Assembly: GCF_022014595.1 (NCBI RefSeq)
Contig: NZ_CP091740.1
Span: 682,001 to 746,000, forward strand
Source: Solitalea lacus
GTDB lineage: Bacteria; Bacteroidota; Bacteroidia; Sphingobacteriales; Sphingobacteriaceae
DNA length: 64,000 nt
Reading direction: 5' to 3'
Positions 1 to 64,000 of the stretch are shown here, piece after piece. How positions within the stretch are numbered: position 1 is the stretch's first letter; each line of letters begins with the position of its first letter. The translations under genes were made by a program, and so were the position numbers. The notes under the pieces are model-generated. The model made no database searches and was not told where the DNA came from. It saw only the letters and a program-made list of their open reading frames with translations.

Positions 1-64
1 TGTACATGCTGATTAAGATGTTTTATTTTTTGGATTTCGGATAGACCTCATGATTAATTGTAAA

Positions 65-487
65 TCAAAATGAGCGATGTTCCTTGGTCCAGGAGGTTAT
101 GTATTGAACAATTTCATTTGTACTGGTGCCTGGAGGGAAAAGCGTTCCAACGCCAAGATCGTTTAGCTGTTTCATGTCCTCCTCCGGAATAATTCCTCCT
201 CCAGTAAGTAGAACGTCGTCAAGCTGTTTCTCCTTCATCAATTTCATGATCTTTGGGAAAACGGTCATGTGAGCACCTGAGAGAATACTAATTCCTATAG
301 CGTCAACATCTTCTTGTAAAGCAGTGTTAACAATCATTTCGGGAGTTTGACGTAAGCCTGTGTAAATTACTTCCATGCCTGCATCACGCAAAGAAGTTGC
401 TATTATTTTAGCACCGCGGTCATGGCCGTCTAAGCCGCATTTGGCAACTAAAACGCGAATGGGTCTATTCATTTGATTGGTCATCAT
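65..487 (-). CDS. Cobalamin-binding methylmalonyl-CoA mutase C-terminal-type protein
   Basis: A stand-alone B12-binding domain of 140 residues, matching the C-terminal cobalamin domain of acyl-CoA mutases. The signature DGHDRG near residue 20 provides the His that coordinates cobalt from below, and the later SILSGAH and LLTGGGI segments are the other conserved loops. In this family the small subunit pairs with a separate catalytic TIM-barrel subunit to isomerise acyl-CoA esters such as methylmalonyl-CoA. That partner is not in the window. The start is ambiguous: ATG codons at 487, 484 and 472 are in frame, and family alignment ([11 protein letters not shown]) favours 472. It is divergent from glnS with no obvious functional link. 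The family is clear; the exact acyl-CoA substrate is not. Confidence 0.88.
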
Positions 488-518
488 AAAGTCCGGAATT
501 CTACCGGCGTATAGGATA

Positions 519-526
519 CAAATGTA
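519..526 (-). promoter_or_regulatory. Bacteroidota -7 box (TACATTTG) for the B12-binding gene
   Basis: On the minus strand this reads TACATTTG, a full match to TAnnTTTG, 32 nt before the furthest-upstream ATG. No convincing -33 TTTG is visible at the expected spacing. Confidence 0.5.
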
Positions 527-602
527 ATTTTTTTCAGGTAAGCTTGTAATAGATTGTAACTGAAACCAATTAAAAATGATCTTAATGAATGCATAACTCT
601 AC

Positions 603-610
603 TATATTTG
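603..610 (+). promoter_or_regulatory. Bacteroidota -7 box (TATATTTG) for glnS
   Basis: TATATTTG matches TAnnTTTG and ends 23 nt before the glnS ATG, predicting a short leader. A -33 TTTG is not evident. Confidence 0.55.
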
Positions 611-633
611 CATTTTATTACTGATGTTAATTT

Positions 634-2307
634 ATGAGTGAAGAACGGTCGCTTAACTTCTTAGAAGAAATTGTTGAAAAAGATTTAGCCGAAAAAAAAC
701 ATGATGGACGTGTATTAACTCGTTTCCCTCCTGAACCTAATGGCTATTTACATATCGGGCATGCAAAGTCCATCTGCCTTAATTTTGGTTTGGCGCAAGA
801 ATATAATGGCAAGACCAACCTTCGTTTTGATGACACTAATCCAGTCACTGAAGATACTGAATACGTAGAAAGTATTAAGGAAGACGTTAAGTGGTTGGGC
901 TTTAATTGGGCTGAAGAGCTGTATACTTCTGATTACTTTGATCAGCTTTATGATTATGCTGTGACACTAATCAGCAAAGGTTTGGCTTATGTTGATGATT
1001 CTACATCTGAAGAAATTGCGGCGCAAAAAGGTAACCCTTCAGAACCAGGTACTCCAAGTCCTTATCGTGAAAGAAGTGTGGAAGAAAACCATCGACTGTT
1101 TGCCGAGATGAAAGCTGGCAAATACAAGGATGGTGAAAAGGTGTTACGTGCCAAAATTGATATGGCATCTCCGAACATGCACATGCGTGACCCAATTATT
1201 TATAGGATTAAGCATGCTCATCATCATCGTACTGGTGATAAGTGGTGTATTTACCCTATGTATGACTTTGCTCATGGCCAAAGTGATTCAATTGAACAAA
1301 TAACCCATTCAATTTGTACTCTGGAGTTTGTTCCGCATCGTCCGTTATACGACTGGCTTATTGATAAGTTGGAAATATTTCCGTCAAGACAATATGAGTT
1401 TGCTCGTTTAAATATGAACTATACCGTGATGAGCAAGCGGAAACTGTTACAATTGGTGAATGAAGGTTTTGTTGAGAGTTGGGATGATCCTCGAATGCCT
1501 ACAATAAGCGGATTACGTCGTCGTGGTTATACGCCAGCGTCAATTCGTGAGTTTTGTGAACGCATTGGTATTCAAAAGCGAGAAAATATTATTGATGTTA
1601 GTTTATTGGAATTTTGCATTCGAGAGGACCTGAACAAGACTTCCTGGAGAAGAATGGCTGTTCTTGATCCTATAAAAATGGTGATTACCAATTATCCAGA
1701 GGGGCAGGTTGAAGTATTGGAGGGTGAAAATAATCCAGAAGTTGAAGGAGGAGAAGGATCTCGTGAATTACCTTTTAGTCATGAATTATGGATTGAGCGT
1801 GAAGATTTTATGGAAAATCCGCCTAAGAAGTTTTTCCGTCTAGGTCCTGGTTTGTCAACCCGTTTGAAGCATGCCTATATTGTAACTTGCAATGATTTTG
1901 TAAAGGATGCAAATGGTAATGTTACTGAAATACATTGTACATATGCTCCTAATTCTAAATCCGGAAATGATACAAGTGGTATAAATGTTAAAGGTACAAT
2001 TCACTGGGTAAGTGTTCAACATGCTAAAACTGCTGAGGTTCGTTTGTATGAGCGTTTGTTTAAAGTTGAAAATCCGGCTAATGAAGAGGGAGACTTTAAG
2101 GATTATATCAATCCTGAAAGTTTACAAATTATAAAACAGGCTTATATTGAGCCTGCATTGGCCAACGACTTCAATCCCGAGCATCGCTTTCAATTTATCC
2201 GTAAGGGATATTTTGTATTGGATAAAGATTCTACGCCAGAACAATTGGTGTTTAACCGCACCGTTACTTTGAAAGATTCATGGGCCAAAGAGGTAAAAAA
2301 AGGATAA
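634..2307 (+). CDS. glnS: Glutaminyl-tRNA synthetase
   Basis: Class I aminoacyl-tRNA synthetase that charges tRNA-Gln with glutamine in the cytoplasm. The HIGH signature is at residues 40-43 inside [12 protein letters not shown], and the KMSKS equivalent is VMSKRK near residue 269. The Rossmann catalytic core is followed by the two beta-barrel anticodon-binding domains from about residue 340, which contain the YAPNSKSG-type loop. At 557 residues it has the usual bacterial GlnRS length. The PxEPNG and DDTNP motifs distinguish it from GluRS. It is a monocistronic unit with its own -7 element upstream and a hairpin terminator downstream. The presence of GlnRS suggests direct Gln-tRNA charging. 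Confidence 0.97.
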
Positions 2308-2324
2308 AAGAATTGTTTTGATAA

Positions 2325-2364
2325 TGAAGCGCCGCTTGGATTCATTCTGGGTGGCGTTTTTTTT
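2325..2364 (+). terminator. Intrinsic terminator after glnS
   Basis: A stem of CGCCGC paired with GTGGCG (one G-T wobble) is followed by eight T residues at 2357-2364, 18 nt or more after the glnS stop. Confidence 0.75.
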
Positions 2365-2435
2365 ACTTTGCGTTATCAATTAACTATTCAAACATACAAC
2401 CAATTTTATTAGAGTTTAACTAAACGTGTATTGAA

Positions 2436-2870
2436 ATGATTTGGAAAAGTCCGATTACTGTAGAACAAATAAATCAGCGATATGGTGATAAAAACCATAT
2501 TGGATCGTTATTGGATATTACTTTTACTGAAATAGGGGATGATTATTTAAAGGCAACTATGCCTGTTGATGCTCGTACGCATCAGCCTTATGGTCTTTTA
2601 CATGGAGGAGCGTCAGTGGTATTGGCTGAAACATTGGGAAGTGTTGCTTCTGTACTATGTGTTGACCCATTAAAATATGATTGTGTTGGTATTGAAGTAA
2701 ATGCAAATCATCTTAAAGCGGTGCGCTCAGGTTTTGTAACAGGTGTTTGCGCTCCTATAAGAATAGGCGCTACAGTGCACGTTTGGGAAATCAAAATGTA
2801 TAATGAACAGGGGAAAATGAATTGCTTAAGTCGCCTTACAGTGATGGTAGTACCTAAAGGCAAAGTATGA
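2436..2870 (+). CDS. Hotdog-fold thioesterase (PaaI/MenI-like)
   Basis: A 144-residue single-domain hotdog protein. The motif HQPYGLLHGGASVVLAETLGS is diagnostic of the PaaI/4HBT-II group: HGG begins the central helix, and the Glu in LAE is the usual catalytic base that activates water against an acyl-CoA thioester. No signal peptide is present, so it is cytoplasmic. Relatives hydrolyse phenylacetyl-CoA derivatives or 1,4-dihydroxy-2-naphthoyl-CoA (MenI, menaquinone synthesis). No menaquinone or phenylacetate genes are nearby, so the substrate stays open. It is followed directly by a perfect hairpin shared with the convergent downstream gene. Confidence 0.85.
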   Translation: MIWKSPITVEQINQRYGDKNHIGSLLDITFTEIGDDYLKATMPVDARTHQPYGLLHGGASVVLAETLGSVASVLCVDPLKYDCVGIEVNANHLKAVRSGFVTGVCAPIRIGATVHVWEIKMYNEQGKMNCLSRLTVMVVPKGKV

Positions 2871-2912
2871 CAAACGGAGCCTTTAAGATATTCTCTTACA
2901 GGCTCCGTTTGT
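2870..2912. terminator. Bidirectional hairpin between convergent genes
   Basis: Perfect 13-bp inverted repeat: ACAAACGGAGCCT (2870-2882) and AGGCTCCGTTTGT (2900-2912), with a 17-nt loop. It starts on the last base of the thioesterase stop codon and lies 19 nt from the stop of the minus-strand gene, so it probably ends both transcripts. The T-tract is short. Confidence 0.7.
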
Positions 2913-2931
2913 TAGTCGGAGTAGTTTTTAA

Positions 2932-3303
2932 TTAATAAGCTGATTGTTTCTCTGCTGTTTTCTCTTCTTGATGCTCTTTTTTGGTAAGAGAATAAGCTCT
3001 TAATAAGCCTATCCCGCCACAAATAAAGATCATTCCAAAATATACTGCTGAATACAGATCGTCATCCATTCCTACAAATACATATTGGGTCAAAATAAGT
3101 GCAGTTAATAAGCCTACACCTACGCCGATAAACAGCAATCCCCATTTTAAAGTTCCGGCAGGATTGGTGTTTTTCTTTCTAACCCCAGGATCCATACCGC
3201 GTTCAATCATTGCCATTCTTTCTTTATTTTCCAAATATCGAAGGCCAAATACCATTAAAAATGCACCTAACGAAATTAAAATTGGGACTAATATACCTTC
3301 CAT
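2932..3303 (-). CDS. Small integral membrane protein (DUF6249-like)
   Basis: A 123-residue protein with three hydrophobic segments: about residues 4-23 (an N-terminal helix ending in GLRYLENKER), 52-73 and 86-105. The cytoplasmic loop contains ERMAMIERGMDPG, a sequence I associate with small Bacteroidota membrane proteins of the DUF6249 type. The C-terminus is charged (KKEHQEEKTAEKQ). No enzyme motif is visible and the function is unknown. It is transcribed alone and convergent with the thioesterase gene. Confidence 0.6.
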   Translation of the reverse strand: MEGILVPILISLGAFLMVFGLRYLENKERMAMIERGMDPGVRKKNTNPAGTLKWGLLFIGVGVGLLTALILTQYVFVGMDDDLYSAVYFGMIFICGGIGLLRAYSLTKKEHQEEKTAEKQSAY

Positions 3304-3482
3304 GATTTCTATTATATTTAAGTGGTTAAATTTTATTTATTATCAAATCGTAATTGCAATCGATCTGAATACTATGACTGCAATCTACTTGTTTAGGTTA
3401 CACACTTAGTGAAAATTATTTAAGGAGCTTGTAGCTTTTCTAAATAAATGGACCCTCTATAATTATTAGCCAAATCAGTTGC

Positions 3483-3490
3483 TACCTTTG
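3483..3490 (+). promoter_or_regulatory. Bacteroidota -7 box (TACCTTTG) for the RNA methyltransferase gene
   Basis: TACCTTTG matches TAnnTTTG and ends 32 nt before the ATG at 3523. No clear -33 element was found. Confidence 0.5.
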
Positions 3491-3522
3491 CAGCAATTCT
3501 TGCCATTTAAGTTTAAATAAGG

Positions 3523-4308
3523 ATGATTGACATAATTACTTCTGCTCAAAACCACAAAATAAAAAATGTACTGAAACTGCAGGAGAAATCTGCAGAACGT
3601 AGAAAGCAGAATCTGATCGTTTTTGAAGGTAGCCGTGAGCTGGGATTAGCCTTAAATGCAGGGTTTAAAATTAGGACATTGTTTGTTTGCTTGGATGTTT
3701 GGGGCCAGAAACGGGTTGAGGGAGTAAATCAGAGGGATATTTTCTACATAAGCAAAGAAGTTTTTGATAAAATTGCTTACCGAGAGGGTTCTGATGGATT
3801 AATTATCGTTGCCGAACCTCAGTACTTAACTCTTCAAACATTGAAATTGCCGGAAAACCCTTTTCTTATTATTCTTGAAGCTGTAGAAAAACCGGGCAAT
3901 TTAGGTGCAATTTTGCGTACAGCTGATGCCGCTAAAGTTGATGCAGTTATTGTTTGTGATCCGAAAACTGATATTTACAATCCGAATGCAATTCGTTCAA
4001 GTGTTGGTTGTGTATTTACAACCCAAGTGGTGGCCTCAACAAGCGATGAAGTGTTAGAGTGGCTAAAAGCAAAAGGAATTACCAGTTATGCCGCCGCTTT
4101 AACGGCAACAGAGTTATATCATAATACTGATATGACTAAGCCTTGCTCCATCATAATGGGAACTGAGGCAACCGGATTGACAGATAAATGGCTAAATAAT
4201 GCTGATAAACAAATTAAAATCCCAATGCGGGGTCAAATTGATTCTTTGAATGTTTCAACCTGTACTGCAATTTTAGCCTTTGAGGCTATGAGACAACGCG
4301 GATTTTAA
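3523..4308 (+). CDS. SpoU/TrmH-family RNA 2'-O-methyltransferase
   Basis: SPOUT-class methyltransferase of 261 residues. The N-terminal 100 residues form the substrate-binding domain seen in RlmB/TrmH relatives (ITSAQNHKIKNVLKLQEKSAERR). The C-terminal trefoil-knot domain carries the three SpoU motifs: LEAVEKPGNLGAILRTADA (motif 1, with the catalytic Arg), IIMGTEATGL (motif 2) and IPMRGQIDSLNVSTCTAIL (motif 3, SAM binding). It should methylate a ribose 2'-OH in rRNA or tRNA using SAM. The exact nucleotide cannot be read from sequence, so no rlmB or trmH symbol is given. It is monocistronic and convergent with ispF. Confidence 0.88.
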   Translation: MIDIITSAQNHKIKNVLKLQEKSAERRKQNLIVFEGSRELGLALNAGFKIRTLFVCLDVWGQKRVEGVNQRDIFYISKEVFDKIAYREGSDGLIIVAEPQYLTLQTLKLPENPFLIILEAVEKPGNLGAILRTADAAKVDAVIVCDPKTDIYNPNAIRSSVGCVFTTQVVASTSDEVLEWLKAKGITSYAAALTATELYHNTDMTKPCSIIMGTEATGLTDKWLNNADKQIKIPMRGQIDSLNVSTCTAILAFEAMRQRGF

Positions 4309-4320
4309 ATAGTGTATAGA

Positions 4321-4374
4321 AAATAGTTCATAGATTTTGACAAACTCAGGGGGTAATTAATCTATGAACTATTT
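4321..4374. repeat. Perfect 16-bp palindrome between convergent genes
   Basis: AAATAGTTCATAGATT at 4321-4336 and its exact reverse complement at 4359-4374 enclose a 22-nt loop. It sits between the methyltransferase stop and the ispF stop, so a bidirectional terminator role is plausible. The loop is long and no T-tract follows, unlike the other terminators here. Confidence 0.6.
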
Positions 4375-4377
4375 AGT

Positions 4378-4854
4378 TTACTTATAAATAAGGGCTACTG
4401 CAGAAGCTGTAACTCCTTCTTCCCGCCCAATAAAGCCCAACTTTTCATTCGTTGTAGCTTTAATAGAAACCGCATCTTCATCTATGCCCAATTTTTCAGC
4501 AATGGCTTTCTGCATAGCAGGAATATGAGGATTTACTTTGGGGGCTTCCAAACAAACAGTACAATCGACGTTCCCAACTTTATATCCTTTGTTGTTTAGT
4601 AGTTTCATGGTTTCTTCCAGCAAAATCAAACTACTTATTCCTTTCCACCGATCATCTGTGTTTTTGAAATGGAAGCCAATGTCGCGTAAGTTGGCAGCTC
4701 CTAATAAAGCATCGCACAAGGCATGTAAAAGCACATCAGCGTCAGAGTGCCCAAAGGCTCCTTTTTCTGCTTCAAGCTTTACTCCTCCCAAATAAAAAGG
4801 ATGTCCATCAACTAATTGATGTACATCAAAACCGTAACCTATTCTAAAATTCAT
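4378..4854 (-). CDS. ispF: 2-C-methyl-D-erythritol 2,4-cyclodiphosphate synthase
   Basis: Fifth enzyme of the MEP isoprenoid pathway. It cyclises CDP-ME 2-phosphate to ME-cPP with release of CMP, as a zinc-dependent trimer. Metal ligands lie in GYGFDVHQL (Asp and His) and in the FGHSDADVLLHALCDALLGA segment. The C-terminal NEKLGFIGREEGVTASAVALI is the family signature that binds the cytidine moiety. The start at 4854 gives MNFRIGYGFDVHQL and the normal length of 158 residues; an upstream ATG at 4881 would add nine residues with no family counterpart. It lies downstream of porV on the same strand but behind a terminator, so it is probably transcribed separately or by read-through. Confidence 0.96.
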   Translation of the reverse strand: MNFRIGYGFDVHQLVDGHPFYLGGVKLEAEKGAFGHSDADVLLHALCDALLGAANLRDIGFHFKNTDDRWKGISSLILLEETMKLLNNKGYKVGNVDCTVCLEAPKVNPHIPAMQKAIAEKLGIDEDAVSIKATTNEKLGFIGREEGVTASAVALIYK

Positions 4855-4906
4855 CAGTCGAAATTTGGGGCAAATATGCAAAACTAATCAACAAAAGTAT
4901 GGGCAT

Positions 4907-4935
4907 AAAAAAAGCCCATTGCTAAAATGGACTTT
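4907..4935 (-). terminator. Intrinsic terminator after porV
   Basis: Read on the minus strand: AAAGTCCATT, a five-nt loop, AATGGGCTTT (one mismatch) and then a T-tract. It lies 21 nt after the porV stop. Confidence 0.7.
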
Positions 4936-4955
4936 AGTATTTTAAGCAGAATTTT

Positions 4956-6140
4956 TTATAACGCGGCGGGTTTTTTGCCAAAATTATAAATTAAAGAAAA
5001 TCGTATTGTTCTTTCTAGTGGATTGTTTTGCTTACCAGGGATAAGATAAGCGAAATCAAATCCAATGTCTTCATATTTTAATCCCGCCCCTAAAGTGAAA
5101 TATTGGCGGTTGCCTTTGTTTGGATTTTCATAGAAATAGCCCCCTCTTAATGCCACAATATTATTAAACCAATATTCTAAACCGCTAGCTATATTGATTT
5201 CTTGCATTTCTTCTTTAAATCCTCCGGGGGCGTCACTAAATGAGCCGAAAATGCCTCCGGGGACGGTTTTGTTAGGGTCTTCTCCAGCCACAATAGTCCC
5301 TTCTTCGTCAACAATTGGGTTAGTAGGAACTAGCAATTTGTTAAAATCAATTGTTACACTTAATGAATTTGTCTCATTAATCTTAAAGGTCGAAGCTCCT
5401 CCTATTCTCAAATTGGTAGGTAAGAAATTTTTTAATGTACCATATTGCATTTTAGTGCCGATGTTTGAAATGTTTACTCCCCAGGCAACATTGGCATCAG
5501 TATTAAAGAGTGAAACATTTTTATTATAATAAACAGCAACGTCGCAGGCAAAGGCATTGCCGGGATTAAAATCATTACCATTTACATTGCCAGATCCTAG
5601 GTTAGAATGGATAAAACGGGCCGCTAATGCAATAGAAAACAGATCGCTTAAATTCCTTATATAGGCTGCATCAATAGCATACTCACTAGGATTGTACTGA
5701 CCAAATTCTTGACCTGTATTATCCGTAAAAATTAATTCCCCAAGTGAAAAGTATCGAAAAGAAGAAGCAATTGTTTGGCGGTTATCAAGTTTATAGTACC
5801 CGGATAGATATGCCAAATTTATATCTTGAATACCCAGAGATTTAAGCCAGGGGCTATAATCAATGCCTATTCCACCCTTTTCTTTTGCAAAGGCATATTT
5901 AGCCGGATTCCAATGCATCGAGCTAGCGTCAGGAGAACTGGCTACACCCGCATCTCCCATTGCTCCCGCACGTGAGTCAGGACCAATTAATAAAAATGGT
6001 ACGGCAGTTGTAATAGAATTTACTCGTTTGCCATCAGTTTGGATTAAACCTCCATCTCCAATGCCTTGCGCATAAGATGGAAACGTCCAAAAACCTGCAA
6101 TGGAGATGGTTAAAAGCAAACGCTTTTTAATGATATTCAT
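4956..6140 (-). CDS. porV: Type IX secretion system outer membrane protein PorV
   Basis: A 394-residue outer-membrane beta-barrel of the FadL/PorV group. It has a signal peptide (residues 1-24, ending PSYAQG), then the PorV hallmark TAVPFLLIGPDSRAGAMGDAG and SPDASSMHWNPAKYAF. The C-terminus RTIRFSLIYNFGKKP has the alternating hydrophobic pattern of a last barrel strand. In T9SS, PorV takes cargo from the SprA translocon and passes it to the PorU attachment complex. It is divergent from gldJ, which is consistent with a secretion/gliding locus. porU, which I recall sitting beside these genes in flavobacteria, is not here. The name rests on strong motif similarity. Confidence 0.9.
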   Translation of the reverse strand: MNIIKKRLLLTISIAGFWTFPSYAQGIGDGGLIQTDGKRVNSITTAVPFLLIGPDSRAGAMGDAGVASSPDASSMHWNPAKYAFAKEKGGIGIDYSPWLKSLGIQDINLAYLSGYYKLDNRQTIASSFRYFSLGELIFTDNTGQEFGQYNPSEYAIDAAYIRNLSDLFSIALAARFIHSNLGSGNVNGNDFNPGNAFACDVAVYYNKNVSLFNTDANVAWGVNISNIGTKMQYGTLKNFLPTNLRIGGASTFKINETNSLSVTIDFNKLLVPTNPIVDEEGTIVAGEDPNKTVPGGIFGSFSDAPGGFKEEMQEINIASGLEYWFNNIVALRGGYFYENPNKGNRQYFTLGAGLKYEDIGFDFAYLIPGKQNNPLERTIRFSLIYNFGKKPAAL

Positions 6141-6378
6141 ACTTTGGTTGCAATATTAAATTTATTTGTTGAATGACAAAACGGCTTTTGCAAAAATGAG
6201 GAATAAATTAAAATTTTATAGTTTTATAATAATAATTTGATACATTGTTAAATGTGCAATAAAAAATCTAAATTCAAAGAAAATTTTAATAATAAAGAAA
6301 CCAATCTAAATTGCAACTTATTTAATGATTAGAACGTATAATTGACTTGGATACTTTTTAAACTATAAAGAAAATTTA

Positions 6379-6386
6379 TAGCTTTG
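6379..6386 (+). promoter_or_regulatory. Bacteroidota -7 box (TAGCTTTG) for gldJ
   Basis: TAGCTTTG matches TAnnTTTG, 47 nt before the gldJ ATG, within the AT-rich 293-nt gap between porV and gldJ. Nothing else was recognised in that gap. Confidence 0.5.
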
Positions 6387-6433
6387 AGTTAAATTAAATC
6401 GAAACCTAACATAACCACTACTATTCAAGCAGG

Positions 6434-7885
6434 ATGAAAAAGACTACACGATATCTTATACTAGCTTGCGCCCTAGGATTGCCGTTATCGTTTGTTGCTT
6501 GTAACAAGAAAGAACGATCGTCAACAACTGGCTGGAACTACAATGACTCTAAAAACGGAGGCTTTCAAAAAGTTTCATACAAAAAAGACCAACTAGGTCC
6601 AGGCTTAGTGGCCATTGAGGGCGGAACATTTGTTATGGGTGCCTTGGAACAGGACCTTGGCTATGACAATGATAACACAGAAAAACGTGTTACAGTAACA
6701 TCGTTTTATATGGACGAAACGGAAGTTCGTAATATCGACTGGCTGGAGTACTTATACTGGTTAGCTCGTGTTTACAAAGGCTATCCTGAAGTTTATGAGC
6801 GCGCATTGCCTGATACAATGGTTTGGAGAAAGCCATTGGCTTATAATGAGCCATATGTAGATAACTATTTACGTCATCCTGCTTTTGCTGATTATCCTGT
6901 GGTTGGAGTTAGCTGGAGTCAGGCAAACGAATATTGTATTTGGAGAACTGACCGTGCCAACGAAGCTATTTTGGTGAATAAAGGTATTTTAAAGGCTGAG
7001 CCAAACCAAACGGATGCTAACAGCTTTAATACTGATGCTTATTATGCAGGTCAATACGAGGGTACAGTTAAGAAAAACGTTAAAAACCTAGATCCAAACG
7101 CAACTAATAAAACTCGTTCTGTTCGTTATTCAGATGGTATTCTATTGCCAGGAGCATATCGTTTACCTTCAGAAGCTGAGTGGGAGTATGCCGCTTTAGC
7201 TTTAAAGGGAAATGTTAAGTATGAGAATATTGAAGAGAAAAAATTATATCCTTGGAATGGCTTAACCTTACGTAGCTCACAAGGTAAAACTCAAGGTTTA
7301 TTCTTAGCCAACTTTAAACGTGGTAGAGGTGATAATACCGGTGTTGCTGGTTATTTGAACGATAATGCTGACATTACAGCTCCGGTTAAGAGCTATATGC
7401 CAAATGACTACGGATTGTTCTGTATGGCTGGAAACGTGAACGAGTGGGTGCAAGATGTGTACCGTCCACTTTCATTTGAAGATATAAGCGATCAAAACCC
7501 ATTCCGTGGTAACCAGTTTACCGTAAAGCAAAAAGAGGGTAAAGGTGCTTATGCGAAAAAGGATAGTTTAGGTCGTATTCCAAGAGTTCCAGATACTGCA
7601 GGTAGATTAATTGACGGAACGAAGATCACTAAGAAATATGATGTCCGTGACTACGGTGATGAGTCTACAATGTATGGATATGGTAAGACCTCATTGGTAA
7701 ATAACCGTTCTAGAGTTTATAAAGGAGGATCATGGAATGATAGAGCTTATTGGTTAACTCCAGGTGCTCGCCGCTTTATGGACCAAGATTCATCTTCAGC
7801 AGAGGTTGGTTTCCGTTGTGCGATGGGTCGTGTAGGTGCTCCAGGAGTTGGAAAAACCAAACGTCCTAATTTCAAAAGCAAGTAA
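6434..7885 (+). CDS. gldJ: Gliding motility lipoprotein GldJ
   Basis: A 483-residue lipoprotein with signal peptide and lipobox SFVAC (lipidated Cys near residue 23), so it is membrane-anchored facing the periplasm. The rest is a formylglycine-generating-enzyme/SUMF1 fold: VAIEGGTFVMGALEQD, PVVGVSWSQANEYCIWR, YRLPSEAEWEYAA, GNVNEWVQDVYRP, VYKGGSWNDRAYW and the final EVGFRCAMGR. It lacks the paired catalytic Cys residues of true FGE near the C-terminus, as expected for a structural protein. GldJ and its paralogue GldK form part of the GldKN ring assembly of T9SS and gliding. The divergent porV, and murF downstream behind a terminator, match gldJ loci of other Bacteroidota. Confidence 0.88.
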   Translation: MKKTTRYLILACALGLPLSFVACNKKERSSTTGWNYNDSKNGGFQKVSYKKDQLGPGLVAIEGGTFVMGALEQDLGYDNDNTEKRVTVTSFYMDETEVRNIDWLEYLYWLARVYKGYPEVYERALPDTMVWRKPLAYNEPYVDNYLRHPAFADYPVVGVSWSQANEYCIWRTDRANEAILVNKGILKAEPNQTDANSFNTDAYYAGQYEGTVKKNVKNLDPNATNKTRSVRYSDGILLPGAYRLPSEAEWEYAALALKGNVKYENIEEKKLYPWNGLTLRSSQGKTQGLFLANFKRGRGDNTGVAGYLNDNADITAPVKSYMPNDYGLFCMAGNVNEWVQDVYRPLSFEDISDQNPFRGNQFTVKQKEGKGAYAKKDSLGRIPRVPDTAGRLIDGTKITKKYDVRDYGDESTMYGYGKTSLVNNRSRVYKGGSWNDRAYWLTPGARRFMDQDSSSAEVGFRCAMGRVGAPGVGKTKRPNFKSK

Positions 7886-7911
7886 GATCATATAAATATT
7901 AGTTATTTGAA

Positions 7912-7938
7912 GGCTCCCCAATTACGGGGAGCCTTTTT
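7912..7938 (+). terminator. Intrinsic terminator after gldJ
   Basis: GGCTCCCC, loop, GGGGAGCC, then five T residues. A textbook rho-independent terminator about 27 nt after the gldJ stop. Confidence 0.88.
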
Positions 7939-8015
7939 AAATTTGTGAAAATTGATTAGGGGCTTCAATCGATATTCGAATTTTCAATTTGATTATCTTA
8001 GCATCAAAATTTAAC

Positions 8016-9317
8016 ATGAACATAGAGTCGATATATAATCTTTATAAGGAGTACCCAGTAATCAGTACTGATACAAGGAAGATAACTCCAAACAGTATTT
8101 TCTTTGCATTAAAGGGAGATAATTTCAACGCCAATCAATTTGCTAAACAAGCGCTTGAAAACGGGGCAGTGTATGCAATTATTGATGAAAAAGAATATAA
8201 AGAAAATGAACGCTTTATTTTGGTTGAGGATGCTTTATGTACTTTACAGGAACTTGCGAAGTGTCATCGCAATCAACTCAAAATTCCTTTTTTAGGAATC
8301 ACTGGTACTAATGGAAAAACTACAACTAAAGAACTGATTAATTCGGTGCTCTCTCAAAAATTCAAAACGCATGCCACCGTGGGTAATCTGAATAATCATA
8401 TTGGTGTGCCATTGACAATTCTGGCAATCGATGGAAGTGTTGATTTTGCAATAATTGAAATGGGTGCAAATCATCAGCGAGAGATTGCATTGTTGTCAAG
8501 TATAGCTAATCCGGAATTTGGTATAATTACAAATGTTGGAAAAGCGCATTTGGAAGGATTTGGTGGTTTTGAAGGTGTTATGAAAGGTAAAAAGGAATTG
8601 TATGACCATCTTCTTGAAAATAATGGGCTTGCGTTTGTCAATAAAGACAACAACTACTTGATGGAAATGGCATCGACTCTAAAGCGTGTTGTTCATTATG
8701 GAGAAGGAGCTGAAAATACAGTTCGTGGTCGTAAGCATAATTTAAGTGAAGATACCGTTACGTTAGACTGGTCTACTGCTGAGGCTAATGAGTGGCAAAC
8801 TGTTAAAAGTAACTTGGTTGGCGGCTATAATTTTGAGAATGTGCTGGCAGCTATCTGCATAGGTCACTACTTTGGTTTAACTTCCGATCAGATTAAAGCC
8901 GGAGTAGAAAGTTATTATCCTAAGAATAATCGGTCACAAGCATTAAAGACAGCCAAGAATTCCCTGATCTGCGATTTCTATAATGCTAATCCAAGCAGTA
9001 TGGCTGCAGCGATAAGCAATTTTGCACATAATAAGGCGGTAAATAAGCTTGCTATTTTGGCTGATATGTTTGAACTCGGTGAATATAGTTCAGAGGAGCA
9101 TTTGAAAGTTATTAATCAGCTTAAAGCTGAAGGTATTAATAATGCTATTTTAGTAGGGAAACATTTTTATGGCCTAAAGGATGCTTCAGAATTTAAGTTT
9201 TTTGAAACAACAGAAGAGGCTGCATCATATTTAAGAACCCACCCTGTTGAAAATGCCAACATATTAGTAAAAGGTTCTCGTGGGATGAAACTAGAAACTC
9301 TTTCAGAATTGCTATAG
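8016..9317 (+). CDS. murF: UDP-N-acetylmuramoyl-tripeptide--D-alanyl-D-alanine ligase
   Basis: Last cytoplasmic Mur ligase. It uses ATP to add D-Ala-D-Ala to UDP-MurNAc-tripeptide. Features in order: the N-terminal UDP-binding domain with STDTRK (near residue 18), the ATP P-loop GITGTNGKTTTKELI, NLNNHIGVPLT, the Mur-ligase EMGANHQREI motif, and a C-terminal domain with FYNANPSSM. The ATG at 8016 gives 433 residues and a normal N-terminus (MNIESIYNLYKEYP). A TTG at 7989 would add nine residues not expected in the family. It is separated from gldJ by a terminator and ends at a bidirectional hairpin shared with the convergent E2 gene. Confidence 0.95.
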   Translation: MNIESIYNLYKEYPVISTDTRKITPNSIFFALKGDNFNANQFAKQALENGAVYAIIDEKEYKENERFILVEDALCTLQELAKCHRNQLKIPFLGITGTNGKTTTKELINSVLSQKFKTHATVGNLNNHIGVPLTILAIDGSVDFAIIEMGANHQREIALLSSIANPEFGIITNVGKAHLEGFGGFEGVMKGKKELYDHLLENNGLAFVNKDNNYLMEMASTLKRVVHYGEGAENTVRGRKHNLSEDTVTLDWSTAEANEWQTVKSNLVGGYNFENVLAAICIGHYFGLTSDQIKAGVESYYPKNNRSQALKTAKNSLICDFYNANPSSMAAAISNFAHNKAVNKLAILADMFELGEYSSEEHLKVINQLKAEGINNAILVGKHFYGLKDASEFKFFETTEEAASYLRTHPVENANILVKGSRGMKLETLSELL

Positions 9318-9334
9318 ACTAATAAACTCTATTA

Positions 9335-9373
9335 AAAAAATACCTCGTTATAATTATTAACGAGGTATTTTTT
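9335..9373. terminator. Bidirectional terminator between murF and the E2 gene
   Basis: An A-rich tract and ATACCTCGTTA pair with TAACGAGGTAT and a T-tract around a short loop. A-tract on one side and T-tract on the other make it usable from both strands. Confidence 0.85.
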
Positions 9374-9393
9374 ATGTATCAAACTTTTTTTCT

Positions 9394-11022
9394 TTACACT
9401 AATAAACGAAGCGGTTCTTCTAATAAACCTTTAAGGGTTTGCAAGAATTCAGACCCTGTAGCTCCATCTACAACGCGGTGGTCACAAGATAAAGTGACTT
9501 TCATTACATTACCTGGAATAACTTGACCGTTCTTAACAACTGGTACCTGACTAATCCCTCCAACTGCTAAAATACAAGCATCAGGTGGATTGATAATAGC
9601 TGTGAACTGGTCAATACCATACATACCCAAGTTAGAAATTGTAAAGGTAGAACCCTCCCAATCTGCTGGTTGTAATTTTTTATCTTTTGCTTTTTGAGCA
9701 TATTCTTTTACTTCTGCAGAAATAGTTGAAAGCGATTTAGTGTCAGCAAAACGAACTACTGGAACTAATAAGCCATCTTCAACAGCTACTGCTACTCCAA
9801 TGTTCACATGGTTGTTGTAACGGATCTTGTCGCCTAACCAACTTGAGTTTACTTTAGGGTGTTTTTTCAATGCAACTGCTACAGCTTTCAATACAATATC
9901 GTTAAACGAAACTTTAACAGTTCCTAGCTCATTGATTCGTTTACGCGCTTCAATTGCTTGATCCATATCAATTGACATGGTAAGGTAAAAATGTGGTGCG
10001 GTAAATAAGCTTTCTGATAAACGACGAGCAATGGTTTTGCGCATTTGTGTTACCGGAACCTCTGTAAAGCTTTCTTGTCCGTATACTGCTGGAGCAGAAA
10101 CTGAAGCTGGTGTGCCGGTAGTAGCGGCAACCTTAGCTTGAGCAGGTGCTGCAGTTGGAGAGAAGCTTTCAATATCTTTTTTAACAATACGGCCGCCTTC
10201 TGCACTTCCTTTAACTTGAGAAAGATCAATTCCTTTGTCCTGGGCAATTTTACGAGCTAAAGGAGAAGCTTTTACCCTTCCATCTGTTGATGCAGAAGTT
10301 GCTGTTTCTTTTGGCGCAGATGTTTGTGTAGTGATAGTCTGTGTTGTCTCAGTTTTTGAGGCTGTTCCGGCAGGAGCTGCTTGCAATAACGGTGCAACAT
10401 CAGTTCCTGGCTTGCCAACAATTGCGATAATATCGTTAACCTTAGCAGCTTCACCCTCTTTTACGCCAACATATAATAATGTTCCTTCTGCATACGCAGT
10501 TACTTCCATTGTGGCTTTGTCGGTTTCTACGTCTGCAATGGTATCATCAGATTTAATCGTATCTCCCACTTGCTTATACCATTTATTGATAACACCCTCC
10601 GTCATAGTGTCACTCAATAAAGGCATTCGAATTACAGTAGCTCCTAAAGATTCTGGCGTTACAGTTGGGGTACTGCTTTGAACTGCGGCTGGTGCAGGAG
10701 TTGTTGCAGCTGGGGTAACAGAGGCGGTTGCGTTTGCTGAACCATTTCCACCTCCAGCTTCTAAAGCTGATTTATAATCTTCACCTTCTGCACCCAAAAC
10801 GGCAATAACAGCATCAACCGGGACTGCTTGGCCTTCTTCTACACCAATGTATAATAAGGTGCCTTCTTGAAACGATTCAAAATCCATGGTAGCTTTGTCA
10901 GTTTCTACTTCGGCAACTACATCGCCAGCTTTCACCTTGTCACCAACTTTTTTATGCCATTTTGCCAAAACCCCTTCGGTCATGGTATCGCTCATTTTTG
11001 GCATGCGTACTACTTCAGCCAT
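9394..11022 (-). CDS. Pyruvate dehydrogenase E2 (dihydrolipoamide acetyltransferase)
   Basis: A 542-residue E2 core subunit that moves the acetyl group from E1 to CoA. Domains in order: lipoyl domain 1 with lipoyl Lys43 in ETDKATMDF, a flexible Ala/Thr/Pro linker, lipoyl domain 2 (from about residue 130) with ETDKATMEV, a second linker, a peripheral subunit-binding domain (VKASPLARKIAQDKG), and a C-terminal catalytic acetyltransferase domain with the HxxxDG motif CDHRVVDGAT. Two lipoyl domains and the adjacent E1-alpha gene favour pyruvate over 2-oxoglutarate or branched-chain acids. E1-alpha lies upstream on the same strand. E1-beta and E3 are not in the window. Confidence 0.94.
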   Translation of the reverse strand: MAEVVRMPKMSDTMTEGVLAKWHKKVGDKVKAGDVVAEVETDKATMDFESFQEGTLLYIGVEEGQAVPVDAVIAVLGAEGEDYKSALEAGGGNGSANATASVTPAATTPAPAAVQSSTPTVTPESLGATVIRMPLLSDTMTEGVINKWYKQVGDTIKSDDTIADVETDKATMEVTAYAEGTLLYVGVKEGEAAKVNDIIAIVGKPGTDVAPLLQAAPAGTASKTETTQTITTQTSAPKETATSASTDGRVKASPLARKIAQDKGIDLSQVKGSAEGGRIVKKDIESFSPTAAPAQAKVAATTGTPASVSAPAVYGQESFTEVPVTQMRKTIARRLSESLFTAPHFYLTMSIDMDQAIEARKRINELGTVKVSFNDIVLKAVAVALKKHPKVNSSWLGDKIRYNNHVNIGVAVAVEDGLLVPVVRFADTKSLSTISAEVKEYAQKAKDKKLQPADWEGSTFTISNLGMYGIDQFTAIINPPDACILAVGGISQVPVVKNGQVIPGNVMKVTLSCDHRVVDGATGSEFLQTLKGLLEEPLRLLV

Positions 11023-11128
11023 ATTTCTTTTAATTAGAATAGTTGTTGTGTTGTGCTTATAAAGTAAGAGTTACGAATGGTAAGCCCCCTTCGCTCAGCA
11101 CCCATAACTCAAAATTTCTTATTGCGAG

Positions 11129-11173
11129 TTACAAGTTAAGGGTTATGATTTCTTCATAACCCTTAACTTGTAA
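11129..11173. repeat. Perfect 20-bp palindrome between E1-alpha and E2 genes
   Basis: TTACAAGTTAAGGGTTATGA at 11129-11148 and its exact complement at 11154-11173, with a five-nt loop (TTTCT). It begins four nt past the E1-alpha stop codon in the direction of transcription. No T-tract follows on the minus strand. It could attenuate read-through into E2, protect an mRNA 3' end, or be a dispersed palindromic element. Confidence 0.75.
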
Positions 11174-11177
11174 TTAA

Positions 11178-12173
11178 TTAGTCCATAACGTATGGGTAGT
11201 CTTCCTGAACGTAAACATCTTTGTAAAGCTCAGATGGGTCAGGATAGTTTGATTCTTCTGCAAATTTTACCGAATCTTCAACAATCTCTTTCACTTTAGC
11301 TTCAATTTCTTCAAACCATGCTTCATCAGCATATTTGTTGGTAAGAATAGTATTTTTTACCTGCTCAACCGGATCTTTTGCTTTGTATTCTTCTACCTCT
11401 TCTTTAGTACGGTACTTAGCCGGATCTGACATTGAATGGCCTTTGTAACGATAAGTGCGGATTTCAAGGAATGAAGGTCCTTCTCCTGCGCGTGCACGTT
11501 GAACAGCACGATCAATAGCTTCGTGAACTGCTTCACAGCTCATGCCGTCAACTGGTTCAGAAGGCATGTCAAAACCTAAGCCTATTTTGTAAATATCAGG
11601 CATGTTGGTAGTGCGTTGCACTGAAGTTCCCATAGCATAACCGTTGTTTTCGCAGATAAAGATTACCGGAATATTCCAAATCATAGCCATGTTAAAGGTC
11701 TCGTTAAGCGCTCCCTGACGAACCGCTCCGTCTCCCATAAAACATAAACAAACCGCATCATCTCCTTTATATTGAGAAGCAAAGGCAATCCCCGCTCCTA
11801 AAGGAATCTGTCCTCCAACAATCCCATGTCCTCCGTAAAAATTATGCTCTTTAGAGAAAAAGTGCATTGATCCACCTTTCCCTTTTGAACAACCGGTTTC
11901 TTTACCATACAATTCAGCCATACACTCGCGTGCTGAAACCCCCTTGCCTAAAGCTAAAGCATGGTCACGGTAGGCGGTAATAAACCCATCCTTCGGTAAA
12001 GTAGCTGACAAAGCCCCTGCGGCTACGGCTTCCTGACCTATGTATAAGTGACAAAATCCTCTGATTTTTTGCTGGCCGTATAGTTGACCAGAACGTTCTT
12101 CAAACTTTCTCATCAGGTACATTTGCTCGTACCATTGCAGATAAGTTTCTTTAGTGATTGCTATAGAACTCAT
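11178..12173 (-). CDS. pdhA: Pyruvate dehydrogenase E1 component alpha subunit
   Basis: A 331-residue thiamine-diphosphate enzyme subunit that, with E1-beta, decarboxylates pyruvate and acetylates the E2 lipoyl group. The ThDP-binding motif runs from GDGAVRQGALNETFNMA to ENNGYAMGT. YRDHALALGKG and the TYRYKGHSMSDPAKYRT phosphorylation-loop-type segment are typical of PDH E1-alpha. It is upstream of the E2 gene with a 155-nt gap holding a long palindrome. E1-beta is absent from the locus and must be elsewhere. A minus-strand -7 element lies 36 nt upstream. Confidence 0.95.
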   Translation of the reverse strand: MSSIAITKETYLQWYEQMYLMRKFEERSGQLYGQQKIRGFCHLYIGQEAVAAGALSATLPKDGFITAYRDHALALGKGVSARECMAELYGKETGCSKGKGGSMHFFSKEHNFYGGHGIVGGQIPLGAGIAFASQYKGDDAVCLCFMGDGAVRQGALNETFNMAMIWNIPVIFICENNGYAMGTSVQRTTNMPDIYKIGLGFDMPSEPVDGMSCEAVHEAIDRAVQRARAGEGPSFLEIRTYRYKGHSMSDPAKYRTKEEVEEYKAKDPVEQVKNTILTNKYADEAWFEEIEAKVKEIVEDSVKFAEESNYPDPSELYKDVYVQEDYPYVMD

Positions 12174-12471
12174 TCTTAAAGTTTATCAGCTTTTAATTTT
12201 TGCGATTGCAAATGTATCAATAAAAAAGTAAAATGTAAATGTGAATACCTTTATCTGCATTACTTAGATAATATTTTAAAATAAGGGCTCGTTTATAGCA
12301 AAGTTGTAAAGCGAAACCAAGCTGTTGAAAATGTAATAAATATGTAACTTTTATGGTTGAGCATCGTAAAAAGTGCTACGGTAAGTTACCGCCTGTTTCG
12401 GCACGGTTTTAACTTATAACTTGAAGTAACGAGTAATAAATTTTAGTTTTGAAACGATTAATCTGGATGGC
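12174..12471. other. 298-nt divergent intergenic region with a small structured element
   Basis: Besides the pdhA -7 element, the stretch 12373-12404 can fold: outer GTGC (12373-12376) with GCAC (12401-12404), inner CGGT with ACCG, then GGTTTT. I recognise no known riboswitch or small RNA. The rest is AT-rich, with no credible gene. Confidence 0.35.
12209..12216 (-). promoter_or_regulatory. Bacteroidota -7 box (TACATTTG) for pdhA
   Basis: The minus strand reads TACATTTG, matching TAnnTTTG, 36 nt before the pdhA ATG. Confidence 0.5.
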
Positions 12472-13023
12472 ATGAAAAAAATACTACTCTTATTAGTTTT
12501 CGTTATTTCGGCCAATGCAGTGAGTGCGCAGTCGAAAGCAATAAAGGATTTGTTTTCATCAAAACCTGAACAACAAAAAGAAGTTTCAGACCCTGATTCG
12601 TTAGGATATCTGTACTATTCACAACTGTTCGGATTTAGTTTAGCTTCAAAAGCAAATACAAAGTTATTCGACTTTATTTACGACTGGTTGGGTACCCCTT
12701 ATCGTTTTGGAGGAAACACGAGAAATGGGATTGATTGTTCTCGTTTTGTGAACAAAGTGTACGATGCTGTATACAATACGTTTTTGGGAGGTGCCTCATC
12801 TAGAGATATTTACAAAAATGTAAGGCCTGTAGATAAAGAAGATTTAAAAGAAGGAGATTTCGTTTTCTTTAAAATGGGTAAAAAGTATATTTCGCATATA
12901 GGCGTTTATTTAGGCAATGGTAAGTTTGCTCATTCATCCTCGTCAAAGGGAGTAAGTATCTCCGACTTGAATGACCCTTACTTTAAACGTTATTTCTTCA
13001 AAGGTGGAAGAATGCAAGAATAG
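12472..13023 (+). CDS. NlpC/P60 (C40) family peptidase
   Basis: A 183-residue exported cysteine peptidase. The Sec signal peptide covers residues 1-20 (hydrophobic LLLLVFVI, cleavage after VSAQ or nearby). The catalytic domain starts near residue 65 with LGTPYRFGGNTRNGIDCSRFV: Cys89 is the nucleophile and His142 in SHIGVYLG the base, with His154 in KFAHSS as a likely third polar residue. Such enzymes cleave peptidoglycan stem peptides between D-Glu and the diamino acid. There is no lipobox, so it is probably free in the periplasm or secreted. It is monocistronic and ends at a terminator facing a convergent membrane-protein gene. Confidence 0.9.
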   Translation: MKKILLLLVFVISANAVSAQSKAIKDLFSSKPEQQKEVSDPDSLGYLYYSQLFGFSLASKANTKLFDFIYDWLGTPYRFGGNTRNGIDCSRFVNKVYDAVYNTFLGGASSRDIYKNVRPVDKEDLKEGDFVFFKMGKKYISHIGVYLGNGKFAHSSSSKGVSISDLNDPYFKRYFFKGGRMQE

Positions 13024-13050
13024 AACCATCAAAACTAAAAATCAAATATA

Positions 13051-13078
13051 AAGGGTCTGTGTAATGCGGGCCCTTTTT
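13051..13078 (+). terminator. Terminator after the C40 peptidase gene
   Basis: AAGGGTC pairs with GGCCCTT (one wobble), followed by five T residues, 28 nt after the stop. Confidence 0.7.
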
Positions 13079-13085
13079 CTTTGAA

Positions 13086-13802
13086 TTAAAGTCCCATCAT
13101 TCTGCTTTCAAGATCATCCGATCGTCCATCTCCACCATCAATTTTATAAAGATATATGAACATGAAATTGGCAGCTATTGCTCCGAAGGTATGCCATAAG
13201 AAATGGGTGCCCATGGGCAGAATTACCCAGTTATCAGCAATGCGAAAAAAAAGCCCCAGGCCAAAAGAAACCAGTGCTAATGCCGGGTATATCCATTTAT
13301 AGAAATTGTTTATGATAAGGTGTGAAAAAGTTGGTCCCACAACTATTGCCGCCATAAATCCATAATTTATGTTGATTGCTGAATGGTTATTTTCTACTGT
13401 GCTGAATTTCCAGATGACACTCATAATTATGAGCGCGGCTAACATGATGGAAGCTGTGTAATACCTCTTTCGTGTTACTTTATAAAGCAGATATACACCA
13501 GCCATAAAGCACAAAATCAAAATTGGTATCCAATCCATTAGCAGAAATACATGGGACCTACGGAAAGCATGGTAGAACAATCCTCCAATTGCTCCTATTC
13601 CTAAAAATGTAACACATGTGGTAAGGAACAAAAAATCTTTATAATGCCCCTTTAGCTTAATTGCCCAGTAAATGGTCATAACTACGAATAAAAGGCATGA
13701 TAATGCATTAAATGGCTCAACAATAAAGTAATCTAAATTAGTTTCGGTGTAAACAGGTCCGCCATCAGGAAGTAGCTGTAACAAGGTAGAAAACAAAGAC
13801 AT
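13086..13802 (-). CDS. CREST-superfamily membrane protein (alkaline-ceramidase-like)
   Basis: A 238-residue protein with about seven hydrophobic helices. Motifs resemble the CREST hydrolases (alkaline ceramidase, PAQR): FIVEPFNALSCL near residue 30 (conserved Ser), GGLFYHAFRRSHVFLLMDWIP near 75-95 (His and Asp), and GTHFLWHTFGA near 198-208 (two His). In that superfamily the Ser, Asp and three His residues form a zinc site that hydrolyses lipid amides. The order and spacing here fit, but the assignment is by eye and the activity is inference. Bacteroidota of this class make sphingolipids, so a ceramide-type substrate is conceivable. Convergent with the C40 peptidase gene; no operon partner. 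Confidence 0.6.
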   Translation of the reverse strand: MSLFSTLLQLLPDGGPVYTETNLDYFIVEPFNALSCLLFVVMTIYWAIKLKGHYKDFLFLTTCVTFLGIGAIGGLFYHAFRRSHVFLLMDWIPILILCFMAGVYLLYKVTRKRYYTASIMLAALIIMSVIWKFSTVENNHSAININYGFMAAIVVGPTFSHLIINNFYKWIYPALALVSFGLGLFFRIADNWVILPMGTHFLWHTFGAIAANFMFIYLYKIDGGDGRSDDLESRMMGL

Positions 13803-13934
13803 AATCAGTCCTCCTATAACTCAAGTAACTCAACAATACAGGAAATGTTTAAGCTTTTTGATAATTTACGAAAAAAAACGTTTCGATGCTTTTACGTGAT
13901 TACTTTTTGCTTTGTTTAATTTAAGAATGTAATT

Positions 13935-14723
13935 ATGACAATCGATATGTATCAGGTTGATGCCTTTAGTTCTCAATTGTTTAAGGGGAATCCTGCTGCA
14001 GTATGTATTTTGAATGAATGGCTAACTGATAAACAGTTGGGTTGTATTGCGGCTGAAAATAATCTTTCTGCAACCGCTTTTCTTGTTAACAAGGAAGAGT
14101 ATTTTGAACTACGGTGGTTTACCCCAGAGGTGGAGGTGATGTTATGTGGACATGCTACGATTGCCTGTGCCTTGGTGCTGTACGATGAATTAGGCTATAC
14201 AAAAAATGAAATTTTATTTGAAACAAAAAGTGGAAGAATAAGTGTTAGGAAGGAAAATAAAATGTTTGTGCTAAACTTTCCGAAAGATGAGCCGGTTTGG
14301 GTTGAAGAAGTGCCGTGGCAACTAATTGAAGGATTAAATTGTTCGATTGTTGAAGTGTGGAAAGGTAATACTGACTACATGGTGGTAATACAAACTCAAA
14401 GTGAAATTGAACAACTCAAGCTCGATCTGCAAGTAATCAGTACGATAGAAGCAAGAGGTGTAATAGTTACTTCCATTGGTGATGAAGTTGATTTTGTTTC
14501 TCGTTTTTTTGCTCCACAGTCTGGAATTAATGAAGATCAGGTAACGGGTTCTGCACACGCTTTGCTTACGCCTTATTGGGCAAATAAATTAAATAAAACC
14601 ACCTTTTATGCCCGACAATTATCAAAAAGGGGTGGCAACTTAAAATGCAGATTGCTCGATGATAGGGTTGAAGTTGCAGGAACTGCCAAATTGTATTTGA
14701 AAGGTCAAATCTTTATAGAATGA
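13935..14723 (+). CDS. PhzF-family protein lacking the catalytic glutamate
   Basis: A 262-residue two-domain protein of the PhzF/diaminopimelate-epimerase fold. Recognisable parts are YQVDAFSSQLFKGNPAAVCIL at the N-terminus, LRWFTPEVEVMLCGHATIACA near residues 65-85, and EDQVTGSAHALLTPYW near 205. PhzF uses Glu45 in NLSES as its acid/base. Here the aligned segment is NLSATAF, with Ala46 in that place (codon GCA, read directly). This protein therefore probably does not do PhzF chemistry, though fold and substrate pocket may be kept. The ATGA overlap with the next gene (14720-14723) indicates translational coupling with a VOC protein. The physiological role of most non-phenazine members is unknown. 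Confidence 0.85.
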   Translation: MTIDMYQVDAFSSQLFKGNPAAVCILNEWLTDKQLGCIAAENNLSATAFLVNKEEYFELRWFTPEVEVMLCGHATIACALVLYDELGYTKNEILFETKSGRISVRKENKMFVLNFPKDEPVWVEEVPWQLIEGLNCSIVEVWKGNTDYMVVIQTQSEIEQLKLDLQVISTIEARGVIVTSIGDEVDFVSRFFAPQSGINEDQVTGSAHALLTPYWANKLNKTTFYARQLSKRGGNLKCRLLDDRVEVAGTAKLYLKGQIFIE

Positions 14724-15379
14724 AAATACACAGTCTTAAACTGAAAACAAGAAACCTGAGTGCCATTGAGCTTTTTTACGGCAAACAGCTGGGGCTGCTT
14801 TATTCAAAAAGCAATGATTCTGTTATTCAGTTTAAGATTGGAGATTCTATGCTGATTTTTGAACAAGCAGACAGCATGCTAAATTATTGTTATCATTTTG
14901 CTTTTAATATTCCTTGTAACCAACTTGAAAATGCAATAGAATGGATTGGCAACTATGTTAATTTATTGCCTGTTGATAATGTGGGGAATCAAATTGCAAA
15001 TTTCACTAATTGGAATGCTCGTTCCATTTACTTTTTTGATCCTGTGGGTAATATTGTTGAGTTTATAGTGCGGTTTAATCTTAAAAACGAAGTGTCCGAA
15101 GTATTTTCAGCAAATTCATTATTGAGTTTAAGTGAGATTGGAATTATTGTTAGTGATATTAATGTTGCAATTGCGGATTTTAAAGAACGCTATGAACTTA
15201 AGGTTTTCGTTCCCTCTACTGCATCTGATCATTTTGTGGCAATGGGTAATGATAGGGGGCTGTTTATTCTTTCCACTTTAAACCGGCATTGGTTTCCTAC
15301 TAAAATTCCGGCCGTATCTTATCCAACGGAGGTTAGATTTGAGAATGAAAAGGGCATGGTTTACGAAATAATGTTTTAA
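14720..15379 (+). CDS. VOC-superfamily (glyoxalase/dioxygenase fold) protein
   Basis: A 219-residue protein with two vicinal-oxygen-chelate modules. The first starts HSLKLKTRNLSAIELFYGKQLGL and includes ARSIYFFDPVGNIVEFI. The second starts LSEIGIIVSDINVAIADFKERYELKV. The FxDPxGNxxEF motif is a common metal-ligand strand (final Glu); other ligands are less clear. Function is not predictable: the fold covers glyoxalase I, dioxygenases and antibiotic-binding proteins. It is translationally coupled to the PhzF-like gene, so the two may act on one small molecule. It ends 75 nt before the threonine leader peptide. Confidence 0.75.
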   Translation: MKIHSLKLKTRNLSAIELFYGKQLGLLYSKSNDSVIQFKIGDSMLIFEQADSMLNYCYHFAFNIPCNQLENAIEWIGNYVNLLPVDNVGNQIANFTNWNARSIYFFDPVGNIVEFIVRFNLKNEVSEVFSANSLLSLSEIGIIVSDINVAIADFKERYELKVFVPSTASDHFVAMGNDRGLFILSTLNRHWFPTKIPAVSYPTEVRFENEKGMVYEIMF

Positions 15380-15404
15380 AATTTGCATATTATTAATGTT
15401 TTAT

Positions 15405-15434
15405 TTTGAATTGTTAATAAAAGTTTTAAGTTTG
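15405..15434 (+). promoter_or_regulatory. Complete Bacteroidota promoter of the threonine operon
   Basis: -33 TTTG at 15405-15408, an 18-nt spacer, and -7 TAAGTTTG at 15427-15434. This is the only candidate in the window where I found both elements at good spacing. Transcription would start near 15441, about 13 nt before the leader-peptide GTG. Confidence 0.7.
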
Positions 15435-15453
15435 CGTTAGATAATTAATAATA

Positions 15454-15561
15454 GTGAAAGTCGCGCAATTAAATATTGATACTTTAACCATCACCGCCCT
15501 GGTGATTGTTTGCGCTATTTCTATTATTACCACCACAATTATTACCCCTTTGGGGGTATAA
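15454..15561 (+). CDS. thrL: Threonine operon leader peptide (Thr/Ile-rich)
   Basis: A 35-codon ORF starting at GTG, with no other usable start in frame, ending TAA at 15559-15561. It has seven Thr and eight Ile codons. The densest run is residues 22-31, read as I-S-I-I-T-T-T-I-I-T; another is T-L-T-I-T at residues 10-14. This is the composition of attenuation leader peptides such as enterobacterial ThrL, where stalling at Thr and Ile codons governs read-through. It sits about 13 nt after a predicted start site and 102 nt before thrA. A six-bp hairpin, TACCCC (15543-15548) with GGGGTA (15553-15558), covers its end. Composition, position and promoter agree; the mechanism is inferred. Confidence 0.75.
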   Translation: MKVAQLNIDTLTITALVIVCAISIITTTIITPLGV

Positions 15562-15663
15562 GTATATAATTCCGCGCCTTAGGGCATTGTATTAAGTTAA
15601 TCAATCCATTACCTTTTAGAAGCCAGAAGTTTAAGTTTTGGTCTAAGTCTATTTTATACAATT
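15543..15663 (+). promoter_or_regulatory. Putative attenuator between leader peptide and thrA
   Basis: Contains TACCCC/GGGGTA at 15543-15558, GCC/GGC around 15576, and CCAGAA (15623-15628) pairing with TTTTGG (15636-15641), followed by TCTAAGTCTATTTTAT. No strong hairpin with a long T-tract is visible, so a classic terminator/antiterminator switch is not proven. A weak terminator or control of thrA translation is possible. Confidence 0.4.
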
Positions 15664-18108
15664 ATGAGAGTTTTAAAATTTGGTGGCTCATCTGTTGAAT
15701 CGGCAGAAAACATAGAAAAAGTTGTATCCATAGTTAAGAAAAAATCAAAAGAAGATAAGCTTGCAGTAGTCGTTTCAGCGTTGAGAGGGGTGACTGATAT
15801 GCTAATAGCGGCAGGAACAGCCGCTTCAAAATCTGAAGAAAGTTATAAAGAGCTTTTGAGTGAGATAGAAAACCGTCATTTGGCAGAGGTTCGAAAACTC
15901 ATTCCAATAGCAGGACAGAGTTCAGTTTTAAGCCAAGTGAAAAAGATATTGAATGATTTGGAAAATACCTGCGAGGGTGTATTTCTGATTGGTGAACTTT
16001 CGGCTAAAACTCTGGATAAGATAATGTCAAAAGGAGAATTATTATCCTCATACATCATTTCAGAGAAAATGAAGTCAGATGGATTGAATGCTTCTTTGAA
16101 AGATTCAAGGGATCTGATAAAGACTGACGCTCGTTTTGGAAAAGCATCGGTTGATTTTGAAACTACCAATTTGCGTGCATGGCAATATTTTAATCAAGCA
16201 AGCGATATAACTGTATTGCCTGGGTTTGTTGGTTCCTCAGAAAGTGGTGAAACCACTACTTTGGGCCGAGGAGGTTCCGATTATACTGCTGCGATTATTG
16301 CCGGAGCTTTAAATGCTGATGAGTTGGAAATATGGACAGATGTTAGCGGTATGATGACTGCTGATCCACGACTGGTTATTCAGGCTTACCCCATTGAGCA
16401 AATTTCTTATGGCGAGGCGTTTGAGTTGTCGCATTTTGGCGCCAAAGTAATTTATCCGCCAACTATTCAACCTGTTTTAGAAAAGAAAATTCCAGTTTGG
16501 GTAAAAAACACCTTTGCTCCTGATGACTCAGGTACCTTGATTCATGAAAATGGACAAAGCAATGGTAAAGATACTATGGTAAAAGGTATATCAAGTATTG
16601 ATAAAATTGCTTTGCTGAGTTTGGAAGGAAGTGGTATGGTTGGAGTTCCCGGATTTTCGAAGAGACTCTTTGAATCATTGGCTCATCAAAATGTCAATGT
16701 TATTTTAATTACTCAAAGTTCATCTGAGCACTCAATTTGTGTGGCAATTAATGATGCCGACGTTATTAAAGCAAAGACAGCTATAGATAGCGAGTTTGCC
16801 TATGAAATCAGCGTGAAAAAAGTTGATCCGGTAATGATTGAGCGTGATCTCTCAATCGTGGCCCTTATTGGTGATAAGATGAAGAATCATGCCGGGGTTA
16901 GTGGTAAAATGTTTAGTGCCTTAGGTCGAAATGGTGTAAATATCAGGGCAATAGCGCAAGGATCTTCTGAGAAAAATATATCCACTGTAATTAATCAAAA
17001 GGATGTGAAAAAAGCGCTTAACGTGATTCACGAGGCCTTTTTCGAAACTCCAACTAAACAATTGAATTTGTTTATTGCAGGTGTTGGTAATGTTGGTGGC
17101 AAACTGCTCGATCAGCTTGGGAAGCAGGTGAAATTTCTAAATGAAGAGCTGCGTTTGAATGTACGTGTGGTTGGATTAGCCAATTCGAAAAGGATGGTTT
17201 TTGATGATGAGGGAATTTGTCTTGAAAGCTGGAAAGAACAGTTGGCCAATGGGCAAAATATGTCATTAAGTGAATTTGCCAAGCATGTCAAGGCAAAGAA
17301 TATGCGTAATAGTGTGTTTGTTGATAATTCGGCAAGTGAAGAAGTGGCAGGTGTGTATAAAGACTATTTAAAGAACAGTATTTCTGTTGTTACCTGTAAC
17401 AAAATTGCCGCCGCATCTGAATATCAGAATTATCGAAGTCTAAAGCTAGCCGCAATGGATCATAACGTTTCGTTCTTATTTGAAACAAATGTTGGTGCCG
17501 GTTTGCCAATTATCGGAACATTAAATGACATGGTTCGTAGTGGTGACCGTGTCCGTAAAATTGAAGCCGTTCTTTCTGGGAGTCTAAATTTCATCTTTAA
17601 TAATTTTAAAGCAGAGGTGTCTTTTGATGAGATAGTTCGCCAAGCACAGGCCGAAGGTTACACTGAGCCTGATCCGCGGATTGACTTAACTGGTACCGAT
17701 GTTAAACGAAAAATATTGATCTTGATAAGAGAAAGTGGTGTCGCAATGGAAATGGATGATATTGAAACCGTTCCATTTATGCCGGCAGATTGCCTTGAAG
17801 GAACCGTTGATGATTTTTTTGAGAAATTGAAAGAGCATAAACAGGTTTTCGATGACTTATACAAGGTTGCAGAAACAAAAGGTGAAAAATTGAAGTTTGT
17901 GGCTTCTTACGATAATGGAAAGGCTTCTGTTGGTTTAAGATCAGTTGCTCCAGATCATCCTTTGTACAAGCTGGACGGAAAAGACAATATCGTTTTGTTT
18001 ACCACCGATCGCTATCATGATCAACCATTAATTGTAAAAGGAGCAGGCGCGGGAGCCGATGTTACTGCGTCAGGCATCTTTGCTGATATAATCAAAACGG
18101 TTTTATAG
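15664..18108 (+). CDS. thrA: Bifunctional aspartate kinase / homoserine dehydrogenase
   Basis: An 814-residue fusion enzyme for the first and third steps from aspartate to homoserine. The aspartate kinase domain (about 1-295) begins VLKFGGSSVESAENIEKV and contains GFVGSSESGETTTLGRGGSDYTA. Two ACT-type regulatory segments follow (about 305-455: LLSLEGSGMVGVPGFSKRL and VALIGDKMKNHAGVSGKMF). The homoserine dehydrogenase domain starts near 463 with the NAD(P) motif LFIAGVGNVGGKLL, and includes NKIAAA, GAGLPIIGTLNDM and DVKRKILIL. Length and order match E. coli ThrA. It is first in a thrA-thrB-thrC operon behind a Thr/Ile-rich leader, so regulation by threonine supply is likely at both enzyme and transcript level. 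Confidence 0.97.
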   Translation: MRVLKFGGSSVESAENIEKVVSIVKKKSKEDKLAVVVSALRGVTDMLIAAGTAASKSEESYKELLSEIENRHLAEVRKLIPIAGQSSVLSQVKKILNDLENTCEGVFLIGELSAKTLDKIMSKGELLSSYIISEKMKSDGLNASLKDSRDLIKTDARFGKASVDFETTNLRAWQYFNQASDITVLPGFVGSSESGETTTLGRGGSDYTAAIIAGALNADELEIWTDVSGMMTADPRLVIQAYPIEQISYGEAFELSHFGAKVIYPPTIQPVLEKKIPVWVKNTFAPDDSGTLIHENGQSNGKDTMVKGISSIDKIALLSLEGSGMVGVPGFSKRLFESLAHQNVNVILITQSSSEHSICVAINDADVIKAKTAIDSEFAYEISVKKVDPVMIERDLSIVALIGDKMKNHAGVSGKMFSALGRNGVNIRAIAQGSSEKNISTVINQKDVKKALNVIHEAFFETPTKQLNLFIAGVGNVGGKLLDQLGKQVKFLNEELRLNVRVVGLANSKRMVFDDEGICLESWKEQLANGQNMSLSEFAKHVKAKNMRNSVFVDNSASEEVAGVYKDYLKNSISVVTCNKIAAASEYQNYRSLKLAAMDHNVSFLFETNVGAGLPIIGTLNDMVRSGDRVRKIEAVLSGSLNFIFNNFKAEVSFDEIVRQAQAEGYTEPDPRIDLTGTDVKRKILILIRESGVAMEMDDIETVPFMPADCLEGTVDDFFEKLKEHKQVFDDLYKVAETKGEKLKFVASYDNGKASVGLRSVAPDHPLYKLDGKDNIVLFTTDRYHDQPLIVKGAGAGADVTASGIFADIIKTVL

Positions 18109-18175
18109 ATAGACGGCGAACTACCATGTTGTTAGGTGTGTTTACTACCTGTTTGTTTCTCAAAAAATAATTCGA

Positions 18176-19099
18176 ATGAACGAAATAAAGATATTTTCTC
18201 CCGGTACTGTTGCCAATGTGGCCTGTGGTTTTGATGTTATGGGTTTTGCTTTGGATAGCCCGGGAGATGAAATGATTGTGCGTCGTATCAATGAAAGAGT
18301 AATTAAAATTGTTAAAGCAGAAGGATTTAATCTTCCGCTTGATGCCAATAAAAATGTGGCCGGAGTGGCCTTGCTTTCAATGTTAAACGAGGTAAAAGAT
18401 GAAGTGGGGTTTGAAATAGAGATCTTCAAAAAGATAAAGCCAGGAAGCGGTATTGGCTCCAGCGCTGCCAGTTCAGCGGGAGCTGTTGTCGCGGCAAATA
18501 AACTATTGGGTGACCCGTTTTCAAAAACAGATTTAGCTCGATTTGCCATGGAAGGCGAACGGTTGGCTTCAGGTACGGCTCACGCTGATAATGTTGCCCC
18601 TGCTATTTTCGGAGGTTTCACATTGGTGCGTAGTTATCAACCACTGGATATTATTAGTATTGATACACCTGATGAGCTTTTTGCTACGGTTATTCACCCT
18701 CAAATTGAGGTGAAAACTTCTGACGCACGTGAAATATTAAAGCGAAATGTATTACTGAAAGATGCTATTCGCCAGTGGGGTAATGTGGGAGGACTTGTAG
18801 CCGGCTTAATGAAATCTGACTATGATTTAATCAGTCGATCTCTTGAAGACGCAATTGTTGAGCCGATTCGATCGATTTTGATTCCTGCTTTTCAAGAGGT
18901 AAAGCTCAAATCAAAAGAAGCAGGTGCTTTAGGAGGAGGGATTTCAGGTTCAGGTCCTTCTGTTTTTATGCTTAGCCGCGGACAAGAGACCGGAGAAAGG
19001 GTAAAAATGGTGATGGCTGAAATTTACGATAAGGTAGGGATTGAATATGATATCCATCTCTCAAAAGTGAATAAAGAGGGCGTGAAAATTATTAGTTAA
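18176..19099 (+). CDS. thrB: Homoserine kinase
   Basis: A 307-residue GHMP-family kinase that phosphorylates homoserine with ATP, the fourth step to threonine. The GHMP ATP-binding motif PGSGIGSSAASSAGAVVAA lies near residues 95-113. The N-terminal IFSPGTVANVACGFDVMGFA and C-terminal LGGGISGSGPSVFML motifs are typical of ThrB. The ATG at 18176 is 67 nt after thrA and thrC begins 80 nt later, all on the plus strand with no terminator between, so they are probably co-transcribed. Confidence 0.96.
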   Translation: MNEIKIFSPGTVANVACGFDVMGFALDSPGDEMIVRRINERVIKIVKAEGFNLPLDANKNVAGVALLSMLNEVKDEVGFEIEIFKKIKPGSGIGSSAASSAGAVVAANKLLGDPFSKTDLARFAMEGERLASGTAHADNVAPAIFGGFTLVRSYQPLDIISIDTPDELFATVIHPQIEVKTSDAREILKRNVLLKDAIRQWGNVGGLVAGLMKSDYDLISRSLEDAIVEPIRSILIPAFQEVKLKSKEAGALGGGISGSGPSVFMLSRGQETGERVKMVMAEIYDKVGIEYDIHLSKVNKEGVKIIS

Positions 19100-19179
19100 T
19101 CTTTCATAGATTCTGATCAAAAACAAGTTCTTCTACGATCTAAGATCTATTGAACTAATCAGTTTAAATTAGGAAAAAC

Positions 19180-20481
19180 ATGAACTACTATAGTTTAAAT
19201 CATAATGCTCCGAATGTAAAATTCAGTGAAGCGGTAATACGTGGATTGGCTCCTGATAAAGGCTTATATTTTCCTGAGGCAATAACTCCCTTGTCCAAAG
19301 ATTTTATTGAGAATATTGAGAGTTATAGCCATGAAGAGATAGCTTTTGAAGCGGTTAGGCAATTTGCAGGAGATGAGTTAAGTGAAGCAGAATTAAAGCG
19401 AATTGTGGCTGAAACTGTCAGTTTTGACTTTCCTTTAGTGCAAGTCGAACCTAATGTGTATTCGCTTGAGCTTTTTCATGGGCCAACATTGGCTTTTAAA
19501 GATGTAGGAGCTCGCTTTATGGCGCGCTGTCTGGGTGCTTTTTCAAAGTTTGATGAGAAAAAGGTCACAGTTTTGGTTGCAACATCAGGAGATACCGGAG
19601 GCGCCGTTGCAGATGGCTTTTTAGGTGTTCCAGGTGTGGATGTGGTAATTCTTTACCCGAGTAAGAAGGTTAGTGATATTCAGGAAAAACAACTGACAAC
19701 CCTCGGTCAGAATATTAGTGCATTGGAAGTTGAAGGTACTTTTGATGATTGCCAACGAATGGTAAAAACAGCTTTTCTTGATGAAGAGCTGACTAGTGTA
19801 CTTAATTTAACTTCAGCAAACTCAATTAATGTTGCTCGTTGGCTGCCACAAATGTTCTATTACTTTTTTGCCTATCGTCAACTTAGGGATAAGTCAAAGA
19901 AATTAGTGGTTTCAGTTCCTAGCGGTAACTTTGGAAACATTTGTGCTGGAATGGTTGCTAAAAAGTTGGGGTTGCCAATAGATTTGTTTGTAGCTTCAAC
20001 AAATGCCAATAAAGTAGTGACCGAGTATTTGCAAACTGGTAATTATTCTCCTAAAGCTTCGGTTCAAACTATTTCAAATGCTATGGATGTGGGTGACCCA
20101 AGCAATTTTGTACGTATAGAACAGCTACATAATAAGGATTTTGATTTGCTTAAATCTTCTTTATTAAGCTTTAGCTATACTGACGATGAAACTCGTGAAG
20201 CGATACGTTTAGTTCATAAAGATACTGGTTATACGCTAGAGCCGCATGGAGCCGTAGGCTACCTAGGTTTGAAAGCTGCTCTTAGAGAGGCCCCTGAGAT
20301 GCAGGGAGTTTTTCTAGAAACAGCACATCCTTGTAAGTTTATCGATGTGGTTGAACGTACTTTGAAAGAAAAGGTAATTATACCTGCCAAATTGGAAAGT
20401 TTGTTGCTTAAGGAGAAAGTGTCAATTTTGATCAAAAATGATTATCAGCAATTGAAAGAGTACCTTTTGAAAAAGGGTTGA
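19180..20481 (+). CDS. thrC: Threonine synthase
   Basis: A 433-residue fold-type II PLP enzyme that converts O-phosphohomoserine to threonine. The PLP lysine is in FHGPTLAFKDVGARFM (near residue 107), and ATSGDTGGAVADGF is the Ser/Asp/Gly phosphate-binding loop. SANSINVARWLPQMFYY and SGNFGNICAGM are further family motifs. Its length puts it in the E. coli/yeast ThrC class, not the shorter plant-like class. Last gene of the thr operon; a long imperfect inverted repeat follows 28 nt after the stop. Confidence 0.96.
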   Translation: MNYYSLNHNAPNVKFSEAVIRGLAPDKGLYFPEAITPLSKDFIENIESYSHEEIAFEAVRQFAGDELSEAELKRIVAETVSFDFPLVQVEPNVYSLELFHGPTLAFKDVGARFMARCLGAFSKFDEKKVTVLVATSGDTGGAVADGFLGVPGVDVVILYPSKKVSDIQEKQLTTLGQNISALEVEGTFDDCQRMVKTAFLDEELTSVLNLTSANSINVARWLPQMFYYFFAYRQLRDKSKKLVVSVPSGNFGNICAGMVAKKLGLPIDLFVASTNANKVVTEYLQTGNYSPKASVQTISNAMDVGDPSNFVRIEQLHNKDFDLLKSSLLSFSYTDDETREAIRLVHKDTGYTLEPHGAVGYLGLKAALREAPEMQGVFLETAHPCKFIDVVERTLKEKVIIPAKLESLLLKEKVSILIKNDYQQLKEYLLKKG

Positions 20482-20509
20482 TCATCAATTGGTATAGCTT
20501 TTTTTTTAG

Positions 20510-20583
20510 AAAACTAATGTGAGTTTTATTACGTTAATTGATATAATTTGTTTATCTTTTTAACTAAAACTTACATTAGTTTT
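20510..20583. repeat. 18-bp inverted repeat downstream of thrC
   Basis: AAAACTAATGTGAGTTTT (20510-20527) and AAAACTTACATTAGTTTT (20566-20583) are complementary except for one position, around a 38-nt spacer. The right arm runs into TTTACATTTTT. It may end the thr transcript, or be a remnant of a small palindromic element. The S41 gene starts 35 nt later. Confidence 0.55.
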
Positions 20584-20618
20584 TACATTTTTAAAAGCAA
20601 TCTATAATCCGTTCTCTT

Positions 20619-22013
20619 ATGAATCAAAAACGCACTCTCTCGTTTTGGCTACTCATTGCTTTATGTTGGGCAGCTCCAGTCTTAGTAACCACTTCATGTA
20701 AAAAAAGTACTTCTTCCGAAACCGTTGAGCCAAAGCATGGTGATGTGCGAGACAGTGTTTACATGGTTGCAGAAACTTTTTATTTATGGGTAGATAATCT
20801 GCCTAATGCAGAATCATTTAAGCCAACTTCCTACCCAGGACCCGATGAAGTTATTGAAAAAATTAAAACTTATAGTCCATTATTAAATGGAAAGAATATT
20901 GATCGGTATAGTTTTGGGTTGCCGGAGGCTGAATACGAAAACTTAGCTAATGCCAATGAGTCTGACTATGGTTGTGGATTTAAGTTTGTCCGGCCCTCAG
21001 CCAATGATTATTCTGATGATTTGCGGATTACATATGTTTATAAGAATTCCCCAGCAGGGAGTCAGGGGGTGCAGAGGAGCTGGCGTGTATTGTCAATTAA
21101 TGGTATAGCAGCAAATACTAATAACATAAGTGCCCTTAATAATGCTTTAAATAGCACCGGTTCAGTTTCGTTTCAAATGAGGACACCTGCAAATGAAACG
21201 AAGAATCTAAATCTTATGGCAGCAACTTATACGGCTAATACTGTAATAAAAAGTTCTGTAATTGATTTGGGGACAAAAAAAGTGGGCTACATTATGTTCA
21301 ATACTTTCTTTGGGACTGCTATACAGGAAATTGAAGCTGCATTTAATGATTTTGTGGCAAAAGGAGTGACCGATGTTGTAGTGGATCTTCGTTATAATGG
21401 CGGAGGCAGGGTTGATATAGCCCAGCACTTTGCTAATCTTCTTGCTCCTGAAAGCGCTAAAGGGAAGGTAATGTATACCGAACAGCACAATGCATTGTTA
21501 ACTACCGAAGGTTGGAATGAAACTATTAATTACGATAATTCTGCAAGGAAATTGCCTTTGTTGCAAAAAGTTGCATTTATTGGGACTTCAGGAACTGCAT
21601 CGGCAAGCGAGCTGATGATCAATGTACTTAAGCCTTACTTAGGCGAGAGTCAGAAACTTTTTGGATCTACTACTTATGGTAAGCCTGTTGGCTTTTATCC
21701 TATTACAATAAATAGAAAACTACCTGATGCTTATACAACATTAATTGTTGCCGTAAAATCAATAAATTCTCAGGGGGGCAGTGATTACTATCAAGGTTTT
21801 GCTCCTGATGCGCTAGCGGTTGATGATGTAACTAGGGATTTTGGTGATCCAGAAGAAGCTTCATTGAAGGCTGCGCTCAACTGGATTCAAACGGGGACTA
21901 TTACTACTGCAACTGTTGCAACGCAATCGCTCCTGCGCTTAAGCCCAATTGTGGATGCGGCTAACTCTAAACTCGATCATGCGTTTAAAGGATCGATTTT
22001 CAAAGAAAAATAG
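20619..22013 (+). CDS. S41-family (C-terminal processing-like) peptidase lipoprotein
   Basis: A 464-residue lipoprotein: signal peptide with lipobox VTTSC (Cys near residue 27). An N-terminal helical region (about 40-120, VYMVAETFYLWVDNLP) is followed by a PDZ-like domain (about 125-200, with SPAGSQGVQRSWRVLSINGIA) and the S41 tail-specific protease domain. That domain has VGYIMFNTFFG, VVDLRYNGGGRVDIAQ and the serine nucleophile region GTSGTASASE (Ser328 or Ser330), with a following TTYGKPVG supplying the expected Lys. It would cleave peptides at the envelope. Such lipoproteins are common in Bacteroidota; the substrate is unknown. A terminator follows. Confidence 0.87.
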   Translation: MNQKRTLSFWLLIALCWAAPVLVTTSCKKSTSSETVEPKHGDVRDSVYMVAETFYLWVDNLPNAESFKPTSYPGPDEVIEKIKTYSPLLNGKNIDRYSFGLPEAEYENLANANESDYGCGFKFVRPSANDYSDDLRITYVYKNSPAGSQGVQRSWRVLSINGIAANTNNISALNNALNSTGSVSFQMRTPANETKNLNLMAATYTANTVIKSSVIDLGTKKVGYIMFNTFFGTAIQEIEAAFNDFVAKGVTDVVVDLRYNGGGRVDIAQHFANLLAPESAKGKVMYTEQHNALLTTEGWNETINYDNSARKLPLLQKVAFIGTSGTASASELMINVLKPYLGESQKLFGSTTYGKPVGFYPITINRKLPDAYTTLIVAVKSINSQGGSDYYQGFAPDALAVDDVTRDFGDPEEASLKAALNWIQTGTITTATVATQSLLRLSPIVDAANSKLDHAFKGSIFKEK

Positions 22014-22038
22014 TGGCGACGAGATAGTGTATATTTTG

Positions 22039-22070
22039 AGGGTAAGTCAAATTTTGGGCTTACCCTTATT
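22039..22070 (+). terminator. Terminator after the S41 peptidase gene
   Basis: AGGGTAAG pairs with CTTACCCT around a 12-nt loop, followed by TATTTATT. It lies 26 nt after the stop. Confidence 0.7.
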
Positions 22071-22128
22071 TATTAAGTATTTATGTAGATAAATTGACAA
22101 AAGTCATATCAAAGGCTTGGAAAAAGTC

Positions 22129-22136
22129 TAAATTTG
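22129..22136 (+). promoter_or_regulatory. Bacteroidota -7 box (TAAATTTG) for fumC
   Basis: TAAATTTG matches TAnnTTTG, 40 nt before the fumC ATG at 22177. Confidence 0.5.
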
Positions 22137-22176
22137 CCCGTCTATAATTAATAATTTTTTTAGTCAAAATAGTAAC

Positions 22177-23577
22177 ATGGAATACCGCATAGAAAAAGAC
22201 ACTATGGGCGAAGTGCAGGTTCCTGCCGATAAATTCTGGGGTGCTCAAACCCAACGCTCAATTGAGAACTTTAAAATTGCTCAGGATATTAATAAAATGC
22301 CTAAAGAGGTTGTTAAAGCATTTGCATACTTAAAACATGCAGCAGCCTTAACCAATCTTGATGCTGGTGTTTTACCAAAAGAAAAAGCTGATTTAATTGG
22401 AAAGGTTTGCGAAGAAATTTTAACGGGTAAACTTGATGATCAATTTCCGTTAGTTGTTTGGCAAACTGGATCAGGAACCCAGTCGAACATGAATGTAAAT
22501 GAGGTAATTGCTTACCGTGCACATGTTTTAAACGGGGGTAGTTTAGCTGATAAGGAAAAGGTTTTAAATCCTAATGATGATGTGAACAAGTCGCAGTCGT
22601 CAAATGATACATTCCCTACAGCTATGCACATTGCGGCGTATAAAATGTTGATGGAGACCACTATTCCGGGGATTGTTAAACTGCGTGATACATTGGCTGC
22701 TAAAGCAGAAGCATTTAAGCATGTTGTAAAGATTGGTCGTACGCACTTCATGGACGCCACTCCTTTAACTTTAGGTCAGGAGTTCTCTGGGTACGTTTCT
22801 CAATTGAGTCATGGTTTAAAGGCGATCAATAATACTTTGGCTCACCTTTCAGAGTTAGCGTTAGGCGGAACAGCGGTAGGAACAGGTATCAATACTCCAA
22901 AAGGATATTCTGAAAACGTATCTAAACATATTGCCCAATTAACAGGACTTCCATTCATTACTGCGGAAAATAAATTTGAAGCCCTTGCTGCACACGACGC
23001 AATTGTTGAGGCTCATGGTGCTTTAAAAACCGTTGCTGTTAGTTTGATGAAGATCGGTAACGATATTCGTATGCTTTCATCTGGTCCTCGTTCAGGTATC
23101 GGTGAAATTCATATTCCTGATAACGAACCAGGTTCTTCAATTATGCCAGGAAAAGTTAACCCTACGCAATGCGAAGCAATGACAATGGTTGCTGCTCAGG
23201 TGTTGGGGAATGATGTAGCAATTAATGTGGGTGGTTCAAATGGTCATTTTGAGTTGAATGTTTTCAAGCCGATGATGATTTACAACTTCTTGCACTCAGC
23301 ACGTTTGATTGGTGACGTGTGTGTGTCATTCAATGATAAATGTGCTCTAGGTATTGAGCCTATTGAAAAAAATATTCAAAACCACCTGAATAATTCCTTA
23401 ATGCTGGTGACATCATTAAATACCAAAATTGGCTATTACAAAGCAGCAGAAATTGCTCAAACGGCTCATAAGCAAGGGAAAACCCTTAAAGAAACTGCCG
23501 TTGAGTTAGGTTATGTTACCGCAGAACAATTTGATGAGTGGGTTAATCCAATTGATATGGTTGGAGAGCTCAAGTAG
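22177..23577 (+). CDS. fumC: Class II fumarate hydratase
   Basis: A 466-residue iron-independent fumarase of the TCA cycle, interconverting fumarate and malate as a homotetramer. The superfamily signature [16 protein letters not shown] (near residues 318-333) carries the active-site loop serine. [14 protein letters not shown] and [14 protein letters not shown] bind substrate, and [20 protein letters not shown] contains the catalytic His. Length and motifs separate it from aspartase and argininosuccinate lyase, though aspartase is a close relative. It has its own promoter element and terminator. Confidence 0.95.
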
Positions 23578-23621
23578 TTGAGATATTGAATTGCAATTAT
23601 TAGGAAATTTAATAATTACTT

Positions 23622-23653
23622 AAAGCCTTCATCCAAGCAGATGAAGGCTTTTT
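23622..23653 (+). terminator. Intrinsic terminator after fumC
   Basis: AAAGCCTTCATC (23622-23633) and its exact complement (23640-23651) around a six-nt loop, ending in T residues. Confidence 0.88.
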
Positions 23654-23685
23654 AGATTACTTTTGACTAGTTGAAAAATAGGTTC

Positions 23686-24486
23686 ATGAAGTCAATAAAA
23701 CTTACTTCCTTAGGATTAATCGTATTATTCTTATTAACTATTCTTGCTCCACAAACTTCCCAGGCTTGGGGTAAAACAGGTCACCGCTTAATAGGTGAAA
23801 TTGCCGATCGTCATTTAACTAAAAAGACAAAAAGAGCCATTAACAAAATCTTAGGTACAGAATCAGTTGCCATGGTGAGTGATTGGTCCGATTTTATTAA
23901 GTCGGATCGTAAATATGACAGTACACAGGTTTGGCATTACATAAATTTAGAAGATGGACTTACCTGTGAACAGATAAAGGAAAAGTGTGCAAATGATTCA
24001 GTAAATCTTGCTTTTGCTATTCGAAAGATGACTTCAATTTTAAAGGATCAGCAAAGTTCAAGTGAATTAAAGAAAGATGCATTGCGATTTTTAATTCATT
24101 TAGTGGGAGATGCTAATCAACCTATGCACATTGGTCGCCCAACTGATAAGGGCGGAAACGATATTAAAATGACTTGGTTTAAAAAAACAACCAACTTGCA
24201 TCGTATTTGGGATGATGATCTTATTGAGTTTCAGGACTTGAGCTATACTGAATATGCAACTGCTCTAAATCATCCTACACAAGCTCAAATAGAGGCTTGC
24301 CAGTCTATTGATCCTTCTGATTGGTTTTGTGAAACCTATGGATTGAGTAGAAAACTTTATCAAAATGCTGAGAAAGAAACTGATATTGGTTACAAGTATA
24401 ATTATGTGTTCCTTTCGGCTTTAAATGAGCAACTGCTTAAAAGCGGATTGCGTTTGGCCAATGTTTTAAATGAGATTTATAGATAA
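23686..24486 (+). CDS. S1/P1-family nuclease
   Basis: A 266-residue exported zinc-dependent phosphodiesterase. After a signal peptide (about 1-28, ending SQA), the mature protein begins W-G-K-T-G-H, where the N-terminal Trp and a His bind zinc. Other ligands follow in family order: SDWSDFIKSD, VWHYINL, FLIHLVGDANQPMH, GGNDIKM and NLHRIWDDDLI. The family degrades single-stranded DNA and RNA and removes 3'-phosphates, fitting periplasmic or extracellular nucleotide scavenging. The ATG at 23686 is preferred over an in-frame TTG at 23671 because it places the signal peptide normally. It is not in an operon. Confidence 0.9.
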   Translation: MKSIKLTSLGLIVLFLLTILAPQTSQAWGKTGHRLIGEIADRHLTKKTKRAINKILGTESVAMVSDWSDFIKSDRKYDSTQVWHYINLEDGLTCEQIKEKCANDSVNLAFAIRKMTSILKDQQSSSELKKDALRFLIHLVGDANQPMHIGRPTDKGGNDIKMTWFKKTTNLHRIWDDDLIEFQDLSYTEYATALNHPTQAQIEACQSIDPSDWFCETYGLSRKLYQNAEKETDIGYKYNYVFLSALNEQLLKSGLRLANVLNEIYR

Positions 24487-24820
24487 AGTTCTAAGAAGAC
24501 AAGGAAAACCGTTCTTTATTTGTTTTAAAGGCATTTTATTGGCCTCAATCTTGCTGTAAATAAAGCATAACAAATAAATATAGGGTGGTGCAAAATAGCT
24601 GCAAACCAAAAAATGTTATCTTTGTTATTATTAGTGCTTTTGAACTCAATGTTTTAAAGTGCTTTTGGTTGATATGTGGAAAAAAAGGACCGCTGTGGTT
24701 GGAAGATTAATTCTATCTTTTCAATAGTTAAAACCAGCCTGTTAAACTTTTCGTTTAATACCATACAGGGTGCTGAATTTCAATACGTTTCGTTCTTTTT
24801 AACCTTTTGTGGACTAATCA
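24487..24820 (+). promoter_or_regulatory. 334-nt gap with -7 box (TATCTTTG) and long leader of the TPR gene
   Basis: TATCTTTG at 24617-24624 matches TAnnTTTG and predicts a start near 24631, leaving a leader of roughly 190 nt before the TPR gene. I see no clear -33 element, terminator, known riboswitch or convincing small gene. The sequence is AT-rich with modest local complementarity only. Confidence 0.4.
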
Positions 24821-26227
24821 ATGTTTGACGACGATTTTGAATTTGACAATCCGGAAGAAGCACGCTCTTCGGTTGAACGGTATGAGGAGATGATTCGAAA
24901 TAAGGACCAGTATTTCTTTGATGCCGATGCATTTGAAAAGATTATTGATTACTATATCGAAAAGAATGATCCAGTAAAAGCCTTACAAGTTGTAGAATAT
25001 GCACTTAACCAGCATCCGTACGCTTCTAGCTTTTTTGTAAAGCAGGCTCAATTGTTTATAATGACCAATCAAACGGCCAAAGCATTTAAAATGCTGGAAA
25101 AGGCTGAAAGTTTGGAAACCTCCAATCCTGATATTTACATTTTAAGGGGTACCCTTCTCGAAAATCAGGATCGCCACCAGGAAGCACTGGAAAACTATCA
25201 GCAAGCGTTATTGTATGCTGAAGACACAGATGAGATTTGTCTGCAGATTGCATACGTTTATCAAAATCTTGGAAACTATGAAGATGCTATTGTCTTCTTA
25301 AAGCGATGCCTGGAAACCAATATGGAAAACCAGGATGCACTTTATGAACTTGCTTTCTGCTATGATGTGTTAGACAGGCAGGAAGAAAGTATACGGTTTT
25401 ATGAACAGTATATTGATGAAGAACCTTATTCTTATGCCGCTTGGTATAATTTAGGGAATGCTTACATCAAGCTCGAAATGTATGAAAAAGCTATTGATGC
25501 TTATGATTATGCAATACTGATTAAGGAAAACTTTGCGGCAGCATATTTTAACAAAGGCAATGCTTTAGTTGGGCTTGAACGTTATATGGAGGCTATTAGT
25601 GTTTACCGTCAAACGTTTGAGTATGAGCAACCTGATGCTGAAACCTATTGTTGCATGGGTGAGTGTTATGAAAAACTGGAGATGATGGATGAGGCCCGTT
25701 CCTTCTATAAAAAAGCAGTGAAGCTCGATGCTCGTTTAGCAGAAGCCTGGTTTGGTATTGGGGTAACGCTTGATTTTGAGGAGCGCTGGTTCGAGTCATT
25801 GCATTTTTATAAGAAAGCATTGGAGTTAGATGCTAATAATCCAGAATATTGGTTTGCTTTGGGTGATTCATATTCAAAACTTGGCAACGTTGAAGAAGCT
25901 GAACATGCTTACGAAAAGGTTATGGAATTAGCTCCTGATGATGTTGAGATCTGGCTCGATTATTCTTCATTAATGTTTGAAGAGGGAAAGTTTGATGAAG
26001 CTATTGCCATTATTTCTGAAGGTATTAAAGTAAACACACAGTCGGCGGAACTTTATTACCGTATGGTCGCTTACTTGTTTGCAAATGGTCAATACAATGA
26101 AGCCGTAAGCTATTTAGAGCAGGCTTTGGTAGCCGATCCTGAAAAATGCGAGTTGTTATTTGACTATTTGCCACAATTGCAGAATAATAAAGTGATCATT
26201 GATATCATCAATCGATATATATCGTAA
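24821..26227 (+). CDS. Tetratricopeptide-repeat protein
   Basis: A 468-residue soluble protein made almost entirely of about twelve TPR units, recognisable by repeated patterns such as AWYNLGNAYIKLEMYEKAIDA, AAYFNKGNALVGLERYMEAIS and EYWFALGDSYSKLGNVEEAEHA. There is no signal peptide or catalytic motif. The N-terminus is very acidic (MFDDDFEFDNPEEA), so it is probably cytoplasmic. TPR solenoids act as protein-binding scaffolds; I cannot name the partner. It has an unusually long leader region, and a complex hairpin follows the stop. Confidence 0.88.
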   Translation: MFDDDFEFDNPEEARSSVERYEEMIRNKDQYFFDADAFEKIIDYYIEKNDPVKALQVVEYALNQHPYASSFFVKQAQLFIMTNQTAKAFKMLEKAESLETSNPDIYILRGTLLENQDRHQEALENYQQALLYAEDTDEICLQIAYVYQNLGNYEDAIVFLKRCLETNMENQDALYELAFCYDVLDRQEESIRFYEQYIDEEPYSYAAWYNLGNAYIKLEMYEKAIDAYDYAILIKENFAAAYFNKGNALVGLERYMEAISVYRQTFEYEQPDAETYCCMGECYEKLEMMDEARSFYKKAVKLDARLAEAWFGIGVTLDFEERWFESLHFYKKALELDANNPEYWFALGDSYSKLGNVEEAEHAYEKVMELAPDDVEIWLDYSSLMFEEGKFDEAIAIISEGIKVNTQSAELYYRMVAYLFANGQYNEAVSYLEQALVADPEKCELLFDYLPQLQNNKVIIDIINRYIS

Positions 26228-26265
26228 TAATACTTTTGCATGCCAATAAAATTACTTTACAATGC

Positions 26266-26307
26266 AAAATCCCTGGAGGAAGCATTCCTATCCGGGGATT
26301 TGTTTTA
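26266..26307 (+). terminator. Terminator-like compound hairpin after the TPR gene
   Basis: Outer stem AAATCCC with GGGATTT, inner stem AGGAA with TTCCT around GCA, then TGTTTTAG. It lies 39 nt after the TPR stop. Confidence 0.6.
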
Positions 26308-26440
26308 GTAAAAGAAATGTTTCTTTCTGTGATTTAATTGCTTATAGGAATTCAGGTTGGATGGCATAATTAAATGGGTATTTATTCGTTGGCAAAATTA
26401 TGCGAGTTTGTATCGCTAAAACATTTGGTATTTTAAACAC

Positions 26441-26484
26441 TTAGGCTTTATTTTGTGGAGCCTAAAAAAGGGGGGGACTCCCCC
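26441..26484 (+). promoter_or_regulatory. Two hairpins just upstream of comA
   Basis: TTAGGCT (26441-26447) pairs with AGCCTAA (26459-26465); a G7 run (26470-26476) faces a C5 run (26480-26484) across a very short loop. The second stem ends 21 nt before the comA ATG. The pair may be a terminator remnant or affect comA translation. No T-tract is present. Confidence 0.45.
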
Positions 26485-26505
26485 GAAAGATTTAGTTAAT
26501 TTGAA

Positions 26506-27285
26506 ATGAATTATACCTTGAAGTACGTTCCGGACAGAGAAGCAAAACCTCGTGAGAAGGGTATAACCATGGTTATGGACAAAGGTTTGAGTGTGAATGA
26601 GATTGAGAATTTCCTTTCAGTTTCAGGTAATCACACCGACCTTGTAAAACTTGGTTGGGCCACCTCATTTGTAACCCCAAATCTGCAAGATAAATTAAAC
26701 GTTTACCGTCAGGCCGGTATCCCGGTATATTTTGGCGGAACCTTATTCGAAGCATTTATTATACGTGGTCAGTTTGACGATTATCTTCGCATACTCGAAC
26801 GTTATAATATGGAATATGCTGAAGTTTCAGACGGTTCAATTATTATTCCGCATGATGTTAAGTGTGAGTATATCCGTAAGCTGAAAGAAAAAGTAACCGT
26901 TATTTCAGAAGTGGGATCTAAAGATGACACTGTAATTATTCCTCCATATAAATGGATTCAGCTGATGCAAGCTGAGATCGATGCCGGTTCATGGAAAGTA
27001 ATTGCGGAAGCACGTGAAAGTGGAAATGTTGGTTTGTTCCGTGGAAATGGTGAGGTGCGCTCAGGTTTAGTAGAGGAGATCTTGACTAAAATTCCTCAAG
27101 AAACAATTATTTGGGAAGCGCCTCAAAAATCACAACAGGTATGGTTTGTGAAATTATTGGGAGCTAATGTGAATTTAGGAAATATCGCTCCAGCAGAGGT
27201 TATACCTTTGGAAACAGTTCGTCTTGGATTAAGAGGGGATACCTTTAATCATTTCCTGAAAGACTTTGATATTCCTGTTTTATAG
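26506..27285 (+). CDS. comA: Phosphosulfolactate synthase (ComA family)
   Basis: A 259-residue TIM-barrel protein of the ComA/YitD family, which adds sulfite to phosphoenolpyruvate to give (2R)-phosphosulfolactate. Family features by eye are REKGITMVMDKGLSVNEIENFL, VKLGWATSFV, GIPVYFGGTLFEAFIIRG, ISEVGSKD, VIAEARESGNVGLF, IIWEAPQKSQQVWFV and NLGNIAPAEVIPLETVRLGLRGDT. The full length is present. In archaea the product leads to coenzyme M, and in Bacillus spores to sulfolactate. No ComB, ComC or sulfolactate genes are nearby. A link to sulfonolipids of this phylum is only speculation. A strong terminator follows, so it is transcribed alone. Confidence 0.87.
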   Translation: MNYTLKYVPDREAKPREKGITMVMDKGLSVNEIENFLSVSGNHTDLVKLGWATSFVTPNLQDKLNVYRQAGIPVYFGGTLFEAFIIRGQFDDYLRILERYNMEYAEVSDGSIIIPHDVKCEYIRKLKEKVTVISEVGSKDDTVIIPPYKWIQLMQAEIDAGSWKVIAEARESGNVGLFRGNGEVRSGLVEEILTKIPQETIIWEAPQKSQQVWFVKLLGANVNLGNIAPAEVIPLETVRLGLRGDTFNHFLKDFDIPVL

Positions 27286-27309
27286 AATAAACTCTTAAAA
27301 CATTGTAGG

Positions 27310-27346
27310 GGCGGAAACTATTATCGTTGTTTTCCGCCTTTTTTTT
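27310..27346 (+). terminator. Intrinsic terminator after comA
   Basis: GGCGGAAA (27310-27317) pairs with TTTCCGCC (27331-27338), followed by eight T residues. It ends only 11 nt before the aroE ATG. Confidence 0.9.
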
Positions 27347-27357
27347 ACCATAAATTC

Positions 27358-28104
27358 ATGAAAAAATTCGGGCTCATAGGTTATCCTCTTTCTCATTCAT
27401 TTTCAAAGAAATATTTCACTGAGAAGTTTTTAAAAATGGGGTTGTCAGATCACCAGTATGACTTATACCCCATTGAGCAAGCTGAAATGTTGCAGGAAAT
27501 TCTTGATAATAATCCGGAGATAAGAGGCATTAATGTTACCATTCCTCATAAAATAGCAGTTATTCCATTATTAAGTAGGGTTGATGATTCTGCCAAGGGA
27601 GTTGGTGCTGTAAATGTGATAAAGGTTGAACGCGATTCTAATGGTATGCCGATACTTATTGGTTACAATTCTGATGTGTATGGTTTTAGGGAATCATTGA
27701 AACCATTGCTGAAACCGCATCATAAGAAAGCACTCATTCTGGGAACGGGAGGAGCGTCTAAGGCTGTAGAATATGCCTTAAAGGAATTGAATATTGAATA
27801 TAGATTTGTATCACGGGAAGGAGATATCAATAAATTAATTTATAGTGAGCTTGATGAGGCAACTTTAAATGAATATACAGTTATTGTAAATTGCTCCCCG
27901 CTAGGTACATACCCTAATGTGGAAAGTTGTCCAGCTATCCCTTATGAATTTCTGACATCAAACCACTTATTATTCGACTTGGTTTATAATCCGGAAGAGA
28001 CTTTATTCATGAAAAAAGGTAAAGAACACGGAGCTGCAGTAAAAAACGGGCTGGAAATGTTACACTTGCAAGCCGAACGGGCTTGGGCTATTTGGAATGG
28101 ATAG
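27358..28104 (+). CDS. aroE: Shikimate dehydrogenase
   Basis: A 248-residue enzyme of aromatic amino acid synthesis, reducing 3-dehydroshikimate to shikimate with NADPH. Substrate-binding motifs are GYPLSHSFSKKYF (residues 7-19) and GINVTIPHKIAVIPLL with the catalytic Lys. The cofactor loop is ILGTGGASKAVEYAL, and the C-terminal KNGLEMLHLQAERAW contains the conserved Gln. It is slightly short compared with 270-290 residue homologues, as usual in Bacteroidota. It starts right after the comA terminator; gldD follows 51 nt later, probably in the same transcript. Confidence 0.94.
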   Translation: MKKFGLIGYPLSHSFSKKYFTEKFLKMGLSDHQYDLYPIEQAEMLQEILDNNPEIRGINVTIPHKIAVIPLLSRVDDSAKGVGAVNVIKVERDSNGMPILIGYNSDVYGFRESLKPLLKPHHKKALILGTGGASKAVEYALKELNIEYRFVSREGDINKLIYSELDEATLNEYTVIVNCSPLGTYPNVESCPAIPYEFLTSNHLLFDLVYNPEETLFMKKGKEHGAAVKNGLEMLHLQAERAWAIWNG

Positions 28105-28155
28105 AGTCGAACTTCTTACTTCATCATCTAAATTGTACCTTGCGCTATTTATTTT

Positions 28156-28779
28156 ATGATTGTGCTTAATAAATCAAACCTTTTAAAACTAGCAAGCCGG
28201 TTGACTGTTTTGGGTATACTTGGAATTTTTTTATTTCTGAATGCCTGTCAGCAATCTGCGTCCACCCCCAAACCCCGCGGCTATCATCGTATTGATTTTC
28301 CTAAGAAAGCATATGTACACTACGACGGAGGTTGTTCATACAGTTTTGATATTCCTGTATATGCTAATGTAACACCTGATGTATCAGCTGAAGCAAGGCC
28401 TTGCTGGATAAATATTAACTATCCCCAGTTTAACGGTAAACTACACATTACTTATCATGATTTTGATAATGATCAGAAGAGATTTAACCAATTAACTGAA
28501 TATAGCCGTGAATTGGTTTTTAAACATACCATCAAGGCTACTTCTATTGACGAAAGCATAATTAAAGATAATAAACGCAGGGTTTATGGTACTTATTACA
28601 CAATTGGTGGTAATACGGCTTCTTCCCTTCAGCTTTATTTGACCGACAGTACAAAACATTTTTTGCGTGCAGCATTATACTTCAGATCGGAACCTAAGCT
28701 TGATTCTATTCAGCCGGTTTTAGATTTTATAAAGAAAGATATAGATGTTATGCTTAAGACTTTTAAGTGGAAAAATTAA
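28156..28779 (+). CDS. gldD: Gliding motility lipoprotein GldD
   Basis: A 207-residue lipoprotein with signal peptide and lipobox FLNAC (Cys near residue 31). The GldD signature follows: KPRGYHRIDFPKKAYVHYD, then CSYSFDIPVYANV, CWININYPQFNGKLHITYHDF and YGTYYTIGGNTASSLQLYLTD. GldD is an essential gliding gene in Flavobacterium whose biochemical role is unclear; it is present in most Bacteroidota with T9SS. It lies in a run aroE-gldD-MBL hydrolase-LolC/E-like permease with gaps of 51, 66 and 16 nt, suggesting one transcript. The start at 28156 is accepted because it precedes a proper signal peptide. Confidence 0.9.
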   Translation: MIVLNKSNLLKLASRLTVLGILGIFLFLNACQQSASTPKPRGYHRIDFPKKAYVHYDGGCSYSFDIPVYANVTPDVSAEARPCWININYPQFNGKLHITYHDFDNDQKRFNQLTEYSRELVFKHTIKATSIDESIIKDNKRRVYGTYYTIGGNTASSLQLYLTDSTKHFLRAALYFRSEPKLDSIQPVLDFIKKDIDVMLKTFKWKN

Positions 28780-28845
28780 GGCTTAATAAGTTCGATTTTG
28801 TATAAATAAGCGACAAAAAACTTAAAGTAATTCGTTTCAAACTTT

Positions 28846-29481
28846 ATGATACAAGTACATTATTTAACATTCAATCCTTATCAGGAGAATACATATATAC
28901 TTTTTGACGAAACAAAGGAATGCCTAATCATTGACCCAGGATGTTATAATGCCGGTGAGCAAAACGAATTGGTTGGCTTTATCAAAAGTAATGGATTAAA
29001 ACCAGTAAAATTGATTAATACGCATTGTCATATTGACCATGTTTTGGGCAATAAATTCGTGTTTGATAATTTCGGGTTGAAACCAAATTTTCATAAAGAC
29101 GAGCAGTTTATTTTAGATGCAATACCTGGTTATGCACCATCAATGGGAATGCATTATGAACTTTCTCCAGCTGTAGAGTGCTATCTTGAGGATGGAGAGG
29201 TAATTTCTTTTGGTAATTCATCAGTTGAATGCATTTTTACTCCAGGGCATTCTCCTGGTAGTCTTTCTTTTTATAGTAAAGCCGATGGCTTTGTAATTGG
29301 AGGCGATGTGTTATTTCACCAAAGTGTGGGTCGTACGGACTTACCGGGAGGCAATTTTCAGGTATTAAAGAGAAGTATTGAAGATCGCTTATTTCCGTTA
29401 GGAGATGAGGTGAAAGTATATCCGGGCCATGGCCCTGCTACAAGTGTCGGTTTTGAACGTTTGCACAATCCGTTTTTATAA
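28846..29481 (+). CDS. Metallo-beta-lactamase-fold hydrolase (glyoxalase II-like)
   Basis: A 211-residue single-domain MBL protein. The metal-binding motif is NTHCHIDHVLGN (HxHxDH form), with further ligands in FTPGHSPGSLSFY, VIGGDVLF and VYPGHGPATS. It resembles YcbL-type enzymes that hydrolyse glutathione-like thioesters, but lacks the C-terminal substrate domain of classical glyoxalase II. The substrate is uncertain. It lies between gldD and an ABC-permease gene, probably co-transcribed. Confidence 0.9.
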   Translation: MIQVHYLTFNPYQENTYILFDETKECLIIDPGCYNAGEQNELVGFIKSNGLKPVKLINTHCHIDHVLGNKFVFDNFGLKPNFHKDEQFILDAIPGYAPSMGMHYELSPAVECYLEDGEVISFGNSSVECIFTPGHSPGSLSFYSKADGFVIGGDVLFHQSVGRTDLPGGNFQVLKRSIEDRLFPLGDEVKVYPGHGPATSVGFERLHNPFL

Positions 29482-29497
29482 TATCGATAGAACTTAA

Positions 29498-30736
29498 ATG
29501 AAACTGGCGTTATTTTTTGCTAAGCGATACCTGTTTTCTAAAAAATCGACCAATGCCATCAATATTATTTCTGGCATATCCATGCTTGGCGTTTTAATTG
29601 GTTCGGCGGCCTTAATTATTATCTTGTCGGTTTTCAATGGCTTTGAAACATTAGTTTTATCGTTATACAATCGCTTTTCGCCAGATTTAAAAATTGAGAC
29701 TGTAAAAGGGAAAACCTTCAATCCTAAATCGTCTGCATTCAAGGAATTGCAAAGTAGCAAGGAATTGTTGTTTTATGTCGAAGGCTTGGAGGAAAAGGCC
29801 TTGTTACGCTTTGGTAAAAATCAGTACATAGCTACAATTAAAGGGGTTAGTGATGATTTTCTTAAAACTCACGCACTTGATTCAATGATTATTCGAGGTA
29901 GGGCGGAGTTAGGTACTGATGAGGAACCGAGGGCTATTATTGGTAGTGGGGTTGAATATTATTTGGCAATGAATATTAGTTCCGATGAGCCAATGACGAT
30001 TTATTCTCCGCGGAAAAATATGGGCTCATCCATTGATCCTACCAATGATTTAAGCCGTAACGATATCTATGTATCAGGGGTGTTTCAAATTCAACAGGAT
30101 TTTGATCTGAAATATGTATTGGTTCCACTTGCATTTGCTCGGAACCAATTAGATGAACCTGTCAAAGTTTCATCAGTTGAACTATATCTGAAGAAAGACG
30201 TCAATATTGACAAGTATAAAAGTAGTGTACAGCAATTATTAGGGCCAGATTATCTTGTAAGAAATCGCGCGGAGCAAAACGAGTTGTTGTATAAAATATT
30301 AAATACCGAGAAATGGGCAGTATATCTCATTCTCACCTTTGTGCTTATTATAGCCATTTGTAATATTATTGGTTCATTAACCATGCTGGTAATTGATAAG
30401 AAAAAAGATATTGCCATTTTGTTTAGTATGGGAGCCAACAGTCGTACTGTTCGTTTTATCTTTTTACTCGAAGGCTTACTGATTTCTATGCTAGGAACAA
30501 TTGCAGGCTTAACCCTTGGCGGACTGTTTTGTCTTCTTCAGAAAAAGTACGGTCTGATAAAATTAGGAGAGTCTGGCACGTTTATGATGGAAGATTATCC
30601 CGTTGAAATGTATGGCAAAGATTTTCTGCTGGTTTTTCTGACTGTTTTTGTTATTTCGTTCATTGCTTCAGCTATTGCATCGCGTTTAAGTGTGCGTAAT
30701 TTCACAAATGTGCGAGAGGAACTTACCGAGCAATAG
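29498..30736 (+). CDS. LolC/LolE-type ABC transporter permease
   Basis: A 412-residue inner-membrane protein with a FtsX/MacB layout: an N-terminal helix (ISMLGVLIGSAALIIILSVFNGFE), a large periplasmic domain (about 50-265) and three C-terminal helices (WAVYLILTFVLIIAICNIIGSL, LEGLLISMLGTIAGLTLGGLF and FLLVFLTVFVISFIASAIASRL). In the Lol system the pair of permeases and the LolD ATPase extract lipoproteins from the inner membrane. No ATPase gene is adjacent, so it must work with one encoded elsewhere. Lipoprotein release fits the company of gldD, but the assignment to lipoprotein export is by family resemblance. Confidence 0.82.
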   Translation: MKLALFFAKRYLFSKKSTNAINIISGISMLGVLIGSAALIIILSVFNGFETLVLSLYNRFSPDLKIETVKGKTFNPKSSAFKELQSSKELLFYVEGLEEKALLRFGKNQYIATIKGVSDDFLKTHALDSMIIRGRAELGTDEEPRAIIGSGVEYYLAMNISSDEPMTIYSPRKNMGSSIDPTNDLSRNDIYVSGVFQIQQDFDLKYVLVPLAFARNQLDEPVKVSSVELYLKKDVNIDKYKSSVQQLLGPDYLVRNRAEQNELLYKILNTEKWAVYLILTFVLIIAICNIIGSLTMLVIDKKKDIAILFSMGANSRTVRFIFLLEGLLISMLGTIAGLTLGGLFCLLQKKYGLIKLGESGTFMMEDYPVEMYGKDFLLVFLTVFVISFIASAIASRLSVRNFTNVREELTEQ

Positions 30737-30755
30737 GTAATTAAGCAACAATCCT

Positions 30756-30763
30756 TATTTTTG
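30756..30763 (+). promoter_or_regulatory. Bacteroidota -7 box (TATTTTTG) for hutH
   Basis: TATTTTTG matches TAnnTTTG, 26 nt before the hutH ATG. Confidence 0.45.
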
Positions 30764-30789
30764 TTATCATCAATCTTTAAACAAAGTAC

Positions 30790-32280
30790 ATGAAGTTACA
30801 TTATATCGGTTCAGCGCCAATCACGCTTGAATTGATCGACACTGTTATTACCCAAGGGTATCAATTGGCTTTATCGGAAGAAGCGACACAGAAAATTAAC
30901 GATTGCTTCAATTACCTTCATAAGAAAATCAAAGAAAGCAATGCTCCTGTTTACGGTATTAATACAGGTTTTGGTTCATTGCAAAATGTTTCTGTTGAAA
31001 ATGATGATTTAGAAATACTGCAAAGCAATTTACTTAAATCACATGCATGCGGAACCGGGGATGAAGTGCCACATGAGATTGTGAAGCTGATGGTGTTGCT
31101 CAAAATTCAATCATTGAGTTATGGTCATTCAGGGGTTCAGCTTTCAACTGTACAGCGCTTAATTGATTTTTACAACAATGATGTACTGCCTGTTGTTTAT
31201 ACTCAGGGCTCATTAGGAGCATCGGGAGATTTAGCTCCTTTGGCTCATTTATCGCTTCCATTATTGGGTTTGGGAGAGGTTTATGTTGAAGGAAAGCGTA
31301 AGGCGGCCTCAGCAATGCTTCAACAGTTTGGCTGGGAACCTTTACACATGAAGGCGAAAGAAGGATTGGCCCTAATTAACGGGACTCAATTTATGAGCGC
31401 TTATGGTGTTCATTGCTTGTTGTTAGCTAAAAAATTATCACAAGTGGCTGATGTAGTTGCGGCAACCTCAATTGATGCTTTTGATTGTCGTATTGATCCA
31501 TTTAATGAGCTGATTCATCAAATTCGCCCACATAGAGGACAACTTAATACTGCCAAGTTTGTATCTGAAGTACTTGAGGGAAGCGAGCTTATTAATCAAC
31601 CAGGAAAACAAACTCAGGATCCATATTCATTTCGTTGTGTTCCACAAGTGCACGGAGCTTCTAAAGATGCAATAAACTATGTGGAATGGGTGTTTTTAAC
31701 CGAAATAAATGCTGTAACAGATAATCCGAATGTTTTTCCTAATGAAGATCTGATTCTTTCAGGAGGCAATTTCCATGGACAGCCATTGGCCTTGGCTCTT
31801 GATTTCTTGTGCCTGGCTTTATCTGAGTTGGGAAGTATCTCCGAGCGAAGAACGTATCAGCTTATTTCAGGTTTAAGAAATCTTCCCGCATTCTTAGTTG
31901 CCAAGCCAGGGTTAAATTCAGGGCTAATGATTCCGCAATACACCGCAGCGTCAATAGCCAGCCAAAATAAGCAGTTGTGTACACCTGCATCTGTGGATTC
32001 TATAGTCTCTTCAAACGGGCAGGAGGATCATGTAAGTATGGGTGCCAATGCTGCAGTAAAAGCAGGTAAGGTGGTTCAAAATTTGGTATCAATATTAGGT
32101 ATTGAGTGGCTTAACGCGACACAAGCTCTTGAGTTGCGTAAACCTGTAAAATCCTCACCTTTTATTGAAAAATTATTGACGGAATTTCGGAAAGAAGTGG
32201 CCTTTATTACTGAAGACCGACAATTGTCAATTGATATAGAAAAGTCGAAACAGTTTGTGCTTGAAATGATTGTTCGATAA
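30790..32280 (+). CDS. hutH: Histidine ammonia-lyase
   Basis: A 496-residue aromatic amino acid lyase that removes ammonia from histidine to give urocanate. The self-forming MIO cofactor comes from Ala144-Ser145-Gly146 in GSLGASGDLAPLAHL. Other family motifs are YGINTGFGSL, NGTQFMSAYG, DPYSFRCVPQVHGAS and TDNPNVF. HAL is favoured over tyrosine or phenylalanine lyases by overall similarity, but the substrate-selecting residue (His89 type) was not rigorously checked. No hutU, hutI or hutG is nearby, so the rest of the pathway is elsewhere or absent. A perfect terminator shared with gmhA follows directly. Confidence 0.9.
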   Translation: MKLHYIGSAPITLELIDTVITQGYQLALSEEATQKINDCFNYLHKKIKESNAPVYGINTGFGSLQNVSVENDDLEILQSNLLKSHACGTGDEVPHEIVKLMVLLKIQSLSYGHSGVQLSTVQRLIDFYNNDVLPVVYTQGSLGASGDLAPLAHLSLPLLGLGEVYVEGKRKAASAMLQQFGWEPLHMKAKEGLALINGTQFMSAYGVHCLLLAKKLSQVADVVAATSIDAFDCRIDPFNELIHQIRPHRGQLNTAKFVSEVLEGSELINQPGKQTQDPYSFRCVPQVHGASKDAINYVEWVFLTEINAVTDNPNVFPNEDLILSGGNFHGQPLALALDFLCLALSELGSISERRTYQLISGLRNLPAFLVAKPGLNSGLMIPQYTAASIASQNKQLCTPASVDSIVSSNGQEDHVSMGANAAVKAGKVVQNLVSILGIEWLNATQALELRKPVKSSPFIEKLLTEFRKEVAFITEDRQLSIDIEKSKQFVLEMIVR

Positions 32281-32288
32281 TAAGTAAA

Positions 32289-32319
32289 CAAAAAACGGGA
32301 AGAGTCTTCCCGTTTTTTG
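32289..32319. terminator. Bidirectional terminator between hutH and gmhA
   Basis: CAAAAAACGGGAAGA and TCTTCCCGTTTTTTG are exact complements separated by one base (the loop opens in practice). A-tract and T-tract serve both strands. It lies three nt from the gmhA stop. Confidence 0.9.
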
Positions 32320-32321
32320 TT

Positions 32322-32900
32322 TTAAAGCGATCTGCCGATATGTTGCTCAATATAATCAATCAGCGAATGGATACATTTGATATGGATCTCCTGAGCACGG
32401 TCGGCGTATTGTGAGTGCGGAGCCCGAATTTCGACATCACAAATTTTAGCCATTCTCCCCCCATCTTTTCCAGTTAGGCCAATTATGGTCATTCCTTTTT
32501 CTTTGGCTGCAGTTATTGCATTTATAACGTTTTCAGAGTTTCCGCTTGTGCTTATCCCTAACAAAACATCTCCCTCTTGGCCAATTGCGTCAACATAACG
32601 TGAAAAAACAAATGCATAGCCATAATCATTGCCCACACAACTCATGTGTGAGGGGTCCGAAATGGATATTGCTGCAAGTGCTTTGCGGTCATTGCGGTAA
32701 CGACCCGAAAGCTCTTCAGCAAAGTGCATGGCGTCACACATAGAACCGCCATTGCCACAAGAAATGATTTTTTTTCCGTTTCTTAATGCTTTTACCATCA
32801 TTTGTCCGGCAGCATCAAGTGCCAAAAAATTCTTCTCGTCGTTCAAAAAGGTGTTTAATGCACTTTGTGCCTCTATAAAATGTTGCTTAATCGATTCCAA
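32322..32900 (-). CDS. gmhA: Phosphoheptose isomerase
   Basis: A 192-residue SIS-domain protein, the same length as E. coli GmhA, which isomerises sedoheptulose 7-phosphate to D-glycero-D-manno-heptose 7-phosphate for LPS inner-core heptose. Motifs are [24 protein letters not shown] (phosphate loop and metal/active residues), [15 protein letters not shown] and the C-terminal [17 protein letters not shown] with the conserved His. No other heptose genes are present. It is transcribed from its own unit and converges on hutH. Confidence 0.9.
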
Positions 32901-33002
32901 GTCTTAAGTTGATGTTTTTAGTATGTTCAATGCATCAGTAATCAAAAATAGGGTTTAAAATTAATACTTGAGCACTCTTTTTTAAGTGGATGAAACGGTA
33001 GT

Positions 33003-34217
33003 TTATTGGCTGGCAATCAGTTTGTAAATAGCTCCTGTCGGGCTTAACGGTTGCGTGTCTAAACTGGTAAGAACATATAGTTCGTTCGCTTTGTCTTTTC
33101 CAAAGCTTAAAACTCTTAGATTACTAGGAGCGTTTTTTACTGTTATCTTTCCTCCTGATCCGTTAGTTGTTATTGCAAAGAAAACGCCGGTCCAGTCCGC
33201 AAAGACATATTTGTTCTTAAAGGCAGGTACTTTAGTGCCGTCATAAAAATACCCTCCGGTAATACTTACTCCAGTATTGTGGTCGTATTCATAAATAGGC
33301 ATTGTTAGCCCTGCAGTGTTGCAGTTTAAAGCAGGATTATAGCAGTGGGAGCCTTCCATGATCCGCCAACCGTAGTTTTTCCCCTTTTCTATAATGTTTA
33401 CTTCTTCATATGCATTTTGACCTACATCGGCACAAAAAATCCTGCCATTTTTGTCAAAAGTAAATTTCCATGGATTACGCAAGCCATATGCCCAGATTTC
33501 AGTGCGTACATTATTCTGACCAACAAAGGGATTGTCAGCAGGTATACTGTAAGGATTCCCACTATTTACATTGATTCGAATGATTTTGCCTAGCAGGTTT
33601 GCCAGACTCTGCGCATTTCCAATAGGGCCATGCTGATCTCCGGCTCCGCCACCATCTCCTAATCCTATATATAAATAACCACCTGGGCCAAACTCTAGAT
33701 GGCCACCGTTATGATTGGCTTGTGGTTGTTCAATTTCCATAATAACCTTTTCCACGGTTTCTGCTTTATTGGGGTTGGTTGATACTTTGTATTCGCCAAG
33801 AATACTTTTATGGTCACTTCCGGATTGTGAAGAGGGCGCAGAATAATAAATGAAAAACCTGCCGTTGGTTTTATATTGAGGATGAAAGGCCATGCCCAGA
33901 AGTCCTCGTTCAGTGTATTGGGCGTTCATTTCAACCATTTTAGCACTTACATCCAGGAATGGCTCAGAAAGTAGAGTCCCATTGTCTAAGACCATTATGC
34001 GGCCTTTTTGTTCAACTATGAATATTCTGTTGGTGCCATCATCCGGTATAGCCATTTCTACAGGAGACTCCAGTCCTTTTGTAACTAATTGGAGTGCAAC
34101 GTTGGGACCTAATGGTTCTGTATCGGACTTATTGTCATTGCTTTTTGATGAGCAGTTAACTAAACTAAAAAAGCTCATTAAGCAAATTAAAACCAGGAAT
34201 TCAGGATGTTGTTTCAT
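33003..34217 (-). CDS. PQQ-type soluble aldose/sugar dehydrogenase lipoprotein
   Basis: A 404-residue six-bladed beta-propeller of the Asd/GDH-B (sorbosone dehydrogenase) family. The signal peptide with lipobox SLVNC (Cys near residue 23) anchors it at an outer or inner membrane. Family features are MAIPDDGTNRIFIVEQKGRI, NHNGGHLEFGPGGYLYIGLGDGGGAGDQHG (catalytic His and calcium/PQQ contacts), IWAYGLRNPWKFTFD, DVGQNAYEEVN, and YGWRIMEGSHCYNP near 270. It would oxidise sugars in the periplasm if PQQ is available; I see no PQQ genes here. Hedgehog-interacting-like proteins share the fold, so cofactor use is not certain. Confidence 0.85.
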   Translation of the reverse strand: MKQHPEFLVLICLMSFFSLVNCSSKSNDNKSDTEPLGPNVALQLVTKGLESPVEMAIPDDGTNRIFIVEQKGRIMVLDNGTLLSEPFLDVSAKMVEMNAQYTERGLLGMAFHPQYKTNGRFFIYYSAPSSQSGSDHKSILGEYKVSTNPNKAETVEKVIMEIEQPQANHNGGHLEFGPGGYLYIGLGDGGGAGDQHGPIGNAQSLANLLGKIIRINVNSGNPYSIPADNPFVGQNNVRTEIWAYGLRNPWKFTFDKNGRIFCADVGQNAYEEVNIIEKGKNYGWRIMEGSHCYNPALNCNTAGLTMPIYEYDHNTGVSITGGYFYDGTKVPAFKNKYVFADWTGVFFAITTNGSGGKITVKNAPSNLRVLSFGKDKANELYVLTSLDTQPLSPTGAIYKLIASQ

Positions 34218-34271
34218 GCCTGAATTTACGTTTTAATTTGGTAATGAGCCAGTTAGTTGTTTTGATAAATA

Positions 34272-35240
34272 TTATGATGCTAAAATTCCCACCATGCGGA
34301 GCATTTCAGGGTCCATTTTTGATGTATCTTTGATAGCTTCAGCAAATGGTGTAAAAACAATCTTCTTATCGATTTTACCCACCATTACACCTTTTTTACC
34401 TTTCAATAAAGCCTCTACAGCATGAAAGCCGAGTTCACTTGCTAACATACGATCAAAGCATGAAGGAGAGCCTCCGCGTTGAATATGGCCCAAAACGGAA
34501 ACTTTGGTGTCAAATTGAGGAAGTCTTTCTTTTACTTTTTCAGCAACGGCAAAAGCCCCTCCTGCTTCATCTCCTTCTGCTACAATAATAATTTTAGCTG
34601 ATTTACGACGACCTTTTTCCAAACGTTCATATAATCGTTCCAGGTCGAATTTTACTTCAGGAAGTAATATAGCCTCTGCTCCTGCCCCAATTCCAGTTGC
34701 TAAGGCAATTTGTCCTGAGTCCCTCCCCATTACCTCTACAAAGAATAAACGGTCATGAGATTCTGCTGTGTCACGAATAGCATCAACGGCTTTAATAACA
34801 GTATTGATTGCAGTATCATAACCAAGTGTATAATCGGTGCCTAATAAATCATTGTCAATTGTTCCTGGAGTACCTACTGACGGAATTCCATATTCTTTTT
34901 CAAAAATGGTAGCACCTGTAAATGTTCCATTTCCTCCAATGGCTACCAATGCATCTATGCCTTGGGCTTTCAAGTTTTCATAAGCTTTCCTGCGCCCTTC
35001 AGGAGTCATAAACTCTTGACTACGGGCGGTTTTTAAAATAGTGCCACCCCGTTGAATGATATTGGCTACTGACTGGGCTTCAAGAGGCATGAACTCTCCA
35101 TTTATCATGCCTTCATAACCTCGCATAATACCCACAACTTCAATATTATGATAGATAGCAGTACGTACTACCGCTCTTACACATGCATTCATGCCCGGGG
35201 CATCTCCTCCCGAAGTAAAAACACCTATTCTTTTAATCAT
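34272..35240 (-). CDS. pfkA: ATP-dependent 6-phosphofructokinase
   Basis: A 322-residue glycolytic enzyme. The N-terminal GVFTSGGDAPGMNACVRA binds ATP, and GNGTFTGA gives the metal-loop GGxGS-type segment. TPGTIDNDLLGTDYTLGYDTA contains the catalytic Asp, EVMGRDSGQIAL binds fructose 6-phosphate, and the C-terminal VSVLGHIQRGGSPSCFDRMLA is the PfkA signature. In the ATP/PPi loop the sequence GGNGTFTG has Gly where PPi enzymes carry Asp, favouring ATP use. Monocistronic on the minus strand. Confidence 0.95.
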   Translation of the reverse strand: MIKRIGVFTSGGDAPGMNACVRAVVRTAIYHNIEVVGIMRGYEGMINGEFMPLEAQSVANIIQRGGTILKTARSQEFMTPEGRRKAYENLKAQGIDALVAIGGNGTFTGATIFEKEYGIPSVGTPGTIDNDLLGTDYTLGYDTAINTVIKAVDAIRDTAESHDRLFFVEVMGRDSGQIALATGIGAGAEAILLPEVKFDLERLYERLEKGRRKSAKIIIVAEGDEAGGAFAVAEKVKERLPQFDTKVSVLGHIQRGGSPSCFDRMLASELGFHAVEALLKGKKGVMVGKIDKKIVFTPFAEAIKDTSKMDPEMLRMVGILAS

Positions 35241-35380
35241 CCCGTGAAAATTATAGTTCTTTCTAAATAATAGATCAAAATAATGAACCCTTTTTAATTA
35301 GACGTGTAAATTTATGTAAAATTTATAATCTATGAACATCCATAGTATTTAATACTTGCATTGGGATTTGCATAAATTAA

Positions 35381-35412
35381 AACGGCCTTCTGGTTTTATC
35401 CAGAAGGCCGTT
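35381..35412 (-). terminator. Intrinsic terminator after dsbD
   Basis: AACGGCCTTCTGG and CCAGAAGGCCGTT are exact complements around a six-nt loop. The minus-strand transcript then continues with a T-rich run (TTTTAATTT). It starts 20 nt after the dsbD stop. Confidence 0.85.
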
Positions 35413-35431
35413 CTTTAATATGGTCTAAAAA

Positions 35432-37546
35432 TTACTTCATTGTAAGTTTTTGATTTTCAAAAGCCTGTTTTCCGCTGTCTAGGAAGCGGATGTAGTTTTG
35501 AATGTCAGGATTGTAAGCTTGTGGCTCAACCAATGGTTTACCATTATGGTCAATTAACACATAATAAGGTTGTGAATTAGTGTTATAGCTTGAAGCTTGT
35601 AAATCACTCCATTTTTTACCTACAGTAGTAATCTTTTTACCTGTGGTTTTTGAAACGTATTGTTCACCTTCTGGCAATTCAGTTCTGTCATCAACGTAAA
35701 GAGAAATTAATACGTAATCGCCTTTTAAGCGTTTCAATACTTCTGGGTTAGACCAAACATTAGCTTCCATTTTACGGCAGTTTACACAGCTGTGGCCAGT
35801 GAAGTCAATAAATACTGGTTTTCCTGTCTTTTTAGCATGTTCCAAACCTTCTTCATAATCAAAGAATGCGTCGATGCCATGTGGAGCATGGAAAATACCT
35901 GCATATTTTTTAGCCGTATGGTCAGCCGGAATATTGTTGTTTCCTCCAGTGGCAACTATTGATAGATCAAAATCCTGAGTTCCCATTGGTGGAGCAAATG
36001 CGCTGATTGATTTAAGAGGGGCTCCCCATAAGCCAGGGATCATATAGATCGCAAAGGCAAAAGAAAACAATGAAAGGAATAAACGAGGAACAGAGACATA
36101 TTGTAGGTCACTATCGTGAGAGAATTTCAGTTTGCCTAACAAATAGAAGCCTAACATCACAAAGATTACGATCCATAATACTAGAAATACTTCGCGGTCA
36201 AGAACACCCCAATGGTACGCCAAATCTACGTTTGATAAGAATTTCAAAGCAAAAGCAAGCTCGATAAAACCTAGAACTACTTTTACTGAATTTAACCAAC
36301 CACCTGATTTAGGAAGGTTTTGCAACCAGCTTGGGAATATTGCAAAAAGTGTAAACGGAATTGCCAAAGCTGTTGAGAAACCAAGCATTCCCATTGCAGG
36401 GCCTAAATACTGACCTTTTCTTGCTGCTTCAACTAATAAGTTACCAATAAGTGGTCCGGTACAAGAGAAAGAAGCTAATGCTAAGGCCAAAGCCATAAAG
36501 AAAATACCTATTAAACCTCCTTTGTCAGCTTTTTCATCGGCTTTAGTTGCCCATGAGCTTGGTAAAGTAATTTCGAATGCACCAAAGAAAGAGGCTGCAA
36601 ATACTACCAATACCACAAAGAAAATTAAGTTTGCAATAGCATTACTTGCTAGCTGATTTAGTGCATCTTCACCTAAGGTAATGGTAATACCCAAGCCGAA
36701 AACAACATAAATAGCAATGATGGCCAATCCAAAAGTTATAGCTTTTCTAATTCCTGCAGCACGTGAAGGGCTGCGTTTGGTAAAGAAACTTACCGTTAAC
36801 GGAATCATTGGGAAGATACAAGGCATTAATAATGCTACAAAACCGAATAAAAATCCTTCAATGAAAATACCCATAGTTGAAGGTGATTTTATTACAGCTT
36901 GATTACCGTCATTGTTACTAACAGGAACAACTGATGCAGTTGTAGAATCTGCTTTGGTTGTATCAGCTGAAACTGTTATAGCTGGTGATTTCTCCACTGA
37001 AGGAGCAACAGCAGTATCTACAGCAGTTTGTGGTTGATTTTTAGTTTTTTCAACCGGGGCAGCAGCCGGAGTTGCTGCTGGGGGTGCTGCAGGAGTTCCC
37101 GTAGCAGTAATATTAAATTCGACTTCTTCTGGAGGTAAGCACTGGCTATCATTACAAACCATATACTCTAACGTTCCGGAAATTTTAGTCGAAGGAACTT
37201 TTAGTTTAATTTTTTGTTCAAATACTGCTTTACCTTCAAAGTAAGCAATATTCATGCTGAAAGTAGGGTCGAAACCTTTGTGGGGTTTTGTTTTCTCTTC
37301 TACTTTACCAATCAATTCATAATCTTTTGAAGGCTTGAATTTAAACGAGGTTGGAACAGGGCCTCCTCCTTCAATAAACTGGGAGTACATATGCCAATTC
37401 CCCTCAATTTTAGCAGTTAAAGTTAAAACTGCTTCATCCCCCTTAGTGTTTTTGCTTGAGAACGTCCAAGATACCGGGTTCTCAATTTGTGCAAATGTTG
37501 TCATGCTTCCCAGTAGCATTGCCAACAAAAAGAATAATCTCTTCAT
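35432..37546 (-). CDS. dsbD: Thiol:disulfide interchange protein DsbD
   Basis: A 704-residue three-domain reductant transporter. The signal peptide is residues 1-19. The periplasmic DsbD-alpha-like domain follows (about 20-150), with VCNDSQCLPPEEVEF carrying its two Cys. After a Pro/Ala/Thr-rich linker comes the CcdA-type membrane domain of about eight helices, with redox Cys in LMPCIFPMIPL and FSCTGPLIG. The C-terminal thioredoxin domain has GHSCVNCRKM, with Cys587 and Cys590. It moves electrons from cytoplasmic thioredoxin to periplasmic thiol proteins and cytochrome c maturation. The order matches DsbD of Bacteroidota. A minus-strand -7 element lies upstream and a strong terminator downstream. 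Confidence 0.93.
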   Translation of the reverse strand: MKRLFFLLAMLLGSMTTFAQIENPVSWTFSSKNTKGDEAVLTLTAKIEGNWHMYSQFIEGGGPVPTSFKFKPSKDYELIGKVEEKTKPHKGFDPTFSMNIAYFEGKAVFEQKIKLKVPSTKISGTLEYMVCNDSQCLPPEEVEFNITATGTPAAPPAATPAAAPVEKTKNQPQTAVDTAVAPSVEKSPAITVSADTTKADSTTASVVPVSNNDGNQAVIKSPSTMGIFIEGFLFGFVALLMPCIFPMIPLTVSFFTKRSPSRAAGIRKAITFGLAIIAIYVVFGLGITITLGEDALNQLASNAIANLIFFVVLVVFAASFFGAFEITLPSSWATKADEKADKGGLIGIFFMALALALASFSCTGPLIGNLLVEAARKGQYLGPAMGMLGFSTALAIPFTLFAIFPSWLQNLPKSGGWLNSVKVVLGFIELAFALKFLSNVDLAYHWGVLDREVFLVLWIVIFVMLGFYLLGKLKFSHDSDLQYVSVPRLFLSLFSFAFAIYMIPGLWGAPLKSISAFAPPMGTQDFDLSIVATGGNNNIPADHTAKKYAGIFHAPHGIDAFFDYEEGLEHAKKTGKPVFIDFTGHSCVNCRKMEANVWSNPEVLKRLKGDYVLISLYVDDRTELPEGEQYVSKTTGKKITTVGKKWSDLQASSYNTNSQPYYVLIDHNGKPLVEPQAYNPDIQNYIRFLDSGKQAFENQKLTMK

Positions 37547-37591
37547 CTAATTTATCTAATAAGTTCAGGTTAAATCAAAATTGATTTGCCC

Positions 37592-37599
37592 CAAAAATA
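37592..37599 (-). promoter_or_regulatory. Bacteroidota -7 box (TATTTTTG) for dsbD
   Basis: The minus strand reads TATTTTTG, matching TAnnTTTG, 45 nt before the dsbD ATG. Confidence 0.5.
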
Positions 37600-37635
37600 G
37601 AAATAAAATTTTCAGTTTGTGTAAGTTTTTCATTA

Positions 37636-38397
37636 CTATATAAACTCTACTTCCTTAAAAGAGAACTCTTTAGCTTCATTATTTGCCTGAATAATAAGCT
37701 TTCCGACCTCGCTAACCCCAATGATTTCGCCATAAAAAACTTCGCCATTTGCCCTATATAAATCTATCGTGCCCATTCGATATAATTGATTTATGTAGTC
37801 ATTATTAATTTTATCAACGTTCCCATTCTTCAATTGTAAATACCTTGCTTCAATAAATACGGAAAGTGCATTTAAACAGATTTTAAGATCAAATTCCTTA
37901 TTACTGATCATGTTGAAAGAGGTAGCTTTTATGTTTTCAGGAAATATTGACTGGTTTACATTTAAACCAACTCCGATTACAGATTGTTTTAAACTAGCTC
38001 CTGATAAAAAGTTTTCAATTAAAATACCGCCTAGTTTATTATCTTCCCAATAAATGTCATTAGGCCATTTTATGCTAACTTTGTTGCCAATAAAATGGTT
38101 CACACAGTCTGCTACGCCTAAACTGATAACTTTATTAAGTTCGAATTGCTGAGTAGCCGACAAAAAAGAGGGGCAAAGCAGGAAACTTACTGTAAGGTTT
38201 TTTCCTGGTTCTGTGATCCATTGATTATTTACTTGGCCACGGCCGCTATATTGACGGTCTGCCATAATAACAGTGCCCTCAGGCAATGGCGTAGAATTTG
38301 TGAGTAATTCTTTCAAATAGTTATTGGTCGAGTCTATTTCACTTAGTGAAACAAGATTTTGACCTATAAATAATGCAGAATTAGTAGTAAATTGCAT
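37636..38397 (-). CDS. birA: Biotin--[acetyl-CoA-carboxylase] ligase
   Basis: Biotin protein ligase that makes biotinyl-AMP and attaches biotin to carboxylase BCCP. Motifs are LSEIDSTNNYLKEL, ADRQYSGRGQVNNQW (the GRGRxxR-type adenylate loop, with Val/Asn substitutions) and IKWPNDIYWEDNKLGGILIE with the catalytic Lys. The start at 38397 gives 253 residues and no N-terminal helix-turn-helix, so it is a monofunctional ligase without repressor activity. A longer in-frame start at 38499 would overlap the divergent rsfS start (38447) by 53 nt and add 34 atypical residues, so I prefer 38397. Divergent from rsfS. Confidence 0.9.
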   Translation of the reverse strand: MQFTTNSALFIGQNLVSLSEIDSTNNYLKELLTNSTPLPEGTVIMADRQYSGRGQVNNQWITEPGKNLTVSFLLCPSFLSATQQFELNKVISLGVADCVNHFIGNKVSIKWPNDIYWEDNKLGGILIENFLSGASLKQSVIGVGLNVNQSIFPENIKATSFNMISNKEFDLKICLNALSVFIEARYLQLKNGNVDKINNDYINQLYRMGTIDLYRANGEVFYGEIIGVSEVGKLIIQANNEAKEFSFKEVEFI

Positions 38398-38446
38398 TGA
38401 TTGAGTGTTAAACGAAGTTTGTAAATTTTCAAAGTTAGGTTTTTGA

Positions 38447-38821
38447 ATGGTAAAAAACAGAAGAACTGACGAATCCCAATTGATTTCAGATATTATCATT
38501 CATGGTATTCAAGAAAAAAAAGGAAACGAGATTGTGAGGCTAGACCTTCGTAATATATACAGCTCAGTTACCGATTATTTCATCATTTGCGATGCAGAAT
38601 CTACCACTCAGGTACGTGCAATCGCTAACTCTGTGGAAGATGAGGTGTATAAGGCCCTTAAAGAAGAACCCTGGAGAAAAGAAGGCTTAGATCATTGTGA
38701 ATGGGTATTATTAGATTATGTTAATGTAGTAGTACACATTTTTAAGAAAGATAAGCGTTTATTTTATGGTGTTGAAGAATTATGGGGGGACGCTGAAATT
38801 AAAAATTATCAAAGCGCTTAG
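38447..38821 (+). CDS. rsfS: Ribosomal silencing factor RsfS
   Basis: A 124-residue RsfS/Iojap protein that binds ribosomal protein L14 and blocks 50S-30S joining when nutrients are short. The family core is KKGNEIVRLDLRNIYSSVTDYFIICDAESTTQVRAIANSVED, then GLDHCEWVLLDYVNVVVHIF and the final FYGVEELWGDAEIKNY. The full length is present. ftsH follows after 51 nt on the same strand, the usual Bacteroidota arrangement, so they are likely co-transcribed. The birA and rsfS starts face each other 49 nt apart. Confidence 0.93.
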   Translation: MVKNRRTDESQLISDIIIHGIQEKKGNEIVRLDLRNIYSSVTDYFIICDAESTTQVRAIANSVEDEVYKALKEEPWRKEGLDHCEWVLLDYVNVVVHIFKKDKRLFYGVEELWGDAEIKNYQSA

Positions 38822-38872
38822 TTAAAACAAAATATCAACCTCAGGGTTATAAATTCTAATAATTACTTTTTA

Positions 38873-40951
38873 ATGAGAGATAACAATTCCGAACCTAAAA
38901 ACTCAAGGGATAAAATGCCTAAGAAGATACTTCCAAAGCCTCCTAAATTTAGCGGACTTTGGATTTACGGAACTATATTGGCTTTAATCATAGGGTTTAA
39001 TTTATTTTATTCAGGTTCATCGCCTGTAAAAATTACCTATGAGGATTTTGAAACCAAAATGCTTAAAGCTCATGATGTTCAAAATGTCGCCGTTTACAAA
39101 AACGGAGAGGCTTATGATTTTTATGTTTATATCAAAGAAGATCGTTTAAAATCTGAGAAATATAAAGAAGTTAGTGGTAAAGGTACATTCGGTTCAAATA
39201 CTGGGCCTCATTATGTGTTCACCAGCTTTGATTATAAAGCAATCAGAGATAAGATTACCTTGGTTGAGAAAGGGTGGCCAGCCAGCGATCAAGTAAAAAT
39301 TGAAGATAAGCAAAAGCAGGAGAACTATTTTCTTACTTTTCTTGTACAATGGATTTTACCAATTGCTTTAGTAGCAATCTTCTGGATTTTCATTATGCGT
39401 CGTATGACTGGAGGTGGAGGTGGTCCAGGTGGACAGATCTTTAATATTGGTAAATCTAAGGCTACATTATTTGATAAAGAATCACAGGTTAATATCACCT
39501 TTAACGATGTTGCCGGGTTAGAAGAAGCCAAATTAGAAGTAATGGAAGTTGTTGACTTCCTGAAATATCCTAAAAAATATACAAGCCTGGGTGGTAAAAT
39601 TCCTAAGGGCGTGCTATTGGTTGGTCCTCCTGGAACAGGTAAGACATTGTTAGCCAAAGCAGTTGCCGGTGAAGCCCAAGTTCCGTTCTTCTCCCTTTCT
39701 GGTTCTGATTTCGTGGAAATGTTTGTTGGAGTGGGTGCTTCGCGTGTTCGCGACTTATTCCGTCAAGCTCGCGACAAGGCTCCTTGTATTATCTTTATTG
39801 ATGAGATTGATGCGATCGGTCGTGCTCGTGGAAAAAATCAAATTATGGGCGGGAATGACGAGCGCGAAAATACTCTGAATGCCTTACTGGTTGAGATGGA
39901 TGGTTTTGCAACTGATTCTGGAGTTATCATTATGGCGGCAACTAACCGTCCGGATGTATTAGATTCAGCTTTGTTACGTCCGGGACGTTTTGATCGTCAA
40001 ATTTCAATTGACAAACCTGATCTAAATGGTCGTGAGGAGATTTTCAAAGTACACCTTAAACCATTGAAACTTGCTCCTGATGTTGATCCTAAAAAATTGT
40101 CGGCTCAAACTCCAGGTTTTGCGGGTGCTGAAATTATGAATGTTTGTAACGAAGCGGCCTTAATTGCCGCTCGTCGGAATAAAAAGGAAATCGATATGAA
40201 AGATTTCCAAGATGCAATTGATCGTGTAATTGGTGGTTTGGAGAAAAAGAATAAAATCATCTCACCGGAAGAGAAGAGAATTGTTGCTTACCATGAAGCA
40301 GGACATGCTATCGCTGGTTGGTTTCTTGAACATGCCGACCCATTGGTGAAAGTTTCTATCGTTCCGCGTGGTGTTGCAGCCTTGGGCTATGCTCAATATC
40401 TGCCAAAAGAGCAGTATTTATACACAACCGAGCAACTTGTTGACGGTATGTGTATGACTATGGGCGGACGAGTAGCTGAAGATATTATTTTTGGTAAAAT
40501 TTCAACAGGTGCACAAAACGATCTAGAGCGTATTACCAAGCTTTCTTATGCCATGGTTACTATTTATGGCATGAATGATAAAGTTGGCAATGTTTCCTTC
40601 AATGATCAGCAAGGTGAATATGGTGCGTTCACTAAACCGTATTCAGAAAAAACTTCGGAGTTGATTGACCACGAAGTACGAACATTGATTAATGACATTT
40701 ATACACGTACGAAGGATTTATTATTAGAAAAGCGTAAAGGATTAGAGGCGTTGGCTCAAAAATTACTTGAAAAAGAAATTCTATTTCAATCCGATTTAGA
40801 AGAGATCTTGGGTAAACGCCCATTTGATACACGCACCACTTACGATGAATTTGTAAACAGCGGAAATAATGGAGCAGAGCATCCTTTAGCAGAAGGAAAT
40901 CAGAATCTTCCTATTGAAGTTGCTAATGCAGAAGATTCGGCTAGTAATTAA
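38873..40951 (+). CDS. ftsH: ATP-dependent zinc metalloprotease FtsH
   Basis: A 692-residue membrane-anchored AAA+ protease that degrades misfolded membrane proteins and short-lived regulators. It has helix 1 near residues 25-45 ([19 protein letters not shown]), a periplasmic domain, and helix 2 near 158-180 ([20 protein letters not shown]) followed by a Gly-rich turn. The AAA domain carries [18 protein letters not shown] (Walker A), [15 protein letters not shown] (Walker B) and the second region of homology [20 protein letters not shown]. The zinc site [10 protein letters not shown] is near residue 475. The C-terminus is acidic and Asn-rich. Second gene after rsfS; a terminator follows. Confidence 0.97.
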
Positions 40952-40970
40952 TATGATCTAAGTAAATAGA

Positions 40971-41000
40971 AAAGGCTGTCAAATGTTGACAGCCTTTTTT
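40971..41000 (+). terminator. Intrinsic terminator after ftsH
   Basis: AAAGGCTGTCAA and TTGACAGCCTTT are exact complements around ATG, running into a T-tract, 20 nt after the stop. Confidence 0.9.
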
Positions 41001-41058
41001 CGTAATAAATCTATAGGAATAGCCTTGGTCAACATAGCTAAAATTAGTCGCTTATACT

Positions 41059-41066
41059 TAAATTTG
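41059..41066 (+). promoter_or_regulatory. Bacteroidota -7 box (TAAATTTG) abutting the next start codon
   Basis: TAAATTTG matches TAnnTTTG and ends only seven nt before the ATG at 41074. A start site at the usual distance would give a leaderless or nearly leaderless mRNA. Confidence 0.4.
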
Positions 41067-41073
41067 CATCACC

Positions 41074-42348
41074 ATGAGAGAAATCTTAGATACCAAGCGT
41101 AAAGCACTGAAAATTAATCTTAACGAGCAGATTTATGGAACTTTTGCAGAGATTGGCGCAGGACAAGAAGTAGCCCGTAACTTTTTCTTGGCCGGAGCAG
41201 CCTCTGGAACTGTTGCTAAAAGTATGTCGGCCTATGACATGGCTTTTAGTGACGCGATTTATGGAGTGGAGGAGTGCGGTCGTTATGTTTCGCAATCAAG
41301 GTTGGAGAAAATGCTGGACCATGAATACGTACTGTTGCCTGAGCGTTTAACAACTGATAAATATAAGAATCGTACGTTCTTTGCTTTTGCTAATACAGTG
41401 ACTACAATTAACTACGCAAAAACTAATGAAGCACATGGTTGGATTGGATTACGATTTCAGCTAAGGCCTAAATCGGAACCCAACGAAATTCTTTTTCACG
41501 TGCGTTTACTCGATAATGAAGCGATGTTGCAACAGAATGTATTGGGGATTTTAGGAGTAAACCTAGTTTATGCGGCTTTTTATCATCATGATGATCCAAA
41601 GCTGATGATTGAATCATTGGCAGATAACCTATTCGCTGATTCAGTTGAAATAGATATGATCAGTGTGAAAGGACCAGATTTTGAGCAGGTTAATAACCTG
41701 TTGCTCAATATGTATTTAATTGTTAAAGGTTTCTCTGCTGCCGCAATTTTTGGTCCTGAAGGTCAGGTGTACCAGGCGAAAAACCTGTTGTACAAAAAAG
41801 ACGTGATAATTTACAGAAGACGTTATGGGCAAAAGGCTCCTATAGATAAGGAAAAGCTGGGCAAAGCAATTGAATACATTAAAAAGAATGAAAATATTGT
41901 TGATGAAGATCTAATTGTGCTTACAGAAATTACTTTGAACGATACTATTCATGATGTTGATGGTGAGCTCGCTTTGGATGAATTTGTAAAAAGGACTGAA
42001 GAACTTCTGGCCCGTAAACGCACGGTTATAGTATCAAACTTTAGCAGGCATAATTTGTTGGCCCAATATATTGCCCGTTGTAAAGCGCGTAAGGTTACCA
42101 TCTTGCTAAACATTGCCAATCTGGTTAATGTTTTTAATTCTGAAAATTATGATGAGGGATATAGTGGAAAACTGCTAAACTATATTGGTAACCTGTTCAG
42201 GAAAAATATTCAGGTTTATGCATTTCCGCATTACTCTGAAAAAGAAAAGGCTCTTCTTACTACTGTGAATATGCCAACATCACCAGAGGCTAAGCCCTTG
42301 TTCGAATTTTTATTATTGAACCGATATATTGTAGATGTAAAAGTATAA
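41074..42348 (+). CDS. Conserved cytoplasmic protein of unknown function
   Basis: A 424-residue protein that I recognise only as a conserved Bacteroidota type. It starts MREILDTKRKALKINLNEQ and soon shows GTFAEIGAGQEVARNFFLAGAASGTVAKSMSAYDM, a Gly/Ala-rich motif that looks like a nucleotide- or phosphate-binding site. It has no signal peptide, no clear membrane helix and no beta-barrel C-terminus. Homologues are, as I recall, sometimes labelled TonB-dependent receptor or nicotinate-nucleotide adenylyltransferase; nothing visible here supports either name. The middle (FHVRLLDNEAMLQQNVLGILGVNLVYAAFYHHDD) is strongly patterned and the C-terminus is alpha/beta-like. Monocistronic between two terminators. 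Confidence 0.6.
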   Translation: MREILDTKRKALKINLNEQIYGTFAEIGAGQEVARNFFLAGAASGTVAKSMSAYDMAFSDAIYGVEECGRYVSQSRLEKMLDHEYVLLPERLTTDKYKNRTFFAFANTVTTINYAKTNEAHGWIGLRFQLRPKSEPNEILFHVRLLDNEAMLQQNVLGILGVNLVYAAFYHHDDPKLMIESLADNLFADSVEIDMISVKGPDFEQVNNLLLNMYLIVKGFSAAAIFGPEGQVYQAKNLLYKKDVIIYRRRYGQKAPIDKEKLGKAIEYIKKNENIVDEDLIVLTEITLNDTIHDVDGELALDEFVKRTEELLARKRTVIVSNFSRHNLLAQYIARCKARKVTILLNIANLVNVFNSENYDEGYSGKLLNYIGNLFRKNIQVYAFPHYSEKEKALLTTVNMPTSPEAKPLFEFLLLNRYIVDVKV

Positions 42349-42351
42349 ACT

Positions 42352-42385
42352 AAAAGGCCCCTATTTGGTTAAATAGGGGCCTTTT
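42352..42385. terminator. Bidirectional terminator between unknown gene and galK
   Basis: AAAAGGCCCCTATTT and AAATAGGGGCCTTTT are exact complements around a four-nt loop, with A and T runs on both sides. Confidence 0.92.
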
Positions 42386-42389
42386 GGTT

Positions 42390-43538
42390 TTATAAAGCTC
42401 TAACGCCTTCGCCAATTGCGCTTTTAAATACTGATGGTTTATAACCAATCTTATCATTGTAATACGCTTCTAATTCAGAAGTAAACTTATCGAACTTATT
42501 GCTTTTTACCAGAGCAATAGCACAACCGCCAAAACCGGCTCCTGTCATACGAGCACCTAACACATCAGTGTTTTTCTTGCAATATTCAACAACAGTATCC
42601 AACTCTTGACCTGTTACTTCATATAAATTACGGAGTGAATCATGTGAAGCATACATCAACTTTCCGAATGATTCTAAATCGCTTTTTGACATGGCCTCAA
42701 TTGATTTATATACACGCTCATTTTCGGCTACAACGTGCTGAGCACGTTTTGCGATAGTGAAGCTTTTAATTAAATCTAAATGAGCATCAAGTTGAAGAGA
42801 ATTTAAATCACATAAATGCTGAATTTCAAGCTGTTTTTGCAAGTCGGCTAATGCGGTACGGCATTCGGTAAAACGCTCGTTATATTTTGATTCTGCAAGT
42901 TTTCTTGGCTTGTTTGTGTTGATAATGGCTAAAGAATACTCTCCCAAATTAAAAGGAACTGCATTATATTCAATTGTGTCACAGTTAAGTTCTAAAGCCT
43001 TGTCTTTCTCGCCGAACGCAACCGCAAACTGGTCCATAATGCCGCAGTTTACACCTATAAACTCATTTTCGGCCTGCTTTGCAATTTTAACTAGGTCAAG
43101 TTTGTTAATTCCTAACTTAAAGATCCGGTCGAAAGCATAAGCTGTAAGTACTTCAATGGAGGCTGAAGACGACAAGCCTGCTCCGGTCGGTAAGTTACCG
43201 TAAAACAATAAATCAAGACCTTCAAACTTATGGTTTTTGCTTAACAGGTGAATAACACCTAGTGGATAATTATACCAGTCTTTTCCTGATTTAGTGTATG
43301 AATCTGCTAAAATAATATCAGCTTTTTCTTCAAAATTGAGACTTCTAAAACGGAGAGTTCCTGTGTTGTTACGTGCTACAAGCAAATGTGATCCCAAGGA
43401 AATTGCACATGGAAGCACTTTCCCACCATTGTAATCAATATGCTCTCCAATTAAATTTACCCTTCCTGGGCAGAAAAAATGATGTTCAACTTCTTTTTCA
43501 AATACTTTCTCAAATTCAATGTTCAACTTATTCTCCAT
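42390..43538 (-). CDS. galK: Galactokinase
   Basis: A 382-residue GHMP kinase of the Leloir pathway that phosphorylates alpha-D-galactose at C1. The N-terminal galactokinase signature is FFCPGRVNLIGEHIDYNGGKVLP, the ATP loop is LPTGAGLSSSASIEVLTA, and the C-terminal motif is GARMTGAGFGGCAIAL. The catalytic Asp lies in FIGVNCGIMDQFAVA. Divergent from galM with 63 nt between start codons and a dyad in that space. galT and galE are not present. Confidence 0.95.
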   Translation of the reverse strand: MENKLNIEFEKVFEKEVEHHFFCPGRVNLIGEHIDYNGGKVLPCAISLGSHLLVARNNTGTLRFRSLNFEEKADIILADSYTKSGKDWYNYPLGVIHLLSKNHKFEGLDLLFYGNLPTGAGLSSSASIEVLTAYAFDRIFKLGINKLDLVKIAKQAENEFIGVNCGIMDQFAVAFGEKDKALELNCDTIEYNAVPFNLGEYSLAIINTNKPRKLAESKYNERFTECRTALADLQKQLEIQHLCDLNSLQLDAHLDLIKSFTIAKRAQHVVAENERVYKSIEAMSKSDLESFGKLMYASHDSLRNLYEVTGQELDTVVEYCKKNTDVLGARMTGAGFGGCAIALVKSNKFDKFTSELEAYYNDKIGYKPSVFKSAIGEGVRAL

Positions 43539-43555
43539 TTAATAATTATTACTAG

Positions 43556-43574
43556 TTTAGTTTGCCCAACTAAA
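43556..43574. promoter_or_regulatory. Seven-bp dyad in the galK/galM divergent promoter region
   Basis: TTTAGTT (43556-43562), five-nt spacer TGCCC, AACTAAA (43568-43574). It overlaps a minus-strand -7-like sequence TACTTTAG (43570-43577) for galK. It could be an operator or simply two facing promoter elements. Confidence 0.4.
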
Positions 43575-43601
43575 GTATGACATTTTTTAAAAATTTGTTA
43601 A

Positions 43602-44651
43602 ATGAAAATAATTAGAGAGATAATTAACAGCACCAGCGATCAGAATAATTTAGAATTACTTAGTTTAATTAATAAAAAACAAACAACGGTTAAAATAACT
43701 AACCTTGGTGGAATTATTACTTCAATTTTATTTAACGATAAGAACGGTCAACCTGTTGATATTGTACTAGGTTTTGATAATATAAACGATTATTGCTCGG
43801 AAGAGTACCATAGCAATTACCCATATTTTGGAGCAGTTATTGGACGGTACGCTAATCGTATAAAAAATGGACGTTTTCAAATTGATGGGGTAACGTATCA
43901 GGCAGCACAAACCAATGGTAGCGATTGTTTGCATGGAGGAGTTGAGGGATTTGATAAGAAGGTATGGGAAATTGTTGAGGTTGCTGAAGTGCCTGTTGGG
44001 CGGGTTAAAATGAAATATATTAGCCCTGATGGAGAGGAAAGTTTTCCAGGAGAACTTACCGTTTATCTTACCATAACTTTAACAGAGGATGATGAGATTG
44101 GAATTGAATTTGAATCGACGACAGATAAACCTACTGCTGTAAACCTTACCCATCATGGATATTTCAATTTGAACGGAGGAGAAGGCGCTATTGGCGGGCA
44201 TTTGCTTAAGTTAAATTCATCTAATTACCTTGAGCAAGATGATAATTTTGTGACTACAGGTAATTTGATTAATGTAATGGGTACAACGCATGATTTTACA
44301 AAGGAACGTACGATTGATCGTGATTGGGATCCAAGCGAGGGTTATGATCAAACATTTGTGATTGATAAAGAAACAGCCGGGTTGGAGTTAGCTGCAAAGG
44401 CTCGGTCTGAAAAAACAGGTATTGTATTTGAAGTCCATACGACTGATCCTGTGGTACATTTATATTGCGGAAAGTATATTGCTCCATTAAAAGGGAAGAA
44501 TAATGTGCAATATGGACCGTTTTCAGCCTTTTGCTTAGAAACGCAAGTGCATCCTAATGCGATCAATGTACCGTCGTTCCCAAATACAATTTTAAAACCG
44601 GGGGAAAAGGCATACAGTAAAACAGTGTATAAATTAAGTCATGTTAATTAA
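43602..44651 (+). CDS. galM: Aldose 1-epimerase (galactose mutarotase)
   Basis: A 349-residue beta-sandwich enzyme that interconverts alpha and beta anomers of galactose and glucose, feeding alpha-galactose to GalK. It contains VKITNLGGIITSILFND, PYFGAVIGRYANRIKNGRF, ACATNGSD-like GSDCLHGGVEGFDKKVWE with the catalytic His, VNLTHHGYFNLNGG and FCLETQVHPNAINVPSFP with the catalytic Glu. There is no signal peptide, so it is cytoplasmic. The next gene starts inside its last codons (11-nt overlap), suggesting coupled translation. Divergent from galK. Confidence 0.94.
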   Translation: MKIIREIINSTSDQNNLELLSLINKKQTTVKITNLGGIITSILFNDKNGQPVDIVLGFDNINDYCSEEYHSNYPYFGAVIGRYANRIKNGRFQIDGVTYQAAQTNGSDCLHGGVEGFDKKVWEIVEVAEVPVGRVKMKYISPDGEESFPGELTVYLTITLTEDDEIGIEFESTTDKPTAVNLTHHGYFNLNGGEGAIGGHLLKLNSSNYLEQDDNFVTTGNLINVMGTTHDFTKERTIDRDWDPSEGYDQTFVIDKETAGLELAAKARSEKTGIVFEVHTTDPVVHLYCGKYIAPLKGKNNVQYGPFSAFCLETQVHPNAINVPSFPNTILKPGEKAYSKTVYKLSHVN

Positions 44652-45156
44652 GCTTAGGCAATTTGAGTTAAGACCATGGCAAAAAGACGATGCCGTTTCG
44701 CTGGCTGAGAATGCCAATAATAAAGCGATTTGGGATAACTTGCGGGACTCTTTTCCTTATCCTTATACTATTAAGGATGCAGAAGAGTGGATTGCTAAGA
44801 ATGAATTAATAAATCCGGCTACCAATATGGCTATTGTTATTAATGGTGCAGCTGTTGGGAGTATTGGGGTGTGTTTAAAAGAAGATGTTGCCCGAATAAA
44901 TGCTGAAATTGGTTTCTGGCTTGGTGAAAAGTATTGGAATAGAAGTATTATGACGGATGCTGTTACGGCATTCATTGATTATGTTTTTGACAATTTCGAT
45001 ATTGTGAGAATATATGCGGAAGTATTTGAATACAACCAAGCTTCAATTAGTGTGCTAAAAAAGGCGGGATTTATTGAAGAAGCTATTTTAAGGTTTAGCA
45101 TAATCAAAAATGATGAAATTATGGATGCTTACGTGCTCTCCATATTAAAAGATTAG
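44641..45156 (+). CDS. GNAT-family N-acetyltransferase (RimJ/RimL-like)
   Basis: A 171-residue acetyl-CoA-dependent acetyltransferase. It opens FELRPWQKDDAVSLAENANN, then shows AVGSIGVCLKEDVARINAEIGFWLGEKYWNRSIMTDAV (the acetyl-CoA-binding region with the WNRSIMTDA pyrophosphate loop) and VFEYNQASISVLKKAGF, the usual C-terminal motif. The family includes ribosomal-protein and antibiotic acetyltransferases; the target is not predictable. Its ATG lies 11 nt inside galM, so it is probably translated from the galM message although a metabolic link is not obvious. Confidence 0.87.
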   Translation: MLIKLRQFELRPWQKDDAVSLAENANNKAIWDNLRDSFPYPYTIKDAEEWIAKNELINPATNMAIVINGAAVGSIGVCLKEDVARINAEIGFWLGEKYWNRSIMTDAVTAFIDYVFDNFDIVRIYAEVFEYNQASISVLKKAGFIEEAILRFSIIKNDEIMDAYVLSILKD

Positions 45157-45166
45157 GCATGAAACA

Positions 45167-45196
45167 AAAAAGGAGGTTGTGTTAAACCTCCTTTTT
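45167..45196. terminator. Bidirectional terminator between GNAT and MBL genes
   Basis: AAAAAGGAGGTT-type arm (from 45167) pairs with AACCTCCTTTTT (45185-45196) around a six-nt loop; the minus-strand gene stops three nt away. Confidence 0.85.
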
Positions 45197-45198
45197 AA

Positions 45199-45930
45199 TT
45201 ATTGTTCCATATAGTTTTCTTTGCTGAGCTCTGAGACAGCACTTCCGTTAGTGCTAAGGTTTATCCACTGACCAACATTTAATAAATGGAGTTCCTTACC
45301 ATTAGAAGTAAAAAGCTCTTTGGCCTTATCATGGTCAATTACAATATAACCGAAAGTATCATAGTGAACTCCAATTATTTGGTCGCAGCTAAGCATGTTA
45401 GCAGCCATTAGGGCTTGCTCTGTGTCCATGGTGAAATTATCCCCAATAGGTAAAATGGCCCAGCTTATATTATGCATTTTGCCAAAAAGTTCCATGTCAG
45501 AGAATAGAGCTGTATCACCCGAATAATAAATTGATTTTCCTTCAATTGTTATTATAAAACCTCCTGCGGCACCGCCATAACTACCATCAGCAAAGCTGCT
45601 GCTATGCATTGCTTGAACCATTTTTACCTGTCCAAAGTCAAAATTCCATTTTCCCCCGAAATTCATAGGATGGCCTTCAAAGCCAAGTTTTTGGTAATGA
45701 CTAACTATTTCAAACGAAGAGATGATTTTGGCCCCGGTGTTTCTGGCAATAAACTCAACATCAGCTGTATGGTCACTATGGGCATGAGAAATAAGGATAT
45801 AGTCTGCCTTTATACTGTTTATATCAATATTTTTTGCAAGTTCGTTGCCGGTTATAAAAGGGTCGAACAAAAGTGATTTTCCTTCAGTTTCAATTAAAAA
45901 GCAAGAATGGCCAAAATAAGTGAACTTCAT
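45199..45930 (-). CDS. Metal-dependent hydrolase, UPF0173-like MBL fold
   Basis: A 243-residue metallo-beta-lactamase-fold protein of the UPF0173/YtkL type. The motif MKFTYFGHSCFLIETEGKSLLFDPFI opens the fold. LISHAHSDHTADVEF gives HxHxDH metal ligands, YYSGDTALFSDM another Asp, and IIGVHYDTFGYIV the last His. Such proteins are thought to hydrolyse phosphoester or thioester bonds; no substrate is established. It is downstream of an AhpD-like gene on the same strand, with a 65-nt gap. Confidence 0.86.
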   Translation of the reverse strand: MKFTYFGHSCFLIETEGKSLLFDPFITGNELAKNIDINSIKADYILISHAHSDHTADVEFIARNTGAKIISSFEIVSHYQKLGFEGHPMNFGGKWNFDFGQVKMVQAMHSSSFADGSYGGAAGGFIITIEGKSIYYSGDTALFSDMELFGKMHNISWAILPIGDNFTMDTEQALMAANMLSCDQIIGVHYDTFGYIVIDHDKAKELFTSNGKELHLLNVGQWINLSTNGSAVSELSKENYMEQ

Positions 45931-45995
45931 AGTTTGTGTTGTTTATTGGTTTAATTTACAAATACTTGAATTCAAAAGAGATAATAATTCAATAA

Positions 45996-46340
45996 TTATT
46001 GCTCATTCAATTCATCCCAAAACTCTATAGCTCTACGGTAGTGAGGGATAACTATAGAGCCTCCAACCAGCATTGCAATCATAAAGGTTTCGTTCATCTC
46101 CTCATGATTAACACCTGCTTCTTTACATTTGCCAAGATGGTATTTTATGCAATCGTCGCAACGTAATACCATTGAGGCCACTAATCCCAGCAACTCCTTA
46201 GTTTTAACATTTAAAGCTCCTTCGGCATAAGAAGAAGTATCAAGGGCATAAAAACGCTTAATATTGGTGTTTGCGGTTTCCATAACCCGCTCGTTCATTC
46301 GCGTGCGGTAGTCGTTAAATTCTTCAATTAATTTTCCCAT
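45996..46340 (-). CDS. Carboxymuconolactone decarboxylase / AhpD-like protein
   Basis: A 114-residue all-helical protein. The redox motif CDDCIKYHLGKCKEAGV (CxxC followed by His) is that of AhpD-type alkylhydroperoxidases, and the C-terminal MLVGGSIVIPHYRRAIEFWDEL is typical of small CMD proteins. It probably acts as a thiol-disulfide/peroxidase partner rather than a decarboxylase, given the CxxC. Between an ATL gene (39-nt gap upstream) and an MBL hydrolase on the minus strand; the three may share a transcript. Confidence 0.85.
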   Translation of the reverse strand: MGKLIEEFNDYRTRMNERVMETANTNIKRFYALDTSSYAEGALNVKTKELLGLVASMVLRCDDCIKYHLGKCKEAGVNHEEMNETFMIAMLVGGSIVIPHYRRAIEFWDELNEQ

Positions 46341-46379
46341 GTATCAATCTTTCTATTTACTCCTTAACTTATTTTTGTT

Positions 46380-46712
46380 TTACAATAACTCTATGGTAGG
46401 GTCCCAAAAATGTTTTTTAAACTGTTGGATTTTGTCATTCACTACTATGATTCCTTCACTACTTAGGAGTTCTTCCATTAATGTTGGGGTACCAAAATGT
46501 ATTTTGCCGGTTAAAAGACCGGAACTATTTACTACCCGGTGAGCTGGAATCGGGGGGATTGCATTTGAGGCGGCATGCATTGCCCAGCCTACCATTCTCG
46601 ATGAATTTGCCATGCCTAAAAATTTTGCTATTGCTCCATAAGAGGTAACTTTTCCGGGAGGTATTAGCCGAACAACATCAAATACTTTCTCAAAAAAATT
46701 AGGGTCTTTCAT
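46380..46712 (-). CDS. Alkyltransferase-like (ATL) DNA repair protein
   Basis: A 110-residue protein with the DNA-binding fold of O6-alkylguanine transferases: VFDVVRLIPPGKVTSYGAIAKFLG and SSRMVGWAMHAASN. The active site PCHRV of MGMT reads IPAHRVV, so the acceptor Cys is replaced by Ala57 (codon GCT, read directly). ATL proteins with Trp or Ala here cannot transfer alkyl groups; they flip and hold O6-alkylguanine and hand it to nucleotide excision repair. It is divergent from the PhnX-like gene, with a large dyad between them that could regulate either. Confidence 0.9.
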   Translation of the reverse strand: MKDPNFFEKVFDVVRLIPPGKVTSYGAIAKFLGMANSSRMVGWAMHAASNAIPPIPAHRVVNSSGLLTGKIHFGTPTLMEELLSSEGIIVVNDKIQQFKKHFWDPTIELL

Positions 46713-46738
46713 TAGTTTGCTGTTTAGTATTTGTAAAT

Positions 46739-46769
46739 TTCACATAAACTTAATCTCTGTTTATGTGAA
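46739..46769. promoter_or_regulatory. Perfect 11-bp dyad (putative operator)
   Basis: TTCACATAAAC (46739-46749), nine-nt spacer, GTTTATGTGAA (46759-46769), exact complements. It lies between divergent start codons, so it is not a terminator for either gene. Its right arm covers a possible -33 element (TGTG, 46764-46767) 19 nt before the -7 box at 46787. Confidence 0.6.
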
Positions 46770-46786
46770 CAAATAAATTGAACTTT

Positions 46787-46794
46787 TAATTTTG
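46787..46794 (+). promoter_or_regulatory. Bacteroidota -7 box (TAATTTTG) for the PhnX-like gene
   Basis: TAATTTTG matches TAnnTTTG, 42 nt before the ATG at 46837. It overlaps an in-frame GTG at 46792, which argues against that GTG as the true start. Confidence 0.55.
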
Positions 46795-46836
46795 GTGTTT
46801 ATAAATAGTAAACTTTATTTAGTAGCTCAAATTATA

Positions 46837-47523
46837 ATGGGTATAAAATTAGTAGTTTTTGATATTGCTGGCACTACACTGCACGATGAATCAAATGTAG
46901 CCATTTGTTTGCAAGAGGCATTGGCTGCTCACGAGGTTAATGTATCAATTGAGGAGGTAAATGTGGTTATGGGTTATGCCAAGCCATTCGCCATTACAGA
47001 ATTATTAAAGCTAAAAAATGATTCACGTTGTATTAACGTAACTTTTATTGATGAAGTGCATGCCGATTTTGTAAGCCGAATGATAAATCATTATAAGTAT
47101 AATGATGCAATAAAGGAGAAACCATATGCTACGGAAATTTTTTCTTTACTACGGCAAAATGGAATAAAAGTAGCACTTGACACAGGGTTTGACAGACAGA
47201 TAACTGACGTGATTTTGGAACGAATGAATTGGAAAAGCTCTACATTAATTGATGTTACCCTGTGCAGTGATGAAGTGCGTTATGGAAGGCCTTATCCATA
47301 CATGATTTTTAAAGCGATGGAAGCCACCGGCATTGCAAGTACGCAAGAGGTTGCAAAGGTTGGAGATACACTTTCAGATTTAGAGGAAGGTGCTAATGCA
47401 GCCTGTCGTTATGTAATTGGAGTTACAAGCGGAGCTTATTCTGCAGATGAACTAAAGGAAGGGCCTTATACCCATTTAGTAGAGTCATTGAAGGAGTTAG
47501 AAACCATTTTCAGTTTAAAATGA
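46837..47523 (+). CDS. Phosphonatase-like HAD hydrolase (PhnX-like)
   Basis: A 228-residue HAD-superfamily enzyme with the phosphonatase-type cap. Motif I is VVFDIAGTTLHD: nucleophile Asp9, with Ala-Gly-Thr-Thr instead of the usual second Asp, as in phosphonoacetaldehyde hydrolase. The cap has VVMGYAKPFAI, where Lys49 lines up by eye with the Schiff-base Lys of PhnX (MGLLK). Later motifs are VALDTGFDR, GRPYPYMIFKAMEATG and KVGDTLSDLEEGANA. It may cleave a carbon-phosphorus bond in a phosphonoacetaldehyde-like substrate, or belong to the PhnX sister group with a slightly different one. It faces an MFS transporter and FAD-oxidase pair that fits an aminophosphonate pathway. Confidence 0.85.
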   Translation: MGIKLVVFDIAGTTLHDESNVAICLQEALAAHEVNVSIEEVNVVMGYAKPFAITELLKLKNDSRCINVTFIDEVHADFVSRMINHYKYNDAIKEKPYATEIFSLLRQNGIKVALDTGFDRQITDVILERMNWKSSTLIDVTLCSDEVRYGRPYPYMIFKAMEATGIASTQEVAKVGDTLSDLEEGANAACRYVIGVTSGAYSADELKEGPYTHLVESLKELETIFSLK

Positions 47524-47587
47524 GCTACTCAAAAAGTATAATTCCTACATAAATTCGATCTCTTTAACTTGTTATGTTTTAATAAAT

Positions 47588-47618
47588 AAGCCCGACAGTG
47601 AATAATGTTGTCGGGCTT
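47588..47618. terminator. Bidirectional terminator between PhnX-like and MFS genes
   Basis: AAGCCCGACA and TGTCGGGCTT are exact complements around an 11-nt loop, flanked by A-rich and T-rich sequence. Confidence 0.85.
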
Positions 47619-47645
47619 TGATTTTAAAATGGTATGTCCAAAAAA

Positions 47646-48953
47646 TTATGCCGATATGGGAGGAGCTATATCATCAACTAAAGAGTTTGGAATGCGTTCT
47701 TTTCTCCAGTAGAATACTAAAGCTGCCAACGCACTGATTATTGCTAAAACAGCTAATAGCTTAAATGCATCTGACCAACCTTGGTGTTCGGCAGTTACGC
47801 CTGTTAGCCAAACAGTAAGTGTTCCACCGGTATATCCCACGGCATCAATAATTCCTGAAGCAGTGGATGCACCCTTTTTTCCACCTAAATCCAATGAAAT
47901 GGCACCTGCTAAAAGTGAATATGGGCCAAGTAGCAATAAGCCAATTGCAGAAATTAATACAAGAGGTAAGGTGGCTGTTTCAAACTTATGAGCCATCAAA
48001 GGCAATAAAAAAGAAACAGATACTGTAGCAATTACGATCATTAATCCACGTTTTCCTTTAAAAACGGTGTCTGATAAGTATCCAGCCAGTAGAATTGACC
48101 CAACTCCACACAAAGGATACAAAGAGCTGAGTTTTGAAGCTTGTCCTTCAGACAAAGCTGCAGATTCAAACAAATAGGTTGGCAGCCAAAAATTAAATGC
48201 TTCCCGTATGCCCGTTAGTCCGAATGAAATAGTTAATACCAACCAAAAGGACTTACTTTTAAAGTAACAACGTATTAATTGGTTGAATGTCAGTTGTTCA
48301 TCGGAATTATCTGCTTCGGCAAATAAACTGGCTGGATTTGACTCGGGAGCAGTTAAGCCAATTTCTTCGGGTTTGTCTTTTAAAGTAAGGCTGATGATAA
48401 TCGCGATAATCAATAACATTGCTCCCGATACATAAAACAGTTGTTGCCATGAAAGATTATAGTTTACCAATTCTCCCAAAATGAGTTTGGCTGCAATATC
48501 ACCAACTAAATAACTCAAGCTCAAAAAGGCCATCGCCTTGCCATATGACTTATAGGAAATCCAGTTAGAAGTGGTTTTTACCAATCCTCCCCAGCCCATC
48601 GACTGGATAAAGCGGTTAAAAGACCAAGCTGTAATAAAAACAGCTATACCACTACCCAAACTAAAGAAGGCTGTTGCAAGTACTGCTCCCAACATGCCCC
48701 ATATAAAGATCTTTCTTCCACCCAGATAATCTCCTAATAAACCATTGATCACTTTGCCTATAACATAAAAAATCAACCCAACAGAAGAAATTTGACCGAT
48801 TACCTCTTTAGTGATTCCTTCATCACTGTATTCACGAATTATTAATGGAGCGGCAATTGATAAATTCGAACGGCATAGGTAGTAGCCACAATACCCAATG
48901 AAAAGGCTAAGCAGGGTTGTTCTGCTCCAAAACTTTGATGATTGATCAGTCAT
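47646..48953 (-). CDS. MFS transporter, organophosphate antiporter (OPA) type
   Basis: A 435-residue permease with about 12 membrane helices. The N-terminal FIGYCGYYLCRSNLSIAAPLI resembles the GlpT/UhpC group (OPA family), which exchanges organic phosphates for inorganic phosphate. Helix 4-5 sequence FNRFIQSMGWGGLVKTTSNWI is typical of that family. A cytoplasmic loop with TLKDKPEEIGLTAPESNPA joins the two halves. Its stop-start junction with the upstream FAD-oxidoreductase gene is two nt, so the two are co-transcribed. In this context the cargo may be an aminophosphonate, but this is inferred. Confidence 0.85.
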   Translation of the reverse strand: MTDQSSKFWSRTTLLSLFIGYCGYYLCRSNLSIAAPLIIREYSDEGITKEVIGQISSVGLIFYVIGKVINGLLGDYLGGRKIFIWGMLGAVLATAFFSLGSGIAVFITAWSFNRFIQSMGWGGLVKTTSNWISYKSYGKAMAFLSLSYLVGDIAAKLILGELVNYNLSWQQLFYVSGAMLLIIAIIISLTLKDKPEEIGLTAPESNPASLFAEADNSDEQLTFNQLIRCYFKSKSFWLVLTISFGLTGIREAFNFWLPTYLFESAALSEGQASKLSSLYPLCGVGSILLAGYLSDTVFKGKRGLMIVIATVSVSFLLPLMAHKFETATLPLVLISAIGLLLLGPYSLLAGAISLDLGGKKGASTASGIIDAVGYTGGTLTVWLTGVTAEHQGWSDAFKLLAVLAIISALAALVFYWRKERIPNSLVDDIAPPISA

Positions 48954-48955
48954 GA

Positions 48956-50110
48956 TTATGCTATCGCGACAGAACCGTAAAATTTTTCAATGATATCATG
49001 CGTCATTCCAAAGGAAAGAGTCATTCCGGCTCCACCCATGCCATTAATAATCATAACATCCTTTTCTGGCTCAACTATCAGTTCGGTGTTGCCATTTTTT
49101 AGCTTTGGATATATACCATGCCATGATTGAGCAATTTGAAGCTTAGGAAAATGTGCAAACGAATTGAGGTACTCGAGAATTAGCTGATTGATGAACGTTT
49201 TGTCAAACGGATCAAACGAAAGGCCGTACTCATGTGAATCGCCGAGGGTTAGTTCGCCTTCGCCGTTCTGGGAAACCAAAACATGAATGCCCCATTTAAC
49301 GTATTCAGCCATTTCAGATTCAAAACGTTTTTTTAGGACTTCAAGGGTTTTACAATGACTGAACGAGGCGTAATGAGCCAATGTTAATCCTGCACAAAGA
49401 GCAGGGCCAAGTTTCCAATTATCAGGTTGCCCTACAGTTCTAAGCATCTGAAGTTTGCATTTGGTGATGTTGCTATCTGCAAAGACCTCCGGGTAAAGTG
49501 TTTCAAAGTCAGCGCCACTACAAACAAATACCTTTTCAATATTCCAAACTTCATCTCTAGTTTCAATTTGTGGCATGTTGATCTGATTTACCGCCTGACC
49601 AAAACGCAGGATTACACCCAATTGCTCTAAGTACTTTGGTAACTCCCAAATTGCCTGGCGTGGATTCACCATTACCTCGACCGGACTAAACAGTGCACCT
49701 TTTAAACCTTCGGCCTTAACTGCAGGACTTTTTTGCAACACTTCACTGGGGGTAAATAAGGTGCAATCGTATCCGTTTTGCTGTGCAGTTGAAGCAAACT
49801 CCTCAATTACTGCGAGCTCATCGGCATGATGTACCAATTGGAGTGAACCAACCGGTTGCGCCTGTAGATCTGCCTTTTTAGCAAGTTCTAGCCAAATACT
49901 CCGGCTGCGCATCGCACGTTCATAATTAATTCCTGCTTTTTGTCCTATAGGCCAAACTAAACCAAAATTACGGCAACTGGCACTTACAGCCATTTCATTG
50001 CGTTCAAATAAAACTACCCGCTTCCCTTTTTTTGCTAAGTGGTAGGCTGTTGCTAAACCAACAATTCCGGCACCAATTACTGCAATTTCTGCATCCTGTA
50101 CTTTTTTCAT
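48956..50110 (-). CDS. FAD-dependent oxidoreductase (TIGR03364-like, glycine-oxidase fold)
   Basis: A 384-residue DadA/ThiO-type enzyme. The FAD-binding motif is VIGAGIVGLATAYHLAKKGKRVVLFER (residues 11-37), followed by SASCRNFGLVWPIGQ, and the C-terminal NGMGGAGMTLSFGMTHDII binds the flavin. The RNFG segment and overall layout match the family I know as TIGR03364, which is recurrently beside phosphonatase-like hydrolases and proposed to oxidatively deaminate an aminophosphonate. First gene of a two-gene operon with the OPA-type transporter; the HAD hydrolase lies just beyond. The aminophosphonate substrate is an inference from family and neighbours. Confidence 0.85.
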   Translation of the reverse strand: MKKVQDAEIAVIGAGIVGLATAYHLAKKGKRVVLFERNEMAVSASCRNFGLVWPIGQKAGINYERAMRSRSIWLELAKKADLQAQPVGSLQLVHHADELAVIEEFASTAQQNGYDCTLFTPSEVLQKSPAVKAEGLKGALFSPVEVMVNPRQAIWELPKYLEQLGVILRFGQAVNQINMPQIETRDEVWNIEKVFVCSGADFETLYPEVFADSNITKCKLQMLRTVGQPDNWKLGPALCAGLTLAHYASFSHCKTLEVLKKRFESEMAEYVKWGIHVLVSQNGEGELTLGDSHEYGLSFDPFDKTFINQLILEYLNSFAHFPKLQIAQSWHGIYPKLKNGNTELIVEPEKDVMIINGMGGAGMTLSFGMTHDIIEKFYGSVAIA

Positions 50111-50255
50111 GTTTGTAAAATGAAGGGTTCTTTAGGTTTAGTAAATCTAGAAGATTCCTTCTCCTTTTATGAAAAACTAAACAATTTCAAAACTACTAAA
50201 TGGATGCTAATTGGCTTTTAATGAAGTAATAAGCTATTCCTGGTTTTAGTTATAA

Positions 50256-50263
50256 CAAAAGTA
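50256..50263 (-). promoter_or_regulatory. Bacteroidota -7 box (TACTTTTG) for the FAD oxidoreductase operon
   Basis: The minus strand reads TACTTTTG, matching TAnnTTTG, about 145 nt before the ATG at 50110. The 275-nt gap it lies in shows nothing else recognisable. Confidence 0.45.
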
Positions 50264-50385
50264 GGAAAGAAATAGGTTTAGTATTTGTAAACAATGGTTA
50301 AATTTTTGTTAATATTTTGTGAGGAAAACTTAAGCTAAAGGGGATGAAAAGAAGTGAAAGCGTAAATTCTTTAGAGGAATAAACT

Positions 50386-51717
50386 TTATATCATTCCCCT
50401 CGCTTTAAATTCCAGGTAACGATTTAATGTGTTTACAGTAAGTTTTGAAGGAGGGGTTAATAATGTTTGAATACCGTGTTGATTAAGTTCTTTTACAATC
50501 AGTTTTTTGTCGTAAGTGAATTTTTCGGCAATAGTTTTTAGGTAAATATCTTCAGTGATTTGTGGAGTGCTTTTCAGCAGTTCATCCATTTCGGTGTTTT
50601 CAAAGAAAACAGTTAGTACCAGATGGTTTTTCGACAATTGCTGCAGATATGGCAATTGACGGCGCATGGCGGCAAGGCTTTCAAAATTGGTAAACAACAC
50701 CAGTAAACTTCGTTGAGAAATATTTAGTCGTATGGTTGTAAACAGCTTTTCGTAATCCGATTCTTTAAACTGTGTACGTTGATTGTACAACAATTCTAAT
50801 AGATGTTGTAAATGGACAGGCTTGTTATCAGCTTTAAGTATATTACTGATTTTATGTGAGAAAGTGATGACGCCGGCCTTGTCTCCTTTAATCATTGCTG
50901 AATTGGCCAAAACAAGCGATGCATTAATGGCATGATCAAGCAAGCTTAACCCCTCAAATGGCATTTGCATCACACGGCCTTTGTCAATAATGCAATACAC
51001 TTGTTGGGACTTTTCATCCTGATAATTGTTAACCATTAAAGAAGAACGGCGTGCTGTGGCTTTCCAGTTAATTGTACGAGTATCATCGCCCGCAACATAG
51101 GCCTTTATTTGCTCAAACTCAGAGCTGTGTCCGATCCGGCGGATACGCTTAATGCCTAACTCAGGCAAACGATTTGATATGGCTATTAACTCGTATTTGC
51201 GCATTTGAATAAACGAAGGATAAACCGGGACAATCTTTCCTTGTTCAAATCGGTAGCGTCGGCGTATTAGGCCCAATTGGCCTGTTACAAATACGTTTAA
51301 AGCCCCGAATTCATACTCGCCTCGTTTAACAGGCCGAAGTTGATAGCGAATGGTTTTAGCTGAGCCACTTTTGAACGATTCTTTAAAAAGTAAGTCTCTT
51401 TTCTGAAACTGATTTGGTATTTCATCAATTATCCGAACTCTAACTCTAAATGGATAATGGTTTTCCAAGTAAAGAAAAATATCATTATCACTTCCATTAG
51501 AAAGCTTGTCGGCCATTTCCCTGCGGGCAAAAAAGCCGGTTTGCTGCCTGAAAAGAAAGAGAAAGTCAATCAGGCTTAGCAGCGCAAAAGTCAGAAATAG
51601 CAACTTGGCTGGTCCATAAATTCCAGGCAAAAAAAATGAAATTACAAACAGTAATCCGCAAATAACTAATGCAGAAAAGAAGCTATTGCTCAGATATAAA
51701 TCCCTGATTATACGCAC
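50386..51717 (-). CDS. DUF58 domain-containing protein
   Basis: A 443-residue membrane-anchored protein with two N-terminal helices (about 12-35 and 38-55), an Ig-like middle region and a C-terminal DUF58/vWA-like domain. The hallmark IRRIGHSSEFEQIKAYVAGDDTRTINWKATARRSSLMVNNYQDEKSQQVYCIID contains the conserved DxxRxIxWK. DUF58 proteins nearly always pair with MoxR ATPases, probably as chaperone partners. Here the MoxR gene ends at the same base where this ATG begins (one-nt overlap). Last gene of a six-gene operon; the system is linked to envelope stress or assembly, but substrates are unknown. Confidence 0.88.
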   Translation of the reverse strand: MRIIRDLYLSNSFFSALVICGLLFVISFFLPGIYGPAKLLFLTFALLSLIDFLFLFRQQTGFFARREMADKLSNGSDNDIFLYLENHYPFRVRVRIIDEIPNQFQKRDLLFKESFKSGSAKTIRYQLRPVKRGEYEFGALNVFVTGQLGLIRRRYRFEQGKIVPVYPSFIQMRKYELIAISNRLPELGIKRIRRIGHSSEFEQIKAYVAGDDTRTINWKATARRSSLMVNNYQDEKSQQVYCIIDKGRVMQMPFEGLSLLDHAINASLVLANSAMIKGDKAGVITFSHKISNILKADNKPVHLQHLLELLYNQRTQFKESDYEKLFTTIRLNISQRSLLVLFTNFESLAAMRRQLPYLQQLSKNHLVLTVFFENTEMDELLKSTPQITEDIYLKTIAEKFTYDKKLIVKELNQHGIQTLLTPPSKLTVNTLNRYLEFKARGMI

Positions 51718-52691
51718 TACCGTGGAACTTCTAATTTTTGAATAATTGATTTGATAATGTCATCAGCCGATGCGCCCTCCATTTCTTTCTCTGGTGTTAA
51801 AATAATTCGGTGGCGCAATACCGGATAGCTGAGTTCCTGAATATCCTCAGGAGTTACAAAATCGCGTCCACGGATTGCTGCAAGTGCTTTTGAAGCATTT
51901 AATAAGGCTACCGACGCCCGAGGAGATGCACCAAGGTATAGGAATTTATTATCGCGGGTATTATTTACAATTTGAGCAATATATTCAATCAATTTAGGCT
52001 CAACATGTACGCGTCGTATATTTTCGCGTACAGCTAAAATAGTTGAAGCGTTTAGGACAGATGAAATCTGGCTCATCTTATGGGCAAAGCCGATATGGTG
52101 CCCGTTCAGGATTTGTATTTCATCGGCTAAGGATGGGTATTTAACGTCTATTTTAAATAAAAAACGATCAAGCTGAGCTTCAGGTAAACGGTAGGTGCCT
52201 TCCTGATCAATTGGGTTCTGTGTTGCCATTACCAAAAATGGGAAAGCCATTGGGTAAGTGATGCCATCATTGGTCACCTGTCGCTCTTCCATCACCTCAA
52301 ACAATGCCGCTTGTGTTTTTGCCGGAGATCGGTTAATCTCATCAATTAGGATAATGTTAGAAAAAATTGGTCCTTGTTTAAATTCGAAATTGGCAGTTGA
52401 TGGTATAAAAACCGAAGTGCCTAAAACATCCGATGGCATTAAATCAGGGGTAAACTGAATACGACTGAAGTTTGATTGAATGGTTTTGGCTATCAACTTA
52501 GCCGTTAACGTTTTTGCCACACCAGGCACACCTTCAATTAAAACATGACCATCGGCGAATATGGCGGTAATCAATAGTTCAATAAATGCATGTTGGCCAA
52601 CAATTACTTTGGCAAGTTCGTCTTTTATCTGTGAAACGCTTTGGTTGAGCTGTTCAAAATCAATTCGGGTTTGGAATACGGTCTCTTCCAT
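51717..52691 (-). CDS. MoxR-family AAA+ ATPase
   Basis: A 324-residue AAA+ chaperone-type ATPase. Walker A is GVPGVAKTLTAK, Walker B IILIDEINRSPAKTQ, sensor 1 VMATQNPIDQEGTYRLPEAQLDRF, and the C-terminal lid has YLGASPRASVALLNASKALAAIRGRDFVTPEDI. MoxR proteins remodel or activate partner proteins, often vWA-domain ones, and here the partner is the DUF58 protein encoded immediately after. Cytoplasmic. The gap to the preceding DUF4350 gene is 18 nt. Confidence 0.94.
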   Translation of the reverse strand: MEETVFQTRIDFEQLNQSVSQIKDELAKVIVGQHAFIELLITAIFADGHVLIEGVPGVAKTLTAKLIAKTIQSNFSRIQFTPDLMPSDVLGTSVFIPSTANFEFKQGPIFSNIILIDEINRSPAKTQAALFEVMEERQVTNDGITYPMAFPFLVMATQNPIDQEGTYRLPEAQLDRFLFKIDVKYPSLADEIQILNGHHIGFAHKMSQISSVLNASTILAVRENIRRVHVEPKLIEYIAQIVNNTRDNKFLYLGASPRASVALLNASKALAAIRGRDFVTPEDIQELSYPVLRHRIILTPEKEMEGASADDIIKSIIQKLEVPR

Positions 52692-52709
52692 AGTTAAATA
52701 TTGCTTCAG

Positions 52710-53885
52710 TTATTTCTTTACAAATTGGTAAAATTCTTCTATTTGATTATTCAGGCTGATAAGATCGCCTTCACTCAGTTCGTAATTAGCGGGTAAAACT
52801 TTTATCCACCTAACAGCTTCTATAAGCTTCTGCATTTTTTCAGCATCATAACCTGTTTTTATTGTAAAATGATGAATGAATTCATCATTAAGCTCGTTGG
52901 TTCGTTCAAAAAAATGTGATCGTAAGTACTCAAGGAAATAATTTACCTTCTTTTGTGCAACATCGGTATGGTTGCCATTGTTAAAATACAATGCCCCAAC
53001 AACTTTGGTAAATTCGAGGGTATTGTTCTCTAAGGGTTTAATGACTGGAATGATGCGCTGGCGGCGCTTTCCTTCAAAAATAATGAACACAGCCATGCCG
53101 AAAATTAATAGATAATATGCCCATTTTAATGAGGCATGTTCCATTATTACTCTAAAAATATCATCCTCTCCAACACGGCCTTGTTTTAAATATTCATCCC
53201 AAATTGTTGTTTGGTTAGGCAAATATGAAAGGCATTTAAAGGCATATTCTCCGGTTTCTTTGTCCAAGACAAAATAATTTGAAAAAGCGGTTGAATTTAG
53301 GTTGATATAAATAGCACCCTTGCCTTGTTTGATTTTAATAAAATCGGGTTTTTGGTTTTCTTTTTTTCCTAAAACAACAGTAGTCGCGCAGTTTATTGAA
53401 TCGAAATAGGCGTTTTCTCGAGGTGCTATAAAAGTATACACCGGCTCTCGCTTGTTCCATAATAAGCGAGTCTTGTACTGTTTTTCTTCAACTGGGTTTA
53501 CAATGTTAAATTTTAAGGTGTCAGCCAAATAGCCATGAAAAGCTGAAGAACCTATAAAAACATTATTCCCAAGGTTGGCAAAGCGGAGCAATTGATGCAC
53601 ATCATTTGTGTCAACGTTAAATTGGGGAGTGATGAGAATATAATTGCCAGAAGTATCATTGGTTTCCGTCAACTGGTTGTAGATAGGTAATCTTGATGAA
53701 ATTATTTTCTTGCCAGGGAAAATATCCTTCATCAACTCGAAAGTTGCGTAAGTGCCAAACGGAATTTTATCTTTATTAGAAAGGGTTATAGACCAATTGA
53801 TAGGTTTAGGTCGATAGTATTCGAATAAACCAAATCCCAGAAATATTATGGTTAAAATGGCGATGTATTTTCTGTTCCCCTTCAT
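52710..53885 (-). CDS. DUF4350 domain-containing membrane protein
   Basis: A 391-residue protein with an N-terminal helix (IAILTIIFLGFGLFEYY), an extracytoplasmic domain typical of DUF4350 (SNKDKIPFGTYATFELMKDIFPGKKI, then LLRFANLGNNVFIGSSAF), a second helix near 258-275 (YYLLIFGMAVFIIFEGKRRQR) and a cytoplasmic C-terminal domain (about 280-391). The domain resembles a ThuA/glutamine-amidotransferase-like fold in other family members, but I see no catalytic triad. It overlaps the upstream DUF4129 gene by four nt (ATGA). A standard member of MoxR/DUF58 operons, of unknown function. Confidence 0.82.
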   Translation of the reverse strand: MKGNRKYIAILTIIFLGFGLFEYYRPKPINWSITLSNKDKIPFGTYATFELMKDIFPGKKIISSRLPIYNQLTETNDTSGNYILITPQFNVDTNDVHQLLRFANLGNNVFIGSSAFHGYLADTLKFNIVNPVEEKQYKTRLLWNKREPVYTFIAPRENAYFDSINCATTVVLGKKENQKPDFIKIKQGKGAIYINLNSTAFSNYFVLDKETGEYAFKCLSYLPNQTTIWDEYLKQGRVGEDDIFRVIMEHASLKWAYYLLIFGMAVFIIFEGKRRQRIIPVIKPLENNTLEFTKVVGALYFNNGNHTDVAQKKVNYFLEYLRSHFFERTNELNDEFIHHFTIKTGYDAEKMQKLIEAVRWIKVLPANYELSEGDLISLNNQIEEFYQFVKK

Positions 53886-54604
53886 TTGCCGTTTACTTGT
53901 TTGTTAAAGGCCAAGAACGATTGTCTGATTTTAAGAAACGCTTGTTCATCTAATTCAAATTCGCCGTACCACACATATTCAAATTGGAGGGTCATTTGTC
54001 TAAAGTCGTCTTTTAAATGTATTGCAGAAAGTTCATTTAAGTAATTGCTGTTTGTTTTTTCCGGTTTCCAGTTTATGAGTCTTTGCTTATTTAACTCTTT
54101 TAAAGTTTTCAGGTAGAATAAACGAACTGCAAGACGATAATTTCTGTTGTCGAGTGCCTGGTTAATCAAGGGATCAAAGTCTACTAAGCGAACATCTTCA
54201 TTTACTGTTTCGTAAGGCACTTCTGTTGCTGCATTTTTGCGATAAAACAAATCGTTCATACTTACTCCCATCAACTTCAATATTACCCAAACTACCACAA
54301 TCACTATAATGGCAATGAATACATATTGCCAGAAATTATCATAGCCTAAGCCTCCGAACAATTTGCTCAACCATTTACTTAGCCATTGCAAAAACTTGCC
54401 CCACCAATTTGTCGGGGGTGTTATATCTCGTGTGTATTGAAAATCAGGATCATTGACAAACTTTTCTATGCCGGCTTTTAATGGCAGACGAACCCTAAGT
54501 TTGGTTGAGTCATTTATGCAATTGGTAGATAAAGCCATAACATTGCTTGTAATAAACAATGTGAATGAAGTAACTAGGCTAAGAAGCTTAAAAGTCGCCT
54601 TCAT
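53882..54604 (-). CDS. DUF4129 domain-containing membrane protein
   Basis: A 240-residue protein with a signal peptide (MKATFKLLSLVTSF up to about residue 26), an extracytoplasmic part containing PPTNWWGKFLQWLSKWLSKLFGG, one membrane helix (FWQYVFIAIIVIVVVWVILKLM), and a cytoplasmic DUF4129 domain (LINQALDNRNYRLAVRLFYLKTLKELNKQRLINW, then LQFEYVWYGEFELDEQAF). The start at 54604 is chosen for its signal peptide over a longer ATG at 54640. It overlaps the end of the upstream gene by 17 nt. DUF4129 proteins occur with MoxR/DUF58; the role is unknown. Confidence 0.8.
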   Translation of the reverse strand: MKATFKLLSLVTSFTLFITSNVMALSTNCINDSTKLRVRLPLKAGIEKFVNDPDFQYTRDITPPTNWWGKFLQWLSKWLSKLFGGLGYDNFWQYVFIAIIVIVVVWVILKLMGVSMNDLFYRKNAATEVPYETVNEDVRLVDFDPLINQALDNRNYRLAVRLFYLKTLKELNKQRLINWKPEKTNSNYLNELSAIHLKDDFRQMTLQFEYVWYGEFELDEQAFLKIRQSFLAFNKQVNGK

Positions 54605-55472
54605 TGTCTGAAACTGAATGAGGTTTGCCGATCTGCTCAACTTCTTCCAGTAATCCTACTCCATCCTTACGCTCTACCAGATTGAAGTATTGAAAAGCAA
54701 TGGCAAGAGCAGATAATGAATAAAGTAATACAGAACCTACTGAAGAGAAAATTGTGCCCAAAATCATAAAGATGTCAACGCTATCGGTGCTGGACGCGCC
54801 TAAATGAAACAATTTGGACAGCATAACAACATAGCTTGGGATTTGGAAAACCAGGCTTAGTACAGACTGAATGATTAGCATAATAAAAATTAGTCCGAAA
54901 GTTGACCACCACTTACCTGATGTCAAATAAAAACAACGATTAATGGAATTACTTATCCCTGCATTCTCAATCATGATAATTATCAATGCAAGCTGGAGTG
55001 GAACAGAAAGATAAATACCCGGAATCACCAAGACTATACAGCCAATAACGATGATTATGCCTACCACAATCATGGTTATGATGGATGTAAAAAGCTTTTC
55101 TTTTACATTCTTCCAGATTAAATCAGTTGTTATTTCTTGATTCTTATCTATTAAATATTCTTTAAGGTAACTGAACACTACCAAATAAACCAATACAAAG
55201 GAGAGCAGAATTAAAACTAAGCCCGAAATGTAAGCAGGGGAAAATATCTCCCTCAATGGAGACGTTGGTGATATTAGAGAACTATCAGATGCAATATTCA
55301 TTATTCTTGACTGATAGATACCCATGCATATTCCTGCCAACAACGCTACAGGCCCTGCTATAAACAAGAGGCTTTTAAACAAAGGTTTAAAGTTCTGTTG
55401 CAAAAAGGTAAAAACGGCATTAATCTTCTGCCCGAAATCTCTTTCTTCCCGTAAATTAATTTTGTGCTGCAT
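54588..55472 (-). CDS. Multi-pass membrane protein in the MoxR operon
   Basis: A 294-residue protein with six likely helices, at about 30-50, 77-100, 130-155, 160-180, 195-215 and 235-262. The N-terminal MQHKINLREERDFGQKINAVFTFLQQNFKPLFKSLL is a conserved opening of such Bacteroidota proteins. No catalytic motif is visible; the VLVIPGIYLSVPLQLALIIIMIENAG stretch resembles glycerophosphodiesterase-type membrane domains. Overlaps of 17 nt with both neighbours show tight coupling. Probably a structural part of the complex; function unknown. Confidence 0.7.
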   Translation of the reverse strand: MQHKINLREERDFGQKINAVFTFLQQNFKPLFKSLLFIAGPVALLAGICMGIYQSRIMNIASDSSLISPTSPLREIFSPAYISGLVLILLSFVLVYLVVFSYLKEYLIDKNQEITTDLIWKNVKEKLFTSIITMIVVGIIIVIGCIVLVIPGIYLSVPLQLALIIIMIENAGISNSINRCFYLTSGKWWSTFGLIFIMLIIQSVLSLVFQIPSYVVMLSKLFHLGASSTDSVDIFMILGTIFSSVGSVLLYSLSALAIAFQYFNLVERKDGVGLLEEVEQIGKPHSVSDNEGDF

Positions 55473-56421
55473 TTAATTGGTTTTGCTGCTTGGTTAAACG
55501 ATAAGGGTATATGATAAAATAATAGATAACGAAACTTAGTGAGCCAAGTATAATAAATAAACTTAAAGCTAACGGCATTTGTGTATGACGGGTAACAAAA
55601 CTCTCTAAAAACCCGGCTGTTATAAAAACAGGTACTAGCCCCATAGTGATTTTCAATCCGGTACGTGATCCTATTTTGAATGACTCAAGGCGAGAGTATG
55701 TTTGTGGAAATAAAATGCTGTTGCCCATCACTAATCCAGCGCATCCTGCAATTACAATCGCTGATATTTCAAGTGTGCCGTGTATCCAGATGCTTAAAAC
55801 TGACTCAATAAAGACTCCTTTAACAAAGAAAAAATACTGAAACGCTCCTAGCATAACTCCGTTTGTAAATAACAGCCAAGCGGTCCCTACTGAAAAAATC
55901 ACTCCGGCAACAAAAGCCAGGAAAGAAACCCGTATGTTATTAATGGTAATCATTAAAAACATGTCTGCTTGTCCATGGCTCTTATAAATGGCCATCGGAT
56001 CTCCTTTTTCAATGTTTTGTATCGTTTGGTTTACATAGCTGTCTCCCAAAATCAGACGCACAAAGGTTTCATCTTTAGCTGCTGAGAGAATGCCAATAGT
56101 TATACCCACCATAAAAACAAGGAATGAATAAAATAACTGCTTACGATGATTAGCCATGGTTAAGGGCAATTCGTATCTCCAAAAAGATAAAAAACGATTT
56201 TTTTTCTCCTTCTTGTTTTTATAAAGATTTAAGTAAAACTTAGATGTAAGCGAATTTAAATAACGGGTTGTTGCAGAGTTTGGATAAAACGTACGGGCAT
56301 AAGAAAGATCATCAGTAAGTTCAATAAAGTGTTCAGCAATTTCATCAGGACTGCCTTCTTTGCTGCTTTCAAAGCGTTTCCACTTTTCTTCATTCTTTTG
56401 AACAAATACAACCTCGCGCAT
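55456..56421 (-). CDS. SpoIIM-like (stage II sporulation protein M family) membrane protein
   Basis: A 321-residue integral membrane protein. A cytoplasmic N-terminal part (about 1-100, EKWKRFESSKEGSPDEIAEHFIELTDDLSYARTFYPNSATTRYLN) precedes five to six helices. VRVSFLAFVAGVIFSVGTAWLLFTNGVMLGAFQYFF and WIHGTLEISAIVIAGCAGLVMG are the SpoIIM/DUF95 signatures. This organism does not sporulate as far as one can tell; SpoIIM-like proteins occur with MoxR/DUF58 and RDD genes widely. First gene of the minus-strand operon, with a -7 box 58 nt upstream, and divergent from RDD. Confidence 0.87.
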   Translation of the reverse strand: MREVVFVQKNEEKWKRFESSKEGSPDEIAEHFIELTDDLSYARTFYPNSATTRYLNSLTSKFYLNLYKNKKEKKNRFLSFWRYELPLTMANHRKQLFYSFLVFMVGITIGILSAAKDETFVRLILGDSYVNQTIQNIEKGDPMAIYKSHGQADMFLMITINNIRVSFLAFVAGVIFSVGTAWLLFTNGVMLGAFQYFFFVKGVFIESVLSIWIHGTLEISAIVIAGCAGLVMGNSILFPQTYSRLESFKIGSRTGLKITMGLVPVFITAGFLESFVTRHTQMPLALSLFIILGSLSFVIYYFIIYPYRLTKQQNQLNAAQN

Positions 56422-56478
56422 GCTTTCTCAGTAATTGTGCTTTAACCAGTAAATGCTAATATTTTTTATAGTATCAGC

Positions 56479-56486
56479 CAAATATA
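56479..56486 (-). promoter_or_regulatory. Bacteroidota -7 box (TATATTTG) for the SpoIIM-MoxR operon
   Basis: The minus strand reads TATATTTG, matching TAnnTTTG, 58 nt before the SpoIIM-like ATG. On the plus strand the overlapping TATATTTA could serve the RDD gene. Confidence 0.5.
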
Positions 56487-56530
56487 TTTAATTTCGTTTC
56501 ATATCGAAGTGAATACAAAGTAAAATCTTT

Positions 56531-57244
56531 ATGAATAGTAACATCACCATTCAAACCGCCCAAAACGTTCATTTAAACTACGAATTAGCCAGTGTTGGGG
56601 ACCGAATTTTAGCAACCCTTATTGATTGGGTGGTAATGATTGCCTATGTATTGTTATGGGTTGTGGTTTTTGCTGGAATAAATACCGAGCCCAGTCAAGC
56701 AACCGTACTGCTTCTTGCACTGCCATTGATGTTGTATCATTTATTGATGGAGATCTTTTATAATGGTCAATCCATTGGGAAACGTTCCATGGGTATTCAA
56801 GTGGTTAAACTAGATGGTTCTATTCCTTCAATTAGTGATTATTTACTGCGATGGCTATTCAGACTGGTTGATTTGAACTTTATGGGGGGGGCAATTGCCT
56901 TAATTACGGTAATAGCGAATGGTAAAGGACAACGTTTAGGTGATATTGCTGCAGGAACCACCGTGGTTAAACTAAATGAGAAAGATGAGTTTGAAGATAT
57001 CCCACTAACGGCAGTTAATGCCAATTACAAAGTTAATTTTCCAGAGGTAACCTTGCTTAGTGATCATGATATCGCCCTTATTCAAAAAATTATTAACCGT
57101 AGTTTAAAGGCTAACAATGAGGCGATGCTAGCCCCAGTAGCAGAAAAGGTTAAGGAAATTACGGGTATTCAATCGCCTTTGTCTGATTATGTTTTCTTGC
57201 AAATAGTAATCAGTGACTACAACCATTTGGTTAATTTGATGTAA
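56531..57244 (+). CDS. RDD-family membrane protein
   Basis: A 237-residue protein with the RDD domain in residues 15-150: VHLNYELASVGDRILATLIDWVVMIAYVLLW (with the Arg-Asp... motif), FYNGQSIGKRSMGIQVVKLDG and RLGDIAAGTTVVKLNE. It has three to four helices, then a soluble C-terminal region (about 160-237). RDD proteins are thought to be small transporters or ion-handling proteins; none of this specificity can be read here. Divergent from SpoIIM, a standard neighbour of MoxR/DUF58 clusters, so it is counted with that system. An IS element begins 68 nt after its stop. Confidence 0.88.
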   Translation: MNSNITIQTAQNVHLNYELASVGDRILATLIDWVVMIAYVLLWVVVFAGINTEPSQATVLLLALPLMLYHLLMEIFYNGQSIGKRSMGIQVVKLDGSIPSISDYLLRWLFRLVDLNFMGGAIALITVIANGKGQRLGDIAAGTTVVKLNEKDEFEDIPLTAVNANYKVNFPEVTLLSDHDIALIQKIINRSLKANNEAMLAPVAEKVKEITGIQSPLSDYVFLQIVISDYNHLVNLM

Positions 57245-57312
57245 AATATCAAACTAAACTCCCTACCAATAATGCAAAATGAAGCGGTTTCAATTATGCC
57301 AGATTATGTTAT

Positions 57313-57329
57313 CCCAAAAAAGTCATTAG
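57313..57329 (+). repeat. Left terminal inverted repeat of the IS
   Basis: CCCAAAAAAGTCATTAG, exact complement of 58758-58774. Confidence 0.95.
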
Positions 57330-57333
57330 CCTC

Positions 57334-57360
57334 AATTTCTAATGACCGCCATTAGAAATT
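57334..57360 (+). terminator. Eleven-bp hairpin inside the IS left end
   Basis: AATTTCTAATG (57334-57344), loop ACCGC, CATTAGAAATT (57350-57360), a perfect stem 26 nt before the earliest possible transposase start. It may block transcription entering from the flank, or hide the ribosome site in such transcripts, as seen in other IS. Confidence 0.5.
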
Positions 57361-57385
57361 AAGAGTGTTAACTTGTTGATAACTA

Positions 57386-58753
57386 TTGGTTTTATACCAA
57401 TGTAAATTGGAGGAAATTGCAGTAAGTAAACCTTATTTGAACTTGGACCTGAAAATTGACTTTACAGACAAAGAAATAACGCCCTGGTCGGGCATTGTTT
57501 TACTGAAAAAAATGCTGGACAGGATGGAGTTTGAAGCAGCCTTGGATCGGTTGCCATTGCCAGCCCAAGGGTCAAACCGGGGCTATTCCCCGCATCAACT
57601 CATCCAACAGTTTATGACCAGCATATGGTGTGGGGCCAACAAGTTTGAACATTGCGAGGTAACACGCCATGATGCGGTCATGAAACAATGCTGGGGTTTC
57701 AAACAAATGGCAGGCAGTAAAGCCATCCAGCGCTTTTTCAACAAACATACCCTGGCCACCAACCAGCAGATCTTCACCCCTTTATACCAATGGTTTTTTG
57801 GCAATCTGCAGTATGATAATTACACGCTGGATGTCGACTCCACCATCCTTACCCGATACGGCGGGCAACAGGGTAGTAAAAAAGGATACAACCCCCTTAA
57901 GCCAGGCCGCAACAGTCATCATCCTTTAATCGCCTTTATAGAGGAAACAAAAATGGTCGCCAACTTTTGGCTGCGAAGCGGCGACAGCTATACGAGCAAT
58001 AATTTTCAGGGCTTTTTAGCCGATACGATCGAAAAACTAAACGGTAAAAAAATAGGCTTATTCAGGGCCGACAGTGGATTTTACGGTAAAGAAGTATTTG
58101 AGTATCTGGAGCAAAGTCCACAAGTGGGCAACTACATCATTGCCGCCCGGCAGTACAAACCGATCCAACAAAAACTCGCCGCACAACACCTGTGGGTAAA
58201 AGTTACTGCTGGTATCGAAGTGGCCGAAAGCACTTATCAAAGTCCCCTGTGGGATCAACCCAGAAGGCTGGTCATGGTCCGCCAGCAAGTCAGTGAACGC
58301 CCCTGTGCAACGGGCAAAACGCTGAAACTATTTGAAGACGAGGGCATTTATAAAAATTACCGCTACAGTTGTTTTGTCACCGATTTAACCCTGCCGGCAC
58401 TTCAGGTGTGGAATCTGTACCGGCAAAGGGCCAATTGCGAAAACCAGATCAAAGAACTGAAATACGATTTTGGGGCAGACAGCTTCAATCTTAAAAACTT
58501 TGATGCCACCGAAGCGGCCCTGAACTGGGTGATGATGGCCTATAACTTCATCAGCCTTTTCAGGCAGGTCGTGCTTAATACCCAAGTAGAACAACGCCTG
58601 AAAACATTACGCTACAAGGTGTTTGCCATTGGCGGGTATATGGTAAAAAACGGCAGCCAGAAAATCCTAAAACTGTCGCTGGCCATGAAACGAAGAGAAT
58701 GGTTTACCGGCCTATGGAATTGTAATAAAACATTTGACTTGACAAAAACTTAA
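57386..58753 (+). CDS. IS1380-family DDE transposase
   Basis: Up to 455 residues. Family motifs are YTLDVDSTILTRYGGQQGSKKGYNPLKPGRNSHHPLIAFI (first catalytic Asp in DVDST), LFRADSGFYGKEVFEYLE (second Asp) and YRQRANCENQIKELKYDFGAD (catalytic Glu). The reading frame is intact. The start is uncertain: there is no ATG before residue 37 of this frame. A TTG at 57386, a TTG at 57407, or an unusual ATT at 57416 right after GGAGG (57409-57413) are the options. Codon use (GCC, CTG, CAG rich) is more GC-rich than neighbouring genes, consistent with transfer. Confidence 0.92.
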   Translation: MVLYQCKLEEIAVSKPYLNLDLKIDFTDKEITPWSGIVLLKKMLDRMEFEAALDRLPLPAQGSNRGYSPHQLIQQFMTSIWCGANKFEHCEVTRHDAVMKQCWGFKQMAGSKAIQRFFNKHTLATNQQIFTPLYQWFFGNLQYDNYTLDVDSTILTRYGGQQGSKKGYNPLKPGRNSHHPLIAFIEETKMVANFWLRSGDSYTSNNFQGFLADTIEKLNGKKIGLFRADSGFYGKEVFEYLEQSPQVGNYIIAARQYKPIQQKLAAQHLWVKVTAGIEVAESTYQSPLWDQPRRLVMVRQQVSERPCATGKTLKLFEDEGIYKNYRYSCFVTDLTLPALQVWNLYRQRANCENQIKELKYDFGADSFNLKNFDATEAALNWVMMAYNFISLFRQVVLNTQVEQRLKTLRYKVFAIGGYMVKNGSQKILKLSLAMKRREWFTGLWNCNKTFDLTKT

Positions 58754-58757
58754 ATCC

Positions 58758-58774
58758 CTAATGACTTTTTTGGG
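58758..58774 (-). repeat. Right terminal inverted repeat of the IS
   Basis: Exact complement of the left end, four nt after the transposase stop. Confidence 0.95.
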
Positions 58775-58859
58775 GTTATTGGAGGCAGTGAATTGGCATG
58801 GAGGAAGAGATGCCGTAGATTCTGTTCTTTTTTTAAAATTGATATTAATTAAGTTAAAT

Positions 58860-59462
58860 ATGCCCAATAAGACAACGCTCAAAACTCCTGACTCAGAACT
58901 TATAAGATGTGGGTGGTGTGGTAATGATCCATTATATCAAAAGTATCATGATGAGGAATGGGGTCGGGAAGTTCGGGATGATAAAACCATGTTTGAGTTT
59001 TTACTCTTAGAGAGTGCTCAGGCGGGTTTAAGTTGGATCACTATTTTACGTAAGAGAGAGAATTACCGAAAGGCATTTGCTGATTTTGATGTTGAAAAGG
59101 TAGCTGCTTTTACTGAGGAGGACATTGAGCGTTTGTTGAAAGACGAAGGGATTATCCGTAACCGGTTAAAGATTACCGCTGCCATAACAAATGCAAAATT
59201 GTTTATCGAGCTTCAAAAAGAGTTCGGAAGCTTTAATAATTACATTTGGGGTTTTTTACCAGATGGGAAGCCAATAATTAATCAGCCTAAAAGTTTAAGT
59301 GAAGTTCCTCCCAGGACAGAAATATCCGATGCAATTAGCAAGGATATGAAAAAACGGGGTTTTAAGTTTTTTGGCACCACTATATGCTATGCCCACATGC
59401 AAGCAACCGGAATGGTAAATGATCATTTGGTAGACTGCCATGTGATACACAATGGACAATAA
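58860..59462 (+). CDS. tag: DNA-3-methyladenine glycosylase I
   Basis: A 200-residue base-excision repair enzyme that removes 3-methyladenine from DNA. The signature RCGWCGNDPLYQKYHDEEWG starts near residue 16, with zinc-binding Cys there and matching His and Cys in GTTICYAHMQATGMVNDHLVDCH. LLLESAQAGLSWITILRKRENYRKAF is the helix-hairpin-helix substrate region with catalytic Glu. The start at 58860 (MPNKTTLK) fits the family; an in-frame ATG at 58761 lies inside the IS right repeat and would add 33 unrelated residues. The IS ends 85 nt upstream, so the native promoter may be displaced or replaced. Confidence 0.94.
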   Translation: MPNKTTLKTPDSELIRCGWCGNDPLYQKYHDEEWGREVRDDKTMFEFLLLESAQAGLSWITILRKRENYRKAFADFDVEKVAAFTEEDIERLLKDEGIIRNRLKITAAITNAKLFIELQKEFGSFNNYIWGFLPDGKPIINQPKSLSEVPPRTEISDAISKDMKKRGFKFFGTTICYAHMQATGMVNDHLVDCHVIHNGQ

Positions 59463-59495
59463 AAAAGCGTTCAACTTTTGGGTTGAACGCTTTTT
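59462..59495. terminator. Bidirectional terminator between tag and SusD gene
   Basis: AAAAAGCGTTCAAC and GTTGAACGCTTTTT are exact complements, six-nt loop, overlapping the last base of the tag stop. Confidence 0.9.
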
Positions 59496-59508
59496 ATTAT
59501 TGGTTTGT

Positions 59509-61005
59509 CTATTTCAAAATCCACATCAATTCGTTGATATCATCTTTGCCACCAAACTGACTTTGCAATGCTTTGGTTAGGTTTTCTGTATTATTAGTGT
59601 GTTCACTTGAAGGATACAGGAAACGTTTAGGAATACGCTGGCTGTTTGCAGTACCAGGTCCTACCAGGAAAGTAGGAACTCCGGTTCTGCGTTGATTGTA
59701 ATATGCTTCCCACCCTGAGTTTTGGAAAAATCCAAGATACTTTTGCATCAGAATTTGATTCAAAGCTACGTCTGCAACTGATGAATAAGCAACCTCTGGT
59801 TGTGCCAGGTAAGCATTAATAGCATCAGTTGAAATTCCATAAAGCTGCATCGATGCTCTGATTCCTTTGTTGTAAGAATCAGCAGCATTGCCATTTACCC
59901 AACCACGGTTAATTGCCTCTGCTATGTTAAAGCATAATTCAATATAACCTATTTGAATACATGGCTCTCCCAGGTATTGATAGTAACGGTCTTTGCGAAT
60001 GAATGAATACTCGCCTTTATTGGCTTTTGACGACATATCGTCCAAGCTTTCACCTGAGCTGGCGCCTACATATGCAGCAAAATCGGCAGGAGTTAAACCT
60101 GCTGCAATTTTTGCTGGAGCTGGCTCTGCTACAATAAATGTGCGTGGATCCTTTAAACTAACAAGTTTATTTAAATATGTAGCTGACATGTTATTGCGTG
60201 TAGCCGTGTTGCCAAAATTGTCAGGGTTTAAAGGATATTTATTCGTTGTAGTGTTATAAACATATTGAAGGTTATCCTCTGAACTGTTAGGTAAAGGATA
60301 TTTAGCAGGGTTGGCTATAGTTTCTGCAAAACGTTGCTTAACCTTTAAATCGATGTCGGCTTCTTTTTTACTTAAATGAATCAATAATCGCAATTTAAAG
60401 GCATTGACAGCTTTTTGCCAACCTGTAAGCTTTCCTCCTAATAAAAAGTCTCCAGCAAGATTTTTATCATTTGCAATAATTAATGCGGCCAAGTCAGCAT
60501 TAGCTTCTTCTAACCAGGTAAGAGACTGTAAAAACACTTCTTTTTGTGTATTGTATTTAGGTTTGAAGATGCCTTCTGAAGTTCTTAACGCTTCATCCAT
60601 TGGAATATCTCCAAGACGCATAGTCATATCTATATAGAAAAACGCTTTAAAGAATTTTGCTAAGGCAGAGTATGCATTTTTGGTAGGAAGACCGCTGCCA
60701 CTGCTGGCTGCTTCCAATTCCATCTGCTTAATGTCATTTAAAGTAAGGTAATTGGTAGAACCGCCTGTCCAGCTATATTCTTGATTGGCATAGTAGTTAT
60801 AATTGCTGCACCAATATTGGTTCCAACGCTGAACATCGCTCCATGGTCCTTTGTAGAAATCATTTTCGATGCTTGTTAAAAGCAAGGCCGGGGAAGATTT
60901 AGTAGTTTTATTTGGGTTTTTCTCCAGCTCCTCGAAATTCTGGCAAGCAGATACACTAAATCCTGCTGCGGCAAGGAGTATGATTAGTTTTTTATTCAGT
61001 TTCAT
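59509..61005 (-). CDS. SusD/RagB-family outer-membrane lipoprotein
   Basis: A 498-residue surface lipoprotein. The signal peptide with lipobox SVSAC is followed by FEELEKNPNKTTKSSPALLLTSIENDFY, an opening typical of the SusD-like_2 subgroup. Helical TPR-like parts run through ALAKFFKAFFYIDMTMRLGDIPMDEAL and KLTGWQKAVNAFKLRLLIHLSKKE, and the C-terminal ALNQILMQKYLGFFQNSGWEAYYNQRRTG is a strong family motif. It should form a lid over the SusC barrel and capture glycans or peptides. The start at 61005 (MKLNKKLIIL) fits the signal peptide better than the ATG at 61023. SusC lies 25 nt upstream; no glycosidase genes lie to the right within view to hint at substrate. Confidence 0.92.
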   Translation of the reverse strand: MKLNKKLIILLAAAGFSVSACQNFEELEKNPNKTTKSSPALLLTSIENDFYKGPWSDVQRWNQYWCSNYNYYANQEYSWTGGSTNYLTLNDIKQMELEAASSGSGLPTKNAYSALAKFFKAFFYIDMTMRLGDIPMDEALRTSEGIFKPKYNTQKEVFLQSLTWLEEANADLAALIIANDKNLAGDFLLGGKLTGWQKAVNAFKLRLLIHLSKKEADIDLKVKQRFAETIANPAKYPLPNSSEDNLQYVYNTTTNKYPLNPDNFGNTATRNNMSATYLNKLVSLKDPRTFIVAEPAPAKIAAGLTPADFAAYVGASSGESLDDMSSKANKGEYSFIRKDRYYQYLGEPCIQIGYIELCFNIAEAINRGWVNGNAADSYNKGIRASMQLYGISTDAINAYLAQPEVAYSSVADVALNQILMQKYLGFFQNSGWEAYYNQRRTGVPTFLVGPGTANSQRIPKRFLYPSSEHTNNTENLTKALQSQFGGKDDINELMWILK

Positions 61006-61030
61006 TTTAATTCTTCTTTGCATTAAATGG

Positions 61031-64000
61031 TTAGAATGTAATGTTCAAATTGATGCCGTAGCTTTTGCTGGTTGGCGTTTGTAAGCTCGATTGTGAAGTC
61101 ATACCAGGGAACTGATCAAGGTCAACATCCTTTACCTTGGCAAAATACAACAGGTTACGGCCCACCAATGAGATAGAGGCTCGCTGAACTGACATACGGT
61201 TTAAGATGCTTTTTGGAAGATTAAAACCAATAGTTACTTCGCGAAGTTTTGCATAGGTCTTGTCGATCAGGTTTCCTTCTGAAATGCTATAATGACGGCT
61301 AATGTAATCCTGTAGGTAAGTTGGGGTAGTGTTTGTCGCAAAAGTTAACTGATCGTAGTTGGTAATGTTACCATCAACATCATAGTTGATTTTCGCTCCA
61401 TTTGAAACCACAACGCCTTCACCAATAAATGATTTAATGCCTTTAACGTCATTGGCTCTGGCTTCACCCCAGGCACCTTGAACGGTTTTAATGTGACGTC
61501 CACCGCGCATCGTTTGACGTAAAACATAATCCACCATTTTACCTCCTACACGGCCATCAAATTGAAATCCGAAAGTGAATTGTTTGTAACTGAATTTGTT
61601 GTTGAAGCTCCAGGTCCAATCTGGGTTCATATTACCTAAAAAGCGAGAAACCGGATTTTGAATAGGGCGACCACTGTCATCGTTTATAATCTGTCCGTTT
61701 TGCGTACGCGCAAAAGCAGATGTGTAAAGCTTGTCTAGACGGTCACCAACTTTTAAGAATTGTTGTAAATTCTCAATACCCGGATATATTTCGGTCAATA
61801 CTTCTTTATACGTTGACCAGTTAACCATCACATCCCATTTAAAACCATTGATTTTTCTGAATGGAGAGCCTGTTAAAGTTAGCTCCCAGCCACTACGGCG
61901 AGATTTGATGCCATTGGTTAAAAAGCTGGAATAGCCTGTAGCCTGTGATAATGGGAGTTCGAAAATTCTAGGCCCATCCAAGCTGCTGAAATAAGAGGCA
62001 TCTACTCCTAAACGATTACCAAGGAATTTCATTTCGGCTCCGGTTTCATAAGCAGAACTGTAGCCTGGCTGTAAGTCCGGATTGGTTAAAATGTTGGTAT
62101 AGCTTGACCCCGGCTGATTGTTGTAAATAGGGCTTACAGAATACGACGGATTATTTTTGTATGAAGGACCGTTGTATGGTGTGGTATAGTCCATGCCATA
62201 TGCTAGATTATAACCTGATAATACAGCTGCTGAACTGATGTATTGGTCAACAGCAGTGTTTCCTACCTTGGCATAAGAGCCTCTCAGTTTTAAATAAGAA
62301 ATTGCAGTTGGCATTTTTATTAGTTCCGATAAAACTACACCTGTTCCTATAGAAGGATAAAAGAAGGTGTTGTTTTGCGTAGGCATGGTTGATGACTTAT
62401 CAACACGTCCGGTAAGCGATAAGCTCAGGAAGTTTTTATACATCAAATCCAAGTAAGCATATGAGCTGAAAACTTGCATTGGAGCCTCGTAGTTGAATGT
62501 TTGACGAGGGTTTAAAGAGTTGTTAAGATTGTACCATCCCGGTATATTCAAATAGTCAGTAGTTGAATAAGTTGAATGGTAATTAAATGTACGTAAGTTG
62601 GCTCCCAATGAAGCTTTGACATCCAGTGAAGGGACTACTTCTTTGTCAAAGTTTAGCAATACATCAGTATTGTTTTCGAACATGTTGCGCATATCTTCGC
62701 GGTAGTCTCCTTTGGCTTGCTCGCGGCCGTAAGTGGTTGCAGAGTAAGGTAGCTTTTCAGTACGAAGTAAGTCGTAAGTAGTAATTTGAGTACGGGCACT
62801 TAAGTTCAAATAATTTGTGAATTTGTAATTTAAGCTCATGTGACCATACATATCGGTTTTGTGGTGGCTGCGTAACCATTCTTTAGCTACAAACCAAGGG
62901 TTGTTATAGCGTTGGTACTCAGCATATATTTGTTGAGTGCCTTCTTTGCCTTCTTGCCAGTAGTTTTTCATGTCATCTACGCTCCAGTCGGCACCACCCC
63001 ATAACACCATATTGTAAATTAAGCTGTTTGGCCCGTAGTTTACATCAGGATAATTAGGTGTAAACTGACGGTTATAGTTTACAGCAGATTCAAAACGCAA
63101 CTTTGGTGAAAAATTGTAACCTGCAGAAACGTTAAAGTTTAGTCCGTTTAGTTGGGTATTAGGCACAAGTCCGCGTTGGTAGCTATAGGTTGATGAGAAA
63201 CGTAAATCATATTTTTCTCCACTTGTGGCAACAGCAATGTTATTGCTGTTAATAAGTCCTGTTTGTAAGAAACGAGTAAGGTTATCTTTTCCGCGAGCTA
63301 TAAATGGAGTTGGAGTGCGCTTTCCTGTTGATGGATTAATAGGACTATCGTATTGCGCAATTAACTGTCCGTTTAATGCAGGTCCCCAAATATCATAGTC
63401 TGCGTCATTTTTACCTCCGCCTTTTCCATCAACAAACTCGTATTTTCCATGGTCACCCGGGCCATACATATCCTGTATTTTAGGAATAGCGTTGAAGCCA
63501 CTTTGAGCCATGGTGCTTGAGTTAAAATCTATTGAAAAGCCACGGGTATCTTTTGAGCCGCGTTTGGTAGTGATTTGAACAGCACCAAATTGTCCGTTTG
63601 AACCATATAAAGCAGATGCGGCAGGGCCTTTTAATACCGTGTAGGTTTCTATGTCATCAGAACTGATGTTCCAGGTATCAGAGCTGATAGGGACACCGTC
63701 AACCACAAATAAAGGTTGCTTGCCACGTAATAAGATACTGGGAGATCCCAATAACTCGGCAGAAGCTCCAACTGTTAATCCTGAAACTTTCCCCACTAGA
63801 GCATTTACAGGGTTTGGTTCGCGAGCTTTAATCAATTCATCCCCTTTTACCTCTTGTACCGCATAGCCAAGCTTAGCTTTATCTTTCTTAATGCCAAGTG
63901 CTGTTACAACTACTTCGCCCAGTATTTTAGAGTCAGCTTCTAACTGCACATTAATAACAGTATTTAAGCCAACTTTTATTGTTTTACTCATATAACCAAC
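61031..64000 (-). CDS. SusC/RagA-type TonB-linked outer-membrane protein (5' end beyond window)
   Basis: At least 989 residues of a SusC-like transporter. The frame stays open to base 64000 and reads VGY before the Met at 63991. This is the end of the N-terminal CarboxypepD-regulatory-like domain (normal pattern VGY...NVQLEADSKILGEVVVTALG), so the true start lies to the right of the window. The TonB-box-like LGEVVVTALGIKK is followed by the plug domain (NPVNALVGKVSGLTVG, PSILLRGKQPLFVVDGVPI, GPAASALYGSNGQFGAVQITTKRG) and a 22-strand barrel ending SYGINLNITF. It pairs with the SusD-like lipoprotein downstream for TonB-driven nutrient uptake. Confidence 0.92.
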   Translation of the reverse strand, partial: VGYMSKTIKVGLNTVINVQLEADSKILGEVVVTALGIKKDKAKLGYAVQEVKGDELIKAREPNPVNALVGKVSGLTVGASAELLGSPSILLRGKQPLFVVDGVPISSDTWNISSDDIETYTVLKGPAASALYGSNGQFGAVQITTKRGSKDTRGFSIDFNSSTMAQSGFNAIPKIQDMYGPGDHGKYEFVDGKGGGKNDADYDIWGPALNGQLIAQYDSPINPSTGKRTPTPFIARGKDNLTRFLQTGLINSNNIAVATSGEKYDLRFSSTYSYQRGLVPNTQLNGLNFNVSAGYNFSPKLRFESAVNYNRQFTPNYPDVNYGPNSLIYNMVLWGGADWSVDDMKNYWQEGKEGTQQIYAEYQRYNNPWFVAKEWLRSHHKTDMYGHMSLNYKFTNYLNLSARTQITTYDLLRTEKLPYSATTYGREQAKGDYREDMRNMFENNTDVLLNFDKEVVPSLDVKASLGANLRTFNYHSTYSTTDYLNIPGWYNLNNSLNPRQTFNYEAPMQVFSSYAYLDLMYKNFLSLSLTGRVDKSSTMPTQNNTFFYPSIGTGVVLSELIKMPTAISYLKLRGSYAKVGNTAVDQYISSAAVLSGYNLAYGMDYTTPYNGPSYKNNPSYSVSPIYNNQPGSSYTNILTNPDLQPGYSSAYETGAEMKFLGNRLGVDASYFSSLDGPRIFELPLSQATGYSSFLTNGIKSRRSGWELTLTGSPFRKINGFKWDVMVNWSTYKEVLTEIYPGIENLQQFLKVGDRLDKLYTSAFARTQNGQIINDDSGRPIQNPVSRFLGNMNPDWTWSFNNKFSYKQFTFGFQFDGRVGGKMVDYVLRQTMRGGRHIKTVQGAWGEARANDVKGIKSFIGEGVVVSNGAKINYDVDGNITNYDQLTFATNTTPTYLQDYISRHYSISEGNLIDKTYAKLREVTIGFNLPKSILNRMSVQRASISLVGRNLLYFAKVKDVDLDQFPGMTSQSSLQTPTSKSYGINLNITF

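Follow-up and report, generated by a model that had tools for sequence, protein, structure and literature searches.

Attenuation in its textbook form needs a terminator and an antiterminator. The enterobacterial thr attenuator thrL (Rfam family Thr_leader, RF00506) is the system with which a thr leader is compared here. In the tna operon of E. coli, free Trp makes the ribosome stall at the stop codon of the leader, so that a Rho site is blocked. For Bacteroidetes, attenuators are said to have been listed in the comparative study of Vitreschak and colleagues in 2004. According to the sections of PMC4824070 used here, E. coli terminator hairpins up to about 27 nt from a stop codon are repressed by the ribosome at that codon, and the terminators of amino-acid attenuators sit more than 20 bp from the leader. 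Rho-dependent control was suggested for the cys leaders of Mycobacterium in the excerpt of PMC1262725 considered here, which names the leader of the E. coli tna operon as a Rho case. For Flavobacterium psychrophilum, strong indications of leader peptides ahead of amino-acid operons were reported, together with new structured 5' elements, for example those of pheA and hisG (PMC9723704); the main text of that study does not contain the word threonine, and its section 19 mentions neither a thr leader nor a stop hairpin nor a class without terminator. In the open-licence papers searched, in the portions accessible, no account was found of a Bacteroidota thr leader or stop hairpin.

The locus analysed here belongs to Solitalea lacus (genome of 4.40 Mb in one contig) and lies in a window, the whole stretch of DNA that was analysed, of 64,000 nucleotides. 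An earlier note had described a 35-codon, GTG-initiated ORF with seven Thr and eight Ile codons, clustered near its end, ahead of thrA; the ORF was confirmed in the sequence (translation VKVAQLNIDTLTITALVIVCAISIITTTIITPLGV), and thrA, thrB and thrC were identified by NCBIfam models (Table 1). Codons 22 to 31 read Ile-Ser-Ile-Ile-Thr-Thr-Thr-Ile-Ile-Thr, and among the 709 window ORFs of 20-80 aa this was the sole one with 9 Thr + Ile inside 12 residues. The gene preceding the leader ends at 15379, and thrA starts 102 nt past the leader stop codon. That upstream gene (14720-15379) had no NCBIfam match and ends 25 nt before the -33 element, and the gene at 13935-14723 was assigned by NCBIfam to the PhzF family of isomerases. 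The putative promoter TTTG-N18-TAAGTTTG (15405-15434) was conserved in the four aligned Solitalea; taken alone, this pattern is weak evidence (2 occurrences in the window vs 0.78 expected by chance, and at least 2 in 18 of 100 shuffles). Across the hairpin-bearing leaders described below, TAnnTTTG was located 40-190 nt 5' of the hairpin in 102 of 114, compared with 11 of 114 shuffled. The folding energy of the leader region (15430-15680) was by itself unremarkable (z -1.70); the evidence for the leader is comparative.

Table 1. Features of the thr leader and operon of Solitalea lacus, with positions in the window
Feature	Position	Strand	Remarks
-33 element TTTG, Bacteroidota sigma-A type promoter (putative)	15405..15408	+	kept in 4 Solitalea
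-7 element TAAGTTTG (putative)	15427..15434	+	kept in 4 Solitalea
Leader peptide ORF	15454..15561	+	GTG start, 35 codons, TAA stop 15559-15561
GCGCA, 5' arm of predicted stem inside ORF	15463..15467	+	pairs with 15511-15515; RNAalifold, 4 Solitalea
UGCGC, 3' arm of predicted ORF-internal stem	15511..15515	+	RNAalifold, 4 Solitalea
Ile/Thr codon run I22-T31, proposed stalling region	15517..15546	+	kept in 4 Solitalea
Stop hairpin hp1, UACCCC-UUUG-GGGGUA	15543..15558	+	5' arm carries last Thr codon ACC in frame
Conserved tail TATATAATTCCG	15563..15574	+	motif found de novo in 84 loci
Predicted hairpin before thrA	15615..15647	+	about where flavobacterial hp2 sits; weakly supported, 4 Solitalea
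thrA, bifunctional aspartate kinase / homoserine dehydrogenase I	15664..18108	+	NF006959 equivalog, 1043 bits, cut-off 726
thrB, homoserine kinase	18176..19099	+	TIGR00191 and NF002288 above cut-off
thrC, threonine synthase	19180..20481	+	TIGR00260 above cut-off

The earlier note had proposed that relatives be searched for a conserved short ORF with Thr/Ile codons. Such an ORF was present in all four Solitalea, with GTG, ATG, ATG and TTG as start codons, and leaders of the same plan stood before thrA in 117 of 195 Bacteroidota upstream regions; the missing conservation that the note had named as its refutation was not observed. The amino-acid sequence of I22-T31 was the same across the four Solitalea save for one inserted Thr codon in locus L004; the N-terminal half was variable, and the segment from TGCGCTATTTCT to GGGGGT was almost base-invariant in the four genomes apart from that extra codon. 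The tail and the promoter elements were also kept. This pattern is expected where the final codons of a leader and its RNA are what counts, and not for a protein. The GTG start, called unusual in the first description, is a minority choice yet an ordinary one, the first possible starts after the promoter being 85 ATG, 11 GTG and 5 TTG in 101 leaders. One detail of that description required correction. The hairpin had been thought to cover the stop codon; in S. lacus it ends directly before TAA, and it is in other taxa that the stop codon lies inside the hairpin loop or the 3' arm.

The comparative survey covered the regions upstream of fused thrA in the family and class of Solitalea, with 149 Flavobacteriaceae genomes, 197 class genomes and named contigs. 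Five loci without a found start (L221, L243, L253, L264 and L266) were left out and three duplicates were removed, which gave 195 regions. In ten loci the usual start motif of ThrA was missing (L021, L025, L049, L087, L095, L099, L121, L123, L128 and L144), and the match coordinate was used to place them; the counts include two of these as hairpin, one as terminator and seven as neither, and some of the seven may be misplaced. The hairpin pattern was sought from about -330 to -60 relative to thrA and chosen irrespective of reading frame, and it was found in 117 of the 195 regions compared with 18 of 1950 shuffled regions. The 149 Flavobacteriaceae genomes yielded 111 loci, of which 108 were analysed (hairpin in 89, none in 19). 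Among the 32 thrA loci of Solitalea's own family, 25 had a leader with a terminator, 4 had the stop hairpin (the four Solitalea) and 3 had neither. The hairpin was also detected in 11 of 36 loci from other families of the class and in 14 of 22 from named contigs. Neither architecture was seen in L005 and 52 further regions among the 195, which counts against the main reading given below.

In every one of the 117 loci, the hairpin started with an in-frame ACC (Thr), and when the frame was set by this ACC, 114 of the 117 were open across the 11 codons before it. These 11 codons (117 loci, ACC uncounted) contained 31.0% Thr and 19.0% Ile, vs 1.2% and 0.7% Thr and 3.7% and 3.0% Ile in the two other frames of the same stretch, and 11.2% Thr and 12.3% Ile in the rest of the same leaders. 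At least two Thr codons were present in 101 of 117 loci; the other 16 had fewer, with a minimum of 0. By these counts the signal comes mainly from Thr and less strongly from Ile, and the enrichment of both, stronger for Thr, fits the dual Thr and Ile sensing proposed earlier. Judged from its sequence and that of its relatives, the ORF is very probably a Thr/Ile-sensing leader peptide. The stop codon drifted, lying 6-15 nt after the start of ACC in 102 of 117 loci, in the loop, in the 3' arm or just after it.

The predicted pairing of hp1 without a ribosome had a median of 0.99 (114 loci). A motif search restricted to hairpin-bearing loci (L013 and L027 left out) returned de novo, in 84 loci, the conserved tail (TATATANNYTCCG) as TATATA-YYYTC-(C/A/G)G. 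Its best position was 18-22 nt after the start of ACC in 69 of 84 loci, and its log-likelihood was 256 with 12 restarts, vs 40-52 in four shuffled sets with 3 restarts. The window contained a single hairpin plus tail, and none of 100 shuffles contained any. In 19 closely alignable, hand-chosen flavobacterial leaders, two further helices covaried, one inside the ORF (hp0; 7 of 8 pairs changed on both sides somewhere) and one between leader and thrA (hp2; 4 of 8), and 4 of 5 pairs of hp1 never varied; the observed values were reached by 0 of 500 shuffles and slid versions were far lower, but the structure had been derived from the same alignment. In Solitalea, the five pairs of GCGCA:UGCGC were all invariant among the four. 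The leaders of family f15 spelled the hairpin differently and kept the stop codon unpaired in the loop, as ACGGG-G(stop)-CCCGU in L011, L244 and L248 and as ACGGGG-UGA-UCCCGU in L249, with three pairs only in L242. This argues that the hairpin at the stop is itself selected. The f15 thr leaders of L011 and L244 carry a CATATTCCC tail. The comparisons thus far, with those of terminators below, supported the ORF, its frame and Thr/Ile codons, the hairpin, the tail at near-fixed distance, the putative promoter and the apparent lack of a recognisable canonical terminator.

From this arrangement we infer a transcription start, stalling, a direction of effect and a non-intrinsic off step. Transcription would start at about 15440 and the leader would be translated. 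When Thr and Ile are plentiful, the ribosome would pass the codon run, terminate at 15559 and depart; hp1 could then fold, and transcripts would tend not to reach thrA, either ending or being lost. When Thr or Ile is short, the ribosome would halt on the Thr/Ile codons just 5' of hp1 and hold it open physically, and RNA polymerase would continue into thrA. The sensing step follows from the codons, their frame and their position. Timing would matter, because a ribosome at the stop codon would itself block hp1. Given the distances in the consulted part of PMC4824070, a hairpin at the stop codon is at the wrong site for a classical terminator and suits an element that folds after the ribosome has left. 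The off step may be premature termination that depends on hairpin and tail, most simply through Rho or a pause and not intrinsic. The stretch from hairpin to thrA had 16.8% C vs 9.3% G across the 117 loci, as Rho would favour; the 102-nt spacer of Solitalea has 16 of each. The main reading, that the leader ribosome reports charged Thr-tRNA and probably Ile-tRNA and that an hp1- and tail-dependent premature loss precedes thrA, is in our judgement rather likely, and the way in which the operon is switched off is probably unfamiliar.

The ribosome at the leader end could also govern mRNA decay or thrA translation, that is, a step after transcription. The window scan detected no U-tract terminator ahead of thrA (15380-15664, score at least 16), hp2 covaries in the flavobacterial subgroup, and terminator-free cys leaders with Cys codons near the stop have been described in Mycobacterium (excerpt of PMC1262725), all of which is consistent with such control. 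In the best fold of the S. lacus window, ATTGTAT at 15586-15592 also pairs with the ATACAAT that immediately precedes the thrA start; however, this start-site pairing is absent from the folds of the other three Solitalea, and the flavobacterial consensus leaves the thrA start open. We regard control after transcription as unlikely.

A classical attenuator, in which the Bacteroidota RNA polymerase would read hp1, or a hairpin further on whose U-tract is poor, as a terminator, was weighed against the distribution of terminators. In its favour are the stability of hp1, the A/U-rich sequence after it, and the existence in the phylum of leaders with U-tract terminators. Terminators of this type (score at least 18) were found in 29 of 195 regions, 25 of which had a Thr/Ile leader; these 25 were all from Solitalea's family, with scores of 19-32. 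Upstream of hisG in eight flavobacterial genomes, a His-codon leader was followed by a canonical terminator in 8 of 8 (score 21-22). However, hp1 has no U-tract and 0 of the 117 hairpin regions reached a score of 18; weaker terminator-like candidates were present in 30 of them, with a best score of 16. In the same eight flavobacterial genomes, the thr leaders had the hairpin and no terminator (no candidate in six, best scores of 13 and 14 in two). Ordinary U-tract terminators are also used after genes in the window, where 27 sites scored at least 16. Of these, 23 lay outside gene proxies, 20 of the 23 being within 50 nt of a gene end; one shuffle of the + strand gave none. The scan therefore works in this genome, as it finds canonical terminators after window genes. 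We consider a classical attenuator unlikely as well.

The hisG leaders were a further source of comparison. Those of the four Solitalea, ending in HHGHHHHCA, reached a best terminator score of 10, so the terminator-free habit of Solitalea is not confined to thr. These His-rich leaders (L178, L183, L186 and L187) are of the MITKQHIALHHHTHLHHGHHHHCA type, with no U-tract terminator found, and their segments CGCGCTGC, GCAGCGAGTTTTA and TAAAACTGCGG are largely conserved and could pair alternatively. In the two hisG loci L185 and L188 of Solitalea's family, the leader ends in HHRHCGDR and a hairpin ATCGCC-ATT-GCGGCGAT lies over the last codons before TAA; by eye, this is a stop-type hairpin with no evident terminator. 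The eight flavobacterial hisG regions (L176, L177, L179-L182, L184 and L189) had an HHH core in 7 of 8, and each of the eight had a canonical terminator that resembles ACCCGTTTGA..TCAAACGGGTTTTT. For ilvD, tried as a second control, a terminator candidate of at least 15 was found upstream in 8 of 16 loci, but a clear Ile/Leu/Val leader in few, and no weight was given to it.

Several further candidates were tried and set aside. Pairing of the G arm of hp1 with the pyrimidine tail as a switch gave 0.38 vs 0.40 for shuffled tails (114 loci); a short alternative GCGC pairing was noted in Solitalea, in four sequences only. In the his-type pause of E. coli, the stem lies about 11 nt from the pause; such a hairpin-stabilised pause at hp1 was rejected, the TCC-G step being roughly 15-18 nt past the stem. 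The tail was also considered as the site of a second promoter, but TAnnTTTG was not seen in it. Rfam gave no match in the 64-kb window at gathering and, at E up to 5, no thr match for the leader region, the single match in 15380-15680 (E 2.8) being unrelated; 14 flavobacterial loci and the leader region gave chance matches only. Of the proposal that this is an attenuation leader as in enterobacteria, the conserved Thr/Ile leader peptide before thrABC was supported, while a U-tract terminator was not found and the alternative pairing tested was at chance.

Whether hp1 plus tail is a general element of amino-acid operons was examined with a model (R1) built from 54 of the 84 rows, hand-picked as the cleaner ones. 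In 30 genomes, at least 33 matches (E up to 0.5) were obtained among the best 150 candidates scored per genome, 24 before thrA and 9 elsewhere. The E values were 1.8e-6 to 0.0986 for thrA, many of these matches being training sequences, and 0.0198 to 0.448 elsewhere, so that the two ranges overlap. Six of the nine matches elsewhere were inspected, three through their ORF lists and three as bare sequence; no amino-acid operon seemed to follow any of the six, and the idea was dropped. In 6 of 30 genomes, no thrA match was among the best 150 candidates of the genome.

Two further explanations were very improbable. A short protein that has a function of its own, shares its transcript with thrABC and is rich in Thr/Ile by composition would agree with an ORF kept in frame across the genus, but the N-terminal half is variable, chiefly the pre-hairpin Thr/Ile codons are common across families, the length and C-terminus change with the stop position, and no NCBIfam family matched the leader ORF. 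A chance ORF over an untranslated DNA or RNA element (hairpin and tail), for which the conservation of hp1 and tail as sequence might speak, is just as hard to credit with a Thr/Ile bias confined to the hairpin-set frame.

The history of ThrA was examined with a tree of 101 proteins (midpoint root, quick method). Twenty terminator-type ThrA formed one side of a fully supported branch. The ThrA of Solitalea grouped with Flavobacteriaceae (support 99) and adjoined that of L005 (support 81), whose genome is incomplete. L005 (G010) is of the same family as Solitalea; no Thr leader or hairpin was found upstream of its thrA in a genome that is 76% complete. L008 and L009, leaderless and also of Solitalea's family, have ThrA that group with family f15, so the ThrA of Solitalea's family are mixed anyway. 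On a plain reading of the tree, Solitalea would hold another thrA lineage than most of its family, with the leader of that lineage. Extending the main reading of a ribosome-controlled stop hairpin, we tentatively propose, as possible though below an even chance, a terminator-free class of Bacteroidota attenuators, in which a stalled ribosome opens the stop hairpin, the hairpin and TATATANNYTCCG tail commit the polymerase to a non-intrinsic stop, and the module is tied to one thr lineage.

Within one family, a single operon thus occurs in two architectures, one with a canonical terminator and one lacking it; the latter is common in Flavobacteriaceae. The leaders with a U-tract terminator (e.g. 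L022 and L028) share with Solitalea the operon, the regulatory codons and the family. Their terminators are mostly GCCTTCCTC..GAGGAAGGC-TTTTT, and in several of them a GGAGGAAG stretch occurs where the leader ends, whereas Solitalea has neither, and the ThrA of the two types fall in separate clades. Eight flavobacterial genomes have both kinds, a terminator for hisG and a terminator-free thr leader, which makes terminator-free leader control directly testable; the thr leader also offers a natural Thr/Ile sensor in Bacteroidota. The Solitalea leader does not appear to be the enterobacterial device. It resembles the enterobacterial thr attenuator in having a Thr/Ile-rich leader directly before thrABC, with a ThrA that passes the bifunctional equivalog model, but it differs in that no Rfam match, U-tract terminator or antiterminator was found for it, and in that its hairpin ends the ORF itself. 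Like the Mycobacterium cys leaders, the Solitalea thr leader has regulatory codons beside the stop and no terminator; in the excerpt of PMC1262725 used here, no conserved terminator-capable hairpin is reported for the cys leaders, whereas the Bacteroidota thr leaders conserve a stop hairpin and tail. The control proposed for Solitalea shares a feature with the tna operon of E. coli: a ribosome at the leader end would decide on onward transcription in the absence of an intrinsic terminator. It would differ from tna in the cause of the stall, which in Solitalea would occur on codons short of charged tRNA.
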